Position numbers and translations under genes: made by a program
Source: Mariniflexile sp. TRM1-10
GTDB lineage: Bacteria; Bacteroidota; Bacteroidia; Flavobacteriales; Flavobacteriaceae
Length of the DNA: 64,000 nt
Direction: 5' to 3'
Assembly (NCBI RefSeq): GCF_003425985.1
Contig: NZ_CP022985.1
Location: 3,456,001-3,520,000 of the forward strand
Shown: in pieces, positions 1 through 64,000 of the stretch
Numbering within the stretch: the stretch's first letter is position 1
Layout: each line of letters opens with the position of its first letter
The notes under the pieces: model-generated
What the model was told of the DNA's origin: nothing
What the model saw: only the letters and a program-made list of their open reading frames with translations
Database searches by the model: none

Positions 1-713
1 TCTTTTGAGAAGGCTGGTCGCAATTGTGGAATTTTATCTAAAATCACATTAGTGAACTCTTCATCTTTGCTAACTATAATGGGTTCTCCGCGTCGTTGAG
101 GTACTTCGACAGGTACTATTTCATTATCAAATTTTCCGGCATCCCAAGCAGCCGCAGCACGTTTGTATGATTGAATCGCAAAAGCATCTTGGTCTTCACG
201 GGAAAATTTATATTCTGCAGCACAAGCATCAGCGCAAACACCCATAGCATTTTGGTCGTAAGCATCTACCAATCCGTCTTTTTGCATGCCATCTATCAAA
301 GAGGCAGGTCCAAATTTTGTACCAGTTCTAGCGTATAAATAGTGCGGAATCAAACTCATGTTTTCCATACCGCCAGCAACCACAATATGGGCGTCTCCTA
401 AAGCAATACTTTGCGCCGCTTGTACAATAGCTTTCATGCCAGAGGCACAAACTTTATTTACAGTGGTGCAAGGAACGGTATTAGGTATGCCTGCATAAAT
501 GGCAGCTTGTCTTGCAGGTGCTTGTCCTGTTCCTGCTTGTACTACATTCCCCATTAACACTTCGTCAACCAATTCTGGTTTTAAGTTTATTTTGTTTAAA
601 GCGCCTTTTATTGCAACGGCTCCCAGTTGCGGTGCGGGAATTGTTGAAAGCGCGCCCATAAAACTACCAATAGGTGTTCTTACGGCCGAAACAATAACTA
701 CTTCTTTATTCAT
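1..713 (-). CDS. Acetyl-CoA acetyltransferase (thiolase), N-terminal part, cut by window start
   Basis: Reading leftward from the ATG at 711-713 the protein begins MNKEVVIVSAVRTPIGSF and continues through QAGTGQAPARQAA and NTVPCTTVNKVCASGMKA. The last block carries the thiolase active-site Cys (VCASGMKA, about residue 90). The frame is open to base 1, so about 237 N-terminal residues are visible and the C-terminal His and Cys motifs lie outside the window. Family knowledge: thiolases condense or cleave acetyl-CoA units in the cytoplasm. Biosynthetic (AtoB) and degradative (FadA) types cannot be told apart from this fragment. It belongs to the chromosomal flank and reads away from the downstream HD-domain gene. 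Confidence 0.93.
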   Translation of the reverse strand, partial: MNKEVVIVSAVRTPIGSFMGALSTIPAPQLGAVAIKGALNKINLKPELVDEVLMGNVVQAGTGQAPARQAAIYAGIPNTVPCTTVNKVCASGMKAIVQAAQSIALGDAHIVVAGGMENMSLIPHYLYARTGTKFGPASLIDGMQKDGLVDAYDQNAMGVCADACAAEYKFSREDQDAFAIQSYKRAAAAWDAGKFDNEIVPVEVPQRRGEPIIVSKDEEFTNVILDKIPQLRPAFSK

Positions 714-785
714 TAGATAATTATTAAACTTAATGTGTATGCGAAAATAATGATTTTTTAGTAGAAATTAGAGCGATTCTGTTAT

Positions 786-1003
786 TGAACTCATCTTGAT
801 TTTTTCAATTGGCTGTAAAATGATCTTTTTGTCCCATATTTCACCTGTTTTTTTACTCCGTAGCGCAGCTATGAAGTGCTAAAAAGCTAAAATCTGGAAG
901 AGGACGGAGCGTATAAAAATAACCCAGTGGGTTATTTTAGCGAACGAGCCAGCTTGCGCAGAGGGTATTTTTCGCTTCAATCAAAAAAGTCAAGATGAGT
1001 TCA
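786..1003. repeat. MITE-like element with 14-bp terminal inverted repeats
   Basis: TGAACTCATCTTGA at 786-799 recurs inverted at 990-1003, with weaker complementarity continuing inward. The tetranucleotide TTAT flanks both outer ends (782-785 and 1004-1007), as a target duplication would. Inside, 916-938 is a near-perfect palindrome (11-bp arms around one base). There is no reading frame. It fills most of the 342-bp gap between the thiolase and the HD-domain gene. The structure is seen directly; the mobile nature is inferred. Confidence 0.55.
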
Positions 1004-1062
1004 TTATAAAAAATGGTATTGGCCTATAATTTTATTACATTTGGTTTTCCTTAGCTTTTTAA

Positions 1063-3114
1063 ATGGAAGACTTTATAAATAAACTTTACAGAAACCATTC
1101 CTTAATTTATAAAGGTCTGTTGTTTATTTGCACTACTTTTTTAATTGTGTATTTGTTTCCAAAAAGTGGGAAGTTTAAATACAATTTTGAAAAAGGAAAA
1201 CCTTGGCAATCTGAAAATTTATATGCACCTTTTGATTTTGCTATAAAGAAATCTGATGATGAAATAGCTTCGGAAAAGCAAACCATTATCGATAATTCCA
1301 TTCTGTATTTTGCTGTTGACAACACCGTTGAAGCAAAAGTAAACACGTTATATAAGCAAAAATTTAAAAGTGCTTTTTCTGATTCTATTCCAAAAAGAAC
1401 TTTAGATAAATTATATAAAGTAGGGCAAGAAATAATCTCTGAGTTTTATGCTTTTGGTGTTTTGAATGAAAGTTATAATTTTTCAGAAGATAGAGCCATT
1501 GCCATCCTTGATGAGCGTGTAAAAAAACAAGACGGTTTTTTTTCAGATTTAATAAAACAAGATGCGGTTACACCTGTTATTAACAGCGTGTTACAAAAGC
1601 ACCATTTAACTACCTATAAAGTTAATTTTGTATCGTTATTTTTTGAGCTTATTCAACCTAATTTAACCTTTGATAAATCGTTTACAGAAAAAGCGCAACA
1701 AGAAGAATTAAACAAAATTGCTCATACCAGAGGGAGTGTTGAAAAGGAAACTCTAATTATATCGAAAGGAGAAATAATTGAAGGTGATAAGTATCAGATT
1801 TTAAAGTCGTTAAAGTCTGAATATGAGTCTCAGGTTTGGAGTGAATCTAACTATAATTGGATAATATTTGCTTATACGTTATTGGTTTCATTAGCTTTAT
1901 TAATGTTGCTTTTGTTTTTAAGAAAATACAGAAAAGAAGAAGTATTTGAAAACAACACTAAAGTCACTTTTATTTTCTTTAATATCTTTTTAATGATATT
2001 TATTACAACCTTGGTTGTAAACTATAATTCCAAATTTATTTATGTAGTGCCAATTTGTATTTTGCCGTTAATATTTAAAGCGTTTTTTGATGCCCGTTTG
2101 GGTTTATTTGCGCACGTAATTACGGTATTGCTTTTAGGGTTTATTGTCCCTAATAGTTACGAATATATGTTTCTTCAAATTATAGCAGGTATCGTAACGA
2201 TTTTAACGGTTTCAGAATTATATAAACGTGCTAATTTGTTTATTTCAGTAGGGCAAATAACCCTAATATATATAGTAGCTTATTTTGCATTTTTTGTTAT
2301 TCATGAAGGCAGTGTAGAAACCATCGAATGGGAAATGTTTATATGGTTTGTTTTAAGTGGACTCGCAACCTTGTTTGTACAACCATTAATTTATGCTTAT
2401 GAAAAGATTTTCGGATTGGTTTCAGATGTGTCGCTTTTAGAATTGTCCGACACCAATTCAAAATTATTAAAAGAACTTTCAAACAAAGCTCCTGGTACAT
2501 TTCATCATTCATTAAATGTAGCAAATCTTGCCGAAGCCTCAGCAAATGAAATAGGAGCAAATGCGATGTTAGTTAGGGTAGGAGCTCTGTACCATGATAT
2601 AGGTAAAATGAAAAGCCCAACCTATTTCACTGAAAATCAATCTACAGGAATCAATCCACACGATGAGCTATCATCTAAAGAAAGTGCAAGAATAATTACG
2701 GGTCATGTCATTGATGGTATTGAAATAGCCAAGAAATATAATTTGCCTGATAGAGTTATAGATTTTATTCGGACCCACCATGGAACTAGTGTCGTGTATT
2801 ATTTCTATATGCAAGAGAAAAATGATTTTGATGGTGCAGATAAATTAGATTTCAGTTATCCTGGTCCTAAACCATTTAGTAAGGAAACCGCTATTTTAAT
2901 GATGTGCGATAGTGTTGAAGCTGCGTCAAAAAGTTTAAAAGACCCTACATCTACTAAAATTGATACGTTTGTTGAAAATATTATAAATAAGCAAATTGAA
3001 GGCGGCCAATTTTTAAATGCCAATATTACTTTTAAGGAAATCCAATCTATAAAAAAAGTGCTAAAACACAAGTTAGCAAACATTTATCATTTAAGAATCG
3101 AGTACCCAGAATAA
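1063..3114 (+). CDS. 7TM-HD family (PgpH-like) membrane phosphohydrolase
   Basis: 683 aa. An N-terminal transmembrane segment (about residues 15-32) is followed by a long extracytoplasmic region, a cluster of hydrophobic helices (about 262-460) and a C-terminal cytoplasmic HD domain. The HD metal ligands are visible as GTFHHSLNVANLA (about 478) and YHDIGK (about 510), with a later THHGT. This is the 7TMR-HDED/7TM-HD architecture of PgpH, which in Firmicutes hydrolyses cyclic di-AMP. Flavobacterial members are usually annotated as HDIG-domain proteins, and the nucleotide substrate here is inferred. Length and domain order are normal for the family. It is a core chromosomal gene next to the tRNA pair. 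Confidence 0.9.
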   Translation: MEDFINKLYRNHSLIYKGLLFICTTFLIVYLFPKSGKFKYNFEKGKPWQSENLYAPFDFAIKKSDDEIASEKQTIIDNSILYFAVDNTVEAKVNTLYKQKFKSAFSDSIPKRTLDKLYKVGQEIISEFYAFGVLNESYNFSEDRAIAILDERVKKQDGFFSDLIKQDAVTPVINSVLQKHHLTTYKVNFVSLFFELIQPNLTFDKSFTEKAQQEELNKIAHTRGSVEKETLIISKGEIIEGDKYQILKSLKSEYESQVWSESNYNWIIFAYTLLVSLALLMLLLFLRKYRKEEVFENNTKVTFIFFNIFLMIFITTLVVNYNSKFIYVVPICILPLIFKAFFDARLGLFAHVITVLLLGFIVPNSYEYMFLQIIAGIVTILTVSELYKRANLFISVGQITLIYIVAYFAFFVIHEGSVETIEWEMFIWFVLSGLATLFVQPLIYAYEKIFGLVSDVSLLELSDTNSKLLKELSNKAPGTFHHSLNVANLAEASANEIGANAMLVRVGALYHDIGKMKSPTYFTENQSTGINPHDELSSKESARIITGHVIDGIEIAKKYNLPDRVIDFIRTHHGTSVVYYFYMQEKNDFDGADKLDFSYPGPKPFSKETAILMMCDSVEAASKSLKDPTSTKIDTFVENIINKQIEGGQFLNANITFKEIQSIKKVLKHKLANIYHLRIEYPE

Positions 3115-3139
3115 TATTAAAAAAAATTGAATAAAATAG

Positions 3140-3170
3140 TTGCGTTCTTATAATGTATCGATTACATTTG
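3140..3170 (+). promoter_or_regulatory. Bacteroidetes-type promoter of the tRNA operon
   Basis: TTG at 3140-3142 and TACATTTG at 3163-3170 are separated by 20 bp. This matches the flavobacterial housekeeping consensus (-33 TTG, -7 TAnnTTTG). The first tRNA starts 41 bp after the -7 box. Confidence 0.7.
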
Positions 3171-3210
3171 CAACCGCAATTTTATTGCATAAGTTCATAA
3201 TAAAAGTTAA

Positions 3211-3294
3211 GGAGAGGTGCCAGAGTGGTAATGGAGCAGATTGCTAATCTGTCGACGGGTAACTGTCGCCGGGGTTCGAGTCCCCGTCTCTCCG
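3211..3294 (+). tRNA. tRNA-Ser (GCT)
   Basis: Cloverleaf with a 7-bp acceptor (GGAGAGG with TCTCTCC, last pair G-T), a T-arm GGTTCGAGTCC, a long variable arm typical of class II tRNAs (GACGGG..., CTGTCGCC), and an anticodon stem GCAGA/TCTGT around loop TTGCTAA. The anticodon is GCT (serine AGY codons). CCA is not encoded. Confidence 0.95.
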
Positions 3295-3319
3295 CAAAAA
3301 ATTAAATAGATAACCAATT

Positions 3320-3394
3320 CGGGGTGTAGCGTAGCCCGGTTATCGCGCCTGCTTTGGGAGCAGGAGGTCGCAGGTTCGAATCCTGCCACCCCGA
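3320..3394 (+). tRNA. tRNA-Pro (TGG), integration target
   Basis: Acceptor CGGGGTG pairs with CACCCCG. The anticodon stem CCTGC/GCAGG encloses TTTGGGA, giving anticodon TGG (proline). The T-arm is GCAGGTTCGAATCCTGC. Its 3' end (from 3379) is duplicated 49.4 kb downstream, which marks it as the attachment gene of the island. The gene remains complete because the element carries an identical 3' end. Confidence 0.96.
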
Positions 3395-3395
3395 C
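3379..3395 (+). other. Left attachment site (attL core)
   Basis: The 17 bases AATCCTGCCACCCCGAC overlap the 3' end of tRNA-Pro and are identical to 52729-52745. tRNA 3' ends are classic targets of tyrosine recombinases. Confidence 0.85.
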
Positions 3396-3418
3396 GAACC
3401 TAGAAATAGGAAGTATCA

Positions 3419-3454
3419 AAACACTGTTAATTGTATGATTATCAGTGTTTTTTG
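3419..3454 (+). terminator. Terminator after tRNA-Pro
   Basis: AAACACTG (3419-3426) pairs with CAGTGTTT (3443-3450) and a T-tract follows. It is analogous in position and shape to the hairpin at 52771-52805 beyond the right attachment site. Confidence 0.7.
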
Positions 3455-3507
3455 TTTTTATCCATTTTATTTGATATCAAATAAAACCAATTGAAATCAT
3501 ATAAAAG

Positions 3508-3525
3508 GTGTGCAAATCGGTGAAC
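3508..3525 (+). other. End motif copy 1, candidate integrase arm site
   Basis: GTGTGCAAATCGGTGAAC. Close variants occur at 18731-18748, 20607-20624 and 52653-52670. This copy lies 113 bp inside attL and upstream of the integrase; the last lies 58 bp inside attR. The recurrence is seen; a role as recombinase or accessory-factor binding site is inferred. Confidence 0.45.
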
Positions 3526-3620
3526 ACTTATTTACTGGAATTGTTGTAGTTTTAAGGAACATTTAAGAATGATTTGACTTTTGTTTTTGCAAATAATTGT
3601 TTAACGAAAGCTTCTTAAAA

Positions 3621-4880
3621 ATGCAAACAAGCAACACCTTTTCGGTGGTTTTCTTCACAAGAAAGTCCCGAAGCAAGCCACAGGAACTATCCATTTATGC
3701 CCGTATTACGGTCAATGGCAAGCGTTCCGAGATCAGTCTAAAGCGCCATGTCCAACAAAGGGATTGGGATGCCTCCAAAAACAGGGGGCGGGGCAGCTCG
3801 TATCCCATACGGACCTTGAACAAATACCTTGACCAAGAGTACAGCAGGTTATTGGATTGCCATAAACAACTTTTGGAAGAATCCAAAATAGTGACCGCCA
3901 ACGCCATTAAGTCAAGATACTTGGGAGCGGACGACACCCATAAAACTCTAAATGAGTTAATAGACTACCATAATACCAATATGGTTACCGTGCTGAAACA
4001 GGGAACCATGAAAAACTATTATACCACGGAAAGGTACCTCCACAAATTCCTAATGCAAAAACAAAAAACAAAGGATATTTACTTAAAACAGTTGAACTAT
4101 CGCTTTATCATTGATTTTGAACAGTACCTAAGGAACTATAAGAACACAAATAAGCAACTGATGTTGAGCAACAATGGTGTCATGAAACATTTGGAACGCT
4201 TTAAGAAAATCATAAACCTTGGCATTAAACTGGAATGGGTGGCAAAGAACCCATTTAGCCAATTCCAGTTAAAGTTTGAAAAGTACGATAGACAATACCT
4301 TTCAGAAAGAGAACTGCAACTCATAGAGGGCACTTATTTCAAAAATGACCGTTTGGAAAGGGTAAAGGACTGTTTTCTATTTTCATGCTATACTGGCTTA
4401 TCTTATGCTGATGTCAAGGAACTTACAAACGATCAAATAACCAAGGGGATAGATAATAATTATTGGATATTCACCAAACGCGAGAAGACAAATGAAACGG
4501 TCAAAGTACCCATCTTGCCGCAGGCTATGGACATCATCAATAAGTATAGAGAACATTCAGAGAACAGAACAGGCAAGCCACTATTGCCTTTAAGCTCAAA
4601 CCAGAAAGCAAACAAATACCTAAAGGAGATAGCAACGGCTATTGGGATTCACAAGAACATAACCTTTCATGTTGCTAGACATACCTTTGCAACAACCGTA
4701 ATGCTTTCCAATGGAGTTCCCATTGAAACGGTGTCAAAACTGTTGGGACACACCAAACTTTCAACGACCCAAATCTATGCACGGGTAGTGGAGACCAAAA
4801 TAAGCGAGGATATACAAAACCTTCTGGTTAGATTTGAAACGAAGAAGCAACAATCCCAAGTACTGAATCAAATCAAATAA
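3621..4880 (+). CDS. int: Tyrosine recombinase/integrase
   Basis: About 419 aa from the ATG at 3621 (MQTSNTFSVVFFTRKS), the usual N-terminus of Bacteroidetes integrases. An upstream in-frame TTG at 3597 is less likely. An N-terminal arm-binding region is followed by a SAM-like core-binding domain and the catalytic domain. Catalytic motifs are HVARHTFAT (HxxR) and LGHTKLSTTQIYARV (nucleophile Tyr). The first arginine box reads TGLSYADV, with Ser where Arg I normally stands, as in the CTnDOT integrase family. The gene begins 226 bp past tRNA-Pro, so it is probably the enzyme that inserted the island there. Its codons look richer in G+C than those of the neighbouring gene at 5046. Confidence 0.95.
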   Translation: MQTSNTFSVVFFTRKSRSKPQELSIYARITVNGKRSEISLKRHVQQRDWDASKNRGRGSSYPIRTLNKYLDQEYSRLLDCHKQLLEESKIVTANAIKSRYLGADDTHKTLNELIDYHNTNMVTVLKQGTMKNYYTTERYLHKFLMQKQKTKDIYLKQLNYRFIIDFEQYLRNYKNTNKQLMLSNNGVMKHLERFKKIINLGIKLEWVAKNPFSQFQLKFEKYDRQYLSERELQLIEGTYFKNDRLERVKDCFLFSCYTGLSYADVKELTNDQITKGIDNNYWIFTKREKTNETVKVPILPQAMDIINKYREHSENRTGKPLLPLSSNQKANKYLKEIATAIGIHKNITFHVARHTFATTVMLSNGVPIETVSKLLGHTKLSTTQIYARVVETKISEDIQNLLVRFETKKQQSQVLNQIK

Positions 4881-4898
4881 TTTTAAGGCTTAAAAAAG

Positions 4899-4953
4899 AA
4901 TTTCCTTTCTATATGCTCCTCATAAGACAACGGGAGTATATAGAAAGGAAATT
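4899..4953. terminator. Long inverted repeat after the integrase
   Basis: Arms 4899-4919 and 4933-4953 are complementary over about 20 of 21 positions (TTTCCTTTCTATATG with its complement). A short loop separates them and ATTTTATTA follows. It is probably a bidirectional terminator between the integrase and the convergent gene at 5046. Confidence 0.6.
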
Positions 4954-5045
4954 TTATTATCTATATAAAACGCTAACAGCCTAAATTTAAAATTAGCTTT
5001 AAATGGCTCTTTTGAGTTCTTTATTCTAGTTATTGCCAGCAGTTT

Positions 5046-6518
5046 TTATTTCGATTTTGTTTCTTTTCTCTTCTTTGTGTAGATGTTGAATGGTATTCCC
5101 ACTCTTATTCTACCTGTAAAATCATTTGTAACATCAGTTCCATATATACCATTTTTCCAACCTATATCAATTCCGAAAGTTAGTGATGTTTCCCCATCTT
5201 TTTCTTTTCTAAATATTGGTCCAAATAACACACTAAAATTATTTTCATAATACGTATTATTTGGTTTTCGTATTAGATATTCGTGTTGAGCGGAAAGATT
5301 GAAACCAAAATTTTTCTTTTTAGTAAAAAATATAGCTCCATATGCATTAAAGGCTCCAGTTGCTAATGTCTTATCAATGTTTTCATAAAAACCAAAAGTT
5401 TGATTATCCTCGTCTCTAATAACAAAAACATCATCTTCATTCTGAAAAATATTTGGTGTTCCATTAATCAAAGAGTTATTTAGGAAAGAACCAAATGTGC
5501 CATTAACTCCTAACTGGTAATACCAAATCGTTTTTTTTGCATTATGTGTTTTATTGAAACTTAGTGATATTACGGATTTTAATTTATTGATATCATCGGT
5601 TAAGTCAAATATATTGTTGAAATCTTGGATTATACCATCATCTATATTATCCTCATTAAATTTATAAGTGCTATTACTTAAATTTAAATTTAAGTCGAAC
5701 CACGTCAAACTATAACCATATGTAATATCATTTTCTTTATCAAAATTATATAACAAATCATTTTCAATGTATTTTTTGAGTTTTTCATCAGAGTCAACTG
5801 AAGTTAAAAACTTTTTTATTTTTTTCTCTTCCTTATCAAGACTTACAAAAGCCTCCTCATATTTTTTTTCAGAGAGTAGTTTTTTGATAGAAGGTAAAAT
5901 TTCCAAAAGATTGGTGTAATCTTTATTTTTTAATAAATCTGTACTACTATTTACACTTTTAATTTCTTTTTTAAGTTCTCCAATTTTTTTTAAGTTGTCA
6001 TTACTGTACTTTATCTCGTTATAAATGATTTCTCTCGCATAAATTTCACGTCTATTATCGATGAGTTTTTTTGTTTCTTTTTTTCCAGTATAAAATACAC
6101 TTGGACTACAAATTCGACGAATAAAACCTAAATTTATCCCAACGTTGTTATTCCAAGAACCATCGTCATAAAATTCGAATACATTTTTATTGCCAGTAGC
6201 GTTTGCTCCAGCTCTAATATAATAAGGTGATTCCGTATCTCCCAACCTGAAATTTGAATTGATAGAAATAGTCGTTTTTTCTTTATTTTGAGAGTAGCTA
6301 AAAGCAGAGGCATTGGTTGCTAATTCTGAATTAGAGAAAATCACATAACTAAAAGCATTAGAAATATTTTCTTTCATTAAGGTGTCTTGTATTGCATTAT
6401 TGTTATAATGTGAAAGGGAGGTGTTTAATTGGTTTTCATATTTGATGGTGTTTGGATTTTGACTATTTCCAATATATCCAAAGAGCATTAGACAGAAGAT
6501 GAATGTGGTGTTTTTCAT
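5046..6518 (-). CDS. Secreted protein of unknown function, possible outer-membrane beta-barrel
   Basis: 490 aa. It starts MKNTTFIFCLMLFGYIGNSQ, a clear Sec signal peptide. The middle (about residues 150-260) is rich in Lys and Glu and predicted helical or coiled. Both flanks contain alternating aromatic/polar stretches, and the C-terminal part ends GRIRVGIPFNIY, as a transmembrane beta-strand might. I do not recognise a family. It is convergent with the integrase, has no operon partner, and is strongly A+T-rich, typical of island cargo. A surface role is inferred only from signal peptide and strand pattern. Confidence 0.75.
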   Translation of the reverse strand: MKNTTFIFCLMLFGYIGNSQNPNTIKYENQLNTSLSHYNNNAIQDTLMKENISNAFSYVIFSNSELATNASAFSYSQNKEKTTISINSNFRLGDTESPYYIRAGANATGNKNVFEFYDDGSWNNNVGINLGFIRRICSPSVFYTGKKETKKLIDNRREIYAREIIYNEIKYSNDNLKKIGELKKEIKSVNSSTDLLKNKDYTNLLEILPSIKKLLSEKKYEEAFVSLDKEEKKIKKFLTSVDSDEKLKKYIENDLLYNFDKENDITYGYSLTWFDLNLNLSNSTYKFNEDNIDDGIIQDFNNIFDLTDDINKLKSVISLSFNKTHNAKKTIWYYQLGVNGTFGSFLNNSLINGTPNIFQNEDDVFVIRDEDNQTFGFYENIDKTLATGAFNAYGAIFFTKKKNFGFNLSAQHEYLIRKPNNTYYENNFSVLFGPIFRKEKDGETSLTFGIDIGWKNGIYGTDVTNDFTGRIRVGIPFNIYTKKRKETKSK

Positions 6519-7087
6519 AATATGATTGGTTTGTGATTAGCAAATATGAAACTAAAATTGGATTAATAAAATCGCCATTACTTGGTATTTCTCAAATTAC
6601 TGACAACTTGTTTATATACAGAACTTTTATCCTTTTATCCAATCATATTGGCTGGCTATGCGGAACTTTCGGTTGCTTTTCTCTTTTTTTATCCATGTTT
6701 CTTCATTTCGAATAAGAATAAAAAAACAATTTAAATACCAAATGTAAATCGTTTTACAAAATATTTAATACGGAAAACCGTAAGCGTTCTGAAATAAAAT
6801 GCTTAATTAATAATAGGGAGAGGTTAAATATACTAAATATATAGTAAGAAATTACTCTTGTAAGATAAAAATAATTGTGAATTTAGAATTATTACACAAA
6901 AAGAAGGAGTATTCCCAAAAATAAATTACAGATTTATAGGAAATCTGCCATCTATAAATCTCTGTGAAAATTGGTGAAATGGAACTAAGGTTGGGAATAG
7001 CAAGAGGGTAACACGCTAAAGCGATGTTACTTTTTGTGCGTCCTTAGTTTTCAGTAGTTTAGAGGTTTTAAATGAATAGGATTTTAA

Positions 7088-7278
7088 TCATTTTTCACGG
7101 AAAAACGTCCGTAAGCCAATAAAATCAAAGTGTTTTTCCGTGAAAAAGTAGGCCTTTAATCAACTTTGTTGCCTTTTAAACTCTTTTGAAGATTTAGAAG
7201 TTTTTATGAGGATTCAAAAATTTGTTTTTTACTAAATAAGCTTCGTAGCCCAGTAAAATCAAGGAATTTTTTACTAAA
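7088..7278. repeat. Two diverged copies of a hairpin-containing unit
   Basis: CGTAAGCCAATAAAATCAA (from 7110) and CGTAGCCCAGTAAAATCAA (from 7243) are aligned copies. Each is flanked by a T-rich/A-rich pair: TTTTTCACGGAAAAA with TTTTTCCGTGAAAAA around the first, TTTTTTACTAAA twice around the second. In both copies a segment resembling ATCAACTTT follows. The repeat period is about 130 bp. Function unknown. Confidence 0.5.
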
Positions 7279-7466
7279 AAATCAACTTTACGTTCTAAAT
7301 TTCCCAAAAACACTTCATAGTATTAGCTCGATAGATGTTGGGGCTTTTAATGCGTAACAAAATATAATATAACCGTTTTTTGATTAAAAACCATATACCC
7401 GTAGTTCAGTATTACCCCTGTTTGGATACAGAATTGTAAATTTATCACTTTATAAAAAATTAATGA

Positions 7467-7494
7467 GGCTCTTAAAAATAAAATAAGAGAGCCC
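7467..7494 (-). terminator. Stem-loop after the sigma/dCas12f operon
   Basis: On the minus strand GGCTCTCTTA pairs with TAAGAGCC around a T-rich loop, and the sequence then reads TCATTAATTTTTTAT. This is a plausible intrinsic terminator about 90 bp after the dCas12f stop. The same bases contain the 16-bp motif shared with the leader region, so a role as an RNA handle is equally possible. Confidence 0.45.
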
Positions 7495-7498
7495 ACGC
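7483..7498 (+). repeat. 16-bp motif, copy downstream of dCas12f
   Basis: ATAAGAGAGCCCACGC is identical to 9654-9669. The two copies bracket the sigma/dCas12f operon in the same orientation. Upstream bases pair with it as a hairpin (GGCTCTTA with TAAGAGAGCC). The unique sequence after it on the plus strand starts GTTGTATATATTGTTCAC. It is a candidate guide-RNA handle plus guide. Confidence 0.5.
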
Positions 7499-7499
7499 G

Positions 7500-7580
7500 T
7501 TGTATATATTGTTCACATTTAGTGAGTGTTATTATAAACCTCACCTTACGGGTGTACAAGCACCCTCGTAACCAAAACGG
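7500..7580. ncRNA. Possible structured RNA 3' of dCas12f (candidate guide-RNA scaffold)
   Basis: Read on the minus strand directly after the dCas12f stop there are successive stem-loops: GGGTG/CACCC with a 6-nt loop (7556-7571), then GTGAG/CTCAC, then the GGCTCTC hairpin. TnpB and Cas12f guide RNAs are commonly encoded next to or overlapping the 3' end of the protein gene, so this is the natural place to look. Strand and boundaries are not established, and no target could be assigned. Confidence 0.3.
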
Positions 7581-8678
7581 TCAATCTATAATAAGTTCAA
7601 TGCCCGCTTTCTCGGCCTTGTATTTTATTTTGGTCATGAGCTCGTAATAGCTCCAATTTCTCAATACGAATGCCTCTTCCTTGGCAATACCGATTTTGTC
7701 CTCCTGGTTTAACAGAATGAGCGTTCCAGCCCCATGTTCGATGCAAAAATCAATCAGCCTCCTGCTGTATACATGGAGACGGTGGTATACATAACTGCTT
7801 TCCGATTTGCGGAGCTTGTCCACTGCCTTTAATTTCCTTTTAGCTCCTTTGCCCGATTTTGAATAGGTAGCCCCAATCTGTGCCCTTTTAAGGGCAGCCT
7901 GTATCGCTAGCCTTCTATATAAAAACTCTTCCTTCGTACCAATGGAAAGCCTGGCCTTGCCAATTTTGACGACAATGGGATATTCCAGTGACAATGAAGC
8001 CTCCGCAACCACTTCGGGTCTGAGGATGTGCCTTTCTTTCTCGATTTCAAAAATCGGAAGCCAAAAAATCTTGCCGTCCCTTAATTTAATGTGGGACGTG
8101 CACAGCTTGGTCTCTCCATGTATCACCTGTTCCAATAGTCTTTTTTTGTCGGTATGGTCCTTTCCCAAATACGTCCGAAAGGGAATCTGGAACAAACGAA
8201 AGCAAAAAGCCCTTTTTTCGGCATTATAGGACAGTCCGCTGATGCCCTCCAAGCTAAAGGGAAAAGCCATGTCCCTCCTGAAGTTTTTAAGGGCCTGTTC
8301 CCCTTTCCAGTATTTCGGGCTGTCCTTCTTAAAGGAAGCAAGCAGGGTATTGTTCAAACTGGACAGTATATTGGTAGGGATTTCGCCCTTAAAACGGTTC
8401 GAAACCACACGATAGGTGGTATTGATACGGGAGCGTAGCAGGATGCCGTCGCTATCTTTTTTTTCATCGGCCAGTTTCACCTTTATCCCCTCAGACAGAT
8501 AAAAGAACTCCCTGATCATTTCCTGTACATACAGATGGGAAACGATAAGATTGGCAGCCCTAAAACAGCGGTTCTGCCACTGGTAGAGTTTGTCCAAGGC
8601 TTCCTTTCGTTCCTCTTGGGTAGGCAGGTCGACCACTAACTGGATCTTTCGGGTAAGTTTAAGTGTTGGTTTTTCCAT
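7581..8678 (-). CDS. Nuclease-dead Cas12f homologue (dCas12f)
   Basis: 365 aa from ATG 8678, one base after the sigma-factor TGA (TGATATG), so probably translationally coupled; an upstream ATG at 8705 would overlap that gene. The C-terminal third aligns with the Cas12f/TnpB RuvC region: PIVVKIGKARLSIG for RuvC-I (about 234-247), a basic GKGAKRKLKAVDKLRKSE, then GAGTLILLNQEDKIG for RuvC-II (about 316-330) and a WSYYELMTKIKYKAEKAGIEL tail. Where active relatives have Asp (GIDVG) this protein has Lys (about 238), and where they have Glu (xMENL) it has Leu (about 323). It ends at GIELIID, before the zinc-finger insert and RuvC-III Asp. It should therefore bind guide RNA and DNA without cutting. 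The partner is the sigma factor upstream. There are no IS200/IS605 ends, TnpA or CRISPR array. Confidence 0.85.
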   Translation of the reverse strand: MEKPTLKLTRKIQLVVDLPTQEERKEALDKLYQWQNRCFRAANLIVSHLYVQEMIREFFYLSEGIKVKLADEKKDSDGILLRSRINTTYRVVSNRFKGEIPTNILSSLNNTLLASFKKDSPKYWKGEQALKNFRRDMAFPFSLEGISGLSYNAEKRAFCFRLFQIPFRTYLGKDHTDKKRLLEQVIHGETKLCTSHIKLRDGKIFWLPIFEIEKERHILRPEVVAEASLSLEYPIVVKIGKARLSIGTKEEFLYRRLAIQAALKRAQIGATYSKSGKGAKRKLKAVDKLRKSESSYVYHRLHVYSRRLIDFCIEHGAGTLILLNQEDKIGIAKEEAFVLRNWSYYELMTKIKYKAEKAGIELIID

Positions 8679-8679
8679 A

Positions 8680-9465
8680 TCAAGCGGATTCCAGTTGCTG
8701 TTCAAGTTTCAGCTGCATGAGTCTATAGGCAGCCATAAATTCCTTGTGTACTTCCTTTTTGGATAGATTGAGCTCAGTGGCAATGGCCGTAAAGGAATAA
8801 TGCTTTTCACATCGGAGCATTAATACCTTTGCCTGTTTCTTGGTCATAATACTTTTAACTCCAATGTCAAAAGCGGTCTTTTGCTGGGTTTCAGTCCCAC
8901 TTCCCAAGTTAACAATCGTTTTAATGTCTTCAATCGCCTGTTTCACCTCGGTATAGGTTTCCGTAATACTTGTTCCCATCACTTGGGCAATAGCTTTATA
9001 TTGAAAGCCATATTTCAAACAGAGTTCTATAAGTTGTCTTCTTTCCGCATCCAATAGGGGCAATACGCTTTTGATATGGTCGAAGGCTTTTTGTTCCGAC
9101 TCCTGATTGCCCAGGATTTCAGAATCCTTTATTGGGTCAAACCCCACCAAATAGTCTTGGTAGTTGTCGTAATCCTCTAGCGCGTTGACGTTCCTAAAGA
9201 ACTTGTTTTTAGGTCTGGTATAGTATGAAATACATGCCCTTTTCATTACAAATCTTAAAAAATAGAAGATATGTTTGGGGGTTTCTATCCTGTCCCTATG
9301 TTCCCATAATTTTAAAAAAGTATCCTGAACCAAGGATTCTATGACAAAATCATCATTGATCATGCGCTTGCCCACCCAAAAGATACTTCTGCTGTACCTG
9401 GCATGGATATGAACCAAAGCAGTGGAATCACCTTTTTTTAATAGTTCGAAATCATGCTGTACCAT
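8680..9465 (-). CDS. ECF sigma factor with extra C-terminal HTH, partner of dCas12f
   Basis: 261 aa, versus about 170-200 for ordinary ECF factors. Sigma-2 region about 5-90 ([20 protein letters not shown], core-RNAP binding), a variable linker about 90-130, sigma-4 about 131-186 ([19 protein letters not shown], then an HTH), and a further about 55-residue helical unit at 205-258 ([33 protein letters not shown]) that looks like a second sigma-4-type HTH. No anti-sigma gene lies next to it; instead it is joined end to start with dCas12f. Inference: dCas12f and guide RNA supply DNA addressing while this sigma recruits RNA polymerase. The extra domain is a candidate dCas12f- or DNA-contacting module. 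It looks richer in G+C than the surrounding island DNA, suggesting separate acquisition. Confidence 0.85.
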
Positions 9466-9598
9466 AAAATACTGTATTCAAATAGGGATAGGGATGCCTA
9501 CCGCCAAAATTAAATTGATTTTAGTAAAGCGAATTCTTATATAATATAAAGAGAAGATAGCTTTGAGAAACGTTGAGAAGAATGCTGTTTTGCTAAAC

Positions 9599-9730
9599 AA
9601 AAAAGGCGTGGATACTCAACTTATCAATCTGGGGTACTGGTATACCGTGCAACGATAAGAGAGCCCACGCCCCGGGTCGTGAGCATCTTTGCTTATCATC
9701 TCGTTGCAAAAATTACCAGTTTTCAGATTG
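9599..9730. ncRNA. Structured leader with two mutually exclusive hairpins upstream of the sigma/dCas12f operon
   Basis: Structure 1: GGCGTGG (9604-9610) with CCACGCC (9664-9670), extended by CTTATC (9619-9624) with GATAAG (9653-9658). On the minus strand it is followed by TTTTTG, like an intrinsic terminator facing the operon. Structure 2: a long imperfect hairpin, arms 9623-9658 and 9691-9730, pairing TCAATCT/AGATTGA, ACTGGTA/TACCAGT, TGCAACG/CGTTGCA and GATAAG/CTTATC. GATAAG at 9653-9658 is needed by both. The loop contains the 16-bp motif. It may be an attenuator, a guide-RNA gene, or both. On the plus strand TAGCTTTG at 9558-9565 matches a -7 box, but no good -33 is seen. Confidence 0.5.
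9654..9669 (+). repeat. 16-bp motif, copy upstream of the sigma gene
   Basis: ATAAGAGAGCCCACGC is identical to 7483-7498. On the plus strand it is followed by CCCGGGTCGTGAGCATC, unrelated to what follows the other copy. Similarity stops abruptly at the 3' edge, as expected for a handle followed by different guides. Confidence 0.5.
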
Positions 9731-9885
9731 AGAATCAAAGCGAATGCTTCTAATATTTTACTTAAAGAAGTTTCGCAAATATATTAATATGGGACTAATA
9801 TATAAAAAAATATTCAATTGTAGTTTGTATTGCCTACATTAATTATGTTAAAATTTATGAGATTGCTTCCCATAAGGACTCATAG

Positions 9886-10131
9886 ATGAACCAAAATCAA
9901 CTTTATATTGAAAAATTCGGGGAAAACGTTCTCAAACGAAGAAGTGAACTAAAACTAAGTTATAGGCAATTAGCACAAAAATGTGATGTTGATTTCAGTG
10001 CTATTTCAAAAATTGAAAAAGGCCAAAAAAGTTTGGAATTTCAGACAATAATTGAACTAGCCAAAGGTTTAGAAATCCACCCCAAAGAATTATTTGATTT
10101 TAACTTTCCAATGCAAAAATTAGAAAAGTAA
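9886..10131 (+). CDS. XRE-family (HTH) transcriptional regulator
   Basis: 81 aa, made up almost entirely of a Cro/C1-type helix-turn-helix: VLKRRSELKLSYRQLAQ, CDVDFSAISKIEKGQ, then a short tail. This is the standard small XRE regulator size. It is divergent from the sigma/dCas12f operon, with the structured 420-bp region between them, so it might control that operon or an island gene. Nothing in the sequence proves a target. The start ATG at 9886 follows a short A+T-rich region. Confidence 0.85.
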   Translation: MNQNQLYIEKFGENVLKRRSELKLSYRQLAQKCDVDFSAISKIEKGQKSLEFQTIIELAKGLEIHPKELFDFNFPMQKLEK

Positions 10132-11056
10132 CTTTTTTTAACCGTTATTTCTTTCTTTTTGGCTTTTTTGTAATCTCTTCTCTGTTTTAATTTCTTGAAT
10201 TTAGCAAAACTTCGTTTATCCAGTCATTACTGGGGAACGAGGGCTAAATACAGAAAGCAAAGAGGGACTATAACCTGTTTCCAATTAGTTTGTTCCCTCT
10301 TTTTTCATTGTTACTTAGAGAAAAGAACAACGAAGACAAAGTTAACAAAATCCGAGCAGACCGTATTTTTTGTTCCGCTTTGGCAAGGATGAAAAAGGGG
10401 AGAAGCAAGAGGGTAGGGTGCATCTGCGCCCCAATCCCTTTAAATATGTGGCTTCACGGAAAATCCCCGAAAATCGTTTTTAACGGAATTTTTATAAGAA
10501 AGTGTCGCAACCCTGGTAGATTCTGGGAACTTTTTATGAGAAAATCACGGAAAAATACTCTTGTGGGACGTTCAATCGCCACTTGGACTATCATTTTAAA
10601 AAGCCGAAGATTGCCTTTGCGCCGAAAACCCCATCGCCTAAATCTTCGCCTTTTTAAAACGTTTGCTACATCTTGAATTACCATTCATCTGAATTTTTAG
10701 CCTTTAAGGTTTTCCGTAATTGATTTCTTTATTTTTTTATTTATTTTGAAAGAAGATAAAATCCCCTTTGGATATTTGCAAACATATGCGATACATAACA
10801 AAAATTACTGACATTGGGAAAATATATAGGATATTTGTAATATAAAGAAGTAATATAACAAGTTGTAAGCAAGCTAAAAATCCAACCGCACAAGCAGCAC
10901 ATTTGGTTTTTTGCTAACACATAAAGCCAACACTGAAAGAGCTAAATGAGCTGTTTTTTTTTTTTTTTTTGCCAACGCTCGAACGAAATGGGGAAAACCT
11001 TAAAATTGAATTAAAAAAGAGCGTATTTTAAATGACTGAAATCGACCAAAAAAAAT
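10132..11056. other. Gene-free stretch with a large hairpin and a T17 tract
   Basis: TTTTAAAAAGCCGAAGATT (10594-10612) is inverted at 10640-10659, differing at one or two positions, with a 27-nt loop. CACGGAAAA occurs twice nearby (about 10455 and 10547) and also near 7097. A run of 17 T's ends at 10970. GCCAACGCT at 10971 recurs just after the helicase gene (15440). Short frames exist here but have no coding look. Confidence 0.5.
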
Positions 11057-14000
11057 ATGGAGATAACCGAAAAGCTACTGATTGAATTACAAAACCGACT
11101 AAAAGTTGGTAGCAGAAGAGGAGTTCATTTGAATGCAATTCCAGCTCGTTCAAGATACAAATTTGACTTAACACGATTATCTCACATTGACGAAAACCTA
11201 CCTGAAAATTTCATTAATGCATTACTGACGGAATTACCTCTAAAATTCAAAATTAGTTGGAAAGATAATGTTCCTGACCTTAATTCGCTTTTTGAGGAAG
11301 ACCAAACACAATTAGTTAAAATCACAAAATCTTTTGAAAATTTAATTAATCAAACAGATGCAATTGAATCAGAAAAAGGAATAAATACATTTGGTTTTGG
11401 CTTTCCAATACTCGTAAGACGAGACCAAGTAGATAATAAATTAACAGTTGCTCCTATTTTAATTTGGTCGTTAAGAATAAGAAGAACAAAAGAATTTAAT
11501 ACTTGGGAAATAATACGAACAGAAGATGACCCAATTTACATAAATGAAGTTCTTATAAATCATTTGCAAAATGATTCCAAAATTGAGATTAATCAAATTT
11601 CAACTGATATATTAGATGACGGTTTAATTGATAAAAGTGAACTATTGGATATTTGTGTAAATATTATAGAATCCATAAATAGTTCAATTCCAAATGATTT
11701 ACGAGAAACATTTGAGAAAAAACTTAACGAAATAAAATCTATTCCGGAAAAAAATCATTACGAAAACCTACCATTAACATCTAACAATTCATTTATAGAT
11801 TTTGGAGGTCTTTTTTCAATATTTGAAGTTCAGAAACAAAACATAATTCACGATTATAGTAATTTGCTTGAACTCAAAGGTGCAACTATTGACCTTGAAG
11901 ATATGGAAGAACATACGTTTCAACCAATTTCTTCAGTTGAAACTGACCCTTCACAACAGGGAATTTTACATTCATTAAAAGCTTCTCGAAACATTTTAAT
12001 ACAAGGGCCTCCAGGAACAGGGAAAAGTCAATCGCTTACAGCAATTTTAGTAAATGCTCTTGAAAATCAAAAAAAGACAATTGTTGTTTGTGAAAAGAGA
12101 ACCGCTTTAGAAGTTCTTTACAATTCACTAAATGAGAAAGGGCTTAATTATCAATGTGTTCTTCTAAAAGATATTGTTAAAGATAGACGATTGGCAGTTG
12201 ACTCTGTAAGAGATAGAGTAGATAATTCTTCATATCGTAGATACAGATACTCTCATTCTAAAGAAACTTTAGACAACATTATTGAAAAATCAAAAAACTT
12301 AATTGATTCAATAAATAAACGTCATAAAAAATTAGGAGAAAAATTAGTTGGCAATAAAAATTGGACTCATATTGTCGGCTCACTCTTATCAGAACTAAAA
12401 GACAATTCCGAAGAATACAATCTTGATTTAGCAAAAGAAACCTTTAGCTACGAATCATCAGAACTCAATCAATTACTTGAATTAATTAGGAAAGGTCAAA
12501 ATCTATATGATGAGTTTAAACCTCATATAAATTTTTCGTTTATAAACTCGGCTAAATTAGTTGGAGACAATCCATTTATTATAGAACAGAAGCTTGAAGA
12601 GGATTTTTCAATCTACAAAAAAGAGTTGAAAACTTTATTAGAAAACATTTCAAGTTATGAGGCAGAATATTACAAAATAAGAAATGAGCAATTTAACTTG
12701 CAGAAAACTTCAATTATTGATATTGAAACTTCAATTCAAAATATCCTAATAAAACACGAAGGAAATAACGACTTTTTAAATGAAGAAAAAACAAACGGAT
12801 TTTTATTTAAAACAATTTCATTGTTCTCAAAAGAAAAGAAAACAATACTTACAGACCAACAAAAAATAAGTTCTCTTTTCGAAAATTATTCTTCCAAAAC
12901 CAAAAATAATCAAGATTTTGAAAATGTTATTTTCTCTAATTCAATTAAAGAGAATCAAAGTATCCTTAAAAAGTTCAGGTCGATTATTGAGAGAGCCGAA
13001 AATGAATTTCAATCTAAAATAGAGAATGAATACAAATTTCTGAACTTACTTAAATCTGTTGAAAAAGATTTTGACACAGAACTACTACAAACAATAAAAA
13101 CTAACTTTAACAACCTGAAGTCTATAATTAAAGAACAAAATTGGACTGACAACGAACTGAATGAAGATTCACATAACACATTAAGCAACAAAATTCAGGC
13201 TATAATTGAATCGAAAGAACGCTTTTTTGCAAATGAAAATGACCTTTTTTCAATCGAGTTTAAGTGGTATCAATTTTATAATTCATTATCCCGAGAGAAT
13301 AAACTAATCATTGACGAATTAAAGGAAAAATCAAATTGGAGAAAAACATTTTTGATTTTCTACCTAAATTCTATGCTTGTAAATTCTGCAAATACAGATT
13401 TACCAACAAATGATAATGACCATATTGAATTAGGAAAATCCCTACCTGAACTTGAAAGAGAACAGATAAAGTACATTAAAGAATATTGGTTTTCCAAACA
13501 AATAGATGCTACTAGAGAGTTTGATAATAAACATCCAAATTTATCTGTTGAAAATTTATACAATAAACGAGCAGGAAAACGACATAAAAGATTATCCCTA
13601 CGAGAAATCGTGAAGTTAGATATGGATTTGTTCACTACTTTTTTTCCAATTATCTTAACAACTCCAGATGTTGCGAGTAATCTTTTTAAAGGACAAAATA
13701 AATATTTTGATATTGTGATGTTTGATGAAGCAAGTCAATTAAAATTAGAAGATAATTTACCTGCTTTATTAAAAGGAAAACAAATAATCATTGCAGGAGA
13801 CGAACATCAGATGCCACCTTCTAATTATTTTAGCAAAATTTTTGATGGGACAATTGATGATGAAGATGAATTTGAAGATGAAATAGATAAAATTAAAAAT
13901 GACATAAGTAATTCTCTATCAGACTGTGAATCGCTTCTTGATTTCGCTTCCGAGTTAGGTTTTGAGAAGAAGTATTTAGATTTTCATTATCGTTCAAGAC

Positions 14001-15439
14001 ATCCCTATCTCATTGATTACTCAAATTACGCTTTTTATAATCAACGATTAAAACCACTTCCAAATGGTTTTGAATACGTTCCAATAAATTATGTTCCAGT
14101 AAATGGTACATATTCAGACAATTCTAATGATGCAGAAGCTGAAACAATTTTGTCAATTATTGACAAAAACATTTCAAGGCTTCCTAGCGGAGAATATCCA
14201 ACAGTTGGCATTGCTACTTTTAATATAAATCAGCGCAACCTAATTCTTGGAAAGATTAATGAAAGGAGAAAATTTGAGAAATACAGTAGTTTTAATGACA
14301 AAATAGTAGAACTCGAAGAAAACGGATTTTTTGTCAAGAATTTAGAAAATATTCAAGGAGACGAAAGAGATGTAATAATACTTTCTACAACATATGGCAT
14401 AAATAAAGACGGAAAATTTGCCCAACGCTTTGGCTCTATAAATCATCAAAAGGGATACAAACTACTAAATGTTATTGTTACAAGAGCAAAATACAAAGTA
14501 TATGTTTGCTCTTCAATTCCTGAAGATGTATTTTTAAATTATAAGGAACATTTAATAAATGAAGGTTCAAATAATAGAAGAGGGGCATTTTATGCATATT
14601 TAGCTTATTCAAAAGCCGTTAGCGAACAAGACAATGAGGCAAGAATTTCCGTATTAAATACGCTCGCAGAAAATTCGACTAAAAGCACTACAATTGACAA
14701 TTTAAATGAAGACCTCGAATCACCATTTGAAGAAGAAGTTTATCAGGCTTTAACGGAACATTTTGACGAAAAAAATATTATCCCACAACTTCAATTTGCG
14801 GGTTTTAGGATTGATATGGTATATGATACAAAGCATATTGGTCTTCCGAAAATTGCAATAGAATGTGATGGTGCCGCTTATCATTCAAGTCAAGAAGCAT
14901 ATTTACACGATAGACATAGACAAAAAATTCTTGAAGGTCACGGTTTTGTATTTCACAGAATTTGGAGTACAAATTGGTGGCGAAACCCGCAAAAGGAAAC
15001 AAAAAAATTAGTTGAGTTCATAAAAAGCATTGAAAATAGTAGTCCTTCCATTTTTGAAGATAAATCAAAAACAGGTTTGGCATTTACAGATAATATTATG
15101 ATTATCGAAAATGAACTTTCTAAAGTTTCTCCAATCCTTAAAAAAGATTTAAAAGAAACTATTGAAGCCGTAAGTAAAAATGAAGAAATTCAAACCGAGT
15201 TATTTAAAGTAACTATTGGAATCAATAGCAAGGTATTAGTAAAATATTTGAATATTGATAAAGATTTGAAAGTTCACTTAGTAGAACAAACTGTATCTAA
15301 ACTTGAAAAATCAAATGGAATTCAGAAGATAAATATAAAAACGCCTTTGGGTGTAGCATTGAAAGGTAAATCTGTTGGCGATACAGTTAAAATTGGCGAT
15401 TTAGATAAGTACGTTAGAATATTGGAAATTATGAATTGA
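11057..15439 (+). CDS. Large superfamily 1 helicase with C-terminal Vsr/DUF559-like nuclease domain
   Basis: 1460 aa. Walker A QGPPGTGKSQS lies at about 315-325; a long helical insertion follows (about 400-780); Walker B FDEASQ at about 888; then AGDEHQMPPS; and the C-terminal helicase motif QGDERDVIILSTTYG (about 1105). Residues about 1220-1312 form a Vsr/MTES_1575-type restriction endonuclease-like domain with RIDMVYD, AIECDGAAYHSS and FHRIWSTNWWRN. This architecture is widespread in defence islands. The role inferred is an ATP-driven nuclease against foreign nucleic acid. It lies immediately upstream of a pAgo/SIR2 pair on the same strand, but a 207-bp gap leaves open whether they act together. 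Strongly A+T-rich cargo. Confidence 0.85.
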   Translation: MEITEKLLIELQNRLKVGSRRGVHLNAIPARSRYKFDLTRLSHIDENLPENFINALLTELPLKFKISWKDNVPDLNSLFEEDQTQLVKITKSFENLINQTDAIESEKGINTFGFGFPILVRRDQVDNKLTVAPILIWSLRIRRTKEFNTWEIIRTEDDPIYINEVLINHLQNDSKIEINQISTDILDDGLIDKSELLDICVNIIESINSSIPNDLRETFEKKLNEIKSIPEKNHYENLPLTSNNSFIDFGGLFSIFEVQKQNIIHDYSNLLELKGATIDLEDMEEHTFQPISSVETDPSQQGILHSLKASRNILIQGPPGTGKSQSLTAILVNALENQKKTIVVCEKRTALEVLYNSLNEKGLNYQCVLLKDIVKDRRLAVDSVRDRVDNSSYRRYRYSHSKETLDNIIEKSKNLIDSINKRHKKLGEKLVGNKNWTHIVGSLLSELKDNSEEYNLDLAKETFSYESSELNQLLELIRKGQNLYDEFKPHINFSFINSAKLVGDNPFIIEQKLEEDFSIYKKELKTLLENISSYEAEYYKIRNEQFNLQKTSIIDIETSIQNILIKHEGNNDFLNEEKTNGFLFKTISLFSKEKKTILTDQQKISSLFENYSSKTKNNQDFENVIFSNSIKENQSILKKFRSIIERAENEFQSKIENEYKFLNLLKSVEKDFDTELLQTIKTNFNNLKSIIKEQNWTDNELNEDSHNTLSNKIQAIIESKERFFANENDLFSIEFKWYQFYNSLSRENKLIIDELKEKSNWRKTFLIFYLNSMLVNSANTDLPTNDNDHIELGKSLPELEREQIKYIKEYWFSKQIDATREFDNKHPNLSVENLYNKRAGKRHKRLSLREIVKLDMDLFTTFFPIILTTPDVASNLFKGQNKYFDIVMFDEASQLKLEDNLPALLKGKQIIIAGDEHQMPPSNYFSKIFDGTIDDEDEFEDEIDKIKNDISNSLSDCESLLDFASELGFEKKYLDFHYRSRHPYLIDYSNYAFYNQRLKPLPNGFEYVPINYVPVNGTYSDNSNDAEAETILSIIDKNISRLPSGEYPTVGIATFNINQRNLILGKINERRKFEKYSSFNDKIVELEENGFFVKNLENIQGDERDVIILSTTYGINKDGKFAQRFGSINHQKGYKLLNVIVTRAKYKVYVCSSIPEDVFLNYKEHLINEGSNNRRGAFYAYLAYSKAVSEQDNEARISVLNTLAENSTKSTTIDNLNEDLESPFEEEVYQALTEHFDEKNIIPQLQFAGFRIDMVYDTKHIGLPKIAIECDGAAYHSSQEAYLHDRHRQKILEGHGFVFHRIWSTNWWRNPQKETKKLVEFIKSIENSSPSIFEDKSKTGLAFTDNIMIIENELSKVSPILKKDLKETIEAVSKNEEIQTELFKVTIGINSKVLVKYLNIDKDLKVHLVEQTVSKLEKSNGIQKINIKTPLGVALKGKSVGDTVKIGDLDKYVRILEIMN

Positions 15440-15646
15440 GCCAACGCTAACGCTAGCAAGTTTACAGAATGAAAAGCCACAGGTAAAAGTATAAAAAACA
15501 TGTGTGGGTTCAGCAGCAAAAGGAAGTTATTTAATGAATGAATTAAAAGATAAATTTAATTATCAAAAGAAATAAAATTGGCGGATAGTATTTGGAAGAA
15601 GCTTTCGACAAGGAGATTAAATAGGAATAAAAAAATTAATTAATTA

Positions 15647-17557
15647 ATGGCAAATATCAGACTAAATATATTGCCTGTTTCTGAATCGAAGTTTTCATTT
15701 ATTGTATTCAGAAGGTTAAAGCAGGAGAATGATGATAAAGAAGAAAACGTATATCAATATCATCTTCCAATACAAACTGACCTTAAAGAGAGAAATTTAT
15801 ATTTGGTTTCTTTTAGTCCTAAGGATGGTTTTGAAGAATATTTAGCCTATTCAAATTATGCAATTGGATTAACCAAGAGGTTTTTGCTGAAGATATTATT
15901 TGGTTCACTAACAAATAATAAATGTTCATTTTTATTTGAGGTTAAAAGACGATTTTCCGAAGAACAAATTGAGTTTACTCTTTACGAGTTTCAACAAGGG
16001 AAACAAGTAATTTCCTTATCACCATTTTATTTGGAGGAACAAAAACGTTTTGGGTTTATTGTTGATTTCAGGTTTTCAAAAAATAAAGATTTACCTTTTA
16101 ATAAAGAGGTGCAAGTTTTGAGTTTAAGCCTTGACAAACAAGGGCGTAGTAATAAAAATTACTATTCAGATAAATTCAAATTGATCAATGTTTTTTTGGA
16201 GAAGGTTTATGATGAAATTCAGACACTTAGTGAAAATGAAAATAACCAAATTCATATTGAAAGGAATCTCATAGAAACGCCAGTTTTTCAATTAAGTAAG
16301 AAAGAATATATTTTTAGTAATAAAAGTACAGCAAATTCACAATTTCAAGGTATCAGGAATTATGGTCCGCTTCAAAAAATTGAGAAAGAAGTTATTTTTG
16401 CTTTCATTTTTGAAGACCGTTTTAAATCATTTGCCAATGAATTGTATTTAAGTTTAACAGGAAAGTCTAACCCAGGAACTTTTCCAGGATTCGAGCAAAT
16501 GTTTGGAGTGGTCTTAAACACAAATAATGTGAAACAGATTAAAGTAGAAGGTCTTTCAAACGAGAATTTACTAAAAGTAGTTGATACGGTAAAAGAACTT
16601 CAGCAATCCGAATCAAACAAAAAAGTCATAGGTATTTATATTGAAGATTATGCTATTGATATTGAAGATTTGCCAGCTTCAAACCGCTATTACTTCTTGA
16701 AGTATAACTTTATAAAAAACAACCTTGCCTTACAAGTCGTAAATTATCGCAAATTAAGTGAGCGTAATTCTCTAAAATGGTCAACATCAAATGTTGCTTT
16801 AGCAATGTTTGCCAAAATGGGGGGTATTCCTTGGGTGGTGAAGCCAAGCAATAATAACTGCCTTATTCTTGGTGTTGGGAGTTCTCATAAAAGGGATGAA
16901 AAAACAGGAACTATCACAAAATATTTTGCCTATACCGTATGCTTGGATTCAAGTGGGTTGTACAAAACACTTGAAGTATTGGCTGATGAAACTTCTGAAA
17001 CGAACTATTTAGAAAATCTGAAAAACAACTTAGTAAAAATGCTAAGAGACGGAAGAATGGAAAACTACAAAACGTGTGTTTTGCATCTTCCGTTCAAGAT
17101 TAAACAAAAGGAGATTACGGCTATATCAGAAGCAATACAACAAATAAACAATATTGATTTTGTTGCGATTAAAGTAAACCTTGACAATAAATATTTTGGT
17201 TATAGTTTCCACAATACACTTGTGCCTTATGAAAGCAGTTTTGTTAAATTATCCCGAAACGAATATTTGGTTTGGTTTGAAGGGTTGTTGTATGGAAAAG
17301 AAGTTGTTGACAAAAGGCTTGCAAATCCAGTCCATATTCAATTTTTGAATTTGGGTAATCCCAAAGGATTTGACGAAAGAAAATATTTACAAGATGTATT
17401 AAACTTATCAGGAGCAAATTGGAGAGGGTTCAACGCCAAGTCTATACCTATTTCAATCTATTATTCTCAAATCATTGCAAAATATACGGAAGCATTTGAA
17501 AAAATTGAAGGTTATGAAGAAAATTCTATTTCGAATGATAAACCTTGGTTTTTATAA
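15647..17557 (+). CDS. Prokaryotic Argonaute, catalytically inactive PIWI
   Basis: 636 aa. The N-terminal half has N/L1/L2 (APAZ-like) features: FGFIVDFRFSKNKDLPFN, LSLSLDKQGRSNKNYYSDK. A MID region follows (about 340-400: NRYYFLKYNFIKNNLALQVV) and a PIWI domain (about 400-620: NVALAMFAKMGGIPWVV, LILGVGSSHKRDEKTG). Active pAgos have Asp in the first PIWI strand (GxDxS) and in an RDG motif; here these read GVGSS and VLHLPF, so slicing should be lost. The length is above a typical short pAgo (about 450-500) and below a full long-B pAgo. No PAZ is recognised. The stop lies 11 bp before the likely SIR2 start, so the two are an operon. Inferred role: guide-dependent sensor that triggers the SIR2 NADase. 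Confidence 0.85.
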   Translation: MANIRLNILPVSESKFSFIVFRRLKQENDDKEENVYQYHLPIQTDLKERNLYLVSFSPKDGFEEYLAYSNYAIGLTKRFLLKILFGSLTNNKCSFLFEVKRRFSEEQIEFTLYEFQQGKQVISLSPFYLEEQKRFGFIVDFRFSKNKDLPFNKEVQVLSLSLDKQGRSNKNYYSDKFKLINVFLEKVYDEIQTLSENENNQIHIERNLIETPVFQLSKKEYIFSNKSTANSQFQGIRNYGPLQKIEKEVIFAFIFEDRFKSFANELYLSLTGKSNPGTFPGFEQMFGVVLNTNNVKQIKVEGLSNENLLKVVDTVKELQQSESNKKVIGIYIEDYAIDIEDLPASNRYYFLKYNFIKNNLALQVVNYRKLSERNSLKWSTSNVALAMFAKMGGIPWVVKPSNNNCLILGVGSSHKRDEKTGTITKYFAYTVCLDSSGLYKTLEVLADETSETNYLENLKNNLVKMLRDGRMENYKTCVLHLPFKIKQKEITAISEAIQQINNIDFVAIKVNLDNKYFGYSFHNTLVPYESSFVKLSRNEYLVWFEGLLYGKEVVDKRLANPVHIQFLNLGNPKGFDERKYLQDVLNLSGANWRGFNAKSIPISIYYSQIIAKYTEAFEKIEGYEENSISNDKPWFL

Positions 17558-17568
17558 AAAGTAATAAA

Positions 17569-18621
17569 ATGGAAATAAAAGGCGAACATTTATTGTTTTT
17601 ATTGGGAGCAGGAGCAAGCGTTGATGCAGGCATTCCAATTTCAAACCAAATGGTAAACGAGATAGAAAAACTCATAATTAATCACGATGATTGGAAGTCT
17701 TATAAAGACTTGTATTTTTATCTGAAAAGTAGTATTAATTACTCGGACGGAATTTTGGGAAAATTTAACGAGCTTTTTAATGTCGAAAGATTGCTTATTG
17801 TTATTTCAGAGATTGAGAAAAGAGAAAGCAATATTATGTATCCATTCATTGGTACGTGGAATATTCGCTTGCTTGATTTGGGAGGAAACAACTTTGAAAA
17901 CATACGGAATTTTCATAAACTTATTAGAAAGCAACTAAATGAATGGGTAGGACTAAGAAATTATGATGATGCAAATTATTATCAATCCTTTTCTTCTCTT
18001 TCAACCGATGTTGCAAATCTGATGAATGTGTTTACACTAAATTATGATATGTGTTTTGAAAACATTGTAGGAAAAGATAAAACCATAGAATTGGGTTTTA
18101 CCAAAGAAACGAACGAATGGCACCAATCGAATTTTGAGAATATAGAAGGTAAGCACTATAATCTGTACAAACTGCACGGTTCAATAGATTGGTATTTATC
18201 TAAAGAAAAACTGTTCAAAAGCCAAAAAATAGAATCCGAACCTGAGTTGATATTCGGAATTCAACATAAAATGACCTCTGTTGATCCTTACTTTTATTAT
18301 TCTTCAATTTTAAGAAACTGTTGTTTTAATGAAGCAAAAATTATTGTTGTTATTGGATATTCTTATGCAGATGAGTACGTAAATGTAATTTTATCTCAAG
18401 CATTAAATTCTCGTAGTGAACTTAGGATAATAAATGTCGCTCCGTTGTTTGGGAAAAACGAACAAGTTGAAAAAGACTTTATTGCTCAAAGACTTAACCT
18501 AAAAAGCGAAAATCAACTTATTAATATTGACAGTACAGCCAAAGAGTTTATGACCAATACGATGAACAAAGATTTTTTTGAAAAGAATATTGGAGAACCA
18601 GAAGGAGTTCCGTTTGAATAG
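17569..18621 (+). CDS. SIR2-family NADase, effector of the pAgo system
   Basis: 350 aa from ATG 17569 (MEIKGEHLLFLLGAGAS); an in-frame ATG at 17545 would overlap the pAgo stop by 13 bp. NAD-binding FLLGAGASVDAGIPIS is at the start; the catalytic Asn sits in FTLNYDMCFEN (about 155) and the His in LYKLHGSIDWYL (about 203). Both are intact, so NAD+ hydrolysis is expected. No APAZ domain follows, unlike the Sir2-APAZ subunit of SPARSA systems; the APAZ-like part seems to sit on the Argonaute instead. On invader recognition such systems deplete NAD+ and abort infection. An independent SIR2 defence protein is less likely, given the tight linkage. Confidence 0.87.
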   Translation: MEIKGEHLLFLLGAGASVDAGIPISNQMVNEIEKLIINHDDWKSYKDLYFYLKSSINYSDGILGKFNELFNVERLLIVISEIEKRESNIMYPFIGTWNIRLLDLGGNNFENIRNFHKLIRKQLNEWVGLRNYDDANYYQSFSSLSTDVANLMNVFTLNYDMCFENIVGKDKTIELGFTKETNEWHQSNFENIEGKHYNLYKLHGSIDWYLSKEKLFKSQKIESEPELIFGIQHKMTSVDPYFYYSSILRNCCFNEAKIIVVIGYSYADEYVNVILSQALNSRSELRIINVAPLFGKNEQVEKDFIAQRLNLKSENQLINIDSTAKEFMTNTMNKDFFEKNIGEPEGVPFE

Positions 18622-18730
18622 AGCTTCCACCTTTGCTTTCGTTTTTAAAAGTTAATGTTCAATATTTTTCATATCTTTATGATATAAAAAGAGAGCAAAT
18701 TATATCTCCAAAGTTCTTTTATTGGCTTTA

Positions 18731-18748
18731 GTGTGCAATTAGGTGTGC
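18731..18748 (+). other. End motif copy 2
   Basis: GTGTGCAATTAGGTGTGC, preceded by GTTCTTTTATTGGCTTTA, which resembles the sequence before copies 3 and 4. It lies between the SIR2 gene and the decayed AlbA_2 gene, where an older island end may have been. The 18622-18896 gap holds no gene. Confidence 0.4.
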
Positions 18749-18896
18749 ATAAATAAATGAAAATTACAGAATAGCAGTAATAATAGGGGATAAGGCAGTT
18801 TCAATTTAAGCCTGCCATACTGATAAAATTGCACTACAAAGGTCTAAAAACAAAATAATTTCAATAGTTTTTTGAATCGTAATATTCAACTAATTC

Positions 18897-20258
18897 ATGT
18901 TAAGCGTCATCGAAATAAAATCAGTTATTGCTTCAGGAGAGGGGTATAATGTTGAGTTTAAAAAAAAGTATTCCAAGCAAGGTTAAGGAGATTACTGAAG
19001 AAATTTGTGCCTTTTCCAACGCATCAGGTGGAACACTTCTTATTGGGGTTGATGATAACAATATTATTCAGGGAGTCGTTTTTAATAATGCAAAACGTTC
19101 TGCACTTCAAAATTCAATCAATGAAATAACACCAGTATTGCATTGTAAGATTTATGCTGTAAATATTGATACAAAGGATATAGTAGTTATAGAAGTCCCT
19201 TCAGGTGCAAATAAGCCGTATGTGCTTTCAGGAGCTATTTATGTCCGCCAAGACCCTAATTCTCAAAAGCTAACAACTGTTGAAGAAATTAGAGATTTCT
19301 TGCAACAAGCAGATAGAATATATATTATGATGAAGCTCCACGTAAAGCAATTGATATTATTCAAAATATTCTTGATGCTAATATTAATCAATTTAGAGAA
19401 TTAGCAGGGTTAGGTAGGTTCTACGGTTTCAAATGAACAAGTTTTTAATAATCTTAAACTAATTACAAAAGATGGTTTTATTAAAAATGGAGCTATTTTG
19501 TTTTTTGCAAAAAATTCAGAAGAGTAATATGCTGTATTGTTTTTGATGGCATTGATAAAAGATATATTGTTGATGATAAGACAATGACAGGTACACTATG
19601 TCAGCAATTCCTTCAAGCGATGACTTGGTTAAAAACAAAACTAGATGTACGTTATGATATCGAAGGTACAGGTTCACAACCACGTAAAGAACTTTGGGAA
19701 ATTCCCGTGACAGCTATCAAAGAAGCTATAATTAATGCTTTGGCTCATAAAGATTATTCGGGTGGTGTTCCTATTCAAATAAGCGTTTACAAGGACAAAA
19801 TTATTATTTGGAACGAAGGTCAATTACCCGAAAATTGGACTGTTAAAAATCTATTGGAAAAACATGCTTCAAGACCATATAACCCCGACATTGCAAATGC
19901 TTTGTTCCGTAGTGGTTATATTGAATCTTGGGGAAGGGGAACAATAAAAATTATTAGAGAATGTAAGCAAGCTGGAATCCCTGAACCTGTCTTCAGTTAT
20001 GATTCAAGCGATATTTCTGTAGAGTTCAGAATGGATATTTATAATGAAAAATATTTGCAATCGCTTAACCTAAGCGACAGACAAGTAAAGGCTGTTTTTT
20101 ACGCAAAAGACAAAGGGAAAATTACAAATAGTGAATATCAAAGATTAAACGACTGTTCTCGAAATACCGCCAGTAACGATTTAATGGAATTGGTTGAAAA
20201 AGACTTGCTAAAACCAAGCGGACAAAAGGGAGCAGGAGCATTTTACACTTTGAAATGA
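18897..20258 (+). pseudogene. Broken AlbA_2 (Schlafen-type) ATP-binding protein
   Basis: Translation from ATG 18897 gives MLSVIEIKSVIASGEGYNVEF, the start of an AlbA_2 domain protein, then meets an eight-A run (18960-18967) that shifts the frame; the next frame continues SIPSKVKEITEEICAFSNASGGTLLIGVDD. Frame changes also occur near 19310-19330 (YDEAPRKAIDII is in another frame) and a stop interrupts near 19525. From 19584 the C-terminal part is intact: a GHKL-like ATPase segment (EAIINALAHKDYSGG) and a winged-helix end (LNDCSRNTASNDLMELVEK). The family is often annotated as RecG-like helicase or transcriptional regulator. At least three lesions make it a pseudogene rather than sequencing error alone. 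Confidence 0.85.
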
Positions 20259-20566
20259 AAGAAAGGCAGACATAGATCAATTGCACATTAATTGCACAAA
20301 TTGCACAAAGTGTACAAAGCGCACAAAATGCACAAATGGACAATGACAAAGGAAAACCTATTCTATTTGCAAGCGCATTTACAAAGCCCAACGTGGTAAA
20401 GCTATGAAGAACATTTTACCCATACAGCCTTATTCAATAAAACGAAATCGGAATATAAGCACTAATGGTAATAAAGATGAGTTAACAATTTAAATTTTTG
20501 AATTTGTTAGAGTGAAATTATGGTCAATATTTAATGATAAAATTTGTATTTTTATGTAATCAAAAG
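20259..20566. other. Gene-free stretch with a short tandem repeat
   Basis: 20291-20339 contains about five imperfect copies of a 9-10-bp unit based on TTGCACAAA (TTGCACAAA, TTGCACAAAG, TGTACAAAG, CGCACAAAA, TGCACAAAT). It follows the stop of the AlbA_2 pseudogene. The rest shows no gene. Confidence 0.6.
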
Positions 20567-20625
20567 ACAAACAAATTTTGTTTTTAAATAGGTCTTTTTG
20601 ACTTTAGTGTGCAATTCGGTGAACC
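20567..20625 (+). repeat. 59-bp repeat including end motif copy 3
   Basis: 20567-20625 matches 52613-52671 at 58 of 59 positions (from ACAAACAAATTTTG to GGTGAACC) and ends with GTGTGCAATTCGGTGAAC (20607-20624). The second copy is 58 bp inside the right attachment site, so this copy looks like the fossil end of another element. It abuts the truncated relaxase exactly. Confidence 0.75.
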
Positions 20626-20761
20626 TATCCAATAAATGACCATTTGTGGCTTCTATAATTTTATTGGTCAGCAAAACCTGTCCGTTTTCCTATTCCACTT
20701 TGAGCTGATTGTATGCCAAAGTTCCGTATAAATTGCTCCCTCTTCCAATTTTTGCCACCAT
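20626..20761 (-). pseudogene. Truncated relaxase (mobilisation nuclease) N-terminus
   Basis: ATG at 20759-20761, one base after the mobC-like TGA. The product reads MVAKIGRGSNLYGTLAYNQ then LKVE, a TAG (20690-20692, codon 24), then ENGQVLLTNKIIEATNGH. This is the conserved start of Bacteroidetes relaxases. Similarity ends where the 59-bp repeat begins. The catalytic Tyr/His regions are gone, so the element cannot mobilise itself. Confidence 0.8.
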
Positions 20762-20762
20762 T

Positions 20763-21203
20763 TCAAACGTCCTTTCTCAAATGTTTTGCTTCAAATTCTT
20801 CTGTTAACTGTATTATCTTTTGACATAATACTGCCATTTCTGTTGTTTGTTTTTCCAGTTTATAGAGATAGGCAGCTGCTTTTTTTTCTGAAAAATTACC
20901 GTACAACAACTTTACAATCTGGTTATAGTTCACCCCAACGGAGCGAAACTGACCGTACAATGTCGTGAGCCGCATATAAAAATCAACCGTTCCCTTGTCA
21001 ATCTGAATGGTCTTTACCGTCTTTTCAAAGATACAGGACGTTATAAAATGTGCCTTAACGTGCATACCCGATTTGTCAAAAAGAGCAAGAAAGCGGGCAT
21101 GTTGTTCCTCGTTAAAGGAAATGGTGTACCTAATTTTCGCTGGGTCCTGTTTAGGACGACGGCCAGTCTTTTTGAATTGCTTTTTGCTGTTCCCATTCAT
21201 CAC
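20763..21203 (-). CDS. MobC/BfmA-like mobilisation accessory protein
   Basis: 146 aa. A basic N-terminus (NSKKQFKKTGRRPKQDPAKIR) is followed by a ribbon-helix-helix-like segment (YTISFNEEQHARFLALFDKSG) and a helical region with VGVNYNQIVKLLYGN, the conserved motif of MobC-type relaxosome proteins. These bind oriT and assist the relaxase. It is complete, but its operon partner downstream is a truncated pseudogene, so it is probably orphaned. A perfect-looking inverted repeat 63 bp upstream is a candidate binding site. Confidence 0.85.
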   Translation of the reverse strand: MMNGNSKKQFKKTGRRPKQDPAKIRYTISFNEEQHARFLALFDKSGMHVKAHFITSCIFEKTVKTIQIDKGTVDFYMRLTTLYGQFRSVGVNYNQIVKLLYGNFSEKKAAAYLYKLEKQTTEMAVLCQKIIQLTEEFEAKHLRKDV

Positions 21204-21265
21204 TATCCATTTTTAACTTTAAACAAAACCCTGACTTTGGAAGGTGTTTTTCAGCCCCCTGCAAG

Positions 21266-21321
21266 GGCAAGTTGTTTTGAGCATCGCAAATCGTTTCGAG
21301 ATGCTCAAAACACAACTTGCC
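21266..21321. repeat. Inverted repeat upstream of mobC, candidate oriT
   Basis: GGCAAGTTGTTTTGAGCATC (21266-21285) pairs with 21300-21321, which has a two-base insertion, around a 14-nt loop. Its place 63 bp upstream of the mobC-like gene suits oriT or an autoregulatory operator. The nick site is not identifiable. Confidence 0.45.
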
Positions 21322-21839
21322 GTGTTCGGTTGAACACAAAAATCCGCTCTTTCAGGCGGATTGAATATAGCAGGGAAAAACAGCTTCGGGCTGTTTCCTT
21401 TCTTACCAGACAATTCCATGTGCTTTTGCATAAACCCGTTTATAAAAACCATTGTACAAATTAAAACCTTGTTTTTTAGAATGTTGCACTGTAGTACAGG
21501 GCCATAAAGTGCCAATAAGCGCCAATGAGTACCACCTTGAAATATAAGAACATATATATCTACATTTCTTTGTACGGGCAACCAGTTGTAGGTAGGTTGG
21601 TACATTAGTGGATATATAGGTATGTATAACCTCAATCGCCTATGGATGTGGAGGCGTATGAAATCAAGTAGTAACAGATTTGATTTTTATTTATTCGGCA
21701 ATGAGAGGAGGTGCCGTTTCGTTTCACTCTATTACTATTTCCAATATTTATATTTTTCATTTCTGATATTTTTTTTATTCGTTTAAAGAGCCGGAGTATG
21801 CTTTGTTTCGTTTCAGGAGCATAAAAAGGTTCGTGTTGA

Positions 21840-21924
21840 GCAGGTACAAGGTTTTGACAAAAAAATACGACCTGGATAGGTGGAGATTTTTTTGCAAACC
21901 CGAAGGGCTTGACCTTGTACCTGC
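21840..21924. repeat. Large hairpin in the mobilisation region
   Basis: GCAGGTACAAGGT (21840-21852) and ACCTTGTACCTGC (21912-21924) are perfect 13-bp arms, with inner AAAAAAAT/ATTTTTTT pairing. Another pair, GTATTGAAAAA/TTTTTCAATAC, occurs at 22130-22178. Roles unknown; single-strand origin, oriT and transcriptional terminator are all possible. Confidence 0.45.
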
Positions 21925-22697
21925 GTTAAGAACACGTAAATACCTTTGCTCTTGAAATGGAACAAAACAGCATACTGGTTCTTGGATAAAAAACAAAAGG
22001 GAAGTAATGAAGATGGCTTTCGGTAAATAGCCCATGTGACTGTAAAGCTTGCCTATATAAGGCGGAATTTCTAAACAACTAGTGTTTATGTGGTGTGCAA
22101 GGATGGTGGCTTAGAAAGCCACTGAAAGGGTATTGAAAAACAGCATTATTGGGTGTTGATGGGCGACTTTTTCAATACGCTTTACCAGAGCATCCAACAA
22201 AGCTCTTTTATGGGCGGTGGGATTTTCGTGGGAGAAATAAATGTGCTTTGGGATGAAAAAATGGGGTATAAAAACAGGTAAATAATATTAGCTGTGTAAT
22301 TAGATTTGAAATGAAAATCGATCATTATTCATTTTTAGTATATAACATTTATCATGAACAGATTGGATTGCTGAAAACCTAGAAAGAAAATGACTTAATG
22401 CATATTAACTAATTTTGTTTCAGTTAGTTATAAGTAAATTAAATAACGCATTGACTTGCTATTCCCTTAGATTCGTACCAGTTCCTTAAGATAATTCACC
22501 ATTAAATGATAAGTTATCTTTTGTTTGGGAAAACCCTCCGTAATTGCAAATTATAACCAACCGAAAGTGAGAATTATACGCAAAAAAAAGTTTTAGACTA
22601 AAGTTTGAATTTAATTACTCCTAGCAATAAACAATGAATAGCAAGTTCAAAATAGTATTTCTTTGTGTCTTTTATGTTTTCTTAAAGTACTTGATAA

Positions 22698-24620
22698 TTA
22701 ATGTTTTATTATCAATTGGGAGTAGTTTCCTTCAATGCTTTTAATTTTAACTATGTACGCCCCTGTCTTCAACTCATTCACGTTGATGGTTGAAAAATCA
22801 ATAGATTGTTTCAATATAAATTGCCCATGAATGGAATACACACTTATACTTTGTATAGGTGTGTTGGTTACAATACTTAACACATCTTTTACGGGGTTAG
22901 GGTACAACTTTATAAAAGCATTTTTAGCAATCGATTTTTCGGTGTTAAGGTATTCTCCAAAATAGGGCTCGTAAGTTTCTAAGGCTTGTTTTAAAGCAGG
23001 AATCACCGCTTTATTATCGTCTTCTATATCATTATTAAATGAAAAGGAGAAGTCTCCTCCATTCATTCTTCCTGAAAAATTAATTACTGTATTCATGGCA
23101 TCAAAAGGTTGTTGGGCTTCATACATGTACATGTTAGCATCAGTATCAAAATTATTGTAAACATACCCACCTCTTAGGGCAGCTACTGTAAACGGTATGG
23201 TTTCTAAAGGACCGGTTACTTCGTAAGCATCAATTTGTCCTTGTACAGGTGTTGTATCTTGGTTGAAGTATGATAAATTATTTTGAGACGTTCCACCATT
23301 CATTGCATTATTGTACGCTTTGGTCATCCCTCCATCTTGACTAGTAAAAGCACTTCCACTAAAATTAGTTCCCCCTTCCCAAACATCTGTTCCTTGTCCA
23401 GGAATCAACACGGGTCTGTAAGTTCCTCTAAAATAATTATTTTCTACAAATGCTGAAGAAAATCGGGAAGTTCCAACTCCATATGTTCCGACACCATCAT
23501 AATAATTGTTGTAAACGTGGGCATTGGTATAGGTTAAACGTGGCATTCTAGAATCAGAATGGTCAAACCAGTTGTGGTGAAAAGTTATTAATAATTGGTT
23601 GGTTTCTCCTGTAGCTCCACCACTAGCCAATACTTTGCCTGAGTCCCAGAAATGATTGAATGAAATTGTAATGTTTGAATAATTGTATTTCATATCAATA
23701 GACCCATCACCTTTTACTTGGTCGGCATCACCTCCTGGTTCACCATAAAATATGTCGTTATTATGAATCCAAATGAATAGGTTATCAGTATCCATGGAGA
23801 TAGCGTCTCCATCACCGCCTCCTCCCCAAAGCATAAATCCTAGATTTCGTATCTCAATATAAGCTGTTCTTTTTAAATTTAGTCCATGACCATAAAAAGT
23901 AGCATCTTCTCCTACGCCTTCAATAGTCGTATTGAATAATGGACCTTTATCATTTTCCTGAGCATCAATAAGGCTTTTGCTACCTTGTAAGTTTAGATAT
24001 TTATTGTCTTTGATTATATCGATATTTTCTTTTAGAACTTTTCCAATAAAACGGACACTTAAAGGAGTTCTGTCATAGCCTATTCCTTTAACTTCCAGTA
24101 TTTTGCTAATGCCTGTTGTGGTTAATTTATTCCCGTTTTTGTCAATGACAATATCTAATGTAACTGTTTTAGCAGAAGAGTTATCAATATACAGGATTTG
24201 GGCACCGTCTTTTAGTGTTCCATCCATTTTATAAGCACCAGGGATACTACCATTGTTAAAAGCAAAGCCTTCTCTAACATGGGCTTTAACATTCAGGACT
24301 GGAGTTGTTCCTATATTCACAATACTTTCAATGCCATTAATTATTGGAACAACCTTAAGTATATAACTTCCTTCTTTTAGTCCTAAAACATCGGCACGAT
24401 AATAACCTCCATAATCGCGGATGAGCTGGTTGTCAATTTTTACATCTATAAGATTTTCTCCAGTGTAATAAACATTATAACTTTCAGCATTTTCTATAGG
24501 TTGCCATTCTACAAATGCAGATTCAAACCAACCCGCAGATTCATATATAATTATAGATTGGGATAGGGCAGACATTGATAATAAAAGTAATACTATTACA
24601 ATTAGTTTGTTTTTAATCAT
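22698..24620 (-). CDS. Secreted pectate lyase (PL1 family) with type IX secretion domain
   Basis: 640 aa from ATG 24620 (MIKNKLIVIVLLLLSMSALSQ signal peptide); a longer frame to 24767 adds no homology. The N-terminal 180 residues form a fibronectin-like region (WFESAFVEWQPIENAESYNVYY). The parallel beta-helix carries the PL1 motifs WIHNNDIFYGEPGGDADQVKG and ITFHHNWFDHSDSRMPRL, the latter holding the catalytic-Arg region. The last about 75 residues (LYPNPVKDVLSI ... LKTGAYIVKI) form a type A T9SS sorting domain, so it is exported to the cell surface or medium. It cleaves polygalacturonate by beta-elimination. It is divergent from the HTCS gene at 24865, which probably regulates it. Confidence 0.9.
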   Translation of the reverse strand: MIKNKLIVIVLLLLSMSALSQSIIIYESAGWFESAFVEWQPIENAESYNVYYTGENLIDVKIDNQLIRDYGGYYRADVLGLKEGSYILKVVPIINGIESIVNIGTTPVLNVKAHVREGFAFNNGSIPGAYKMDGTLKDGAQILYIDNSSAKTVTLDIVIDKNGNKLTTTGISKILEVKGIGYDRTPLSVRFIGKVLKENIDIIKDNKYLNLQGSKSLIDAQENDKGPLFNTTIEGVGEDATFYGHGLNLKRTAYIEIRNLGFMLWGGGGDGDAISMDTDNLFIWIHNNDIFYGEPGGDADQVKGDGSIDMKYNYSNITISFNHFWDSGKVLASGGATGETNQLLITFHHNWFDHSDSRMPRLTYTNAHVYNNYYDGVGTYGVGTSRFSSAFVENNYFRGTYRPVLIPGQGTDVWEGGTNFSGSAFTSQDGGMTKAYNNAMNGGTSQNNLSYFNQDTTPVQGQIDAYEVTGPLETIPFTVAALRGGYVYNNFDTDANMYMYEAQQPFDAMNTVINFSGRMNGGDFSFSFNNDIEDDNKAVIPALKQALETYEPYFGEYLNTEKSIAKNAFIKLYPNPVKDVLSIVTNTPIQSISVYSIHGQFILKQSIDFSTINVNELKTGAYIVKIKSIEGNYSQLIIKH

Positions 24621-24864
24621 TTTGGTTTTATTTAGTTTGTTGATAGAGACAAACTTCTTAATAAAAAAATATGAACGTATTAATATTTCGGAAATTGACT
24701 GATACAAATCGGAACTCGTGGTACCATTAAATATTTTACTTAATATAAATACCGTAAGGATTTTCAAGAGAAGTTAAAAAGAAATAAATTTAATGTATTT
24801 AAAGTAAGGCAAAATAAAAATATATGGGTTAATGAGCCCTTTTCCACTAAGTTGAAATTTTTTA

Positions 24865-27800
24865 TTGTTATATTTGATTACTCCTCTAATCTTAACTTTA
24901 GCCTTAGATTTGATTTTAACGTATTATAAATATAAACAAATTACATCTTGTATAGCTAAACTTATTAGTGTTTACCTTTGTTTTACATCTTTTCTTTTTT
25001 CTCAAACCGTCTATCATCCAGAAATCAAGAATCACTTTAATGAGTCTTGGCGCTGGAATAATTTTCCAGAGGTAGAAGGTGAAGGCATAAGATGTGTAAC
25101 CCAGACAAAAAAGAATGAATTTTTATTTGGATCCAACAAAGGTGTACTGTCTTATGATGGTGTCGATTGGAAGTTTATAGGTAAAGATTCAACTTTTAAG
25201 GATAAACCTGTAAATAATATATTTGTTGATTCTAGACAAAAAATATACGCAGCTACCGATAGTGGATTATTCTCATACTCTAAAAATAGTTGGGGTGTAG
25301 TATTTCCAAAAATAAATATTCCAAAAATATCTAAACTATATAAAACGGGTGTCATTCGCGAAATGAGCGATGGCAGTCTTTTAATTAGTATTGGTCAAAC
25401 TTTTTATAGTGGATTATTACATATAAAGAACAAGAAGTATACTTTTTATAGCTCAGAAAGTACCATTAAGTCGCTTAAAAAGCAAAATATTGACTGGGAA
25501 CTTAAAACAGTATCTGAGGAGTTGATCAATGACAAAGGTTTCTATGTTGAAGATTTTTTTGTTGATAGTGATAACATAATCTGGGGAGTGGCAGCTCCAG
25601 AGAAAGAGCATATAAAGGTTTTTAAATTTGAGTATCATCCTAAATCTGGTGAATTCAAAACAAAAGCTATTTATAATCAAGATAACGGTATAAGAAATGC
25701 CTACCGAAATAAAATTGCTAAAATAGGAAATGAAATATGGGTGGTTAATGGAGTTCATGATGTGGGGATTAATATTTTTGATGGCGAAAACTGGAAGTAT
25801 ATCGAACCAGATAAGCGTGTTTGTGATGATTTTTTGCATACATCAATAATGAGATCGAGCGACGGGACTATTTGGATTGGAAGTTTAGGTGTTATTTACT
25901 CAATTAAAAATGGTAAGTGGAGCAGTTATAAAAACCCCAATTTTTCACTTCCTAATGCAAGGATAGACATTTATGAAGATTATGAAGGTTATTTGTGGGT
26001 GCTGGCAAAACAGAAAGGTGTGTTTAGGATAGATTACTCATCCAAGGTATGGAAAACCTACAAAAAACTTAACTATCAGTGTGAGACTAAAGATGGCTCA
26101 AGATATTTTCTTTCTTTAGATGGAAAAGTTGTTGTAAATAATAAAGATAGCTGGTATTCACTAGGAGTAGAAAATGGTATTCCTTCTCAACCAGTGAAAA
26201 TTTTCTTGTCTAGTAAAGAACAAATATGGGTAGTAGGAAGTCATAACCACGTAGCTGCTATTTCCTATTACAATGGAAAAAAATGGTTTAGGAATACCTA
26301 CCCAGAATTATCATGGGGGATAGATTATCGTTCTGTTTTTGAGGATGTTTCGGGAAATATTTGGTTTGGAACAGCTGTCGATGTTCGTGCTGAAAAAGGA
26401 GAAAAGGCAGGTGTTTTACGCTTTCAACCTTTTGGAGATAGCTATAAAGTAATACACTATATAGCAGAGCAAAGTACATTAATGTATAATGCGTATGGTA
26501 TTGGTCAATCAAAAGATGGTCGTATTTGGGTGGGAGGAAGCCATTTGTCGTCTTTTGACGGACAAAAATGGGAGCGATATTATACACCAGTTGAACAGTA
26601 CCAACACCAAGAATGTATTAGTAATTTGCCCAATGGTAATATGTGGATAGGGTCACGTTATTATGGCGTTTATAGTTTTGATGGAAAAAATTGGAAAAAT
26701 TATAATTTAGAAAATGGTTTACAAAGTAATACCGTTATAAGTATTTTGCCAATTCAAGACCAACACATTTGGGTTGCTACAGACAAAGACTTTTGTAGGT
26801 TTGACGGGGTAAATTGGACTAACGATATTTTTCCAGAGCAAATGACATTTTCACGGGAAGGAGGAGAACTTCTTTTAGGCAATGATAACTCTTTATGGAT
26901 TAATAAGGCTTTAAGGGAGTGGAAACGAAGAACTTTAACCAATAATATTTTAGACATTGATGTAGCTCAGAATTTTATCTCCTATAATTACAAACCAGAC
27001 AATAAACTACCGGAAACAACCATAATAACTACACCAGTTACAGGATCTTATAAAAGCAGTTTTGTAATTGAGTGGTTAGGTAAGGATTATTTTAATAATA
27101 CACCTACGGAACGACTTTCATATTCATATCGATTAAATAATGGAAAGTGGTCACCATTTCAAGAGAAAACATATTTGACCTATTACGGCTTACCAGATGG
27201 CCATTATACATTTGAAGTGCGGGCAAGGGATTTAGATTTTAACATAGATGAAACTCCTGCAAAAATTAAGTTTATAGTAACCCCACCAATTTGGAAGCAA
27301 ACTTGGTTTATTTTACTAATTATAACTTTTATTTCTATAATTATAATATATCAAAAGCGTATTTATAACCGAAATCACCAACTGGCAAGATTGAACCATA
27401 AATTAGCAGCATCGAGGGATAAACTTGAAATGCAAAAAGAGCAAATAGTGGAACAAAACATGCGAGAAATGGAAAATATGAATGCTAAAATGCGTTTTTT
27501 TACCAATATTTCACATGAATTCAGAACCCCGCTAACATTAATTACAGGAAATATAAATCAAATTCTTTATCATTCAAATCAAGAATTCAACGCTTCAACA
27601 AAAGAAGATCTAAATACTATTGAAAGAAACTCTAACAGGCTTTTAAAGTTAATAAATCAACTAATGGATTTTCGAAAACTTGAAACAGGGCAAATGCCCT
27701 TAAGAGCAACTAAAGGTAATGTCGTTTTATTCTTAGAGGAAATGTATGCTAATTTTAAGGTTTTTGCTGAGAAGCATGGCATTGACTTAATATTTGATAA

Positions 27801-29079
27801 AGGCATTGAAGAAATTGATGCTTGGTTTGATGAAGACAAATTGGAAAAGATTCTAATAAACCTTATTTCTAATGCCATTAAGTTTACACCCGAAGGAGGC
27901 AAAGTTAAACTTGTAATATCACTTAAAGAAACACATTATGTTATTAAGGTGCTTGATTCTGGTATTGGAATTGAAGCATCAGAAATTGAAAAAATATTTG
28001 ATCCATTTTTTCAAGCACCTTCAGGCATAACTTTTTCAAATTTAGGAACCGGTATTGGGCTATCATTTGTCAAAAATTTAGTTGAGCTACATAAAGGTTC
28101 AATTAAAGTTATTACAACTCCTTTAAATAGTGAAGGATATAACACTTGTTTCGAGTTAATACTGCCATTAGAGCCTAATTTGCAGTATCCTGAAAACAAT
28201 CATATGTCTCAATTAAGCGATTCAACTGTATTGCAGCTTGATAATGGCGTCCATACAGCTAGTGAGAAAATTGAACGAAGAGATGATTTTTATAAACCTG
28301 ACGGCAAATATAAACCTAGTGTTTTGTTTATTGATGATAACGATGAACTCAGACAGTTTGTTTATCAGTCTTTAAGCGAGAATTTTACAATCACACTGGC
28401 TTCGGATGGAGAAAAAGGTCTTGAAAAAGTGTTGGAAGTGTTGCCCGACTTGGTAATTAGTGATGTGATGATGCCAAAAATGAATGGTGTTGAGATGTGT
28501 AAAGCTATAAAGAATGACAAACGAATCAACCATATACCTGTCGTTTTGTTAACGTCCCGTTCTACGGAAGAACATTATCTAGATGGCTATAGGTCTGGAG
28601 CTGACGATTATTTGGTGAAACCTTTTAGTATCACCCTGCTTAAGGCAAGAATATTGAATTTAATAGAAATAAGAAAGGCATTAAAAGAACAGTTTAGTAA
28701 AAATTTATTTAAGCTTTCGAGTAGAACAGGCAATAATATTGAAAATGACATAGAATCAGAGTTTTTGAATAAAGTCATTGCTATTATAGAAACGAACATG
28801 AGTGAACCTAACTTCAATGTGGATGCATTAAGTTTGGAAATAGGCATTAGTAGTAGACACCTTTTAAATAAAATTCAGTCTTTAACAGAATTTAAACCTG
28901 TTGAACTCATTCTTAAAATGAGATTAAAACGGGCTGCCGAACTTTTGGTGGAGCAACGGTTAACAATTTCAGAGATTGCATACGAGGTTGGATTTTCTAG
29001 TCCTGGTTATTTCAGCAAATGCTTCCAAAAGGAATATCAAGTAACGCCTTCAAATTTTGTAAATTCCTACAAGTCCTAA
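24865..29079 (+). CDS. Hybrid two-component system regulator (HTCS) for pectin use
   Basis: 1404 aa. The N-terminal start is uncertain: the frame opens at TTG 24865 with other TTG codons but no ATG before the signal-like VYLCFTSFLFSQ. Then a periplasmic Reg_prop beta-propeller of about 14 blades (repeated IWIGS, IWFGTA, MWIGSR), a Y_Y_Y domain (about 750-808), one membrane helix (about 812-830), HisKA with FFTNISHEFRTPLTL (His about 882), HATPase (GTGIGLSFVKNLV), a receiver with DLVISDVMMPKMNG (Asp about 1197) and a C-terminal AraC-type HTH (about 1300-1400). HTCS proteins sense oligosaccharides in the periplasm and activate the adjacent PUL. It sits between two pectate lyase genes, so pectic oligosaccharides are the likely ligand. 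Confidence 0.93.
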   Translation: MLYLITPLILTLALDLILTYYKYKQITSCIAKLISVYLCFTSFLFSQTVYHPEIKNHFNESWRWNNFPEVEGEGIRCVTQTKKNEFLFGSNKGVLSYDGVDWKFIGKDSTFKDKPVNNIFVDSRQKIYAATDSGLFSYSKNSWGVVFPKINIPKISKLYKTGVIREMSDGSLLISIGQTFYSGLLHIKNKKYTFYSSESTIKSLKKQNIDWELKTVSEELINDKGFYVEDFFVDSDNIIWGVAAPEKEHIKVFKFEYHPKSGEFKTKAIYNQDNGIRNAYRNKIAKIGNEIWVVNGVHDVGINIFDGENWKYIEPDKRVCDDFLHTSIMRSSDGTIWIGSLGVIYSIKNGKWSSYKNPNFSLPNARIDIYEDYEGYLWVLAKQKGVFRIDYSSKVWKTYKKLNYQCETKDGSRYFLSLDGKVVVNNKDSWYSLGVENGIPSQPVKIFLSSKEQIWVVGSHNHVAAISYYNGKKWFRNTYPELSWGIDYRSVFEDVSGNIWFGTAVDVRAEKGEKAGVLRFQPFGDSYKVIHYIAEQSTLMYNAYGIGQSKDGRIWVGGSHLSSFDGQKWERYYTPVEQYQHQECISNLPNGNMWIGSRYYGVYSFDGKNWKNYNLENGLQSNTVISILPIQDQHIWVATDKDFCRFDGVNWTNDIFPEQMTFSREGGELLLGNDNSLWINKALREWKRRTLTNNILDIDVAQNFISYNYKPDNKLPETTIITTPVTGSYKSSFVIEWLGKDYFNNTPTERLSYSYRLNNGKWSPFQEKTYLTYYGLPDGHYTFEVRARDLDFNIDETPAKIKFIVTPPIWKQTWFILLIITFISIIIIYQKRIYNRNHQLARLNHKLAASRDKLEMQKEQIVEQNMREMENMNAKMRFFTNISHEFRTPLTLITGNINQILYHSNQEFNASTKEDLNTIERNSNRLLKLINQLMDFRKLETGQMPLRATKGNVVLFLEEMYANFKVFAEKHGIDLIFDKGIEEIDAWFDEDKLEKILINLISNAIKFTPEGGKVKLVISLKETHYVIKVLDSGIGIEASEIEKIFDPFFQAPSGITFSNLGTGIGLSFVKNLVELHKGSIKVITTPLNSEGYNTCFELILPLEPNLQYPENNHMSQLSDSTVLQLDNGVHTASEKIERRDDFYKPDGKYKPSVLFIDDNDELRQFVYQSLSENFTITLASDGEKGLEKVLEVLPDLVISDVMMPKMNGVEMCKAIKNDKRINHIPVVLLTSRSTEEHYLDGYRSGADDYLVKPFSITLLKARILNLIEIRKALKEQFSKNLFKLSSRTGNNIENDIESEFLNKVIAIIETNMSEPNFNVDALSLEIGISSRHLLNKIQSLTEFKPVELILKMRLKRAAELLVEQRLTISEIAYEVGFSSPGYFSKCFQKEYQVTPSNFVNSYKS

Positions 29080-29233
29080 TCCAGAGGTCGTAAAAATACA
29101 GTTATATGGTTCTGTAAAATTTTAATTTCTAATAGAATTCCGATTTTTACCATTCAACTTCCGAAATTTTAATGTGGTTGTAATTATTTCTAGGGATGTT
29201 TGTAACTATTATTAACTAAACTAAAACCACATT

Positions 29234-32200
29234 ATGATTTATTTATGTATACGGTATTTAAGTTCGAAAAGAACTTTTACTAAATTCCGTCTTTTTTTAT
29301 TACTATTAGTAGTTGGAGGTGTTATGAATGCCCAAAATTACACTTATACCCCAGAAAGTTTTGAGGATGACGTCTGGGTAAATTCACCAGAAAACCCAAC
29401 AACTATTAGTTCATCAACAGGAGATTGGTCTGTTGCAAGAGAAAATGTTAAAAGTCAAGATGTTCCAGCCCAAGAGGGTAATTCTTCATTATTCCTTAAA
29501 AGAAAAAATTCTACTAGTGTTTATGCATTTAGAACACCATATTTAGAAAATGGTGCCGGACTGCTTACTTTCTATCTCTATAAAACTTCAAGCAGAACCC
29601 TTACAGTAGAAACTTTTAATGAAGTAAGCAATACATGGACTTTAATAGGAACAGCATCACCTACTCAAAGTAATATTTGGGAACTGAAAAGTATTGTAAT
29701 AAATGACCCCGACGCTAAGTTTATTCGCTTTACGGGAGACTCAAATGGAGGAATATATGTTGATAATATGCTTGTTACTGATGCAAGTCCTGAAGGCACA
29801 AGCACTACAACAAGTTCCTTTGACTTTATTACCCAAACATCAATACAAGCTCATGGGAATGTAGTTAACACAGGAACTTCAAATATAATAAGACGCGGGT
29901 TTTGTTATAATAAAACAGGAGCACCAAGTATAACTGACGGTATCTCAACCGTTATTACTGAAGGAGGAATTACAGCAGGTGATTTCTCAGCTACATTACC
30001 AGACTTAGAAAAGGGAACTACATATTATGTTAAGGCATTTACTGAAACAGATAATGGCATAAGTTATGGGCTTTCTGTGCCAGTAAAAACAAGAGATGCC
30101 GATGCTCCTGTAGATTATTGGTTGCAACCATTTGATAATACCGATTATTTCCCTAGCTCGCAACCAGTCGCACCATTAAGCATAAATGTTCCAGACCAAG
30201 GGGAATGGATTTACCTAAATGCTTATAAGTCCACCAATTCCTTGTATATCCCAGATGGAAGTCCTTATGCCATCCGTTTGATGAAAAATGGAAGCTATAT
30301 AACCACACCATTACTTGCTGAAGGTGTTACACAAGTCAGCTTTTTAGAAGGTCGTGGAGGACGAGATGTATCTCTTTATACATCAATCGATGGTGGAGCA
30401 ACATGGTCTTTGTTAGAAACCGTCACGACTGTAAGGGGTGAGTATGTGAATATTTCTGTTAATAGTGGAGCGGTTAATAGATTGAGAATAGCCAATAATA
30501 GTGGAAGTGATGCAGAAGTTGATAACATAAGCGTAAACGTTTTTCCAAGTGGAACCGTTCCAACACTTACCACGACTGCTGTTTCAAATATTATGAAAAA
30601 TAGTGCATCAACCGGTGGGGATATAACAGATTCAGGAGATAAAACTTTAGTTGAAAGAGGTGTTTGCTGGAGTACTATAACGACACCAATTATTGCCGAT
30701 AATAAAATAATTTCCGGAAATGGATTAGGTTCATTTGTTTCAGAATTGACTAACCTTCCCGCAGGTACGACCATTTATGTACGAGCCTATGCAACAAGTC
30801 GAGCAGGTACGGCCTATGGAAATTTAATAACCTTCAATACATTACCAGCGACGGTACCTATAGTTTCAACAATTGTTTCTAATAACATACAAGGAGAATA
30901 TGCTGTTAGTGGAGGAAATATAACCGATAACGGTGGAGCACCTGTAACTTTAAGAGGTATTTGTTGGAATACAACAGGAAATCCAAGTATAGCAGATTCA
31001 ACCTCTGAAAATGGAACAGGTGATGGTACGTTTGCAGGAGATTTGACAAACTTAGAGCCAAGCACCCTATATTATTATAGAGCTTATGCCAGTAATATTG
31101 CAGGAACAGGTTATGGAGATGTTCAAACATTAACAACAGGAACTGTAGAAAACCCAACTGTAACAACCGCAAGCATTTCAACTGCTTATTCATTTAAAGC
31201 AATAATGGGAGGTAATGTTACAAATGATGGGGGTGCTATGTCTGTAAGTGGTGTTTGTTGGAATACAACAGGAAACCCAACTAAAGGTGTAGATTCATTT
31301 GTTGAAATAGGTTCAGGTAATGGTCCTTTCTCTGAAGAAGTAACAGGCTTGACCGAAAACATGCAATATTTTGTTCGTGCTTTTGTAACAACTAGCCAAG
31401 GAACTTTTTATGGTAGCGAAGAAATCTTTAATACACCATTTTCAACCCGTTTAACCAAACCTATTGGTTATGGTAGGTTTACGACAGGAGGAGGAACCCC
31501 AACTCCCGAAAATACAGTAATTGTAACCACAGCTGGAGAGTTAGCCTCTGCAATTCATGGTTCGAAATCTGTTATCTTAGTTTCTGGAACTATTAATACT
31601 TCACGTATTTCTGCCACAATCACTAATAAAACCATTATAGGTCTTCCTGGGGCACGTTTAATAAATCTTAATCAAACAGCAGCCGGTTCAGGTATTATTC
31701 ACTTAATCGAGGGGTCTAATAATGTGATAATACAAAATTTAACATTTGAAGGTCCAGGTGCTTATGATGCTGATGGATGGGATCTTATAACAAATAAAGG
31801 CACTTATAATTTATGGGTTGATCATTGTGATTTTCAAGATGGGATGGATGGTCTTTTTGATAACACAAACGATTCTGATAACATTACCGTTTCATGGTGT
31901 AAATTCAGCTATAACAAGCCACCTGTTGCTGGAGGTCCAGGAGGTTCTCCCGATCATAGATTTGCAAATTTGATAGGAGGATCTGATTCTGATACTCCAC
32001 AAGATGGGTACTATAATATAACGTGGCAAAATTGCTGGTGGGCAGAAGGCGTCAAAGCCCGTATGGTTCGTGGCAGAAACGTAGATATTCATATTTTGAA
32101 TTCATATTGGAATAGTTCGGTAACAAGTGATGCAATAGGTCTAACAGCAGGAACATTTGGCTGCAAAGTATATGTTGAAGGAGGACATTTTGAGTTGCCT

Positions 32201-33910
32201 GTAACCGCTAAGGTTTCGGATTTAGGAGCAGGCTCAATTGCCATAAACTTTATAGATTGTATTGGTGGAGATCCTAATTTTGGTTTAGTGTCTAAGCCGG
32301 ATTATGAATATTTCCCAATGTCATCAACAGATGTTAAGAATGCTGTTACCAGTTCTTGTGGAGCTGGAGCGACTCTTGTTGTTACTCAAACAGGTGAAGT
32401 GTACTCTAGCTGTCCAACTACACCAATACTAGCTTTAAGCTTAGGAAGTGGTGATGAGAACCAAGAGGTTTATACAGGGAATTCCATAACTGATATTTCG
32501 TATGAATGGGGTGGAACTGCTACTGATGTTTCTGTTACGGATTTGCCTAATGGGCTAACAGCTATTAAAGACATTATCAGTAAAACAATAACTATAAGTG
32601 GTACACCAATAAGTGAAGGGACGTACACAGTTACAACTTCTGGAGGTGCTGGGTTACCAATATCTAAACAAGGTACCATTACAATTACTGAAATAGCTCC
32701 ACCAACTTTAGTTAATACTGGAACATTAAGTCAGATAGTTAATAGAGGATCTACTATTTCTGAAATTCAATTTACTTGGGGTGGAGGTGCAACAGATGTT
32801 GTTATTACAGGATTACCAAATGGTTTGTCTTTTACAAAAGATAGTGAAAATAAAACAGCTACTTTAAGCGGTATTCCAACGGGGTCTAAGAGTTTTAATG
32901 TAGAGACTGTTGGGGGAAGTGGTAGTGCAGTTTCAATTGCAGGCAATATTCAAATTCAATATACAGGCGAGCCTTTTAAAGTGGCATATGTAACTAATGC
33001 TATATCGGCAAACTATATAAATGATACTAAAATTTTACCAGCACTAGTAGCTGACCCAAACTTTGATGTTACAGAAATAGACACCCAAAACTCTTTTAAT
33101 GATTATTCTCCATATGATGTAGTCATCTTTAGTGAGGTGGCTGGCTCTGATGATCCTGGTGTGCTACAATTGAAAGGGATCAATAAGCCATTTATTATGA
33201 TGAAGGTTCATGCATATAAAACAGCAACTGGTGCATGGGGTTGGGCAAATAGTGGCTACGAACAGAGTGCTACCGATACCTACGTTTCAGTTTCAAATAA
33301 AAACCATCCTATTTTTAAAGATGTCACATGGGTAAATGATAACCAAGTTCAAATGTTATCAGTAGCTGCTGGAGGCAAGAGTATTACTTCTATGGATCTT
33401 GCCCAATTTAAAAATGTTTCAGGAACTATTCAACCAATGGCCACCATAATTGGACAAGAATCACAAGTGAGTATATTTGAGGCTCCTGCAGGTACAATCA
33501 TTGCAGGTACAACACTTCCTAATGATTTTATTCAAATTGGTTTAAACAGTAATTCTTATGCTTTTGTAACCGAAGATGGAATATCAATAGTAAAAAATGC
33601 TATTCTGTATCTTTCTGGTACAACTTTAGGTATAGATCAACCTCAAGTTAGTGACGGGAAAACAAATTTTATATGTTATCCAACATTTGTGACTGATATA
33701 GTAAACTTAAAATATATTTCAGCTAAAAATGAATTGGCGAAATTGCAAATTGTTGACATACAAGGAAGAATAGTTAGTACGGAAAACATTAACATTCAAC
33801 ATGGTATAAACCGATTTACTGTTAATTTAAGTTATCAAAATTCTGGTCTTTATTTTGTTAAATTAACAACTTCAGATTTTAGTATGGTACAAAAGGTTAT
33901 TAAAATGTAA
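29234..33910 (+). CDS. Large multidomain secreted pectate lyase (PL1 family) with T9SS domain
   Basis: 1558 aa. Signal peptide about 15-33 (FRLFLLLLVVGGVMNAQ). The N-terminal 170 residues look like a jelly-roll/carbohydrate-binding fold; then repeated fibronectin-like units with the block RGVCWSTI / RGICWNTTGNPS / SGVCWNTTGNPT, each followed by YYVRAYA-type strands (to about 720). The PL1 beta-helix is at about 740-1035: VDHCDFQDGMDGLFDNTNDSD, KARMVRGRNVDIHILNSYW. Ig-like repeats (SGTPISEGTYTVTTSGGAG) follow, then a ThuA/trehalose-utilisation-like segment (YSPYDVVIFSEVAG, about 1260-1480), and a T9SS type A domain (VDIQGRIVSTENI) at the end. Cell-surface pectin depolymerisation is inferred. 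It probably shares HTCS control with the lyase at 22698. Confidence 0.88.
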   Translation: MIYLCIRYLSSKRTFTKFRLFLLLLVVGGVMNAQNYTYTPESFEDDVWVNSPENPTTISSSTGDWSVARENVKSQDVPAQEGNSSLFLKRKNSTSVYAFRTPYLENGAGLLTFYLYKTSSRTLTVETFNEVSNTWTLIGTASPTQSNIWELKSIVINDPDAKFIRFTGDSNGGIYVDNMLVTDASPEGTSTTTSSFDFITQTSIQAHGNVVNTGTSNIIRRGFCYNKTGAPSITDGISTVITEGGITAGDFSATLPDLEKGTTYYVKAFTETDNGISYGLSVPVKTRDADAPVDYWLQPFDNTDYFPSSQPVAPLSINVPDQGEWIYLNAYKSTNSLYIPDGSPYAIRLMKNGSYITTPLLAEGVTQVSFLEGRGGRDVSLYTSIDGGATWSLLETVTTVRGEYVNISVNSGAVNRLRIANNSGSDAEVDNISVNVFPSGTVPTLTTTAVSNIMKNSASTGGDITDSGDKTLVERGVCWSTITTPIIADNKIISGNGLGSFVSELTNLPAGTTIYVRAYATSRAGTAYGNLITFNTLPATVPIVSTIVSNNIQGEYAVSGGNITDNGGAPVTLRGICWNTTGNPSIADSTSENGTGDGTFAGDLTNLEPSTLYYYRAYASNIAGTGYGDVQTLTTGTVENPTVTTASISTAYSFKAIMGGNVTNDGGAMSVSGVCWNTTGNPTKGVDSFVEIGSGNGPFSEEVTGLTENMQYFVRAFVTTSQGTFYGSEEIFNTPFSTRLTKPIGYGRFTTGGGTPTPENTVIVTTAGELASAIHGSKSVILVSGTINTSRISATITNKTIIGLPGARLINLNQTAAGSGIIHLIEGSNNVIIQNLTFEGPGAYDADGWDLITNKGTYNLWVDHCDFQDGMDGLFDNTNDSDNITVSWCKFSYNKPPVAGGPGGSPDHRFANLIGGSDSDTPQDGYYNITWQNCWWAEGVKARMVRGRNVDIHILNSYWNSSVTSDAIGLTAGTFGCKVYVEGGHFELPVTAKVSDLGAGSIAINFIDCIGGDPNFGLVSKPDYEYFPMSSTDVKNAVTSSCGAGATLVVTQTGEVYSSCPTTPILALSLGSGDENQEVYTGNSITDISYEWGGTATDVSVTDLPNGLTAIKDIISKTITISGTPISEGTYTVTTSGGAGLPISKQGTITITEIAPPTLVNTGTLSQIVNRGSTISEIQFTWGGGATDVVITGLPNGLSFTKDSENKTATLSGIPTGSKSFNVETVGGSGSAVSIAGNIQIQYTGEPFKVAYVTNAISANYINDTKILPALVADPNFDVTEIDTQNSFNDYSPYDVVIFSEVAGSDDPGVLQLKGINKPFIMMKVHAYKTATGAWGWANSGYEQSATDTYVSVSNKNHPIFKDVTWVNDNQVQMLSVAAGGKSITSMDLAQFKNVSGTIQPMATIIGQESQVSIFEAPAGTIIAGTTLPNDFIQIGLNSNSYAFVTEDGISIVKNAILYLSGTTLGIDQPQVSDGKTNFICYPTFVTDIVNLKYISAKNELAKLQIVDIQGRIVSTENINIQHGINRFTVNLSYQNSGLYFVKLTTSDFSMVQKVIKM

Positions 33911-33960
33911 AAAACTAGTCTTAAAAATCGATACAGATTATTAGATAATAATAGATTAAT

Positions 33961-33993
33961 AAAACAGCATCAAAACGTTTTGATGCTGTTTTT
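33961..33993. terminator. Perfect 16-bp palindromic terminator
   Basis: AAAACAGCATCAAAAC (33961-33976) and its exact complement (33977-33992) form a hairpin with a T-tract on the plus strand. It closes the pectate lyase gene; A/T runs on both sides make it bidirectional. The remaining 33994-34234 holds nothing else. Confidence 0.85.
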
Positions 33994-34234
33994 GATTTTA
34001 TAGATTTTCTTTTTAAGGTTGTTTTGACACAAAAGAATAAGATTATGCTTAATAAGTGATAGGTAGTGCTAGCTTTCAACAGGCTGTCAGTTATGAACAA
34101 ATACAACAACTAATTTTGACATGCAGACAATATTTTTTGGTAAAAACATAACGACACATTGATTTTAAAATTGATTTGTAAATTCAAATATAACACTATG
34201 TGGCAATATCACTTTTTAAATGGACTTTAACTTA

Positions 34235-35131
34235 TCAGTTAAAAAAATATCCCTTATTCTCTTTAGCCCATTGTTCCAGCGAAGTCATTTGGACAGGGAG
34301 TTTTTCTAATACGTCACTCATATTGGGATTGAACTTTGGCGGGTATTCTGTTGCTTCTTGCAGACTTGTATAAAAAGCCGCAACGCCTGATGCTGCTGCT
34401 TCTCCAACTAATGGCTTTAGTATATCACCAAATTCTTTGGATGGCTGTGTATAATACATAATATTTTCGCCTACACCTTTAGAAAACTGTTCAGCTAAAT
34501 CATTTCCTCTTAGATTTTCTAGTCCGCTAATCTGGAAAGTATCAGCTTTTAATTGTGTATTGTAAATAGCTTCCACTACAAAGGTACTTACATCTCTGGA
34601 AGCTATCCAACCTATGGGCATTGCTTCTGGGGTAGGGTAGGCCAATTTCTTTTCGTTTTTTACAAAAGGTGCACAAAATGGCCCCATCATATTCTCCATA
34701 TAAATAGTAGGTTCAATGATTACGTAATCTAACCCACTATTTTTTAGATAATCCTTGATATCCAATTTGACATCTTCTCCAGGTATTCCAATTTTTTGAG
34801 GAGCTAACCAGCCACTGGTATTCCAAACGATTTTCTTTACACCATTTGCTTTGGCGGCGTCAATCACATTTTTGGCATATTGCAAACCATCTAATGGATT
34901 GGGTAAAGAAACGGGAACCATAAAGGCTGTCGCATCTATATCCTTGGTGATTTTCTGCATTTTATCTGCATCACTCATATCTGCCAAAATAGGTATTGCG
35001 CCTGCTTTTTTTAATTTTTCAAAACTTTTTTCTGAACTTGTAGCAGCAATTACTTCTGCGCCTTTTTTCTTTGCTTCGCCTATTACATTAAATTGTTGTG
35101 AGCCAGTGGCTCCAAATACTAAAATCTTCAT
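34235..35131 (-). CDS. NmrA-like NAD(P)-binding protein (atypical SDR)
   Basis: 298 aa. It starts MKILVFGATGSQQFNVIGEA, a Rossmann GxTGxxG-type nucleotide motif. The rest follows the NmrA/HSCARG pattern (GAIPILADMSD, KIVWNTSGWLAP, YVIIEPTIYMENMM). NmrA-like proteins bind NADP(H) and act as redox sensors or reductases of small quinones. The gene lies 28 bp downstream of the MBL-fold gene on the same strand, opposite an HxlR regulator: an arrangement typical of HxlR-controlled redox or electrophile-response clusters. Substrate unknown. Confidence 0.85.
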   Translation of the reverse strand: MKILVFGATGSQQFNVIGEAKKKGAEVIAATSSEKSFEKLKKAGAIPILADMSDADKMQKITKDIDATAFMVPVSLPNPLDGLQYAKNVIDAAKANGVKKIVWNTSGWLAPQKIGIPGEDVKLDIKDYLKNSGLDYVIIEPTIYMENMMGPFCAPFVKNEKKLAYPTPEAMPIGWIASRDVSTFVVEAIYNTQLKADTFQISGLENLRGNDLAEQFSKGVGENIMYYTQPSKEFGDILKPLVGEAAASGVAAFYTSLQEATEYPPKFNPNMSDVLEKLPVQMTSLEQWAKENKGYFFN

Positions 35132-35159
35132 TTTCTTTTTTGATTTTATTGTTTAATAA

Positions 35160-35924
35160 TTAAAAGATGTATGATTCCCCATCTTCAGGAACGTTCACTT
35201 TATCGGTGATTCCTTTTTCATTAAGAAATTCTTTCAAATCTTTTCTTGTAAGTGTATGATGGTTGACGCCTTCCATATGGCTTACTACAATTGTAGCGGA
35301 GGGAATTGCTTTATGAACTTCGTATATATCTTCTTTATTCATTACTAGCTGACCTCCAAAGGCAAATTGATTGTCACCACCATTTAAAATGACTATATCG
35401 GGTTTATATTGGTCTAAGGCTTCCAGTACTCCTTCATACCAAACAGTATCGGCAGCGATGTACAAGGTTTTTTCTGTTGGATGTTTTAATACCAATCCAC
35501 AAACAAAACCTGCAATTCGCAAAATATAACCTTTACCGTGCTGGGCTTTGGTTCTGTTAAGTTTTATTTCGCCATAAGAAGAATTTTCAGTGAGGATTTC
35601 TACATTGGTGAATCCCGATTTTTCAATCTTTAATTGATCCGCTAGGTCTTGTACAAATATTTTAATTCCTTTAGGTAACGTATTTACAGCTTCTTTATCC
35701 CAATGGTCATAATGCAAGTGGCTCACAAAAACAAAGTCAATATCTTTTACGATTTCGGCTTTTGAGATAGGCAAATCGTATAATGGATTTCGTTTAAAAC
35801 TCCATGTTTTTGATGGAATAAATGCTGGTAATGTCCCTTTATCTGAAAGCATGGGGTCAACCAAAATTTTCTTTCCTGCATATTCTACTACGATAGTGGC
35901 GTTTCGTATGTGATGAATTTTCAT
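35160..35924 (-). CDS. MBL-fold metal-dependent hydrolase
   Basis: 254 aa. Metallo-beta-lactamase fold with the HxHxDH metal motif SHLHYDHWD (about 71), then TKAQHGKGY, IAADTVWYEG and VSHMEGVNHHTL supplying later ligands. This is the UPF0173/UlaG-like group of small cytoplasmic hydrolases, whose substrates vary (lactones, phosphodiesters). It is the first gene of a two-gene operon with the NmrA-like protein and divergent from the HxlR regulator; a dyad in the promoter gap suggests direct control by that regulator. Confidence 0.87.
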   Translation of the reverse strand: MKIHHIRNATIVVEYAGKKILVDPMLSDKGTLPAFIPSKTWSFKRNPLYDLPISKAEIVKDIDFVFVSHLHYDHWDKEAVNTLPKGIKIFVQDLADQLKIEKSGFTNVEILTENSSYGEIKLNRTKAQHGKGYILRIAGFVCGLVLKHPTEKTLYIAADTVWYEGVLEALDQYKPDIVILNGGDNQFAFGGQLVMNKEDIYEVHKAIPSATIVVSHMEGVNHHTLTRKDLKEFLNEKGITDKVNVPEDGESYIF

Positions 35925-35947
35925 TTTTTATTGTTTTTATGACTAAA

Positions 35948-35987
35948 ACTTGTACAAAGTTAACAAAGTACGTACTTTTGTACAAGT
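35948..35987. promoter_or_regulatory. 40-bp dyad, candidate HxlR operator
   Basis: ACTTGTACAAA (35948-35958) and TTTGTACAAGT (35977-35987) are inverted arms, and AAAGTACGTACTTT (35965-35978) is an inner palindrome. AAGTACC/GGTACTT (35985-36019) gives a further pair. The dyad lies between the divergent MBL and HxlR genes, where HxlR-family repressors typically bind. Binding is inferred. Confidence 0.65.
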
Positions 35988-36038
35988 ACCTACCTAATAG
36001 TTGGGTACTTACCAAATGGTTAGAATAATTGAGTATCA

Positions 36039-36371
36039 ATGGAAAAAAACTTAAAAAAAATTCCGCCTTGCGATGAAAATTGTCCCGTAAAAGCATCTTT
36101 GAACCTGTTAAGCGGCAAATGGACACTAATGATACTATTTCAAATCAATGACAAAGTGATGAGATATGGTGAGCTAAAAAGAGCTGTTCCGGGCATCAGT
36201 GAAAAAATGTTGATACAAGAATTAAATATGCTTGTTAAAAATGAATTGGTTAGTAAGAAAGCTTATCCCGAAATCCCTCCCAAAGTGGAATATCGGTTGA
36301 CCGAATTAGGTTTAAAAACTTTACCGATTGTTGATCAATTGGCTCAATTTGGGTTAGAAAATTTAGTTTAA
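36039..36371 (+). CDS. HxlR-family transcriptional regulator
   Basis: 110 aa. N-terminal CDENCPVKASLNLLSGKWT is the HxlR hallmark (Cys before a winged helix, GKWTxxIL); then the recognition region GISEKMLIQELNMLVKNEL and the wing KVEYRLTELG. The conserved Cys residues (C8/C12 region) are often redox- or electrophile-sensing in this family. It is divergent from the MBL/NmrA operon with a strong dyad between; it probably represses both directions. Confidence 0.92.
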   Translation: MEKNLKKIPPCDENCPVKASLNLLSGKWTLMILFQINDKVMRYGELKRAVPGISEKMLIQELNMLVKNELVSKKAYPEIPPKVEYRLTELGLKTLPIVDQLAQFGLENLV

Positions 36372-36491
36372 TACTACCTCTCTTTTAGCCTAATTGATAA
36401 TTGACAGCATATATGAAACTTTATATCAAAAATATGATTAATTGAATTACCGAAACAAACGTCCTAATTATGTTAAATTAAAAATTGGTTG

Positions 36492-38225
36492 TTATTCTAT
36501 TTCAAAAACAACAGCTGTAGCAAATGGCATATTCTTAGGGCAAGTTACTAATAAACCATCAGCCGTTTCTTTCCATTTTAACTTTCCTTTGTATCCCAAC
36601 AACTTAACGGTTTTAACTTTCTTACCATAATACTTTGCATCTTTAGCAAGAGATTTAATTTTTATTTGAGTATTAGGAGCAGGTACGCTCATACAAAACA
36701 CATATAATTTATTGTTTTTACCAACTGTAAATCGAATATCTTGAGAGTTAAATTTAAATTCAGCTTGTCTACGATTCAATTTTCCACCAGGAAGCATTTT
36801 TAATTTTCCTTTAACCATTTCTCCTTCGCCAGGAATCACCCATGCATGACTTCCGTACACTCCTTCTCCATTAAGGCGCATCCAATTTCCAACTTCTTTC
36901 AACATCTTTTGACTCTCTTCATTAATTGAACCATCAGGTAGCAATGAAATACATAATGCTGCATTTCCATCACGTGCTATAGCTTCAATTATATAACGAA
37001 TCATCATGCTCGAATCATAGGTGAAATTTGGAGCATAAAACCAATCACCTACAGGAGCTTCAGCAATCCAAGGCTGGTCTTTTTTAATATTTGCAGGAAC
37101 CCCAAATTCTTCAGTATTTACTGTGCCATTAGTATTATGACGAAACTTAACAATACTAAAAGTATTTACTTCACCACGGCGTTTTAAACTAAGATTATAA
37201 AAATCAGCCATAACACTTTGCATAGCATTAGATTTTAGTCCTGTTCCTGTTCCATCTCCAGTAAATGGTCCTTGAACAGTACCATCAGTATAAATAAAAT
37301 CAGGATCGTAATGTTTTACAACATCCATCATTCTTAAAGCCCAATTTGTTGCATACCATTTAGCATATCCTAAGTGATTACTAAATATTCCTGCTGGTGG
37401 TGGTGACCATTCAGTATGCGCTTTTTCATCTACTCCTCTATATTCTCTTAAATCAATACCATAAAGCATTTTGGGATCATATCCTTCCCACCATTTTCCT
37501 TTACCATCAGCAAGCGTAAGATGACCATCGTAAGGAATTCCTTTTTTACTTCCTTCTTTATCGCTTCCAAATGCTGTTTGCCACCACCACCATGTATACT
37601 CATGATGGAAAGTTACTCCGTATCGCATTCCGTTTGCTTTACAGGCTTTTGCCCATTCTCCAATCAAATCTCTTTTAGGACCAATATTTACAGAGTTCCA
37701 TGGTTGATATTCAGAATTCCACAAATCATAATTATCATGATGTACTCCTTGAATCATTAAAAAACGAGCACCTGCATCCTGATAAATTTTTGTAAGTTTC
37801 TCCGGATCTAGCTTTATAGGATTCCAATCACGCAATACTTCTTTATATCCTGCTTCAGAAGGATGCCCATATTTTTTAATATGATTTTTATAGGCTAATT
37901 TATCTAACTTATAAAGGTTACGTGCATACCAATCTCCACTTTCTCCAGCAGCTTGAGGTCCAAAATGAACCCATATACCAAACTTTGCCTCACGAAGCCA
38001 AGCAGGTTCACCAGGGTAATTTTTTTCTATAGATTCCCAAGTGGGTTTAAAAGGACCTTCTGCAATAGGTATTTCTAACTTGACCTCAGGAAATGCTTCC
38101 AAATCCCCCATAGGAACACTATTTACAGTTAATGAGGCAGGTATAGCTGGCATAGGATTTTTTTCTTGAGCATACAGACTAAACTGAAATAGACATAAAA
38201 GCGGTAATAAATTTTTTGTTCTCAT
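36492..38225 (-). CDS. GH29 alpha-L-fucosidase
   Basis: 577 aa, signal peptide MRTKNLLPLLCLFQFSLYAQ. GH29 catalytic barrel: EPAWLREAKFGIWVHFGPQA, MIQGVHHDNYDLWNSE, YGVTFHHEYTWWW, and DPDFIYTDGTVQGPF, where the Asp is the probable nucleophile. A C-terminal beta domain follows (LYVFCMSVPAPNTQIKIKSL). It releases alpha-L-fucose from polysaccharide side chains in the periplasm or at the surface. It is the last gene of the minus-strand PUL operon, separated from the next enzyme by a gap with a gene relic. It is longer than the second fucosidase at 60712 and of a different subgroup by motif. Confidence 0.9.
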   Translation of the reverse strand: MRTKNLLPLLCLFQFSLYAQEKNPMPAIPASLTVNSVPMGDLEAFPEVKLEIPIAEGPFKPTWESIEKNYPGEPAWLREAKFGIWVHFGPQAAGESGDWYARNLYKLDKLAYKNHIKKYGHPSEAGYKEVLRDWNPIKLDPEKLTKIYQDAGARFLMIQGVHHDNYDLWNSEYQPWNSVNIGPKRDLIGEWAKACKANGMRYGVTFHHEYTWWWWQTAFGSDKEGSKKGIPYDGHLTLADGKGKWWEGYDPKMLYGIDLREYRGVDEKAHTEWSPPPAGIFSNHLGYAKWYATNWALRMMDVVKHYDPDFIYTDGTVQGPFTGDGTGTGLKSNAMQSVMADFYNLSLKRRGEVNTFSIVKFRHNTNGTVNTEEFGVPANIKKDQPWIAEAPVGDWFYAPNFTYDSSMMIRYIIEAIARDGNAALCISLLPDGSINEESQKMLKEVGNWMRLNGEGVYGSHAWVIPGEGEMVKGKLKMLPGGKLNRRQAEFKFNSQDIRFTVGKNNKLYVFCMSVPAPNTQIKIKSLAKDAKYYGKKVKTVKLLGYKGKLKWKETADGLLVTCPKNMPFATAVVFEIE

Positions 38226-38356
38226 TATATACTATTGTTATTTATTATTAAAAGTTTTTGTAGCATATTGCATTATAAATTGTATTGTTGAACATTCAAA
38301 ACTAGTAACTTGACTTACTTAATAAAGGCATCAAAAAATCATTCCAATTTATATAT

Positions 38357-38506
38357 TTACTTCATCTGCAACCATTTTTTGCCCTCTTTTGCTCCCGGAA
38401 ATGCTTGTTGAAATTGCCACATTAATTTTTCCCGTTCCTGAACTTATAAGTTCACAGTATCCATTATTTGTTTGCGTTCTGGATTACCAACTAAATTATA
38501 AGCAAA
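38357..38506 (-). pseudogene. C-terminal relic of a deleted gene, possibly a sulfatase
   Basis: One minus-strand frame reads FAYNLVGNPERKQIMDTVNL, a TAA, then VQEREKLMWQFQQAFPGAKE and GKKWLQMK before a stop at 38357. The amino-acid pattern is that of a real protein end with at least one nonsense change, and further upstream the frame is also broken. The style resembles the C-terminus of PUL sulfatases, but I cannot confirm the family. The rest of the 38226-38597 gap holds nothing. Confidence 0.5.
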
Positions 38507-38597
38507 TCATATTTTTTTATTCTTTTTAATTACAATTAGTTCAATCTAGATTCTCGGTTTTAAATTACAGCATTCTGCAATTCAATAAAACTAAACA

Positions 38598-40259
38598 TTA
38601 CAATAATGCTTTTAATATTTTAACCGATTCCTGAAAAGGATTTTTAACATAAACTGCTTTGTTATCTAAATACAAGGTTGGGCAAGAAGGGTTATTTTTT
38701 TTAAATTCCTGCCACTCATTCCATTTATATTCATATTGCTCCAAAAGATTTTTTAGTTCCTTTTTATCTATATTTTTTTTTAAATCAACTTCAGCAGCAA
38801 TCAATTGTAGTTTCCAAATTAGATCTATTATTTCATATTTAATTCGACCATATGTTGTACTCACTTTGAGAAATGTATTGTCCTTTTCGTTTTTCATATT
38901 TATCTCTCTTGACAGCTGTTCCATCTGCCTCCATACATCTAAATTCTTTTTCTTTTCAGTAATAACTTCCTTTTTAAGAGCCTTGGTTATAACTTCTTTT
39001 AAATTAATAGCAGTTAAATATTGATCTCTAGCCCACCATGCATCAGCATCAAATAAATTACTAGCTTGCCCTAAATAAACGGCATTGACTGACAATAGAC
39101 ATAGTTCTCGAAATTTCTTTGCATCTACATCGCTTAAATGCAGTTTTTGGACTGCATATTCTTTAAAAATATCTTCTTCTTTTCGCAAAGGATTTTTTGC
39201 AAATTGGCGAATTATGTATTCATTTAAATGTATCCACATTTCATTTGAAAAATAAGGTCCAGCCCATCCATCACCCCATGTCCATACCCAAAAACCTTTA
39301 ATTTTCGAATCATCATATAAATCTTTTATACCTTTTTTTTGTGTCATTTCAGGCCATCCTTCTATAATTCCTTTTCCTATATAGTATGGATGACTGTTTT
39401 TACCATATAATCCAGCTTGATTAATGGATATCTCAACTATTTGCTGATGTTTTCCCAGACCTATTGTTGTATTAAAAGGGACGTTTCTCAAAAAATCTGC
39501 ATTAGTATGTTTAATCGAAAAATATAACAAAGAATGGGATTCAATAGCATCCGTTACTTCTTTGTAAAAATCAGGTTGAGTATGAAAAAACCCAAAATCC
39601 CATGTTCGATAAAAGAGCGTTTTATTCCTTTTAACACAAATTTCTTCCTTTAAAATTTTTATAAGTTCAATATGTTCTTTAGGAGTTCTAGCTGGTGTTT
39701 CTCCAATATGAAAAGGAGTGTCAAATAGATAAGTCTCACCATGCCTAATAGTTAGACCATCAAGCTCAGGAAAGCGATCAAAAATTCCATTAATTTGGGC
39801 ACGAAGAATTTCCTGTGTTTTTGGTTTTAAAATAGATAAATGTCCATCGGTAGTCATTTGATTTTTAAACTTTTCCATGACAGATTTAGGTAATACTAAA
39901 ACATCTGTAAAAGGATATAACGGCATATTAGCCTCTCGCGCAAAATCTATTTGCATTTGAATAGCTGTAGCTTCCCGCTCTATCCACAGTCTTTCTTCGG
40001 TTTTTTGAGGAACTATTTCATCATACAAATTATCATAAGTTATTCCGCATTCAACAAAAAACTTAGGTACTTGTCCATTATAATTTAACTCTTTTAAATA
40101 ATTTGGCTGTGCATACTTAGTATAAAAAATAGGTTCACCCGGATTGTGATGAACCATATTTAATACTATTGGATATCTATCATTATTTTGAGCATAAAGA
40201 GTATCTTTAATAATGCTAAAAATAACTAAGAGAATGATTAATTTTTTAATGCTTACCAT
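38598..40259 (-). CDS. Putative secreted glycoside hydrolase-like TIM-barrel protein
   Basis: 553 aa, signal peptide MVSIKKLIILLVIFSIIKDTLYAQ. Visible blocks suit a sugar-binding TIM barrel: ELDGLTIRHGETYLFDTPF (an acidic HGE in a strand), FYRTWDFGFFHTQPDF, LYFSIKHTNADF, IKGFWVWTWGDGWAGPYF. These faintly recall alpha-glucuronidase-type barrels (GH67/GH115), but I do not recognise a family. The C-terminal 170 residues are helical and charged. Its position between GH97 and GH29 in one operon supports a role in the same polysaccharide breakdown. Could be an undescribed glycosidase family. Confidence 0.6.
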   Translation of the reverse strand: MVSIKKLIILLVIFSIIKDTLYAQNNDRYPIVLNMVHHNPGEPIFYTKYAQPNYLKELNYNGQVPKFFVECGITYDNLYDEIVPQKTEERLWIEREATAIQMQIDFAREANMPLYPFTDVLVLPKSVMEKFKNQMTTDGHLSILKPKTQEILRAQINGIFDRFPELDGLTIRHGETYLFDTPFHIGETPARTPKEHIELIKILKEEICVKRNKTLFYRTWDFGFFHTQPDFYKEVTDAIESHSLLYFSIKHTNADFLRNVPFNTTIGLGKHQQIVEISINQAGLYGKNSHPYYIGKGIIEGWPEMTQKKGIKDLYDDSKIKGFWVWTWGDGWAGPYFSNEMWIHLNEYIIRQFAKNPLRKEEDIFKEYAVQKLHLSDVDAKKFRELCLLSVNAVYLGQASNLFDADAWWARDQYLTAINLKEVITKALKKEVITEKKKNLDVWRQMEQLSREINMKNEKDNTFLKVSTTYGRIKYEIIDLIWKLQLIAAEVDLKKNIDKKELKNLLEQYEYKWNEWQEFKKNNPSCPTLYLDNKAVYVKNPFQESVKILKALL

Positions 40260-40444
40260 ATTATTATATTTTTCTTTTATTTGTTATTCTTCTCGCCATA
40301 TAGCTGTCTTGATTGTACTAAATTTAACATCATTAAGCATTATATGAGTAATACCAAATCATCAATCTCAGCTTTTTATCAATAAATAAATTCTTTAACA
40401 AATTGAATAAACTGGTCTTTTTTCGATTTGGAATTGTTTTGATT

Positions 40445-42385
40445 TTATTTTTTTATTACAGCTACAAATCCTCCTCTAGGAAGACATTTCACATTTATAA
40501 CATCTCCTTTTTTTACTTTTATAACTTCAACAGCAAATGATTTATCATTCTCCCCGTCTTTAATAAGTTTTAATTTAAAATCCCCTGTGCTAAGGAAATC
40601 AAAGTTTATTTTTAATGTTTGTGATTCGTCTTTGCCATTAAGTCCACCTAAATACCATTGATTTCTTTTTTTCCGAGCCAGAAGAACTTTCTCTCCAGGA
40701 TAACCATCCAGAAGTTTGGTATTATCCCAGCTTACAGGAACATTTTTTAGAAATTCTTTAGGCTCTGGAGGCAAACTTTTATAGCCTTCAGGCCTATCGG
40801 CAAAATGCTGAAAACCCGATTCAAAAACTACAGATAATGCCAATTCATGAGCATAAGAAGTACTATGTTGATGTTGTGAATTTGTAAAAGTCACTGGCGT
40901 ATAATCCATTGAACCAATCACATTTCGAGTAAAAGGAAGTGTTGTGTTATGTGCGGCAGCTTTAGACGTAAGAATAGCATTATTGTTATACCATTCAGCA
41001 CCATAAACAGCTTCAGTAGTCATCAAATTTGGATAGGTACGCGCCCAGCCACGCGGCACTGTTGCACCATGAAAATTTACCATTATCTTATATTTTGCTG
41101 CGTCTTTCAAAATAGCAATGCAATATTGCATCATATCCTGCTGGTCACCGGCAAAAAAATCAACTTTAATACCATAGATTCCCATTTGATTAAGCCATTC
41201 AAATTCTTTAGCTCTTTTTTCAGGAGTTAACAAGCGATCAACGGGCGTTGGCTCAAGCCATGAAGTCCCTGAATTATACCAAATCATAGGTTTAATCCCT
41301 TTACTTTTAGCATAATTTACGGCATCCGTTATAGTTCCGCCGTTACTCATAACATCCCATTCCCAGTCAATGAGCACATACGGCCATTTCATTTCTACGG
41401 CTAAATCGATATACTCAACAACTTTTTTATAATCTTTAGATCCATGATTGTATGCCCAATAAACCCAGGAAACTGCACCTGGTTTTATCCAATTCGTTTC
41501 TTCTACTTTATTAGGTTCGCTAACATCAGTAATCAAAGTAGATTCAACTACATCAGACAGTTCACCAATGATTAACGTATGCCATTGTGAATTCCAAGGC
41601 AAAGTGGTCTTAACACCAGTTAGCTTAAAATTATCTCTTGGTGAAGCATAACTTACTTTGTATTCGTTTGGATTTTTAGAATTATTCAATTTTGCAGCAC
41701 AATTATTTTCTGAAATATTTGCCTCAGAAATCAATACCCAAATTGGATTATTATTTACTTTGAATAAAGCTGGAAATCCCCATTCTTGTTTATTGTTTTT
41801 ATCATCATTAATTCCCGTGTCTGAAAAAGGGAAAAAACCTTCATAAGAATCCGTATATGTTTGCAACCAACGATTAGTTGCCGATGGAAAAACATAAGTG
41901 GTACTTTCGTCAATAACATTAACTAATGAATCATTTTTATTAGTAAATTCATAGCGAAATGTTACTCCATCATTATAAACTCTAAAAACAATATTCAAGG
42001 GTTGGTTATTTGAATTTACATATTTGAAAACTTTTTCAATTCCTAAATTATCACACAATTTTTGCTTACCGGAAATCATTTCATATTTCTGGTTTACCTC
42101 TTTGGCTTTAGATTCGCTAACCAATTTCAAATTATCCGTAAATTGCTGGTCATCTCTTAAAATACCCAAAGAGGAACTTGGCATTATTTCAATATATTTC
42201 GATTTTTTTTTATACAAAATTTTAAAACACACCTGACCAAAAGACTTTTCATTTGATTCTTTTTTCAAGACAATTACCTTAATATTATTATTGGGTGAAA
42301 CAATTTCTTGTGCGTTTACTGTAAACGCTTTCGAAATAAAGACACAGAATATTAAATAAATGTATTTCATTAATCTTACTTTCAT
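40445..42385 (-). CDS. GH97 glycoside hydrolase (retaining alpha-galactosidase type)
   Basis: 646 aa, signal peptide ending FTVNAQ. N-terminal beta-sandwich (VVSPN-like start IVSPNNNIKVIV; TYTDSYEGFFPFSD), then a barrel with GAVSWVYWAYNHGSKDY, WPYVLIDWEWD, KPMIWYNSGTSW, GIYGIKVDFFAGDQQ (Asp of KVDFF is the expected nucleophile in the retaining subgroup) and TTEAVYGAEWYNN. Family GH97 includes the inverting alpha-glucosidase SusB and retaining alpha-galactosidases; the KVDFF nucleophile favours the latter. Its start lies 6 bp after the GH31 stop, so the two are cotranscribed. Confidence 0.92.
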   Translation of the reverse strand: MKVRLMKYIYLIFCVFISKAFTVNAQEIVSPNNNIKVIVLKKESNEKSFGQVCFKILYKKKSKYIEIMPSSSLGILRDDQQFTDNLKLVSESKAKEVNQKYEMISGKQKLCDNLGIEKVFKYVNSNNQPLNIVFRVYNDGVTFRYEFTNKNDSLVNVIDESTTYVFPSATNRWLQTYTDSYEGFFPFSDTGINDDKNNKQEWGFPALFKVNNNPIWVLISEANISENNCAAKLNNSKNPNEYKVSYASPRDNFKLTGVKTTLPWNSQWHTLIIGELSDVVESTLITDVSEPNKVEETNWIKPGAVSWVYWAYNHGSKDYKKVVEYIDLAVEMKWPYVLIDWEWDVMSNGGTITDAVNYAKSKGIKPMIWYNSGTSWLEPTPVDRLLTPEKRAKEFEWLNQMGIYGIKVDFFAGDQQDMMQYCIAILKDAAKYKIMVNFHGATVPRGWARTYPNLMTTEAVYGAEWYNNNAILTSKAAAHNTTLPFTRNVIGSMDYTPVTFTNSQHQHSTSYAHELALSVVFESGFQHFADRPEGYKSLPPEPKEFLKNVPVSWDNTKLLDGYPGEKVLLARKKRNQWYLGGLNGKDESQTLKINFDFLSTGDFKLKLIKDGENDKSFAVEVIKVKKGDVINVKCLPRGGFVAVIKK

Positions 42386-42391
42386 GTTTTT

Positions 42392-45016
42392 TTATTTTCT
42401 TCGAATTGCAATATTGTTTCCATTGTATTTAACCGAAACATTTGTTTTCCCGTTTTCTATACCAATACCGTTTGATTCGTCAACCCAAACGATATTGAAA
42501 ACGCGGTTTTCAATTAATCCATTAAATTTTTTGCCTTTTCGTTTTCCAATTGTCAGCGTTTGTTTTTGTTCGTTCCATTCAAAATCGATCATCGAAAAAG
42601 CGCCTTTCTCATAGTTGTAATTTGTTCCTTCATCTTCATAAAGTTGGAACTTGCCATTGGCTCCTGTATATATTCTAATCTCAAGATTTTCAACAGGCTT
42701 TTCATTTGTGTGTTGCATTTTTTCACCCATGGGAATGATAGAACCCGATTTTATATATAGAGGAATGGTTGAAATAGATGCAGCTGTCTGTACTGTTTGT
42801 CCGCCCTTATAGTGTTTTCCTGTCCAAAAGTTAAACCACCCTGATTGATTTTCCGGCAAGTAAACATCCCAGTTTTCCACCCCTTCTGAAACAACAGGAG
42901 CAACTAGAAAAGCCGACCCAAACATATACTCATATTTTTGCTGAAGTGCTTTTGTATCATTTGCAAAATCCATTATCAATGGACGCATCAAAGTTCCGTT
43001 TTTAAACGTTATATCTGCTGCTTGCGAATAAATATAAGGTAGTAAACGGTAACGAAGATTTAAATAATTTAAAGATTCGACTTCTACTTTCTCACCATAT
43101 CTCCAGAATTCAGTATTGGTTTCATATCCATGTACTCTTTGTAATGGAGAAAATGTAGCCAACTGAAACCACCTTAAAAAACGTTCGTGAAATTTAATAT
43201 TGGTGTATTGATTTTTACCAGGACGAAAAAATCCTCCTGCATCAAAAGTCCACCAAGGTAATCCTGTTATAGAATAATTTAATCCAGCTGTTAGTTGTCT
43301 TCGTAAAGTTTCCCAATCATTACCTACATCTCCTGTCCATACGGCAGCTGCATAACGTTGCTGACCTGAGAATCCGCTTCTAGTAAGAATAAAAACTCTT
43401 TTGTCTGGAGCATCTTTTCGAGAACCTTTATATACTGTTTTTGTTACGTACATTGGGTAAACATTTCGCATTTGCTCTCCGGGAGTTGTTCCGTTATTGA
43501 TTCTTCTATGTACTAAATCATCGTTTTCTGGTTCCGTAGCATCTTGCCACCAAGCATCTATTTCGTAAGGCTTTAATAATTTTTCACTAAAACTCTTCCA
43601 ATAATAATCTGCAGCATCAGGGTTGAAAAAATCTACCCATTCGGTATTTGGTATATAATAATTTTTCTTATTAAATTCTTGCCCCAATACACTTTCTTTA
43701 TCAATTTTAGACCAAACAGAAAGCATCAGTCGCATATTCATTTGATGTAATTCTTTTACCATTGCTGACGGATCGGGATACATCTCTTCATCAAATTTCA
43801 TCGAATTCCAACCATATTTACCCCAATACTGCCAATCTTGAACAATTAAATCCATTGGTAGTTTTTTATCTCTAAATGTTTTGGCATTTTCTAGTAAATC
43901 ATCTTGAGTAGTAAAACGTTCACGGCAATGAATATAACCCAATGCCCATATAGGCATAAGAGGAGCTTGCCCTGTTAAATTACGGTAACTTGAAATAACC
44001 TCATCTGCATCTCCAGCAAAAACAACATAATCCAGCTTATTAGCAACAGGAGATCTAAAGACTGTTTCATTCGTAACTTTGCGATAATAAACTACAGGAA
44101 GATCGTTTTTTTCTCCTGTAACCATAATCTCGTGTTTTCCTGCCCTTAGTTTAACAAAGGTACTGGTTGTTGGTGGCAGCCAATGGTTTTTAAAATTAAG
44201 AATCTCTTTACCGTCAATTGTCAATTGCCATTTTCTGGCCATTTTTTGACCAACATCAAGTAGAATAGCATACTCATCTGTATCTTTAACAGTGAAATTC
44301 CCGGAAAAAACACCGTCCTGACGAGTTTCCTTTTGTGTTCCATTGGTAGTGGTAACAGCAACAGTAATAGCTTCCCCACTTGTTCCTACAGGCCTTAAAT
44401 TCACGATAGAATCAGCTGGATTAAAATCGGTAAGTCCATAATTATGCCATAACAAACCATAGCCTTTGCTTGACATAACAAATGGAATAGAGATTTGTGT
44501 ATTCACTTGGGTTAGTCTTCTGGGTAACCCCTTAATATTCAAATATCCGTCCTGAAACTGACCTGTACCAAACAGATATTCATCAGGTAAAGAACTAAAA
44601 CCTTGTTCAACAATATAGCATGGTTCTCCTTGTACCGAACTTGGTTTAAAAATACGACTATCTGGTTTTTCGCTAAGAAACACCTTGCCTTCATGATTGC
44701 GATAGGACAATGTTCCACTCTTTTTATCAATTACAACAGTCATTTTTGATGTAGCAATTTCAATTAGGGAGCCAGACTCAGAAATCTTAAAATCAGGCAC
44801 CTTAATTTTCGAAGTAAAAACTAATTCAGGAATTTGACTTTTCATTTCCAACCCATACTGAACTCTTACGGTATTTTCGGTTAACGGACTTAAATGCAGT
44901 TCTCCTTTATCGAGAGTTACAACTACTTTATCGCTATGTTTTTTATAGCCCTTAACTACTTGTCCAATACAAAAAATTGGAATGATTAAGACAAATAGAA
45001 TTGTTATTTGCTTCAT
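42392..45016 (-). CDS. GH31 glycosidase with PA14 insert (alpha-xylosidase-like)
   Basis: 874 aa, signal peptide MKQITILFVLIIPIFCIGQ. N-terminal beta-sandwich, a PA14-like insertion (about 225-320: GVFSGNFTVKDTDEYAILLD, LRAGKHEIMVTGEKND), then the catalytic barrel: LIVQDWQYWGKYGWNSMKFD, IDAWWQDATEPENDD (nucleophile Asp), RSGFSGQQRYAAAVWTGDVG, GLPWWTFDAGGFFRP. PA14-bearing GH31s of Bacteroidetes include xyloglucan alpha-xylosidases such as that of Bacteroides ovatus. Substrate here, alpha-xylose or alpha-glucose, is inferred. It follows susD after a strong intergenic stem-loop. Confidence 0.9.
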   Translation of the reverse strand: MKQITILFVLIIPIFCIGQVVKGYKKHSDKVVVTLDKGELHLSPLTENTVRVQYGLEMKSQIPELVFTSKIKVPDFKISESGSLIEIATSKMTVVIDKKSGTLSYRNHEGKVFLSEKPDSRIFKPSSVQGEPCYIVEQGFSSLPDEYLFGTGQFQDGYLNIKGLPRRLTQVNTQISIPFVMSSKGYGLLWHNYGLTDFNPADSIVNLRPVGTSGEAITVAVTTTNGTQKETRQDGVFSGNFTVKDTDEYAILLDVGQKMARKWQLTIDGKEILNFKNHWLPPTTSTFVKLRAGKHEIMVTGEKNDLPVVYYRKVTNETVFRSPVANKLDYVVFAGDADEVISSYRNLTGQAPLMPIWALGYIHCRERFTTQDDLLENAKTFRDKKLPMDLIVQDWQYWGKYGWNSMKFDEEMYPDPSAMVKELHQMNMRLMLSVWSKIDKESVLGQEFNKKNYYIPNTEWVDFFNPDAADYYWKSFSEKLLKPYEIDAWWQDATEPENDDLVHRRINNGTTPGEQMRNVYPMYVTKTVYKGSRKDAPDKRVFILTRSGFSGQQRYAAAVWTGDVGNDWETLRRQLTAGLNYSITGLPWWTFDAGGFFRPGKNQYTNIKFHERFLRWFQLATFSPLQRVHGYETNTEFWRYGEKVEVESLNYLNLRYRLLPYIYSQAADITFKNGTLMRPLIMDFANDTKALQQKYEYMFGSAFLVAPVVSEGVENWDVYLPENQSGWFNFWTGKHYKGGQTVQTAASISTIPLYIKSGSIIPMGEKMQHTNEKPVENLEIRIYTGANGKFQLYEDEGTNYNYEKGAFSMIDFEWNEQKQTLTIGKRKGKKFNGLIENRVFNIVWVDESNGIGIENGKTNVSVKYNGNNIAIRRK

Positions 45017-45190
45017 TTTTTTTCATTTAATCTTTATTAGAATTCTAAAATAAATCAACTTATACTATGATAAAATTTCTAAAGCATTAATAATATTAAA
45101 AGCATCAGTTTTTTTGACTTAGAAATATGCTTCAAATGCTTCTGAATACCGTTTGAACCTAAGTTTTTTAATATAAAAACCATGAAGAAA

Positions 45191-45222
45191 TCATTTCCTG
45201 TTTTTTTTAAAACAGGAAATGA
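45191..45222. terminator. 14-bp perfect stem-loop between susD and GH31
   Basis: TCATTTCCTGTTTT (45191-45204), a 4-nt loop and the exact complement (45209-45222). It stands 8 bp after the susD stop. Such intergenic hairpins in PUL operons may reduce expression of downstream enzymes relative to SusCD, or protect mRNA ends; here it is not followed by a T-tract on the coding strand. Confidence 0.7.
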
Positions 45223-45229
45223 TAAAAAA

Positions 45230-46873
45230 TTAATTAGGATACCCAGGATTTTGGGTCAATTTTGTATTCACATTTCTCTCTGCTTGAGGGATTGGCCATA
45301 TTTCATTTACTCCTTCAACGAAATTTCTTTTTTGGTAAATTAAATAACCATCTTCATCAACATCAAAGTCAGTGTAATTAGCAGGATCATTTGTTAATTT
45401 CATACCTGTAAATTGACGATTCAATTTTTCGGCAGCAACACCCCATCTCAAAATATCATAATAATGAAGTCCTTCAAAAGCAAACTCTACTTCACGCTCA
45501 ATTCTAATTTTATTTCTTAATTCAACTGTATTAGTAGTTGTAATTGCTGGCATATTAACATCTGCTCTTGATCTTACTTTGTTGATTGTTTCATCTAACA
45601 ATACTTGGTCTATAGCATCACCAGCCTCTAATTTTGATTCTAAATAACTTAATAGAACTTCGGCATAACGTATGATACTCCAGTTTCCTCCATAATTCAT
45701 TAAATTACCACTAAATGTTGGGTCCATGAATTTATTAATGCAATAACCACTCCAGTTGTATCTAGTAATTCTGTCAGGAGAACTACTATCAGGCCTGCTT
45801 ACAAATGTTGTTCCTTTGAAAACAGTTCTATCGGAAATCATGATTGTATAATCTAATCTAGGATCTCTATTATCATATGGATTTGAAGGGTCAAATAAAG
45901 GAGAATCTTCAATGCTTAAACCATCTGTACATTCAAATTGTTTAACTAATTCATTATAAGGAGAAAACTGATGCCAACCTCCATAAGTTTCAGGATAAAG
46001 ATATTGAGTAAGTACATGTGAATAAACGTCTTCTTGATATTGAGATGTAAGAATAAATTCTGTATTAATCTCGTTTTGAACATTAAACATAGTTCTGAAA
46101 TTCGGAACTATTGTATAAACTTGACTATCTATAATTTTTTTATAGGTAGCTGCTGCTGCTGCCCACTTTTTATTAGCCATTAGTACACGTCCTAAAATAG
46201 CTAAAGTTGCACCAGATGTTATACGGCCATCTTCACTTATTGGTCTGGTCAATGGTAAATCTAGATAACTTTCTTCTAATTCCGTTTCGACAAAATTCAT
46301 GATATCAGCTTTAGGAGTACGCTCAATATTGTTAGCTTCATCAACAGTTAAAACATTTTTAAAAAGTGGTACGTCTGAAAAGAAAAAGGACAAATTAAAA
46401 TATTGATAAGCTCTTATAGTTCTGACTTCAGCTATCATATTAGCCTTAATGGTAGCATCCATTTCAATATCATCTATATGAGATAAAAAATTATTACAAG
46501 TTACAATTTTTCTGTAGGTATTATCCCAATAACCTTCTACTGCCCAGTAAGATGGATCTAATGTTCCGTCAGTGAAACGATCAGGAATTAATTCTTTTTC
46601 AGACCCAAAACCTGCCATAAAATCAAGATAAATGATACCTCTTGGAGTCCAAAAATCTTCTCCGCTCCATGCACCTCCATTATTGTAGCAACCTACCAAA
46701 GCTAGTTTTGCATCTGATTCTGACTTCCAAAAAGTAGCATCAGATACTGCATCAAGTGGGTTTTTGTCAAAAAAATCATCTGAACAAGCACTGTTAGAAA
46801 TAACGAGCACTAGAACGAAGAACCTTAGAGCGAAGCTTCTAAAGCTTCTATATAGTTTATTATTAGTAGTCAT
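45230..46873 (-). CDS. SusD/RagB-type surface glycan-binding lipoprotein (island PUL)
   Basis: 547 aa. Signal peptide with lipobox SNSACSDDFFDKNP (Cys at about 30), so an outer-membrane lipoprotein. SusD features: PLDAVSDATFWKSESDAKLALVGCYN, then TPR-like helices, and the C-terminal signature INKVRSRADVNMP, RIEREVEFAFEGLHYYDILRWG, FVEGVNEIWPIPQAERNVN. It forms the lid of the SusC transporter and binds oligosaccharides. Its gene begins 28 bp after the SusC stop: a classic susCD pair. Confidence 0.95.
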   Translation of the reverse strand: MTTNNKLYRSFRSFALRFFVLVLVISNSACSDDFFDKNPLDAVSDATFWKSESDAKLALVGCYNNGGAWSGEDFWTPRGIIYLDFMAGFGSEKELIPDRFTDGTLDPSYWAVEGYWDNTYRKIVTCNNFLSHIDDIEMDATIKANMIAEVRTIRAYQYFNLSFFFSDVPLFKNVLTVDEANNIERTPKADIMNFVETELEESYLDLPLTRPISEDGRITSGATLAILGRVLMANKKWAAAAATYKKIIDSQVYTIVPNFRTMFNVQNEINTEFILTSQYQEDVYSHVLTQYLYPETYGGWHQFSPYNELVKQFECTDGLSIEDSPLFDPSNPYDNRDPRLDYTIMISDRTVFKGTTFVSRPDSSSPDRITRYNWSGYCINKFMDPTFSGNLMNYGGNWSIIRYAEVLLSYLESKLEAGDAIDQVLLDETINKVRSRADVNMPAITTTNTVELRNKIRIEREVEFAFEGLHYYDILRWGVAAEKLNRQFTGMKLTNDPANYTDFDVDEDGYLIYQKRNFVEGVNEIWPIPQAERNVNTKLTQNPGYPN

Positions 46874-46901
46874 ATTTGTATTTTTTAACGAATTAGTGTT
46901 T

Positions 46902-49900
46902 CTAAAAGTTTAAGTTTAGTCCTAAAGTATATACACTGGTAATAGGATAAAAAGGACTGTTGTCGCCTGTTGATTGACTCATTTCAGGATCCCATCCTTT
47001 ATAGAAACTATTAAATGTATGTAGGTTTTGCCCCATTACATATATTCTTAGTTTTTGAATTTTTAATGCATCTAAAAGAGTTCTAGGAAAATTATATCCT
47101 ATCTGTACATTTTTAATTCTTAAAAAACCAGCATTTCTATCCCAAAATGTAGAAGGCATAATGGTACCACTTCCTTGATTAAGGCTTGTAAGCTTTATGT
47201 ATTTAGCATTAGGATCTGGATTCTCTTCTGTCCATCTATTATCTGCTTGCCATTTTTGTATTTGTCCACCATTATAAAACGCATAAGCTTGATAAGAACC
47301 AATTTGTCTCTTAAATCCTGCTAAACCTTGTAAAAGAACAGATACATCAAAACCTTGATAATCTACTTGTAAGTTAGTTCCGAAAGCATATTTTGGAAAA
47401 TAACTACCTATAACTTTACGATCGTAAGTTGCATCTACCACACCATCTGGAACACCATTTGGGCCACTTATATCTTTGTATTTTACAAATCCTGGTTCTG
47501 CAGAATAAGGCTGAGTTGGATAATTATCTATATCGTTTTGATCTATAAATAATCCATCGGCTACATATCCATAAGTTGAATTCACAGAATGCCCAACAAA
47601 TAAGCCTCTATTTATATCTTTATCTAATCCTGTAGATAATTTAGTAATTCTGTTTTTTGTATACGAAAAATTAGGCGATATGTTAAAATTAACATTTCCA
47701 ATTTTATCTTGATAATTTAGAAAAAGTTCAAAACCAGAATTTCTAACTTCCCCTGCATTTACAGTTGAAGGATTCAGTCCCAATACACCAGAAACCGTTG
47801 TTTGATACAAAATATCTGAAGTGGTTTTGTCAAAATAGTCAAAAACCATATTTAATTTTCCATTAAATAAATTGACATCCAATCCAAGATCTGTAACTGT
47901 TGTAGTCTCCCAACTAATATTGGCATTAGATAGTGTTGTTAATCTGGCTCCAGCAATAAGGCTTCCTCCAAAAGTATAATTCTGACCTAAACTAAGAACA
48001 TTTTGATACGGATAATTTCCTATGTTTTGATTTCCAAGTTGTCCCCAAGATGCTCTAACTTTTAAGTTTTGTACCCATTGAACATCTTTTAAGAAATTTT
48101 CTTCTGATACTTTCCAACCTGCAGAAACCGAAGGGAAAAAGCCCCATCTGCCATCAGTAGGAAATCTTGATGTGCCATCGTATCTGCCATTCACTTCAAA
48201 CAAATAACGATCATTAAATGAATAGTTAATTCTACCAAAATAAGATCTTAATCCCCATTCTCCCGCAGATCCTGAAGATTGCATATTATTTGATGATCCT
48301 GCATTAAGTTCATACAAAAGGTTATTGGGGAAATTATCACGAAAACCCGAAACGTACTCAGAGTGAAACTCTTCTTGAGAGAAACCTGCTAATACATCTA
48401 TACTATGTTTATTGATATTTACATTGTATTTTAAAAGCGATTGTAATGTGATTAAATTATCAAAACCAGAACTTGCTCTAAGACTATTAGGCCCTAAATA
48501 TTTATTGGAATCAAATGTAAAATCTGAAACAAACTCTTTGTCACGGTAATTTGTGAAACGATAACCCACCTTGCCACTTAAGGTGAAATTCTTCATGAAA
48601 TCCCAAACTAACTCAGTTCCTCCTAAAAACAATTTATTTTTTCTATTAGTAAAAGATTCACTGTCTAACCATGCTTGAGGGCTAAAATTATCCTGATATC
48701 CATAAGTTCCATCGGTTTTTTTTCCTGCAAAAATAGGCCCTTGTCTTACCGCAAAATTAATCATGTTTGTCAAATCACCATTATAATGGCGAGGTTCATC
48801 GGTATTTGCTGAATAACCACTTAAATTAGTTTTAAGCTTCAAATTCTTTTTTACTTGACTATCAAAATTCAACTGAAAATTATATCTTTTATAGCTGTTT
48901 TCAGCAACTATACCATCTTGATCAAGATAGCCTAAAGAAAAAAGGTATGAGTTCTTTTCGTTTCCTCCAGTAAAACTAAAATTATGGCTTGTTTGCAAAC
49001 CAGATCCAGAATTCAAAAGATTTTTTAAATGCGGAACATTTGGATAATTATCTGGATCGGATTGGTTTTTAAATAATTCTATTTCAGCACTTGTATAAGC
49101 AGGACTAATATTCATGTTTGAATTTGCTTCATTACGCAATGTTGCATAGGTTGCGGAATCTACAAAATCCGGAAGTGAAGTTACGTTTTGAAATCCAACA
49201 TAGCCGCTATAACCGACTGTTAACTCTCCTTTTTTTCCTTGTTTAGTTTCAATAAGTATTACCCCATTTGCAGCACGGGTACCATAGATTGATGCAGATG
49301 CCGCATCTTTTAATATTGAAATACTTTTAATGTTATTTGGATCGACATCGTTTAATGAACTAGCAAGTCCATCAATTAAAACCAAAGGATCATTTCCCGC
49401 TCCCGAAAAAGTACCTATCCCACGTAATCGAATTGTTGCACCATCATTTCCAGGACGCCCTGAACCTTGCTGTACCGTTACGCCGCTTGCTAACCCCGAT
49501 AATGCCTGCGATGCTTGAGTAATTGGACGATTTTCTATTTCCTTTGTAGAAATTGAACTAACGGATCCTGTTAAATTCACTCTCTTTTGACTACCGTAAC
49601 CTACAACTATGACTTCATCAAGCTTAGCAGTATCTTCTTGTAATACTACAGGAATTTTTGTTTGCTCTCCAATAATTATTTCTTTTGTTAGAAAACCTAG
49701 ATAAGAAATTACTAAAACAGAATTTTGATTAGTTACTTCTATTGAGAAATCACCATCAAAATCAGATTGCACTCCATTTGTTGTCCCTTTTTCCAAGATG
49801 TTTGCCCCTGGCATAGGCTGTCCATTACCATCAGTTATTGTTCCTGAAACTTGAATACCTTGTTGTTTAGCATGACTTAATAGTGTAGGCTTTTCTTTAA

Positions 49901-50255
49901 TAAGAATGGCTTTACCTTCTGTTACTGTTACAACAAGATCTCCTTGAAACAAACTTTGCTCTAGTAACTTATTTGTTCTAATGACTCCCTTTTTAATATG
50001 TACTTTTGGAAACGTTTTAAAGATACCTTCTTCGTAAAAGAATTTATAGTCGGTCTGCTCCATGATAAGATCAAAAACTTCATCTACGGTTAATGTTTTA
50101 TCTTTTTCTACTCTAATTTTGGAGTTTTGGGACACAACATTGCTAGGTGTTAAAGCAAAAATAGTTGCGCAAAAAAAGAAAATGAATGTCTTCATAATGA
50201 TCATTAATAATTGTTTTCTGAACAGAAAACAAACTTTAGTTGGTTTAATTTTCAT
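46902..50255 (-). CDS. SusC/RagA-type TonB-dependent transporter with STN domain (island PUL)
   Basis: 1117 aa, signal sequence ending SNVVSQ. An N-terminal secretin/TonB short domain (about 48-120: DKTLTVDEVFDLIMEQTDYK) marks a transducer-type receptor that signals to a FecR anti-sigma. A carboxypeptidase-D-like domain (about 135-212), the SusC box DEVIVVGYGSQKR and a plug (about 215-330) follow, then the beta-barrel ending YTLGLNLNF. It imports oligosaccharides with SusD. The STN domain and the adjacent FecR/ECF sigma indicate trans-envelope sensing rather than HTCS control. Confidence 0.95.
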   Translation of the reverse strand: MKIKPTKVCFLFRKQLLMIIMKTFIFFFCATIFALTPSNVVSQNSKIRVEKDKTLTVDEVFDLIMEQTDYKFFYEEGIFKTFPKVHIKKGVIRTNKLLEQSLFQGDLVVTVTEGKAILIKEKPTLLSHAKQQGIQVSGTITDGNGQPMPGANILEKGTTNGVQSDFDGDFSIEVTNQNSVLVISYLGFLTKEIIIGEQTKIPVVLQEDTAKLDEVIVVGYGSQKRVNLTGSVSSISTKEIENRPITQASQALSGLASGVTVQQGSGRPGNDGATIRLRGIGTFSGAGNDPLVLIDGLASSLNDVDPNNIKSISILKDAASASIYGTRAANGVILIETKQGKKGELTVGYSGYVGFQNVTSLPDFVDSATYATLRNEANSNMNISPAYTSAEIELFKNQSDPDNYPNVPHLKNLLNSGSGLQTSHNFSFTGGNEKNSYLFSLGYLDQDGIVAENSYKRYNFQLNFDSQVKKNLKLKTNLSGYSANTDEPRHYNGDLTNMINFAVRQGPIFAGKKTDGTYGYQDNFSPQAWLDSESFTNRKNKLFLGGTELVWDFMKNFTLSGKVGYRFTNYRDKEFVSDFTFDSNKYLGPNSLRASSGFDNLITLQSLLKYNVNINKHSIDVLAGFSQEEFHSEYVSGFRDNFPNNLLYELNAGSSNNMQSSGSAGEWGLRSYFGRINYSFNDRYLFEVNGRYDGTSRFPTDGRWGFFPSVSAGWKVSEENFLKDVQWVQNLKVRASWGQLGNQNIGNYPYQNVLSLGQNYTFGGSLIAGARLTTLSNANISWETTTVTDLGLDVNLFNGKLNMVFDYFDKTTSDILYQTTVSGVLGLNPSTVNAGEVRNSGFELFLNYQDKIGNVNFNISPNFSYTKNRITKLSTGLDKDINRGLFVGHSVNSTYGYVADGLFIDQNDIDNYPTQPYSAEPGFVKYKDISGPNGVPDGVVDATYDRKVIGSYFPKYAFGTNLQVDYQGFDVSVLLQGLAGFKRQIGSYQAYAFYNGGQIQKWQADNRWTEENPDPNAKYIKLTSLNQGSGTIMPSTFWDRNAGFLRIKNVQIGYNFPRTLLDALKIQKLRIYVMGQNLHTFNSFYKGWDPEMSQSTGDNSPFYPITSVYTLGLNLNF

Positions 50256-50474
50256 AAATTTGTGTATTATTTAATTAGTTGAATTTTAATTAATTGATAA
50301 TAAAATTAATAGGAGGTATAGAGCTTTAAACTTTAGACGGTGATGCTTTATCCTCCTTTTTTTGTTTTTTATTTTACCATAGGCGTATAAATTTTTAGGT
50401 GTTATTAATTTGGTTTGAAATTTGTAATAAAATTTCCATAATATGAAGTTCGTATTATTAAGAGCCCTTATTAT

Positions 50475-51641
50475 TTATTTTAGTATTATTGTTTTATCTA
50501 TTATTTCGTAATTATTAATTGTATTAGACTTCATAATTGATAAAATTTCTTCAATGTTTTGATTTTTAGATAAAATTCCTTTGAATTTTATTGATTCTAA
50601 ATCTTTATTTACAAAGATTACATCAACATCATACCATCTAGATATTACATTCATGATATCTTTTAACGATTTTCCTTTAAAACTGAAAATCCCGTTTTTC
50701 CAAGAAATTTCAGAATATACATCTACAACTGCTACTGACATATTGTTATTTACAACATCAACATTTGATTGTTGGTTGGGTGTCAATATTTTTTTTTCTA
50801 CCGAAGTATTAATTTCTACTAGACCTTCTACTAAAGTGGTGTAAATATTTGATTCATCTTTATAAGCCTTTATATTAAACTCTGTTCCTAAAACTTCCAG
50901 TTCTTGAGTATTGGTAATTACCTTGAATTTGGCGCCTTTATGATCTATACTAGGGGATACATCAAAATAGGCTTCACCATAAACAAGTTCTACTTGACGC
51001 ATTTCCCCTTCCTTAAAGCTTATTGGGTATTTTAATTTAGATTCAGAATTTAACCATACTTGAGTTCCATCTGATAATTTTAAAAAGAATTGTCCCCCTC
51101 TCTCAATGGTTAAGTAATTGTATTCTGTTTTTGCTGAATTTTGTTCTAATGGTTGATATATAATTTGTTCTCCATTACTATTTAGGTTTTGTGTTTTGTA
51201 AGTATTTCCTTTTTTTAAGGCTACCACTGAACCATCTTCCAAACTTAATATTGCTTTGCTTGTCCCTGGTCCTATACTATTATTATTCGCAATTATAGGT
51301 GTAGTTTCTAAAGGAGTATTAGAGTTGAATAAATTATTTCTAAAAATGTAGGTTGTGATAAATATGCCAACAAAAACAGCGGCTACAGCATATTTAATGA
51401 TATTATATTTATCATAAAAAATACTTTTTTCTTTTTTTATGCGATATAATATGGTTTCTTGAGCATCATTTTCGTTATATTCACTCATAACCATATTAAC
51501 CAAAGCATTGGCTTTAATATATTCAAAAAATAATATTTCGTTTTTTGGATTATTAATCCAGACTTCCAATTTTCGAAGCTCATCAAGGTTCGCTTCTTTT
51601 GTTAGAAACTTTATTATCAAATTTTCTATTTCTTTTTCCAT
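50475..51641 (-). CDS. FecR-type anti-sigma factor (island PUL)
   Basis: 388 aa from ATG 51641 (MEKEIENLIIKFLTKEANL); the frame extends to 51692 without homology. An N-terminal cytoplasmic anti-sigma helix region is followed by one membrane helix (about 85-105: YAVAAVFVGIFITTYIF) and periplasmic FecR domains (GGQFFLKLSDGTQVWLNSES, FSFKGKSLKDIMNVISRWYDV). It holds the ECF sigma until the SusC STN domain signals substrate. It is divergent from its presumed sigma factor at 51752, with only 110 bp between, whereas sigma and FecR usually lie on one strand. Confidence 0.93.
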   Translation of the reverse strand: MEKEIENLIIKFLTKEANLDELRKLEVWINNPKNEILFFEYIKANALVNMVMSEYNENDAQETILYRIKKEKSIFYDKYNIIKYAVAAVFVGIFITTYIFRNNLFNSNTPLETTPIIANNNSIGPGTSKAILSLEDGSVVALKKGNTYKTQNLNSNGEQIIYQPLEQNSAKTEYNYLTIERGGQFFLKLSDGTQVWLNSESKLKYPISFKEGEMRQVELVYGEAYFDVSPSIDHKGAKFKVITNTQELEVLGTEFNIKAYKDESNIYTTLVEGLVEINTSVEKKILTPNQQSNVDVVNNNMSVAVVDVYSEISWKNGIFSFKGKSLKDIMNVISRWYDVDVIFVNKDLESIKFKGILSKNQNIEEILSIMKSNTINNYEIIDKTIILK

Positions 51642-51751
51642 TTTAACAAAAATATATACACCTATAACGAAACAAAAGCCATAGACCCCCATCTTCTTTA
51701 AAAATAGTTTAACTTTGTTTTAAATGAAATCTATTTAACTTTCTGAAAAAA

Positions 51752-52354
51752 GTGTTTTCAAGTCAAGAAAAATTTATAGCACACCTTAAAAAAGGTGACT
51801 CAACTGCATATAGTTATTTAGTAGAGCTTTATTATAAAAAACTATGTGATTATGCTAGCAACCTTGCTAGGGACAATTTTAAATCGGAAGACATTGTACA
51901 AAATGTTATTGTTAGAATGTGGCAAAATAGAAAAAATTTAAATCACAATGTTTCCATTAAAAATTATTTATATAAATCTGTTTATAATGAATTTGTAGAT
52001 CAATATCGTAAGGATATTGCGGTTACCACATTAGAAAAAAAGTATGTTCAAGGCTTGGATTTTGTTTTTGAGGCACAAGATGAAGAAGAAACGAAACGAT
52101 TAATAACTTTAATTGAAAGAGAAATAGAACAACTCCCCCAAAAATGTAAAGAAACATTTTTATTAAATAAAAAGGAAGGGCTTACATATATTGAAATTGC
52201 AGAATTTAATAAGGTTTCTGTAAACACGGTAGAAAAACAAATGGGTAAAGCTCTTTTTATTCTTCGTAAAAAAATGAAAGAAAAAGCGTATTATTTTTTC
52301 TTTATGTTGTTTGGATTGAATAAATTAAAAATTCTGGACTTGCAAAAAAAATAG
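51752..52354 (+). CDS. ECF sigma factor (island PUL)
   Basis: 200 aa, GTG start at 51752 ([20 protein letters not shown]). Sigma-2 region SEDIVQNVIVRMWQNRKNL; sigma-4 region IEQLPQKCKETFLLNKKEGLTYIEIAEF, then VSVNTVEKQMGKALFILRKK. Standard FecI/RpoE-like length, unlike the extended sigma at 8680. Expected partner is the divergent FecR; target promoter probably that of susC in the same PUL. The C-terminus is unusually aromatic (YYFFFMLFGL), seen in other PUL sigmas. Last gene of the island before attR. Confidence 0.93.
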   Translation: MFSSQEKFIAHLKKGDSTAYSYLVELYYKKLCDYASNLARDNFKSEDIVQNVIVRMWQNRKNLNHNVSIKNYLYKSVYNEFVDQYRKDIAVTTLEKKYVQGLDFVFEAQDEEETKRLITLIEREIEQLPQKCKETFLLNKKEGLTYIEIAEFNKVSVNTVEKQMGKALFILRKKMKEKAYYFFFMLFGLNKLKILDLQKK

Positions 52355-52612
52355 GATATTTTTGATTTCTTTTTCAATGATATTGTTGTTGTTTATTTTA
52401 GTTCTTCTATTATTTTTTTGTTTGAAGAATACTCATTTTATCCACTGCTAGTGGCTCACTTTGACTATTTTTTTTAAAATTATTAAAAGAATCAGAATAT
52501 TTTAAAAATAATTATTTTGATTTTAATGGAAGATAAAAGTAAAGTTTTTTAACCTATGGTTTCTTGTTTTACTAACAAATTTGAAAAATTACTGTATATT
52601 TATAGACCAAAA

Positions 52613-52671
52613 ACAAACAAATTTTGTTTTTAAATAGTTCTTTTTGACTTTAGTGTGCAATTCGGTGAACC
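52613..52671 (+). repeat. 59-bp repeat including end motif copy 4
   Basis: Matches 20567-20625 with one mismatch and contains GTGTGCAATTCGGTGAAC at 52653-52670. It ends 57 bp before the right attachment core. Inferred to be part of the element's right end, perhaps recombinase or accessory-protein sites. Confidence 0.75.
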
Positions 52672-52728
52672 ATACTAAATTAAAAGTGTTTAAAGTACTG
52701 ATAATAAACGGGTTGTGTATTTGTTAAA

Positions 52729-52745
52729 AATCCTGCCACCCCGAC
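52729..52745 (+). other. Right attachment site (attR core)
   Basis: AATCCTGCCACCCCGAC, identical to the 3' end region of tRNA-Pro (3379-3395). No other tRNA sequence is present here, so it is a duplicated fragment, as left by site-specific integration. Confidence 0.88.
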
Positions 52746-52770
52746 ACAATAGAATATCAATCAACAACAA

Positions 52771-52805
52771 AAACCTGTTAATCACATGATTTACAGGTTT
52801 TTTTA
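52771..52805 (+). terminator. Displaced tRNA-Pro terminator
   Basis: AAACCTGT (52771-52778) pairs with ACAGGTTT (52793-52800), followed by a T-tract. It stands 26 bp after the attR core, in the same place as the 3419-3454 terminator after the intact tRNA. Probably the native terminator before the island inserted. Confidence 0.7.
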
Positions 52806-52994
52806 TTTTTAATGAAATCAAAAAGAAGTAAACAATGCAATCAGAAAAGGCAACAAATCGGATAACAAAATAATTTTTTAAAGTTTGTTGGTCTAATTGT
52901 TAAAATGCACCGATTGGTTGGACAAATGAATGTATCTTAAAAGTGATTTGGCTTTCGTCTTGTAATAAATAATTATTAAAAAAAAGACGTAAAC

Positions 52995-53060
52995 ATGAAA
53001 ACAACAGCAACTTTCAGCATTCTATTCTGGGCAGATTTTTTCCGAACAAAAGATAACTGA
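52995..53060 (+). pseudogene. N-terminal relic of a second tyrosine integrase
   Basis: ATG at 52995 reads MKTTATFSILFWADFFRTKD then N and TGA. The FSILFW start is the hallmark N-terminus of Bacteroidetes integrases (compare NTFSVVFFTRKSRSK at 3621). It lies about 250 bp after the attR core, mirroring the live integrase, which starts 226 bp after attL. The rest of the gene is lost. The remaining 53061-53725 shows no gene. Confidence 0.65.
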
Positions 53061-53725
53061 TCATATTAATGGTCAATTATTTTAAAAGAAAGCTCTATGT
53101 AAATGATATTGTAAAACTAAGGGGAAGGGCTTGTTTTATTGCTGTGGTCAGTTAAGTATAGTTTCATAATCTATGTTAGCCTTTATATTTTTGATTTTTA
53201 TCTAAATACGGTTGAAATAAAGGATGTTAATATAGGAAAATTTTAATTTATTGAGTTAGCCGTGTCTTAAAATGAGTAAGGCTTCAAGATGGGAAATGTT
53301 ACAATTAATTTTGATGAAAATCAAAAATATAAATAGGCAGAGGCGTTATGGATATCAAGGTTTTCGATGATTTTGTGATACTTTTTATCTCCTAGTATTT
53401 TTTAGAGAAGTTATACCATTTAATCTTTGAAATTACTGTAAATTACTGTAGAATAAAGGGAATGTTTTATCGCAGTCTTTTTAAAGCTTAAGTGGTATTG
53501 GAAGCGGTTATTGTAGTTATAATAAATAAAGAGGCAGTAGCAGTGTTTTCAGAAGTAATAAAGGGTTAAAGCAACAATAAATTAAGAAGTTTATGCTAAT
53601 ATTTATATTCAAGACTAATTTTTAATAGCTTAGCCCAAACTAAAAACACTAGGAATTAAAAATAATTAGAAGGCTAGTTTAGCTGTATAAAGAAACTGTT
53701 TAAAATTTAGTCGTATTGATGAAAC

Positions 53726-54247
53726 ATGTTTACTAAAAGTGATTTACATAAGATATTCAACAAATATTACAGCACCTTGGTTTTGTATGCAAATCGCTTT
53801 TTGCCTTTAAGAGATGAGTGCGAAGATTTTGTGCAGGATATTTTTGTTAATCTTTTAGAAAAAGAACTCAATTTCCCTGACGAGATTTCATTAAGAGTTT
53901 ATTTGTATAAATCTACACGAAACAAATGCTATGACCATTTAAAACATCTTAAAGTAAGGGAAAAGCACACTTCAAGTTTCATAAGGCCACTAGAGGATGA
54001 AAATTTGTTTTTACAAGAAGTTCTTGAAGAAGAAATTACCAGACAATTGTATCAAGCTGTAGGGACCCTATCCGGTAGAAAAAAAGAAATTATAGAGCTA
54101 AGTCTTAAAGGGTTAAAAAATGACGAGATCGCCCAGACTCTTGGAATACGGACGCAGACCGTAAAAACGATAAAATCGTCAGCTTATAAAGAATTGAGGG
54201 AACGGTTCAAGAATATAAGTTCTATTATCTGTTTTCTTTTGGCATAA
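53726..54247 (+). CDS. ECF sigma factor (second PUL)
   Basis: 173 aa. Sigma-2 block DECEDFVQDIFVNLLEKELNF; sigma-4 block LSGRKKEIIELSLKGLKNDEIAQ, LGIRTQTVKTIKSSAYKEL. Ends in a hydrophobic ICFLLA, common in PUL sigma factors. It is followed on the same strand by its FecR, SusC and SusD, the usual arrangement, unlike the divergent island copy. It likely drives the susC promoter at about 55.65 kb when the transporter senses glycan. Confidence 0.93.
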   Translation: MFTKSDLHKIFNKYYSTLVLYANRFLPLRDECEDFVQDIFVNLLEKELNFPDEISLRVYLYKSTRNKCYDHLKHLKVREKHTSSFIRPLEDENLFLQEVLEEEITRQLYQAVGTLSGRKKEIIELSLKGLKNDEIAQTLGIRTQTVKTIKSSAYKELRERFKNISSIICFLLA

Positions 54248-54458
54248 AGAATTGCACCTATAATTTTCACATTCCTAAATTTACGGAAAGGCTTAGCGGT
54301 CGGCCACTCGTCTATTTCTGTCAACGTCATTAACAAATCCCAAATTAGGCTGTTTTTATACATATTTGCAAAATATTCATATTAATTTTAAAATAAATAT
54401 AAAATTCAATAGTACCTTTTTTAATGTTGGTCGTTCTGTATATAAATATACCCTAGAA

Positions 54459-55628
54459 ATGAATGACGTGTTTCACATAGCGATACTTGTAATAAAAAAG
54501 AAATTTAAGATTCTTACGAAGGTAGAAGAATTGCAGCTGGAGCAGTTTAAGGATAAATATCTATTTATAAAAAACATCCGTTTTGACTCCCTAAAACAAA
54601 AAGTTTCCGAGCATGCTACCATTGATAAGGAAAAAGCATGGAACATTATAGTGGACAAATTGGAAAATCGGTCAAAAAAATCCCAGATTTTGTTGTTTCG
54701 TAGGACTTGGTTTAAATATGCTGCGGCAGCGTCTATAGTTGTGTTGCTTTCGCTTTCTTATTTGGCAATCAATAATATAAAACAGGCAAATACACATCCT
54801 CCTGTTATAGTAAATACAACCATAAAAGCTGGTACAGATAAGGCTATCTTAACTCTGGGAGATGGTTCGGAGGTCAATTTGGACACAGAAACTCCTTATC
54901 AGTCAAAAAATATACATAGTAACGGAAAGCAAATCACTTATAAACCGAAAACGGATTCGGGCACTGCGGAAATAACCTATAATTATCTTACAATCCCCAG
55001 GGGAGGGCAGTTTTTTGTACAACTGTCCGATGGTACCAAGGTCTGGTTGAATTCCGAATCCCGATTAAAATATCCTGTAACGTTTACGGATGGGGAAAAT
55101 CGTTTGGTGGAACTGCTTTACGGCGAGGCTTATTTTGAAGTCTCCCCAAGCACAGAACATAAAGGATCCCATTTTAAAGTACTAACGCAAGGACAGGAAA
55201 TTGAAGTGCTTGGCACGGAATTCAACCTCAAAGCGTACCGGGACGAACCCAATATTTATACCACCTTAGTAGAAGGTAAAGTTACTGTAAGTACTACAAA
55301 TATAAAAAAGACACTAACCCCCAACCAACAATTGGATTTCGATCCGGTAAATCAGCGTACAACCATTTCCCGTGTAAATGTCTACAACGTTATTTCATGG
55401 AAAAAAGGCATCTTTAGTTTTAAAAGCATGACTTTAAAGGAAATAGCAAAGGTACTGTCCAGATGGTATGATGTAGAAGTGAAGTTTGATAATCCTGCCC
55501 TTAAAGAAGTACGGTTCAACGGAGTATTGGGCAAGGATCAGGATTTGGAAGGGATTTTAAAGAACATTCAGAAAACAAATTTTATTAATGCCTATGAAAT
55601 TAAAAACAGAAAAATAACCATTAAATAA
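54459..55628 (+). CDS. FecR-type anti-sigma factor (second PUL)
   Basis: About 389 aa from ATG 54459 (MNDVFHIAILVIKKKFKIL); the frame opens at a TTG at 54366 but without homology. Membrane helix about 87-105 (YAAAASIVVLLSLSYLAI); periplasmic part with GGQFFVQLSDGTKVWLNSES, GEAYFEVSPSTEHKGSHFKV and ISWKKGIFSFKSMTLKEIAK. It is clearly paralogous to the FecR at 50475 over its whole length. It lies 211 bp after its sigma gene and 97 bp before SusC. Confidence 0.93.
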   Translation: MNDVFHIAILVIKKKFKILTKVEELQLEQFKDKYLFIKNIRFDSLKQKVSEHATIDKEKAWNIIVDKLENRSKKSQILLFRRTWFKYAAAASIVVLLSLSYLAINNIKQANTHPPVIVNTTIKAGTDKAILTLGDGSEVNLDTETPYQSKNIHSNGKQITYKPKTDSGTAEITYNYLTIPRGGQFFVQLSDGTKVWLNSESRLKYPVTFTDGENRLVELLYGEAYFEVSPSTEHKGSHFKVLTQGQEIEVLGTEFNLKAYRDEPNIYTTLVEGKVTVSTTNIKKTLTPNQQLDFDPVNQRTTISRVNVYNVISWKKGIFSFKSMTLKEIAKVLSRWYDVEVKFDNPALKEVRFNGVLGKDQDLEGILKNIQKTNFINAYEIKNRKITIK

Positions 55629-55725
55629 AAAAGAAAAGGAATAAAGTTACAACCTCTCACAGTAGCGCTTTATTCCCTTTTCGAATATTGATCAAATTAA
55701 ATTAACCAATTAAACCAACAAATTT

Positions 55726-58700
55726 ATGAAAATTAAACTAATTAAAGGGTTTTTCCGCTGCGGAAAAACACTCCTGAAGTATGTCATGAAAACATTCATA
55801 TTCTTATGCTTTACTACGATGTTCGCTTTTTCACCGGGAGTTATACTCTCCCAAAATGCCGAAATTGTTATCGATGAAGATAAAACAGTGACGGTCGATG
55901 AAGTGTTCGACCTTATCAGGCAACAGACAGAATATAAATTTATTTATCAAGAGGATCTGTTTAAGAACAGTCCTAAAGTATTTCTTAAAAAAGGAACGAT
56001 TAAAGCAAATGACCTTCTAAAACAAAGCTTATCAGTTCCCGATTTTGATTTTACGTTTTCAGAAAATACTGTTGTAGTTGCCAAGAAAAGGACAAGTGTC
56101 ACTTTTTCTTCACAGTTTATGGTAAGGGGAACAATAACAGACGAAAAGGGATCTCCCTTACCTGGGGTAACCGTTTTGCTTAAAGGTACCAAAGTAGGGA
56201 CAACAACGGATTTTGACGGCAATTATGAAATTTCCGTTTCAACAGACGGCGGTATTCTGGTCTTTAGCTATGTGGGTTTTGCCACTAGGGAAATAGAAGT
56301 TAACGGGCAGGCACAATTAAATATTACACTCAAGGAAAGTGCGGCCGAATTGGATGAAGTGGTTATCATAGGTTATGGTACTCAGAAGCGTTCCGATCTT
56401 ACGGGGTCTGTAACGACACTTTCAAGTGAATCCTATGAAGACCAACCGATTGTTTCTGCCTCTGATGCACTTCAGGGAAGGGTCGCCGGTGTTTCGGTAC
56501 AAAACAATTCCGGGGCTCCGGGAGGGGCGGTAAAAATCCGTATCCGGGGGGCAAATTCCGTAAACGCAAATAACGATCCCCTGTATGTAGTGGATGGAGT
56601 AGCCCTCGCAAGTATAGGTCTTCAAGATATCAATATAAATGATATAGCATCCATGGAGGTTTTAAAGGACGCTTCGGCAACAGCTATTTATGGTTCCAGA
56701 GGGGCCAATGGTGTTGTTTTGATTACCACAAAACAAGGTAAAATAGGCAAGGCCAAAATTGAATACAATACATTTTTGAGCATGAACAGCCCCATGTATA
56801 CCTATGATTTGATGGATGCTCCAACGTATGCTCAAATAGCCAATGTTACCGATGGTACCGATACCTTTGAGAATCCTGATGCACTGGAAACGACCGATTG
56901 GCAAAAGTTGATCTTTCAAAACTCGGTTACACAAAGCCACCAGTTGTCTTTCTCCGGTGGCGGGGACCATACCAAGTACTTTGTTTCTGGGTTTTATGTA
57001 GACCAAGAAGGGTTGCTTGTAAATACAGGGCAAAAGAAATATGGTTTAAGGACCAATTTTAATTTTAAATTGAGCGATAGGTTGGATGTGGGGCTTAATC
57101 TTTATTTGAGTAGACTTAATTCCTTTAACAACGAAGATATTGGAGGAAAAGGAAATCCGGTAATGTCTGCAGTTACTTTTGATCCTACTACCTCTGTATA
57201 TGATGAAAACGGCAATTATAACCGTGGGGGCAAGTCCCCTATATGGCTCAATCCATATATGATGTTAAAGGAGCGCACGAATAATCGTTTTTCCAATGTG
57301 GGCATTTTTAACGGCTCCCTCAAATACAAAATAACAGATTGGTTGACACTAAGGTCAAGTGCTGGGTTAAATGCAAACATAGAAAAATTGGCAAGCCTTA
57401 ACAACGAATGGTTAAGCCCAGGAAATCCCGGATCGGGACAGGCTTCGGAAGAAAACTATACCATCCAGACAAATAATGTGCTTACATTTCACAGAATATA
57501 TGATAAGCATGATGTTACCGTTACTGGGGGGCTAGAGACCACATCAAATCGAGTACAGCAATTTAATGCATCGGGTACAGGATTGACCTCGTTATCCAAT
57601 GGGTATTATAATCTAGGACTCAACACCTCCCAATCTATAAGTTCAACCTATAGTAACTGGGCATTGTTTTCCTATTTCGGACGAGCAGCCTATGGCCTTA
57701 ACGATAAATACCTTTTCACCGCTACGGTGAGAAGGGACGGTTCTTCTAAATTTCAAGGCAGCAACAAGTGGAGTACATTTCCTTCTTTTGGGATAGGTTG
57801 GAAACTTTCCAACGAAGAGTTTATCAAAAATCTGGATGTTTTTTCAAACCTTAAGTTAAGGGCTGGCTGGGGTATTACCGGAAACCAAGGGGTAGCTCCT
57901 TATGGCACCTTGGGGTTATTGACTGCTACCACTTACTCATATGGTACTTCTACTTTATATCCTGCTTATACAGCAGGCAACCCCTCTAATCCCGATCTTC
58001 AATGGGAAACAACCGCACAGACCAATATAGGATTGGATATAAGCTTGCTTAACGACCGCTTGAAAATTACGGCCGATTACTATAATAAGGATACCCGCGA
58101 CCTCTTGCTCAGCACCAGAATACCAAATTATGATGGAGGAGGAACGTTGCTCAAAAATGTGGGAGAGGTCAATAATAAAGGATTTGAATTTATGGTTGAA
58201 GGAACCATCATAGATGGTGATAATTTTTCATGGTCTTCGTCAATAAACTATTTTACAAATCGCAACGAGGTAGTAAACTTGGGTGAAGAAACCAGACTGG
58301 AGATACCATTGAACAATGGGTTAATAACCAACGCTGTCCAAGTCGTGGAAGTGGGGAGACCATTGTCATCTTTTTATCTGATTCCATGGGAAGGAGTTCA
58401 TCAAACTGCGACGGGGATTTACCAAGCAGGGGATGCCAAGTACACCGATGTAGATGGAAATGGTTCTATAGGCTTTGAGGACAGGGTGGTTTCCGGATCG
58501 GCGCTTCCAAAATACCAGTTAGGTTTCAATAACAACTTTAATTATAAGAATTTTAGTTTGAATTTGTTTTTACAGGGATCCTATGGCAACAAAATATTTA
58601 ACGCCACCTATGCCGCTACGGCAGTGCCTACTAGTGATGTAAAGTATATGACACTTAATGATGCCGCAAATTATTGGTCGCCTGACAATACCTCTTCAAC

Positions 58701-59001
58701 ATGGAGGAATCCGGGAAGTGCAAATAAAGGTTGGGTGGAGTCTACACAGTTTTTGCAGGACGGAAGTTATATAAGATTAAAAAACATAAGCTTGTCATAC
58801 CAGATAGACAAAAGTGTGTTAAAGTATTTGTCAGCAAAGGTATATGCCAGTGCACAGAATATTTTAACCTTTACCAAGTACAAAGGGTTTGATCCTGAGG
58901 CTACGTCCACTCCTTCAGACAGTGATACATCCGGAGGTATAGATCTTGGGGCGTATCCTTCCCCGAGAACAATTACAATAGGAGCTCAGTTTACCTTTTA
59001 A
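55726..59001 (+). CDS. SusC/RagA-type TonB-dependent transporter with STN domain (second PUL)
   Basis: 1091 aa, signal sequence ending GVILSQ. STN about 47-115 (DKTVTVDEVFDLIRQQTEYK), carboxypeptidase-D-like domain (GTITDEKGSPLPGVTVLLKG), box DEVVIIGYGTQKRSDLTGSV, plug with DPLYVVDGVA and DASATAIYGSRGANGVVLIT, beta-barrel ending TITIGAQFTF. The start MKIKLIKGFFRCGKTLLKY parallels that of the island SusC, pointing to common descent. Imports oligosaccharides released by the neighbouring fucosidase and GH31 enzymes and signals via FecR. Confidence 0.96.
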   Translation: MKIKLIKGFFRCGKTLLKYVMKTFIFLCFTTMFAFSPGVILSQNAEIVIDEDKTVTVDEVFDLIRQQTEYKFIYQEDLFKNSPKVFLKKGTIKANDLLKQSLSVPDFDFTFSENTVVVAKKRTSVTFSSQFMVRGTITDEKGSPLPGVTVLLKGTKVGTTTDFDGNYEISVSTDGGILVFSYVGFATREIEVNGQAQLNITLKESAAELDEVVIIGYGTQKRSDLTGSVTTLSSESYEDQPIVSASDALQGRVAGVSVQNNSGAPGGAVKIRIRGANSVNANNDPLYVVDGVALASIGLQDININDIASMEVLKDASATAIYGSRGANGVVLITTKQGKIGKAKIEYNTFLSMNSPMYTYDLMDAPTYAQIANVTDGTDTFENPDALETTDWQKLIFQNSVTQSHQLSFSGGGDHTKYFVSGFYVDQEGLLVNTGQKKYGLRTNFNFKLSDRLDVGLNLYLSRLNSFNNEDIGGKGNPVMSAVTFDPTTSVYDENGNYNRGGKSPIWLNPYMMLKERTNNRFSNVGIFNGSLKYKITDWLTLRSSAGLNANIEKLASLNNEWLSPGNPGSGQASEENYTIQTNNVLTFHRIYDKHDVTVTGGLETTSNRVQQFNASGTGLTSLSNGYYNLGLNTSQSISSTYSNWALFSYFGRAAYGLNDKYLFTATVRRDGSSKFQGSNKWSTFPSFGIGWKLSNEEFIKNLDVFSNLKLRAGWGITGNQGVAPYGTLGLLTATTYSYGTSTLYPAYTAGNPSNPDLQWETTAQTNIGLDISLLNDRLKITADYYNKDTRDLLLSTRIPNYDGGGTLLKNVGEVNNKGFEFMVEGTIIDGDNFSWSSSINYFTNRNEVVNLGEETRLEIPLNNGLITNAVQVVEVGRPLSSFYLIPWEGVHQTATGIYQAGDAKYTDVDGNGSIGFEDRVVSGSALPKYQLGFNNNFNYKNFSLNLFLQGSYGNKIFNATYAATAVPTSDVKYMTLNDAANYWSPDNTSSTWRNPGSANKGWVESTQFLQDGSYIRLKNISLSYQIDKSVLKYLSAKVYASAQNILTFTKYKGFDPEATSTPSDSDTSGGIDLGAYPSPRTITIGAQFTF

Positions 59002-59034
59002 CAAAATTTGGTCAAAAATTTAAATTATACAGAT

Positions 59035-60531
59035 ATGAAAATCTTTAAGAAATATTATAGAATAATGATGGTGTTGCCAATATTTTTGGTAACGGCGTGT
59101 GCTGGTGATTTTTTGGAAGAAACTCCAAAAGCAAGTCTTACTCCCGAAAACTTTTATCAATCAGCCAATGATCTTGAGTTGGCTCAGGCGGCTTTGTCAT
59201 GGAAATTGAACGGTGCTTTTAATACCGTGTCAGGCCTGTATTATGGAGCCGATGATCTAACATCAAAGAGATTGGGTAATAAAATAGAATTTTCAGATTT
59301 TGATGTTTTTAATGCTAATTCGTCCAATGGGAGAATGACCGCATGGTGGAATTCTTTCTATGGAGCTATAAAAGCAGCCAATACCCTGATAGCGAATTAT
59401 GAAAATGCCACTGAAGCATCTGAAGAGCAAAGGAACAATGCAGCAGGGCATGCCTATTTTATTAGGGCTATTTCTTATTTCTATCTCACAAGAACCTGGG
59501 GAGAGGTACCTATGCCCATCGAAGCTATTGTTGATCTTGAACGTCCCAATGCCAAAGTTGAGGATATCTATGCACTAATAGTTGATGATCTTAAAAAGTC
59601 AGAAGCCATGTTACCTGATCATTGGTCTGGAAAAGCCCATCAGAACGGAGTAGATATTTTTCCTACTAATGGCTCTGCTAAAGCTTTGTTGGCAAATGTT
59701 TATCTAACAATGGCTGGATGGCCGCTCAATCAAGTCGATAAATATGCGTTAGCAGCCCAAAAAGCTAAGGAGGTCATTGATAACAAAGACACATGGGGCT
59801 ATAAACTGCAAGCTAATTTTGAAGATATTTGGATGATTGATAATAAAGAAAATAGCGAAGCGGTGTTTGCCTGCTACTATAATAATACGGTTTCAGAATG
59901 GAACTGGGAAAATGGTACTATGATGGGACCCAATCCATTTGCCCCAAGCGAAGAAGGCGGTTGGGAAGATGGCTATGGGGAGATCACTTTCTATAATAAT
60001 TTCCCTGACGGCCCCAGAAAGGAAGCTACTTATCAGGAAGCCTATTACAAGGGTAATGATCCCGACGATGTGATTTCATGGCAAGAAACAGCAGCATCCC
60101 ATCCTTTTTTCTTAAAATACCGTGATGATTATAGCTATGATTGGTCAACCCATACACCTAATAACTGGTGGGGCAGTATGACTACATTTATTATCCGATA
60201 CCCCGAAGTTCTGCTTACCTATGCAGAAGCTCAGGCTATGGCTTCTGGTCCCGATGCAACGACCTATGATGCCATTAATCAGGTAAGGCAAAGGGCTGGG
60301 CTAGCAGATTTGGAGCAGGGCCTGTCACAAACCGATTTTGTAGATGCCGTGATAATGGAAAGAGGTTGGGAATTTGCAGCAGAAGTAGGTATTAGATGGT
60401 TTGATCTTATAAGGACGGAAACCGTAGCTAAAGCGAATTCACAGAGAGCTATTTCGGAAGTCTCATTATTAGGTGAACCATCGGATGTGAATCACACTTA
60501 CTATTGGGCTCCGTTGCCAGAAATTAAATAA
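59035..60531 (+). CDS. SusD/RagB-type surface glycan-binding lipoprotein (second PUL)
   Basis: 498 aa from ATG 59035 (MKIFKKYYRIMMVLPIFLV); an upstream TTG at 59008 is unlikely. Lipobox LVTACAGDFLEETP (Cys about 21). SusD features: LTPENFYQSANDLELAQAAL, HAYFIRAISYFYLTRTWGEVP, C-terminal INQVRQRAGLADLEQG, ERGWEFAAEVGIRWFDLIRT. It starts 33 bp after SusC. Cooperates with that transporter. Confidence 0.95.
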   Translation: MKIFKKYYRIMMVLPIFLVTACAGDFLEETPKASLTPENFYQSANDLELAQAALSWKLNGAFNTVSGLYYGADDLTSKRLGNKIEFSDFDVFNANSSNGRMTAWWNSFYGAIKAANTLIANYENATEASEEQRNNAAGHAYFIRAISYFYLTRTWGEVPMPIEAIVDLERPNAKVEDIYALIVDDLKKSEAMLPDHWSGKAHQNGVDIFPTNGSAKALLANVYLTMAGWPLNQVDKYALAAQKAKEVIDNKDTWGYKLQANFEDIWMIDNKENSEAVFACYYNNTVSEWNWENGTMMGPNPFAPSEEGGWEDGYGEITFYNNFPDGPRKEATYQEAYYKGNDPDDVISWQETAASHPFFLKYRDDYSYDWSTHTPNNWWGSMTTFIIRYPEVLLTYAEAQAMASGPDATTYDAINQVRQRAGLADLEQGLSQTDFVDAVIMERGWEFAAEVGIRWFDLIRTETVAKANSQRAISEVSLLGEPSDVNHTYYWAPLPEIK

Positions 60532-60585
60532 ATAGTGTTCCAAAAACCATTAATCATAGAATTGTTTTAGGATATTAGGTATTAA

Positions 60586-60658
60586 GGATCAGGTAATTTG
60601 GTATTTTGTAGGGTATCTTATCAGTAAAGATAGCAAAGCAATTATTAAACCCTGATCC
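60586..60658 (+). other. Intergenic stem-loop between susD and fucosidase
   Basis: GGATCAGG (60586-60593) and CCTGATCC (60651-60658) pair across a loop holding an inner TATCTT/AAGATA stem. It lies in the 180-bp gap of the operon and may set relative transcript levels, as may the hairpin after the island susD. Confidence 0.5.
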
Positions 60659-60711
60659 TACCTTCATTAATGTTTTTATTCACAAAATTTAATAATATAA
60701 CTTTAAAAATT

Positions 60712-62022
60712 ATGATAAATACACTGCGTTTTTTCTTGTTCATTTTTGTAATCCATTTAACCTCCATGGGACATTCACAGACCATGTATGAACCCTCACC
60801 CGAAAATCTAAAAAACAGGGAATGGTTTCAGGACGCTCGGTTCGGACTGTTCATACATTGGGGCGTCTACAGTATCCTTGGCGATGGTGAATGGGTTATG
60901 AACCAACAAAAAATTCCAGTAAAAACCTATGAAAAACTGCCATCCTTTTTTAATCCCACGGGCTATGAGCCTAAGGCTTGGGTACAAATGGCAAAAGATG
61001 CAGGCATGAAATACATCGTCATCACCAGTAAGCACCACGATGGTTTTGCCATGTGGGACAGTAAGGTTTCGGACTACAATATCGTAAAACAAACACCTTA
61101 CGGAAAGGACGTGTTAAAGATGCTGGCTGAGGAATGCCGTAAGGAAGGCATGAAACTTTTCTTCTACCATTCACAGCTGGATTGGCACCATCCCGATTAT
61201 TTTCCGCAAGGAAAAACAGGTGGCGATTGGTCTGGAAGACCCGAGCAAGGTGATTTTAACAAATATCTGGACTATATGGATGCCCAACTGACTGAACTGC
61301 TCACCAATTATGGGGACGTTGCCGGTATTTGGTTCGATGGTATGTGGGATAAGAAAGATGCCGACTGGCGTTTGGAAAAGACCTATTCCTTGATCCATAG
61401 CCTTCAACCGGGCACAATGGTTGGTAGTAACCATCATCAGGCTCCGATTTCTGGTGAAGATTTCCAAATGTTCGAGAAGGATCTTCCCGGTCACAATACC
61501 GCAGGTTTTTCGGCCGGTTCCAAAGTCGGTGAACTACCGATTGAGACCTGCGAGACCATTAACCACTCTTGGGGGTTCAATTTAAAGGATGATAAAAACA
61601 AGACTCCAAAACAATTGATACAGTATCTTGTGAAAGCGGCTGGATACAATGCTAATTTCCTCCTTAACGTAGGACCCATGCCCAACGGTAAGATTCAACC
61701 AGATCACGTAACATTGTTAAAACAAGTAGGTGATTGGCTTAAGGCAAATGGGGAAACCATTTATGAAACTCAAGGAGGTCCCATAACGGCTCACGAATGG
61801 GGTGTCACGACCCAGAAAGGGAACAAGGTGTACGTTCACATTCTAAACTGGTCAGAAGAATCGTTGGAGCTTCCTGCATTGAAAAAGAAAATCAAATCTG
61901 CGAAATTTTTTGCAGACAAATCTCCCGTTAAATTTCTGAAAAATAAAGACGGTGTTACCATCAGAATTCCAAAAGACAAATTAGACGACATTGATACCAT
62001 AGTTGAACTGGAGTTAAAATAG
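60712..62022 (+). CDS. GH29 alpha-L-fucosidase (second PUL)
   Basis: 436 aa from ATG 60712 (MINTLRFFLFIFVIHLTSMG signal peptide, mature start HSQTMYEPSP). Catalytic barrel: WFQDARFGLFIHWGVYS, YIVITSKHHDGFAMWDS, LFFYHSQLDWHHPDYFP, and VAGIWFDGMWDKKDA, whose Asp is the predicted nucleophile. A short beta domain closes it (KVYVHILNWSEESLELP). The closer fit to classic alpha-1,3/4- or alpha-1,2-fucosidases than the enzyme at 36492 suggests different linkages are cleaved by the two PULs. Confidence 0.93.
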   Translation: MINTLRFFLFIFVIHLTSMGHSQTMYEPSPENLKNREWFQDARFGLFIHWGVYSILGDGEWVMNQQKIPVKTYEKLPSFFNPTGYEPKAWVQMAKDAGMKYIVITSKHHDGFAMWDSKVSDYNIVKQTPYGKDVLKMLAEECRKEGMKLFFYHSQLDWHHPDYFPQGKTGGDWSGRPEQGDFNKYLDYMDAQLTELLTNYGDVAGIWFDGMWDKKDADWRLEKTYSLIHSLQPGTMVGSNHHQAPISGEDFQMFEKDLPGHNTAGFSAGSKVGELPIETCETINHSWGFNLKDDKNKTPKQLIQYLVKAAGYNANFLLNVGPMPNGKIQPDHVTLLKQVGDWLKANGETIYETQGGPITAHEWGVTTQKGNKVYVHILNWSEESLELPALKKKIKSAKFFADKSPVKFLKNKDGVTIRIPKDKLDDIDTIVELELK

Positions 62023-62278
62023 ATACCTTCAAAAGTAAGGCTCATTCCAAGAATAAAACAGCTGAAGAGAATATTGAGAACGAAACTAGTGATCTTGTTG
62101 TTAAAAAGTAGTTTAATGTAGGCTTTTATTTCAATAATTGATTAAGAGAAAGTAGAGTGGGTGATAGTTACATTATTAACTATCGTTACTTTCCTCTTAT
62201 AAAATGGTCTCTATTTTTCAGATATAATTTACTTTTACTTAAGAGTGTAAAAAAAAAATCAATTCATCAAATCGAGAC

Positions 62279-64000
62279 ATGAGATTATATAAAATTTACA
62301 AATTGACTAGTAGCAGTAAATGGTTTAGCCGATTGTTTCTTGGAAGTTGTATCTTCTTGACAGTTCTGCTTGGTAAAGCCCAAGAACGGAACGATGAAAA
62401 ATTTATCGTATTAAAGAATGGTGTTGATTTTCAAACGGTGCAAGGTAAGCTGCGTATAGAATTTATTACATCAGATATTGTACGCGTACAATACACGAAG
62501 GATGATGATTTTCAGGGAAACGGGACTATTGTCCGAGTTGAGGAGCTGGAAAAGAAAATACGGTTCAAAACGAGGCAAAAAGGAGACAAATTGTCGTTAA
62601 TATCAGATAGCCTCACCGTTCAGGTTGATTTGAATACCTATTCTATTGAATATCGAAATGCAGGAAACAATGAGTTGTTATTAAGTGAAAGAAGCATCAA
62701 TCCACGTGAAGGAGAGCGGGTCTATACTGAAAAGGTCACTTATGATGAAAGTACTAAACGTATGGTAAAGACGGCAGATGGAGAGAAAGAAGTGATGGAT
62801 GTGTTGCGCAGGGATACCATTGGTCATAGTTGGAAGTACCGTAACCATTTTCAGTGGTCTGATGATGAAGCTATTTATGGATTAGGCTCGCACATGGAAG
62901 ATTACATGAATTTAAGGGGAAAAGAGCTTTATTTAATCCAACATAATTTAAAAGTTGTCATTCCTGTTTTAAATTCCACCGCAGGTTACGGTCTGTTGTT
63001 TGATGCAGGATGCGGTATGCAATACAGAGATAAAGAGGAAAACAGTTTTATAGAATTAGAGGCGGCAAATCAGATCGATTATTATTTTATGAAGGGGCAT
63101 ACTATGGATGAAGTGATAGGGCAATATCGCTTCCTAACAGGGCAAAGTCCTATGATGCCACGATATATATTTGGTTATATCCAATCCAAAGAACGGTATA
63201 AAAGTTCCGAAGAGCTTATTAATGTAGTGTCCGAATACCGCAAACGCCAAGTACCTTTAGATGTGATTGTACAGGATTGGAATTATTGGCCCCAAGGATG
63301 GGGGTATATGAAAATGGATCCTAAATATTACCCTGACCCAGCAAAACTGGCAGATTCTATCCATGCCATGAATGCAAAGTTAATGATTTCCATTTGGCCT
63401 ATCCTGAGCAACAACCCACAGGCCGACGAACTTGAAAAAAAGGGATTTATGCGGAAATTTTCTATTTATGATGCTTTTAATCCTTCAGCGAGACAATGTT
63501 ATTGGGAATATGCCAATAATGAATTTTTTAAGAATGGTTTTGATGCTTGGTGGTGTGATTGTACAGAGCCCCGCGATGCTGACTGGAAAAAAATGAGAGA
63601 AGGCTACGGATGGGACAACCACCGTGAACGATGGGAAAGCAACTTGGCAGGCCTTAACGAAGTTTTGGGGGCAGAACGCAGCAACCTTTACTCGCTTTAC
63701 CATTCCAAAGGGCTCTATGAAAACCAGCGAGCAACCACCGACCAAAAGCGGGTAGTCAACCTAACCCGTTCGGGTTATGCGGGACAGCAACGCTATTCTA
63801 CCATTGTTTGGAATGGGGACACTCATGCTTCATGGAAATCTTTTGCACAACAGATCCCTTCAGGGTTGAATTTAATGGCGGCAGGCTTTCCGTATTGGAC
63901 GGTAGATATAGGTGCTTTTTTTGTTAAAAAGGGCTCCCAATGGTTCTGGAATGGGGATTTTAACGAAGGCGTGGACGATTTAGGTTACCGTGAGTTCTAT
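62279..64000 (+). CDS. GH31 glycosidase (alpha-xylosidase-like), cut by window end
   Basis: 574 residues are visible from ATG 62279, with an N-terminal signal-like stretch (FLGSCIFLTVLLGKAQ). N-terminal beta-sandwich (YGLGSHMEDYMNLRGKEL), then barrel: IFGYIQSKERYKSSEELINV, VIVQDWNYWPQGWGYMKMD, FDAWWCDCTEPRDADW (nucleophile Asp), RSGYAGQQRYSTIVWNGD, FPYWTVDIGAFFVKKGSQWF. The frame stays open to base 64000; the end lies outside. No PA14 insertion is seen, unlike the island GH31. The order SusD-GH29-GH31 suggests a fucosylated, alpha-xylosylated glycan such as xyloglucan, by inference. Confidence 0.93.
   Translation, partial: MRLYKIYKLTSSSKWFSRLFLGSCIFLTVLLGKAQERNDEKFIVLKNGVDFQTVQGKLRIEFITSDIVRVQYTKDDDFQGNGTIVRVEELEKKIRFKTRQKGDKLSLISDSLTVQVDLNTYSIEYRNAGNNELLLSERSINPREGERVYTEKVTYDESTKRMVKTADGEKEVMDVLRRDTIGHSWKYRNHFQWSDDEAIYGLGSHMEDYMNLRGKELYLIQHNLKVVIPVLNSTAGYGLLFDAGCGMQYRDKEENSFIELEAANQIDYYFMKGHTMDEVIGQYRFLTGQSPMMPRYIFGYIQSKERYKSSEELINVVSEYRKRQVPLDVIVQDWNYWPQGWGYMKMDPKYYPDPAKLADSIHAMNAKLMISIWPILSNNPQADELEKKGFMRKFSIYDAFNPSARQCYWEYANNEFFKNGFDAWWCDCTEPRDADWKKMREGYGWDNHRERWESNLAGLNEVLGAERSNLYSLYHSKGLYENQRATTDQKRVVNLTRSGYAGQQRYSTIVWNGDTHASWKSFAQQIPSGLNLMAAGFPYWTVDIGAFFVKKGSQWFWNGDFNEGVDDLGYREFY

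Follow-up and report, generated by a model that had tools for sequence, protein, structure and literature searches.

The analysis of a 64,000-nucleotide stretch of the Mariniflexile sp. TRM1-10 genome (hereafter, the window) indicates that a predicted nuclease-dead Cas12f homologue (dCas12f), acting with the ECF sigma factor (sigmaE) of the same operon and with a predicted guide RNA, likely binds eight leader elements in this genome and initiates transcripts beyond the terminators predicted there, a reading to which we assign a probability of about 0.65. The protein system is already known, and the novelty, as far as one literature collection shows, lies in what it targets: a family of attenuator-like leaders, which a guide of almost constant sequence would read.

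The sigmaE-dCas12f operon

The operon lies on the minus strand and comprises two intact open reading frames, an ECF sigma factor gene (8680..9465; 261 aa, ATG start) followed by dcas12f (7581..8678), which encodes a Cas12f homologue predicted to lack the RuvC active site. The length of the latter, 365 aa, is counted from the ATG at 8678, and the 374-aa version given in the list of open reading frames begins with a TTG at 8705. A single base separates the sigma stop codon (8682-8680) from the dCas12f start codon (8678-8676). The initial annotation had described a minus-strand two-gene unit led by an ECF sigma factor, which was borne out by the intact frames and by Sigma70_r2 and Sigma70_r4_2 domains above the Pfam cut-offs. 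The long C-terminal part of the sigma protein (window 8690-8880, minus strand) displayed a second region-4-like match, with Sigma70_r4 just under the cut-off at residues 207-239 and UPF0122 just over it.

In phmmer searches against PDB chains, the sigma protein matched the RpoE chain 9n9q_C (E 7.4e-109), and dCas12f matched, over almost its whole length, the chain 9n9c_A, named 'Nuclease-deactivated Cas12f' (E 6.8e-187), with the entry 9n9q turning up for both queries; the next-best chains for dCas12f were named Cas12f, transposase or TnpB. The PADLOC Cas12f profile also matched dCas12f (7e-48), for which Pfam yielded a sub-threshold match only. When dCas12f was aligned with 9nzr_A, a Cas12f nuclease chain, two residues that we take to be catalytic were found to be replaced, the Asp of GVDLG by the Ser of AEASLS and the Glu of the second motif by Leu, and the C-terminus was about 90 residues shorter, a segment that presumably corresponds to the Zn ribbon and the third catalytic Asp. 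Twenty dCas12f homologues (64-85% identity) shared both AEASLS and the shortened C-terminus, and neither this alignment nor the homologues displayed the RuvC catalytic residues expected of a CRISPR-Cas type V-F nuclease. The earlier description of a Cas12f-like protein devoid of RuvC catalysis is consistent with these predicted losses.

Judged by sequence, the pair is a member of the dCas12f-sigmaE family, a protein family already known, whose solved structures we take to be those of the Flagellimonas/Allomuricauda taeanensis RNA-guided transcription system. The initial annotation had mentioned such dCas12f-sigma pairs, and the matches of both proteins to chains of solved structures confirmed that the pair represents a known type of system. 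A TnpB transposase remnant placed beside an unrelated sigma gene could be suggested by weak hits to profiles of the TnpB family, a reading of negligible probability that the first description had already dismissed: the frame is intact, the 20 homologues have lost the same active site, the RNA scaffold described below is common throughout, and the structure of the family has been solved.

The guide RNA

Two features around the operon, a guide RNA (7483-7569) and an upstream leader element (9603-9748), had been missed by the initial annotation. The guide RNA comprises a scaffold with three predicted hairpins (7499..7569, minus strand), supported by conservation, alignment, fold and a match to the scaffold model R2, and a 16-nt guide (7483..7498, minus strand), assigned from its place after the conserved ...ACAAC scaffold end and from repeat D9. 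The scaffold is located directly 3' of dcas12f and reads GAGGGTGCTTGTACACCCGTAAGGTGAGGT...CACTCACTAAATG...ATATACAAC, followed by the guide GCGTGGGCTCTCTTAT. This position directly after dcas12f was observed in 23/23 loci (the own locus and 22 others), and a scaffold pattern caught 73 of the 79 named loci, which are the best 79 of 250 and overlap with the genomes designated G here. An alignment of 30 scaffolds resulted in three small hairpins, with both-side changes in 4 of 15 pairs. Model R2 found matches in 22 of the 397 family genomes, with a single match in the TRM1-10 genome; the repeat-spacer array of type V-F systems was not found, no array-like repeat family occurring at 6500-10900. At gathering score, neither the scaffold nor the leader element corresponded to an Rfam 15 family.

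Across the 73 loci (from the best 79 of 250), the first 16 guide letters were identical to GCGTGGGCTCTCTTAT in 23, which span several genera and differ in the letters beyond; 22 loci had a near variant, 10 a different GCGTG guide, and 18 a guide of another class. More than one guide unit within 3 kb was noticed in 17 of the 79 named loci (best 79 of 250), L182, L156 and L032 among them, with up to five in the flank of L182, and many guides of these multi-unit loci begin with GGCGTG and then diverge, as if aimed at element variants. Guides of other classes, beginning with TTGTGGGATA, AAAAATCCGATC, CCTTCCCT or AAAGCCTT, were seen in L139-L141, L145, L150, L176, L177 and L179-L181; their targets were not found, in a search that was genome-wide for A. 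taeanensis.

Genomic matches of the guide

At up to 2 mismatches, the guide found nine sites in the 4.86-Mb genome of TRM1-10, namely the guide gene and eight copies of the leader element (E1 to E8), and the reversed pattern found one. The match was 16/16 in E1 and E7 and 15/16 in the other six copies, with the mismatch at guide position 11; about 0.03 sites would be expected in this genome from base composition at up to 1 mismatch. The target in E1 (9655..9670, minus strand), preceded by a G at 9671, is the strand common to both predicted folds of the leader, referred to below as the switching strand. In the 16 genomes carrying the same or a near guide, 54 sites were found (9 for the reversed pattern), of which 18 were guide genes and 33 of the remaining 36 were elements; the three other sites had 2 mismatches each.

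The targets of dCas12f-sigmaE systems are located upstream of a gene with a G in front (TAM). All eight elements of this genome lie upstream of a gene and carry a G directly before the target, and, among 103 elements, the core pattern was recognised in 99, all of them with a G before the target core, although RNA structure could by itself account for the conservation of this G. The proposal that the pair is an RNA-guided transcription system thus draws support, at the sequence level, from family membership, the conserved guide RNA and these G-preceded matches. The first description had further placed the pair on a mobile island rich in SusCD regulation; the island itself is probable, but its SusCD genes were rejected as targets, since the window holds one element copy only, that upstream of the sigma gene, with none at the window's two other SusC genes. 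The other seven copies are located outside the window.

Anatomy of the leader element

The element E1 (9603..9748, minus strand) is located upstream of the operon, and the elements are about 150 nt long with a T run at the end. Upstream of E1, TATATTTG (9776..9783, minus strand) fits the promoter box TAnnTTTG, which corresponds to the sigma-A consensus in PMC9723704. A TAnnTT(T/A)G box was found 15-60 nt upstream of the element in 139/156 cases versus 7/156 control windows.

For the alignment of 103 elements, the predicted fold consisted of a hairpin domain on the 5' side and an extended terminator stem with the guide target as its 5' arm; in E1, the predicted 3' arm and the T run occupy 9599..9624 (minus strand). 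In a second and exclusive predicted fold, the target strand of E1 pairs with upstream sequence, forming a long hairpin. In permutations that ignore the relatedness of the sequences, the variable stem P1 of this second fold (n=103) averaged 7.37 pairs within sequences versus 3.89 between them, with a maximum of 4.33 in 5000 permutations, and its variable stem P3 (n=92) averaged 6.88 versus 4.23, with a maximum of 4.72 in 5000; under the same limitation, the terminator pairing exceeded the permutation maximum narrowly (8.94 versus 8.76, n=96 pairs) because the terminator is conserved. The stem test used anchors, as gaps in the variable stems left little to be detected by a helix scan of the unanchored alignment. 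The predicted energies of the two folds are close (mean -45.2 for the hairpin and -48.6 for the terminator), the terminator being lower in 76/102 elements but not in E1. With two exclusive folds supported by covariation, one of which is a terminator, the anatomy of the element, as modelled, is that of an attenuator.

Proposed activation within the leader

Without the complex, a transcript from the element's own promoter would fold into the hairpin or the terminator and be attenuated. When present, dCas12f with its guide RNA would open the DNA duplex where the switching strand lies, RNA polymerase would be brought in by sigmaE, and the transcript would begin at a fixed distance downstream of the target, as in the dCas12f-sigmaE family, in which transcription starts a fixed distance downstream of the R-loop. 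The T run begins 65-74 nt past the first base of the target in 96 of the 100 elements measured, and the start could fall past the target and before the T run. A transcript starting there would lack the 5' arm, so that the terminator could not form and termination would be escaped; the predicted energy of transcripts beginning 40-54 nt past the first base of the target was -2.7 to -0.3 kcal/mol, so that they would be almost unstructured, compared with -32.1 kcal/mol for the terminator portion. The switching strand would thus have two roles, as a constant address and as the limit beyond which no terminator can form. Transcripts reading through would reach susCD, the ECF sigma operons and the operon of sigmaE and dcas12f, and would thereby switch on genes for nutrient uptake and for regulators.

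Since the target is located between the promoter box and the terminator, and hence within the predicted transcript, it would also suit a roadblock, in which the complex bound to the transcribed leader blocks RNA polymerase, as TldR repressors do, and expression is lowered. This is unlikely, given the sigma factor in the same operon and the matches of both proteins to chains of one structure set (9n9q in common). Moreover, the guide is in the sense orientation, which fits transcription directed toward the gene. The identity of the guide with the predicted terminator 5' arm also admits an action in trans on the leader RNA, in which the guide RNA pairs with the 3' arm and prevents termination, with dCas12f as an RNA-binding helper. 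Such a role is very improbable: the structures solved for the family and the presence of a sigma partner favor DNA, which is what the dCas12f-sigmaE family binds, and no leader strand is matched by the guides of other classes that occupy this position. Transcription started inside the leader, past the terminator 5' arm, is the activation mode that we favor.

Genes behind the elements

The first recognised gene behind 156 elements was SusC in 62, sigmaE in 48, a protein of about 115 aa in 18 and an ECF sigma factor in 5, and 23 were unclassified, one of these being false and many having short flanks. For the 33 elements in genomes without dCas12f, the corresponding counts were SusC 17, the ~115-aa protein 12, ECF sigma 2 and unclassified 2. 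In the TRM1-10 genome, E1 precedes sigmaE-dcas12f, E7 precedes susCD (SusC/RagA family), and E2-E6 and E8 precede genes for the ~115-aa protein and an ECF sigma factor, which are followed downstream of E3 by FecR and SusCD; the ECF sigma gene behind E2 is disrupted by a frame shift.

The ~115-aa protein family (e.g., L010:3187-3534) had no Pfam or NCBIfam match, and its genes sit between the element and the ECF sigma gene in the six own copies as well as in genomes without dCas12f. Small genes judged by eye to be HTH-like (window 9886-10131, and L009-L014) were also observed in divergent orientation upstream of E1-E7, each one different.

Distribution of the element and specificity of the guide

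A survey of the 397 family genomes, with strict filters by which weak copies may be missed, found elements in 65, namely in 18/19 with dCas12f and 47/378 without a dCas12f hit, a contrast that is inflated by the operon's own elements and ignores relatedness. When only elements away from the operon were considered, the figures were 14/19 (counted by hand) versus 47/378 (p 6e-9, relatedness ignored). At least one element was present in 24/24 further dCas12f genomes, many of them picked for unusual guides. A looser dCas12f search in the 47 element-bearing genomes revealed no trace in 46 and one remnant, and the target core was kept equally in genomes without dCas12f. The presence of elements without dCas12f indicates that something other than dCas12f maintains the target strand, and argues against a tight link between the two.

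An element was found in 35 of the 79 named loci (best 79 of 250), A. taeanensis included, and in 31 of these 35 its distance to dcas12f was 1.0-1.2 kb, which places it upstream of sigmaE. Since the operon element precedes sigmaE whatever the guide class, in A. taeanensis too, self-regulation as a selected, conserved feature is unsupported.

The guides did not fit the elements of their own genome better than those of other genomes (p 0.30), nor in a second test (p 0.16 for all GCGTG guides, 0.29 for canonical and 0.20 for other ones); the anchor pattern of this second test caught 7/8 elements of the TRM1-10 genome, found none in 4/49 genomes and admitted at least three false or doubtful elements (G266, G414, G422). 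It follows from this equal fit that the guide addresses the core of the element family and not genome-specific variants. The exception was G409, whose guide GGCGTGTCATCCCACT fits its own rare element at 15/16, a closer fit than the elements of 44 other genomes provided.

The missing covariation between the guides and their own elements, together with the equal conservation of the core without dCas12f, could mean that the match has no present function, the guide being a relic or having once been aimed at the elements, which would be kept for RNA reasons only. We regard this as quite unlikely in view of the first 16 guide letters being identical in those 23 of 73 loci while the following letters differ, of the 33 of 36 matches outside guide genes that fall in elements, and of the fit of the rare G409 guide to its own rare element. 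A present role of the guide in binding the leaders can be extended to a broader and more tentative proposal, somewhat short of an even chance, of a mobile RNA-guided sigma factor with a near-universal address. One guide would read the strand on which the two folds of a widespread family of attenuators before susC and ECF sigma genes turn, and would thereby activate an eight-site regulon, including its own operon, started past every terminator at once, in any flavobacterium that the island enters. Its probability was lowered because guide-element covariation is missing.

Comparison with known systems

In the dCas12f-sigmaE system of known structure (PDB 9n9c, 9n9m, 9n9o, 9n9q), as in the pair described here, both proteins are matched over their whole length. 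The A. taeanensis locus L139 likewise presents the scaffold after dcas12f and an element upstream of the operon, with a dCas12f 74% identical to that of TRM1-10. It differs in its guide, TTGTGGGATATACGC, which belongs to another class and matches neither of the two elements of its genome, its best other matches being non-elements, whereas the TRM1-10 guide matches all eight.

TldR (PMC13418256) is also a nuclease-dead TnpB/Cas12 relative acting in guide-RNA gene regulation; however, it represses and has no sigma partner, while the sigma partner found here suggests activation. Attenuators and riboswitch leaders share with the element a pair of mutually exclusive folds before a regulated gene, of which one is an intrinsic terminator, but the element matched no Rfam family and a guide RNA additionally targets its switching strand. 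In the FecI/FecR control of susCD, SusC/SusD and ECF sigma genes are involved as well, and such genes stand behind the elements; the difference is that here a guide RNA would read the address, in place of a sigma-specific promoter.

No paper on the leader was found by title in one open literature collection, and the accessible parts of PMC9723704 and PMC7366714 do not describe it; these targets could well be listed in the publications that first described the family, and the guide target may already be in print. These observations would provide natural dCas12f-sigmaE systems with a concrete, testable regulon and would add an attenuator-like leader family before susC and ECF sigma genes to those in Rfam 15. 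They also suggest a mode of activation in which a transcription start inside the leader skips the terminator, and a possible reason for one guide being constant over many genera, unlike CRISPR spacers, as the leader RNA must keep the target strand for its two folds.

The probable island and its neighbourhood

The gene pair is probably located on a mobile island of about 49 kb, extending from the 3' end of tRNA-Pro, which holds the first copy of a 17-bp direct repeat (3379..3395), to the second copy (52729..52745), both being probable borders; a tyrosine integrase of this probable island is encoded at 3597..4880 (plus strand). The G+C content of the pair is 0.43, versus 0.34 for the window. Between the integrase and the operon, a 490-aa protein (window 5046-6518, minus strand) presented no Pfam match over the cut-off. 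Polysaccharide genes occupy the window at 22698-60531 and encode a pectate lyase, an alpha-L-fucosidase, a GH31 enzyme, two SusC proteins with FecR genes and a hybrid two-component regulator, and the element is absent from them. A defence-like cluster was also observed on the same island (window 11057-20258), which includes a helicase-nuclease (PADLOC PDC-S37, 4e-145), a short pAgo (pAgo_II, 8e-264) with its SIR2 partner (Aga_SIR2, 2e-148), and a RecG-C-terminal-like protein.
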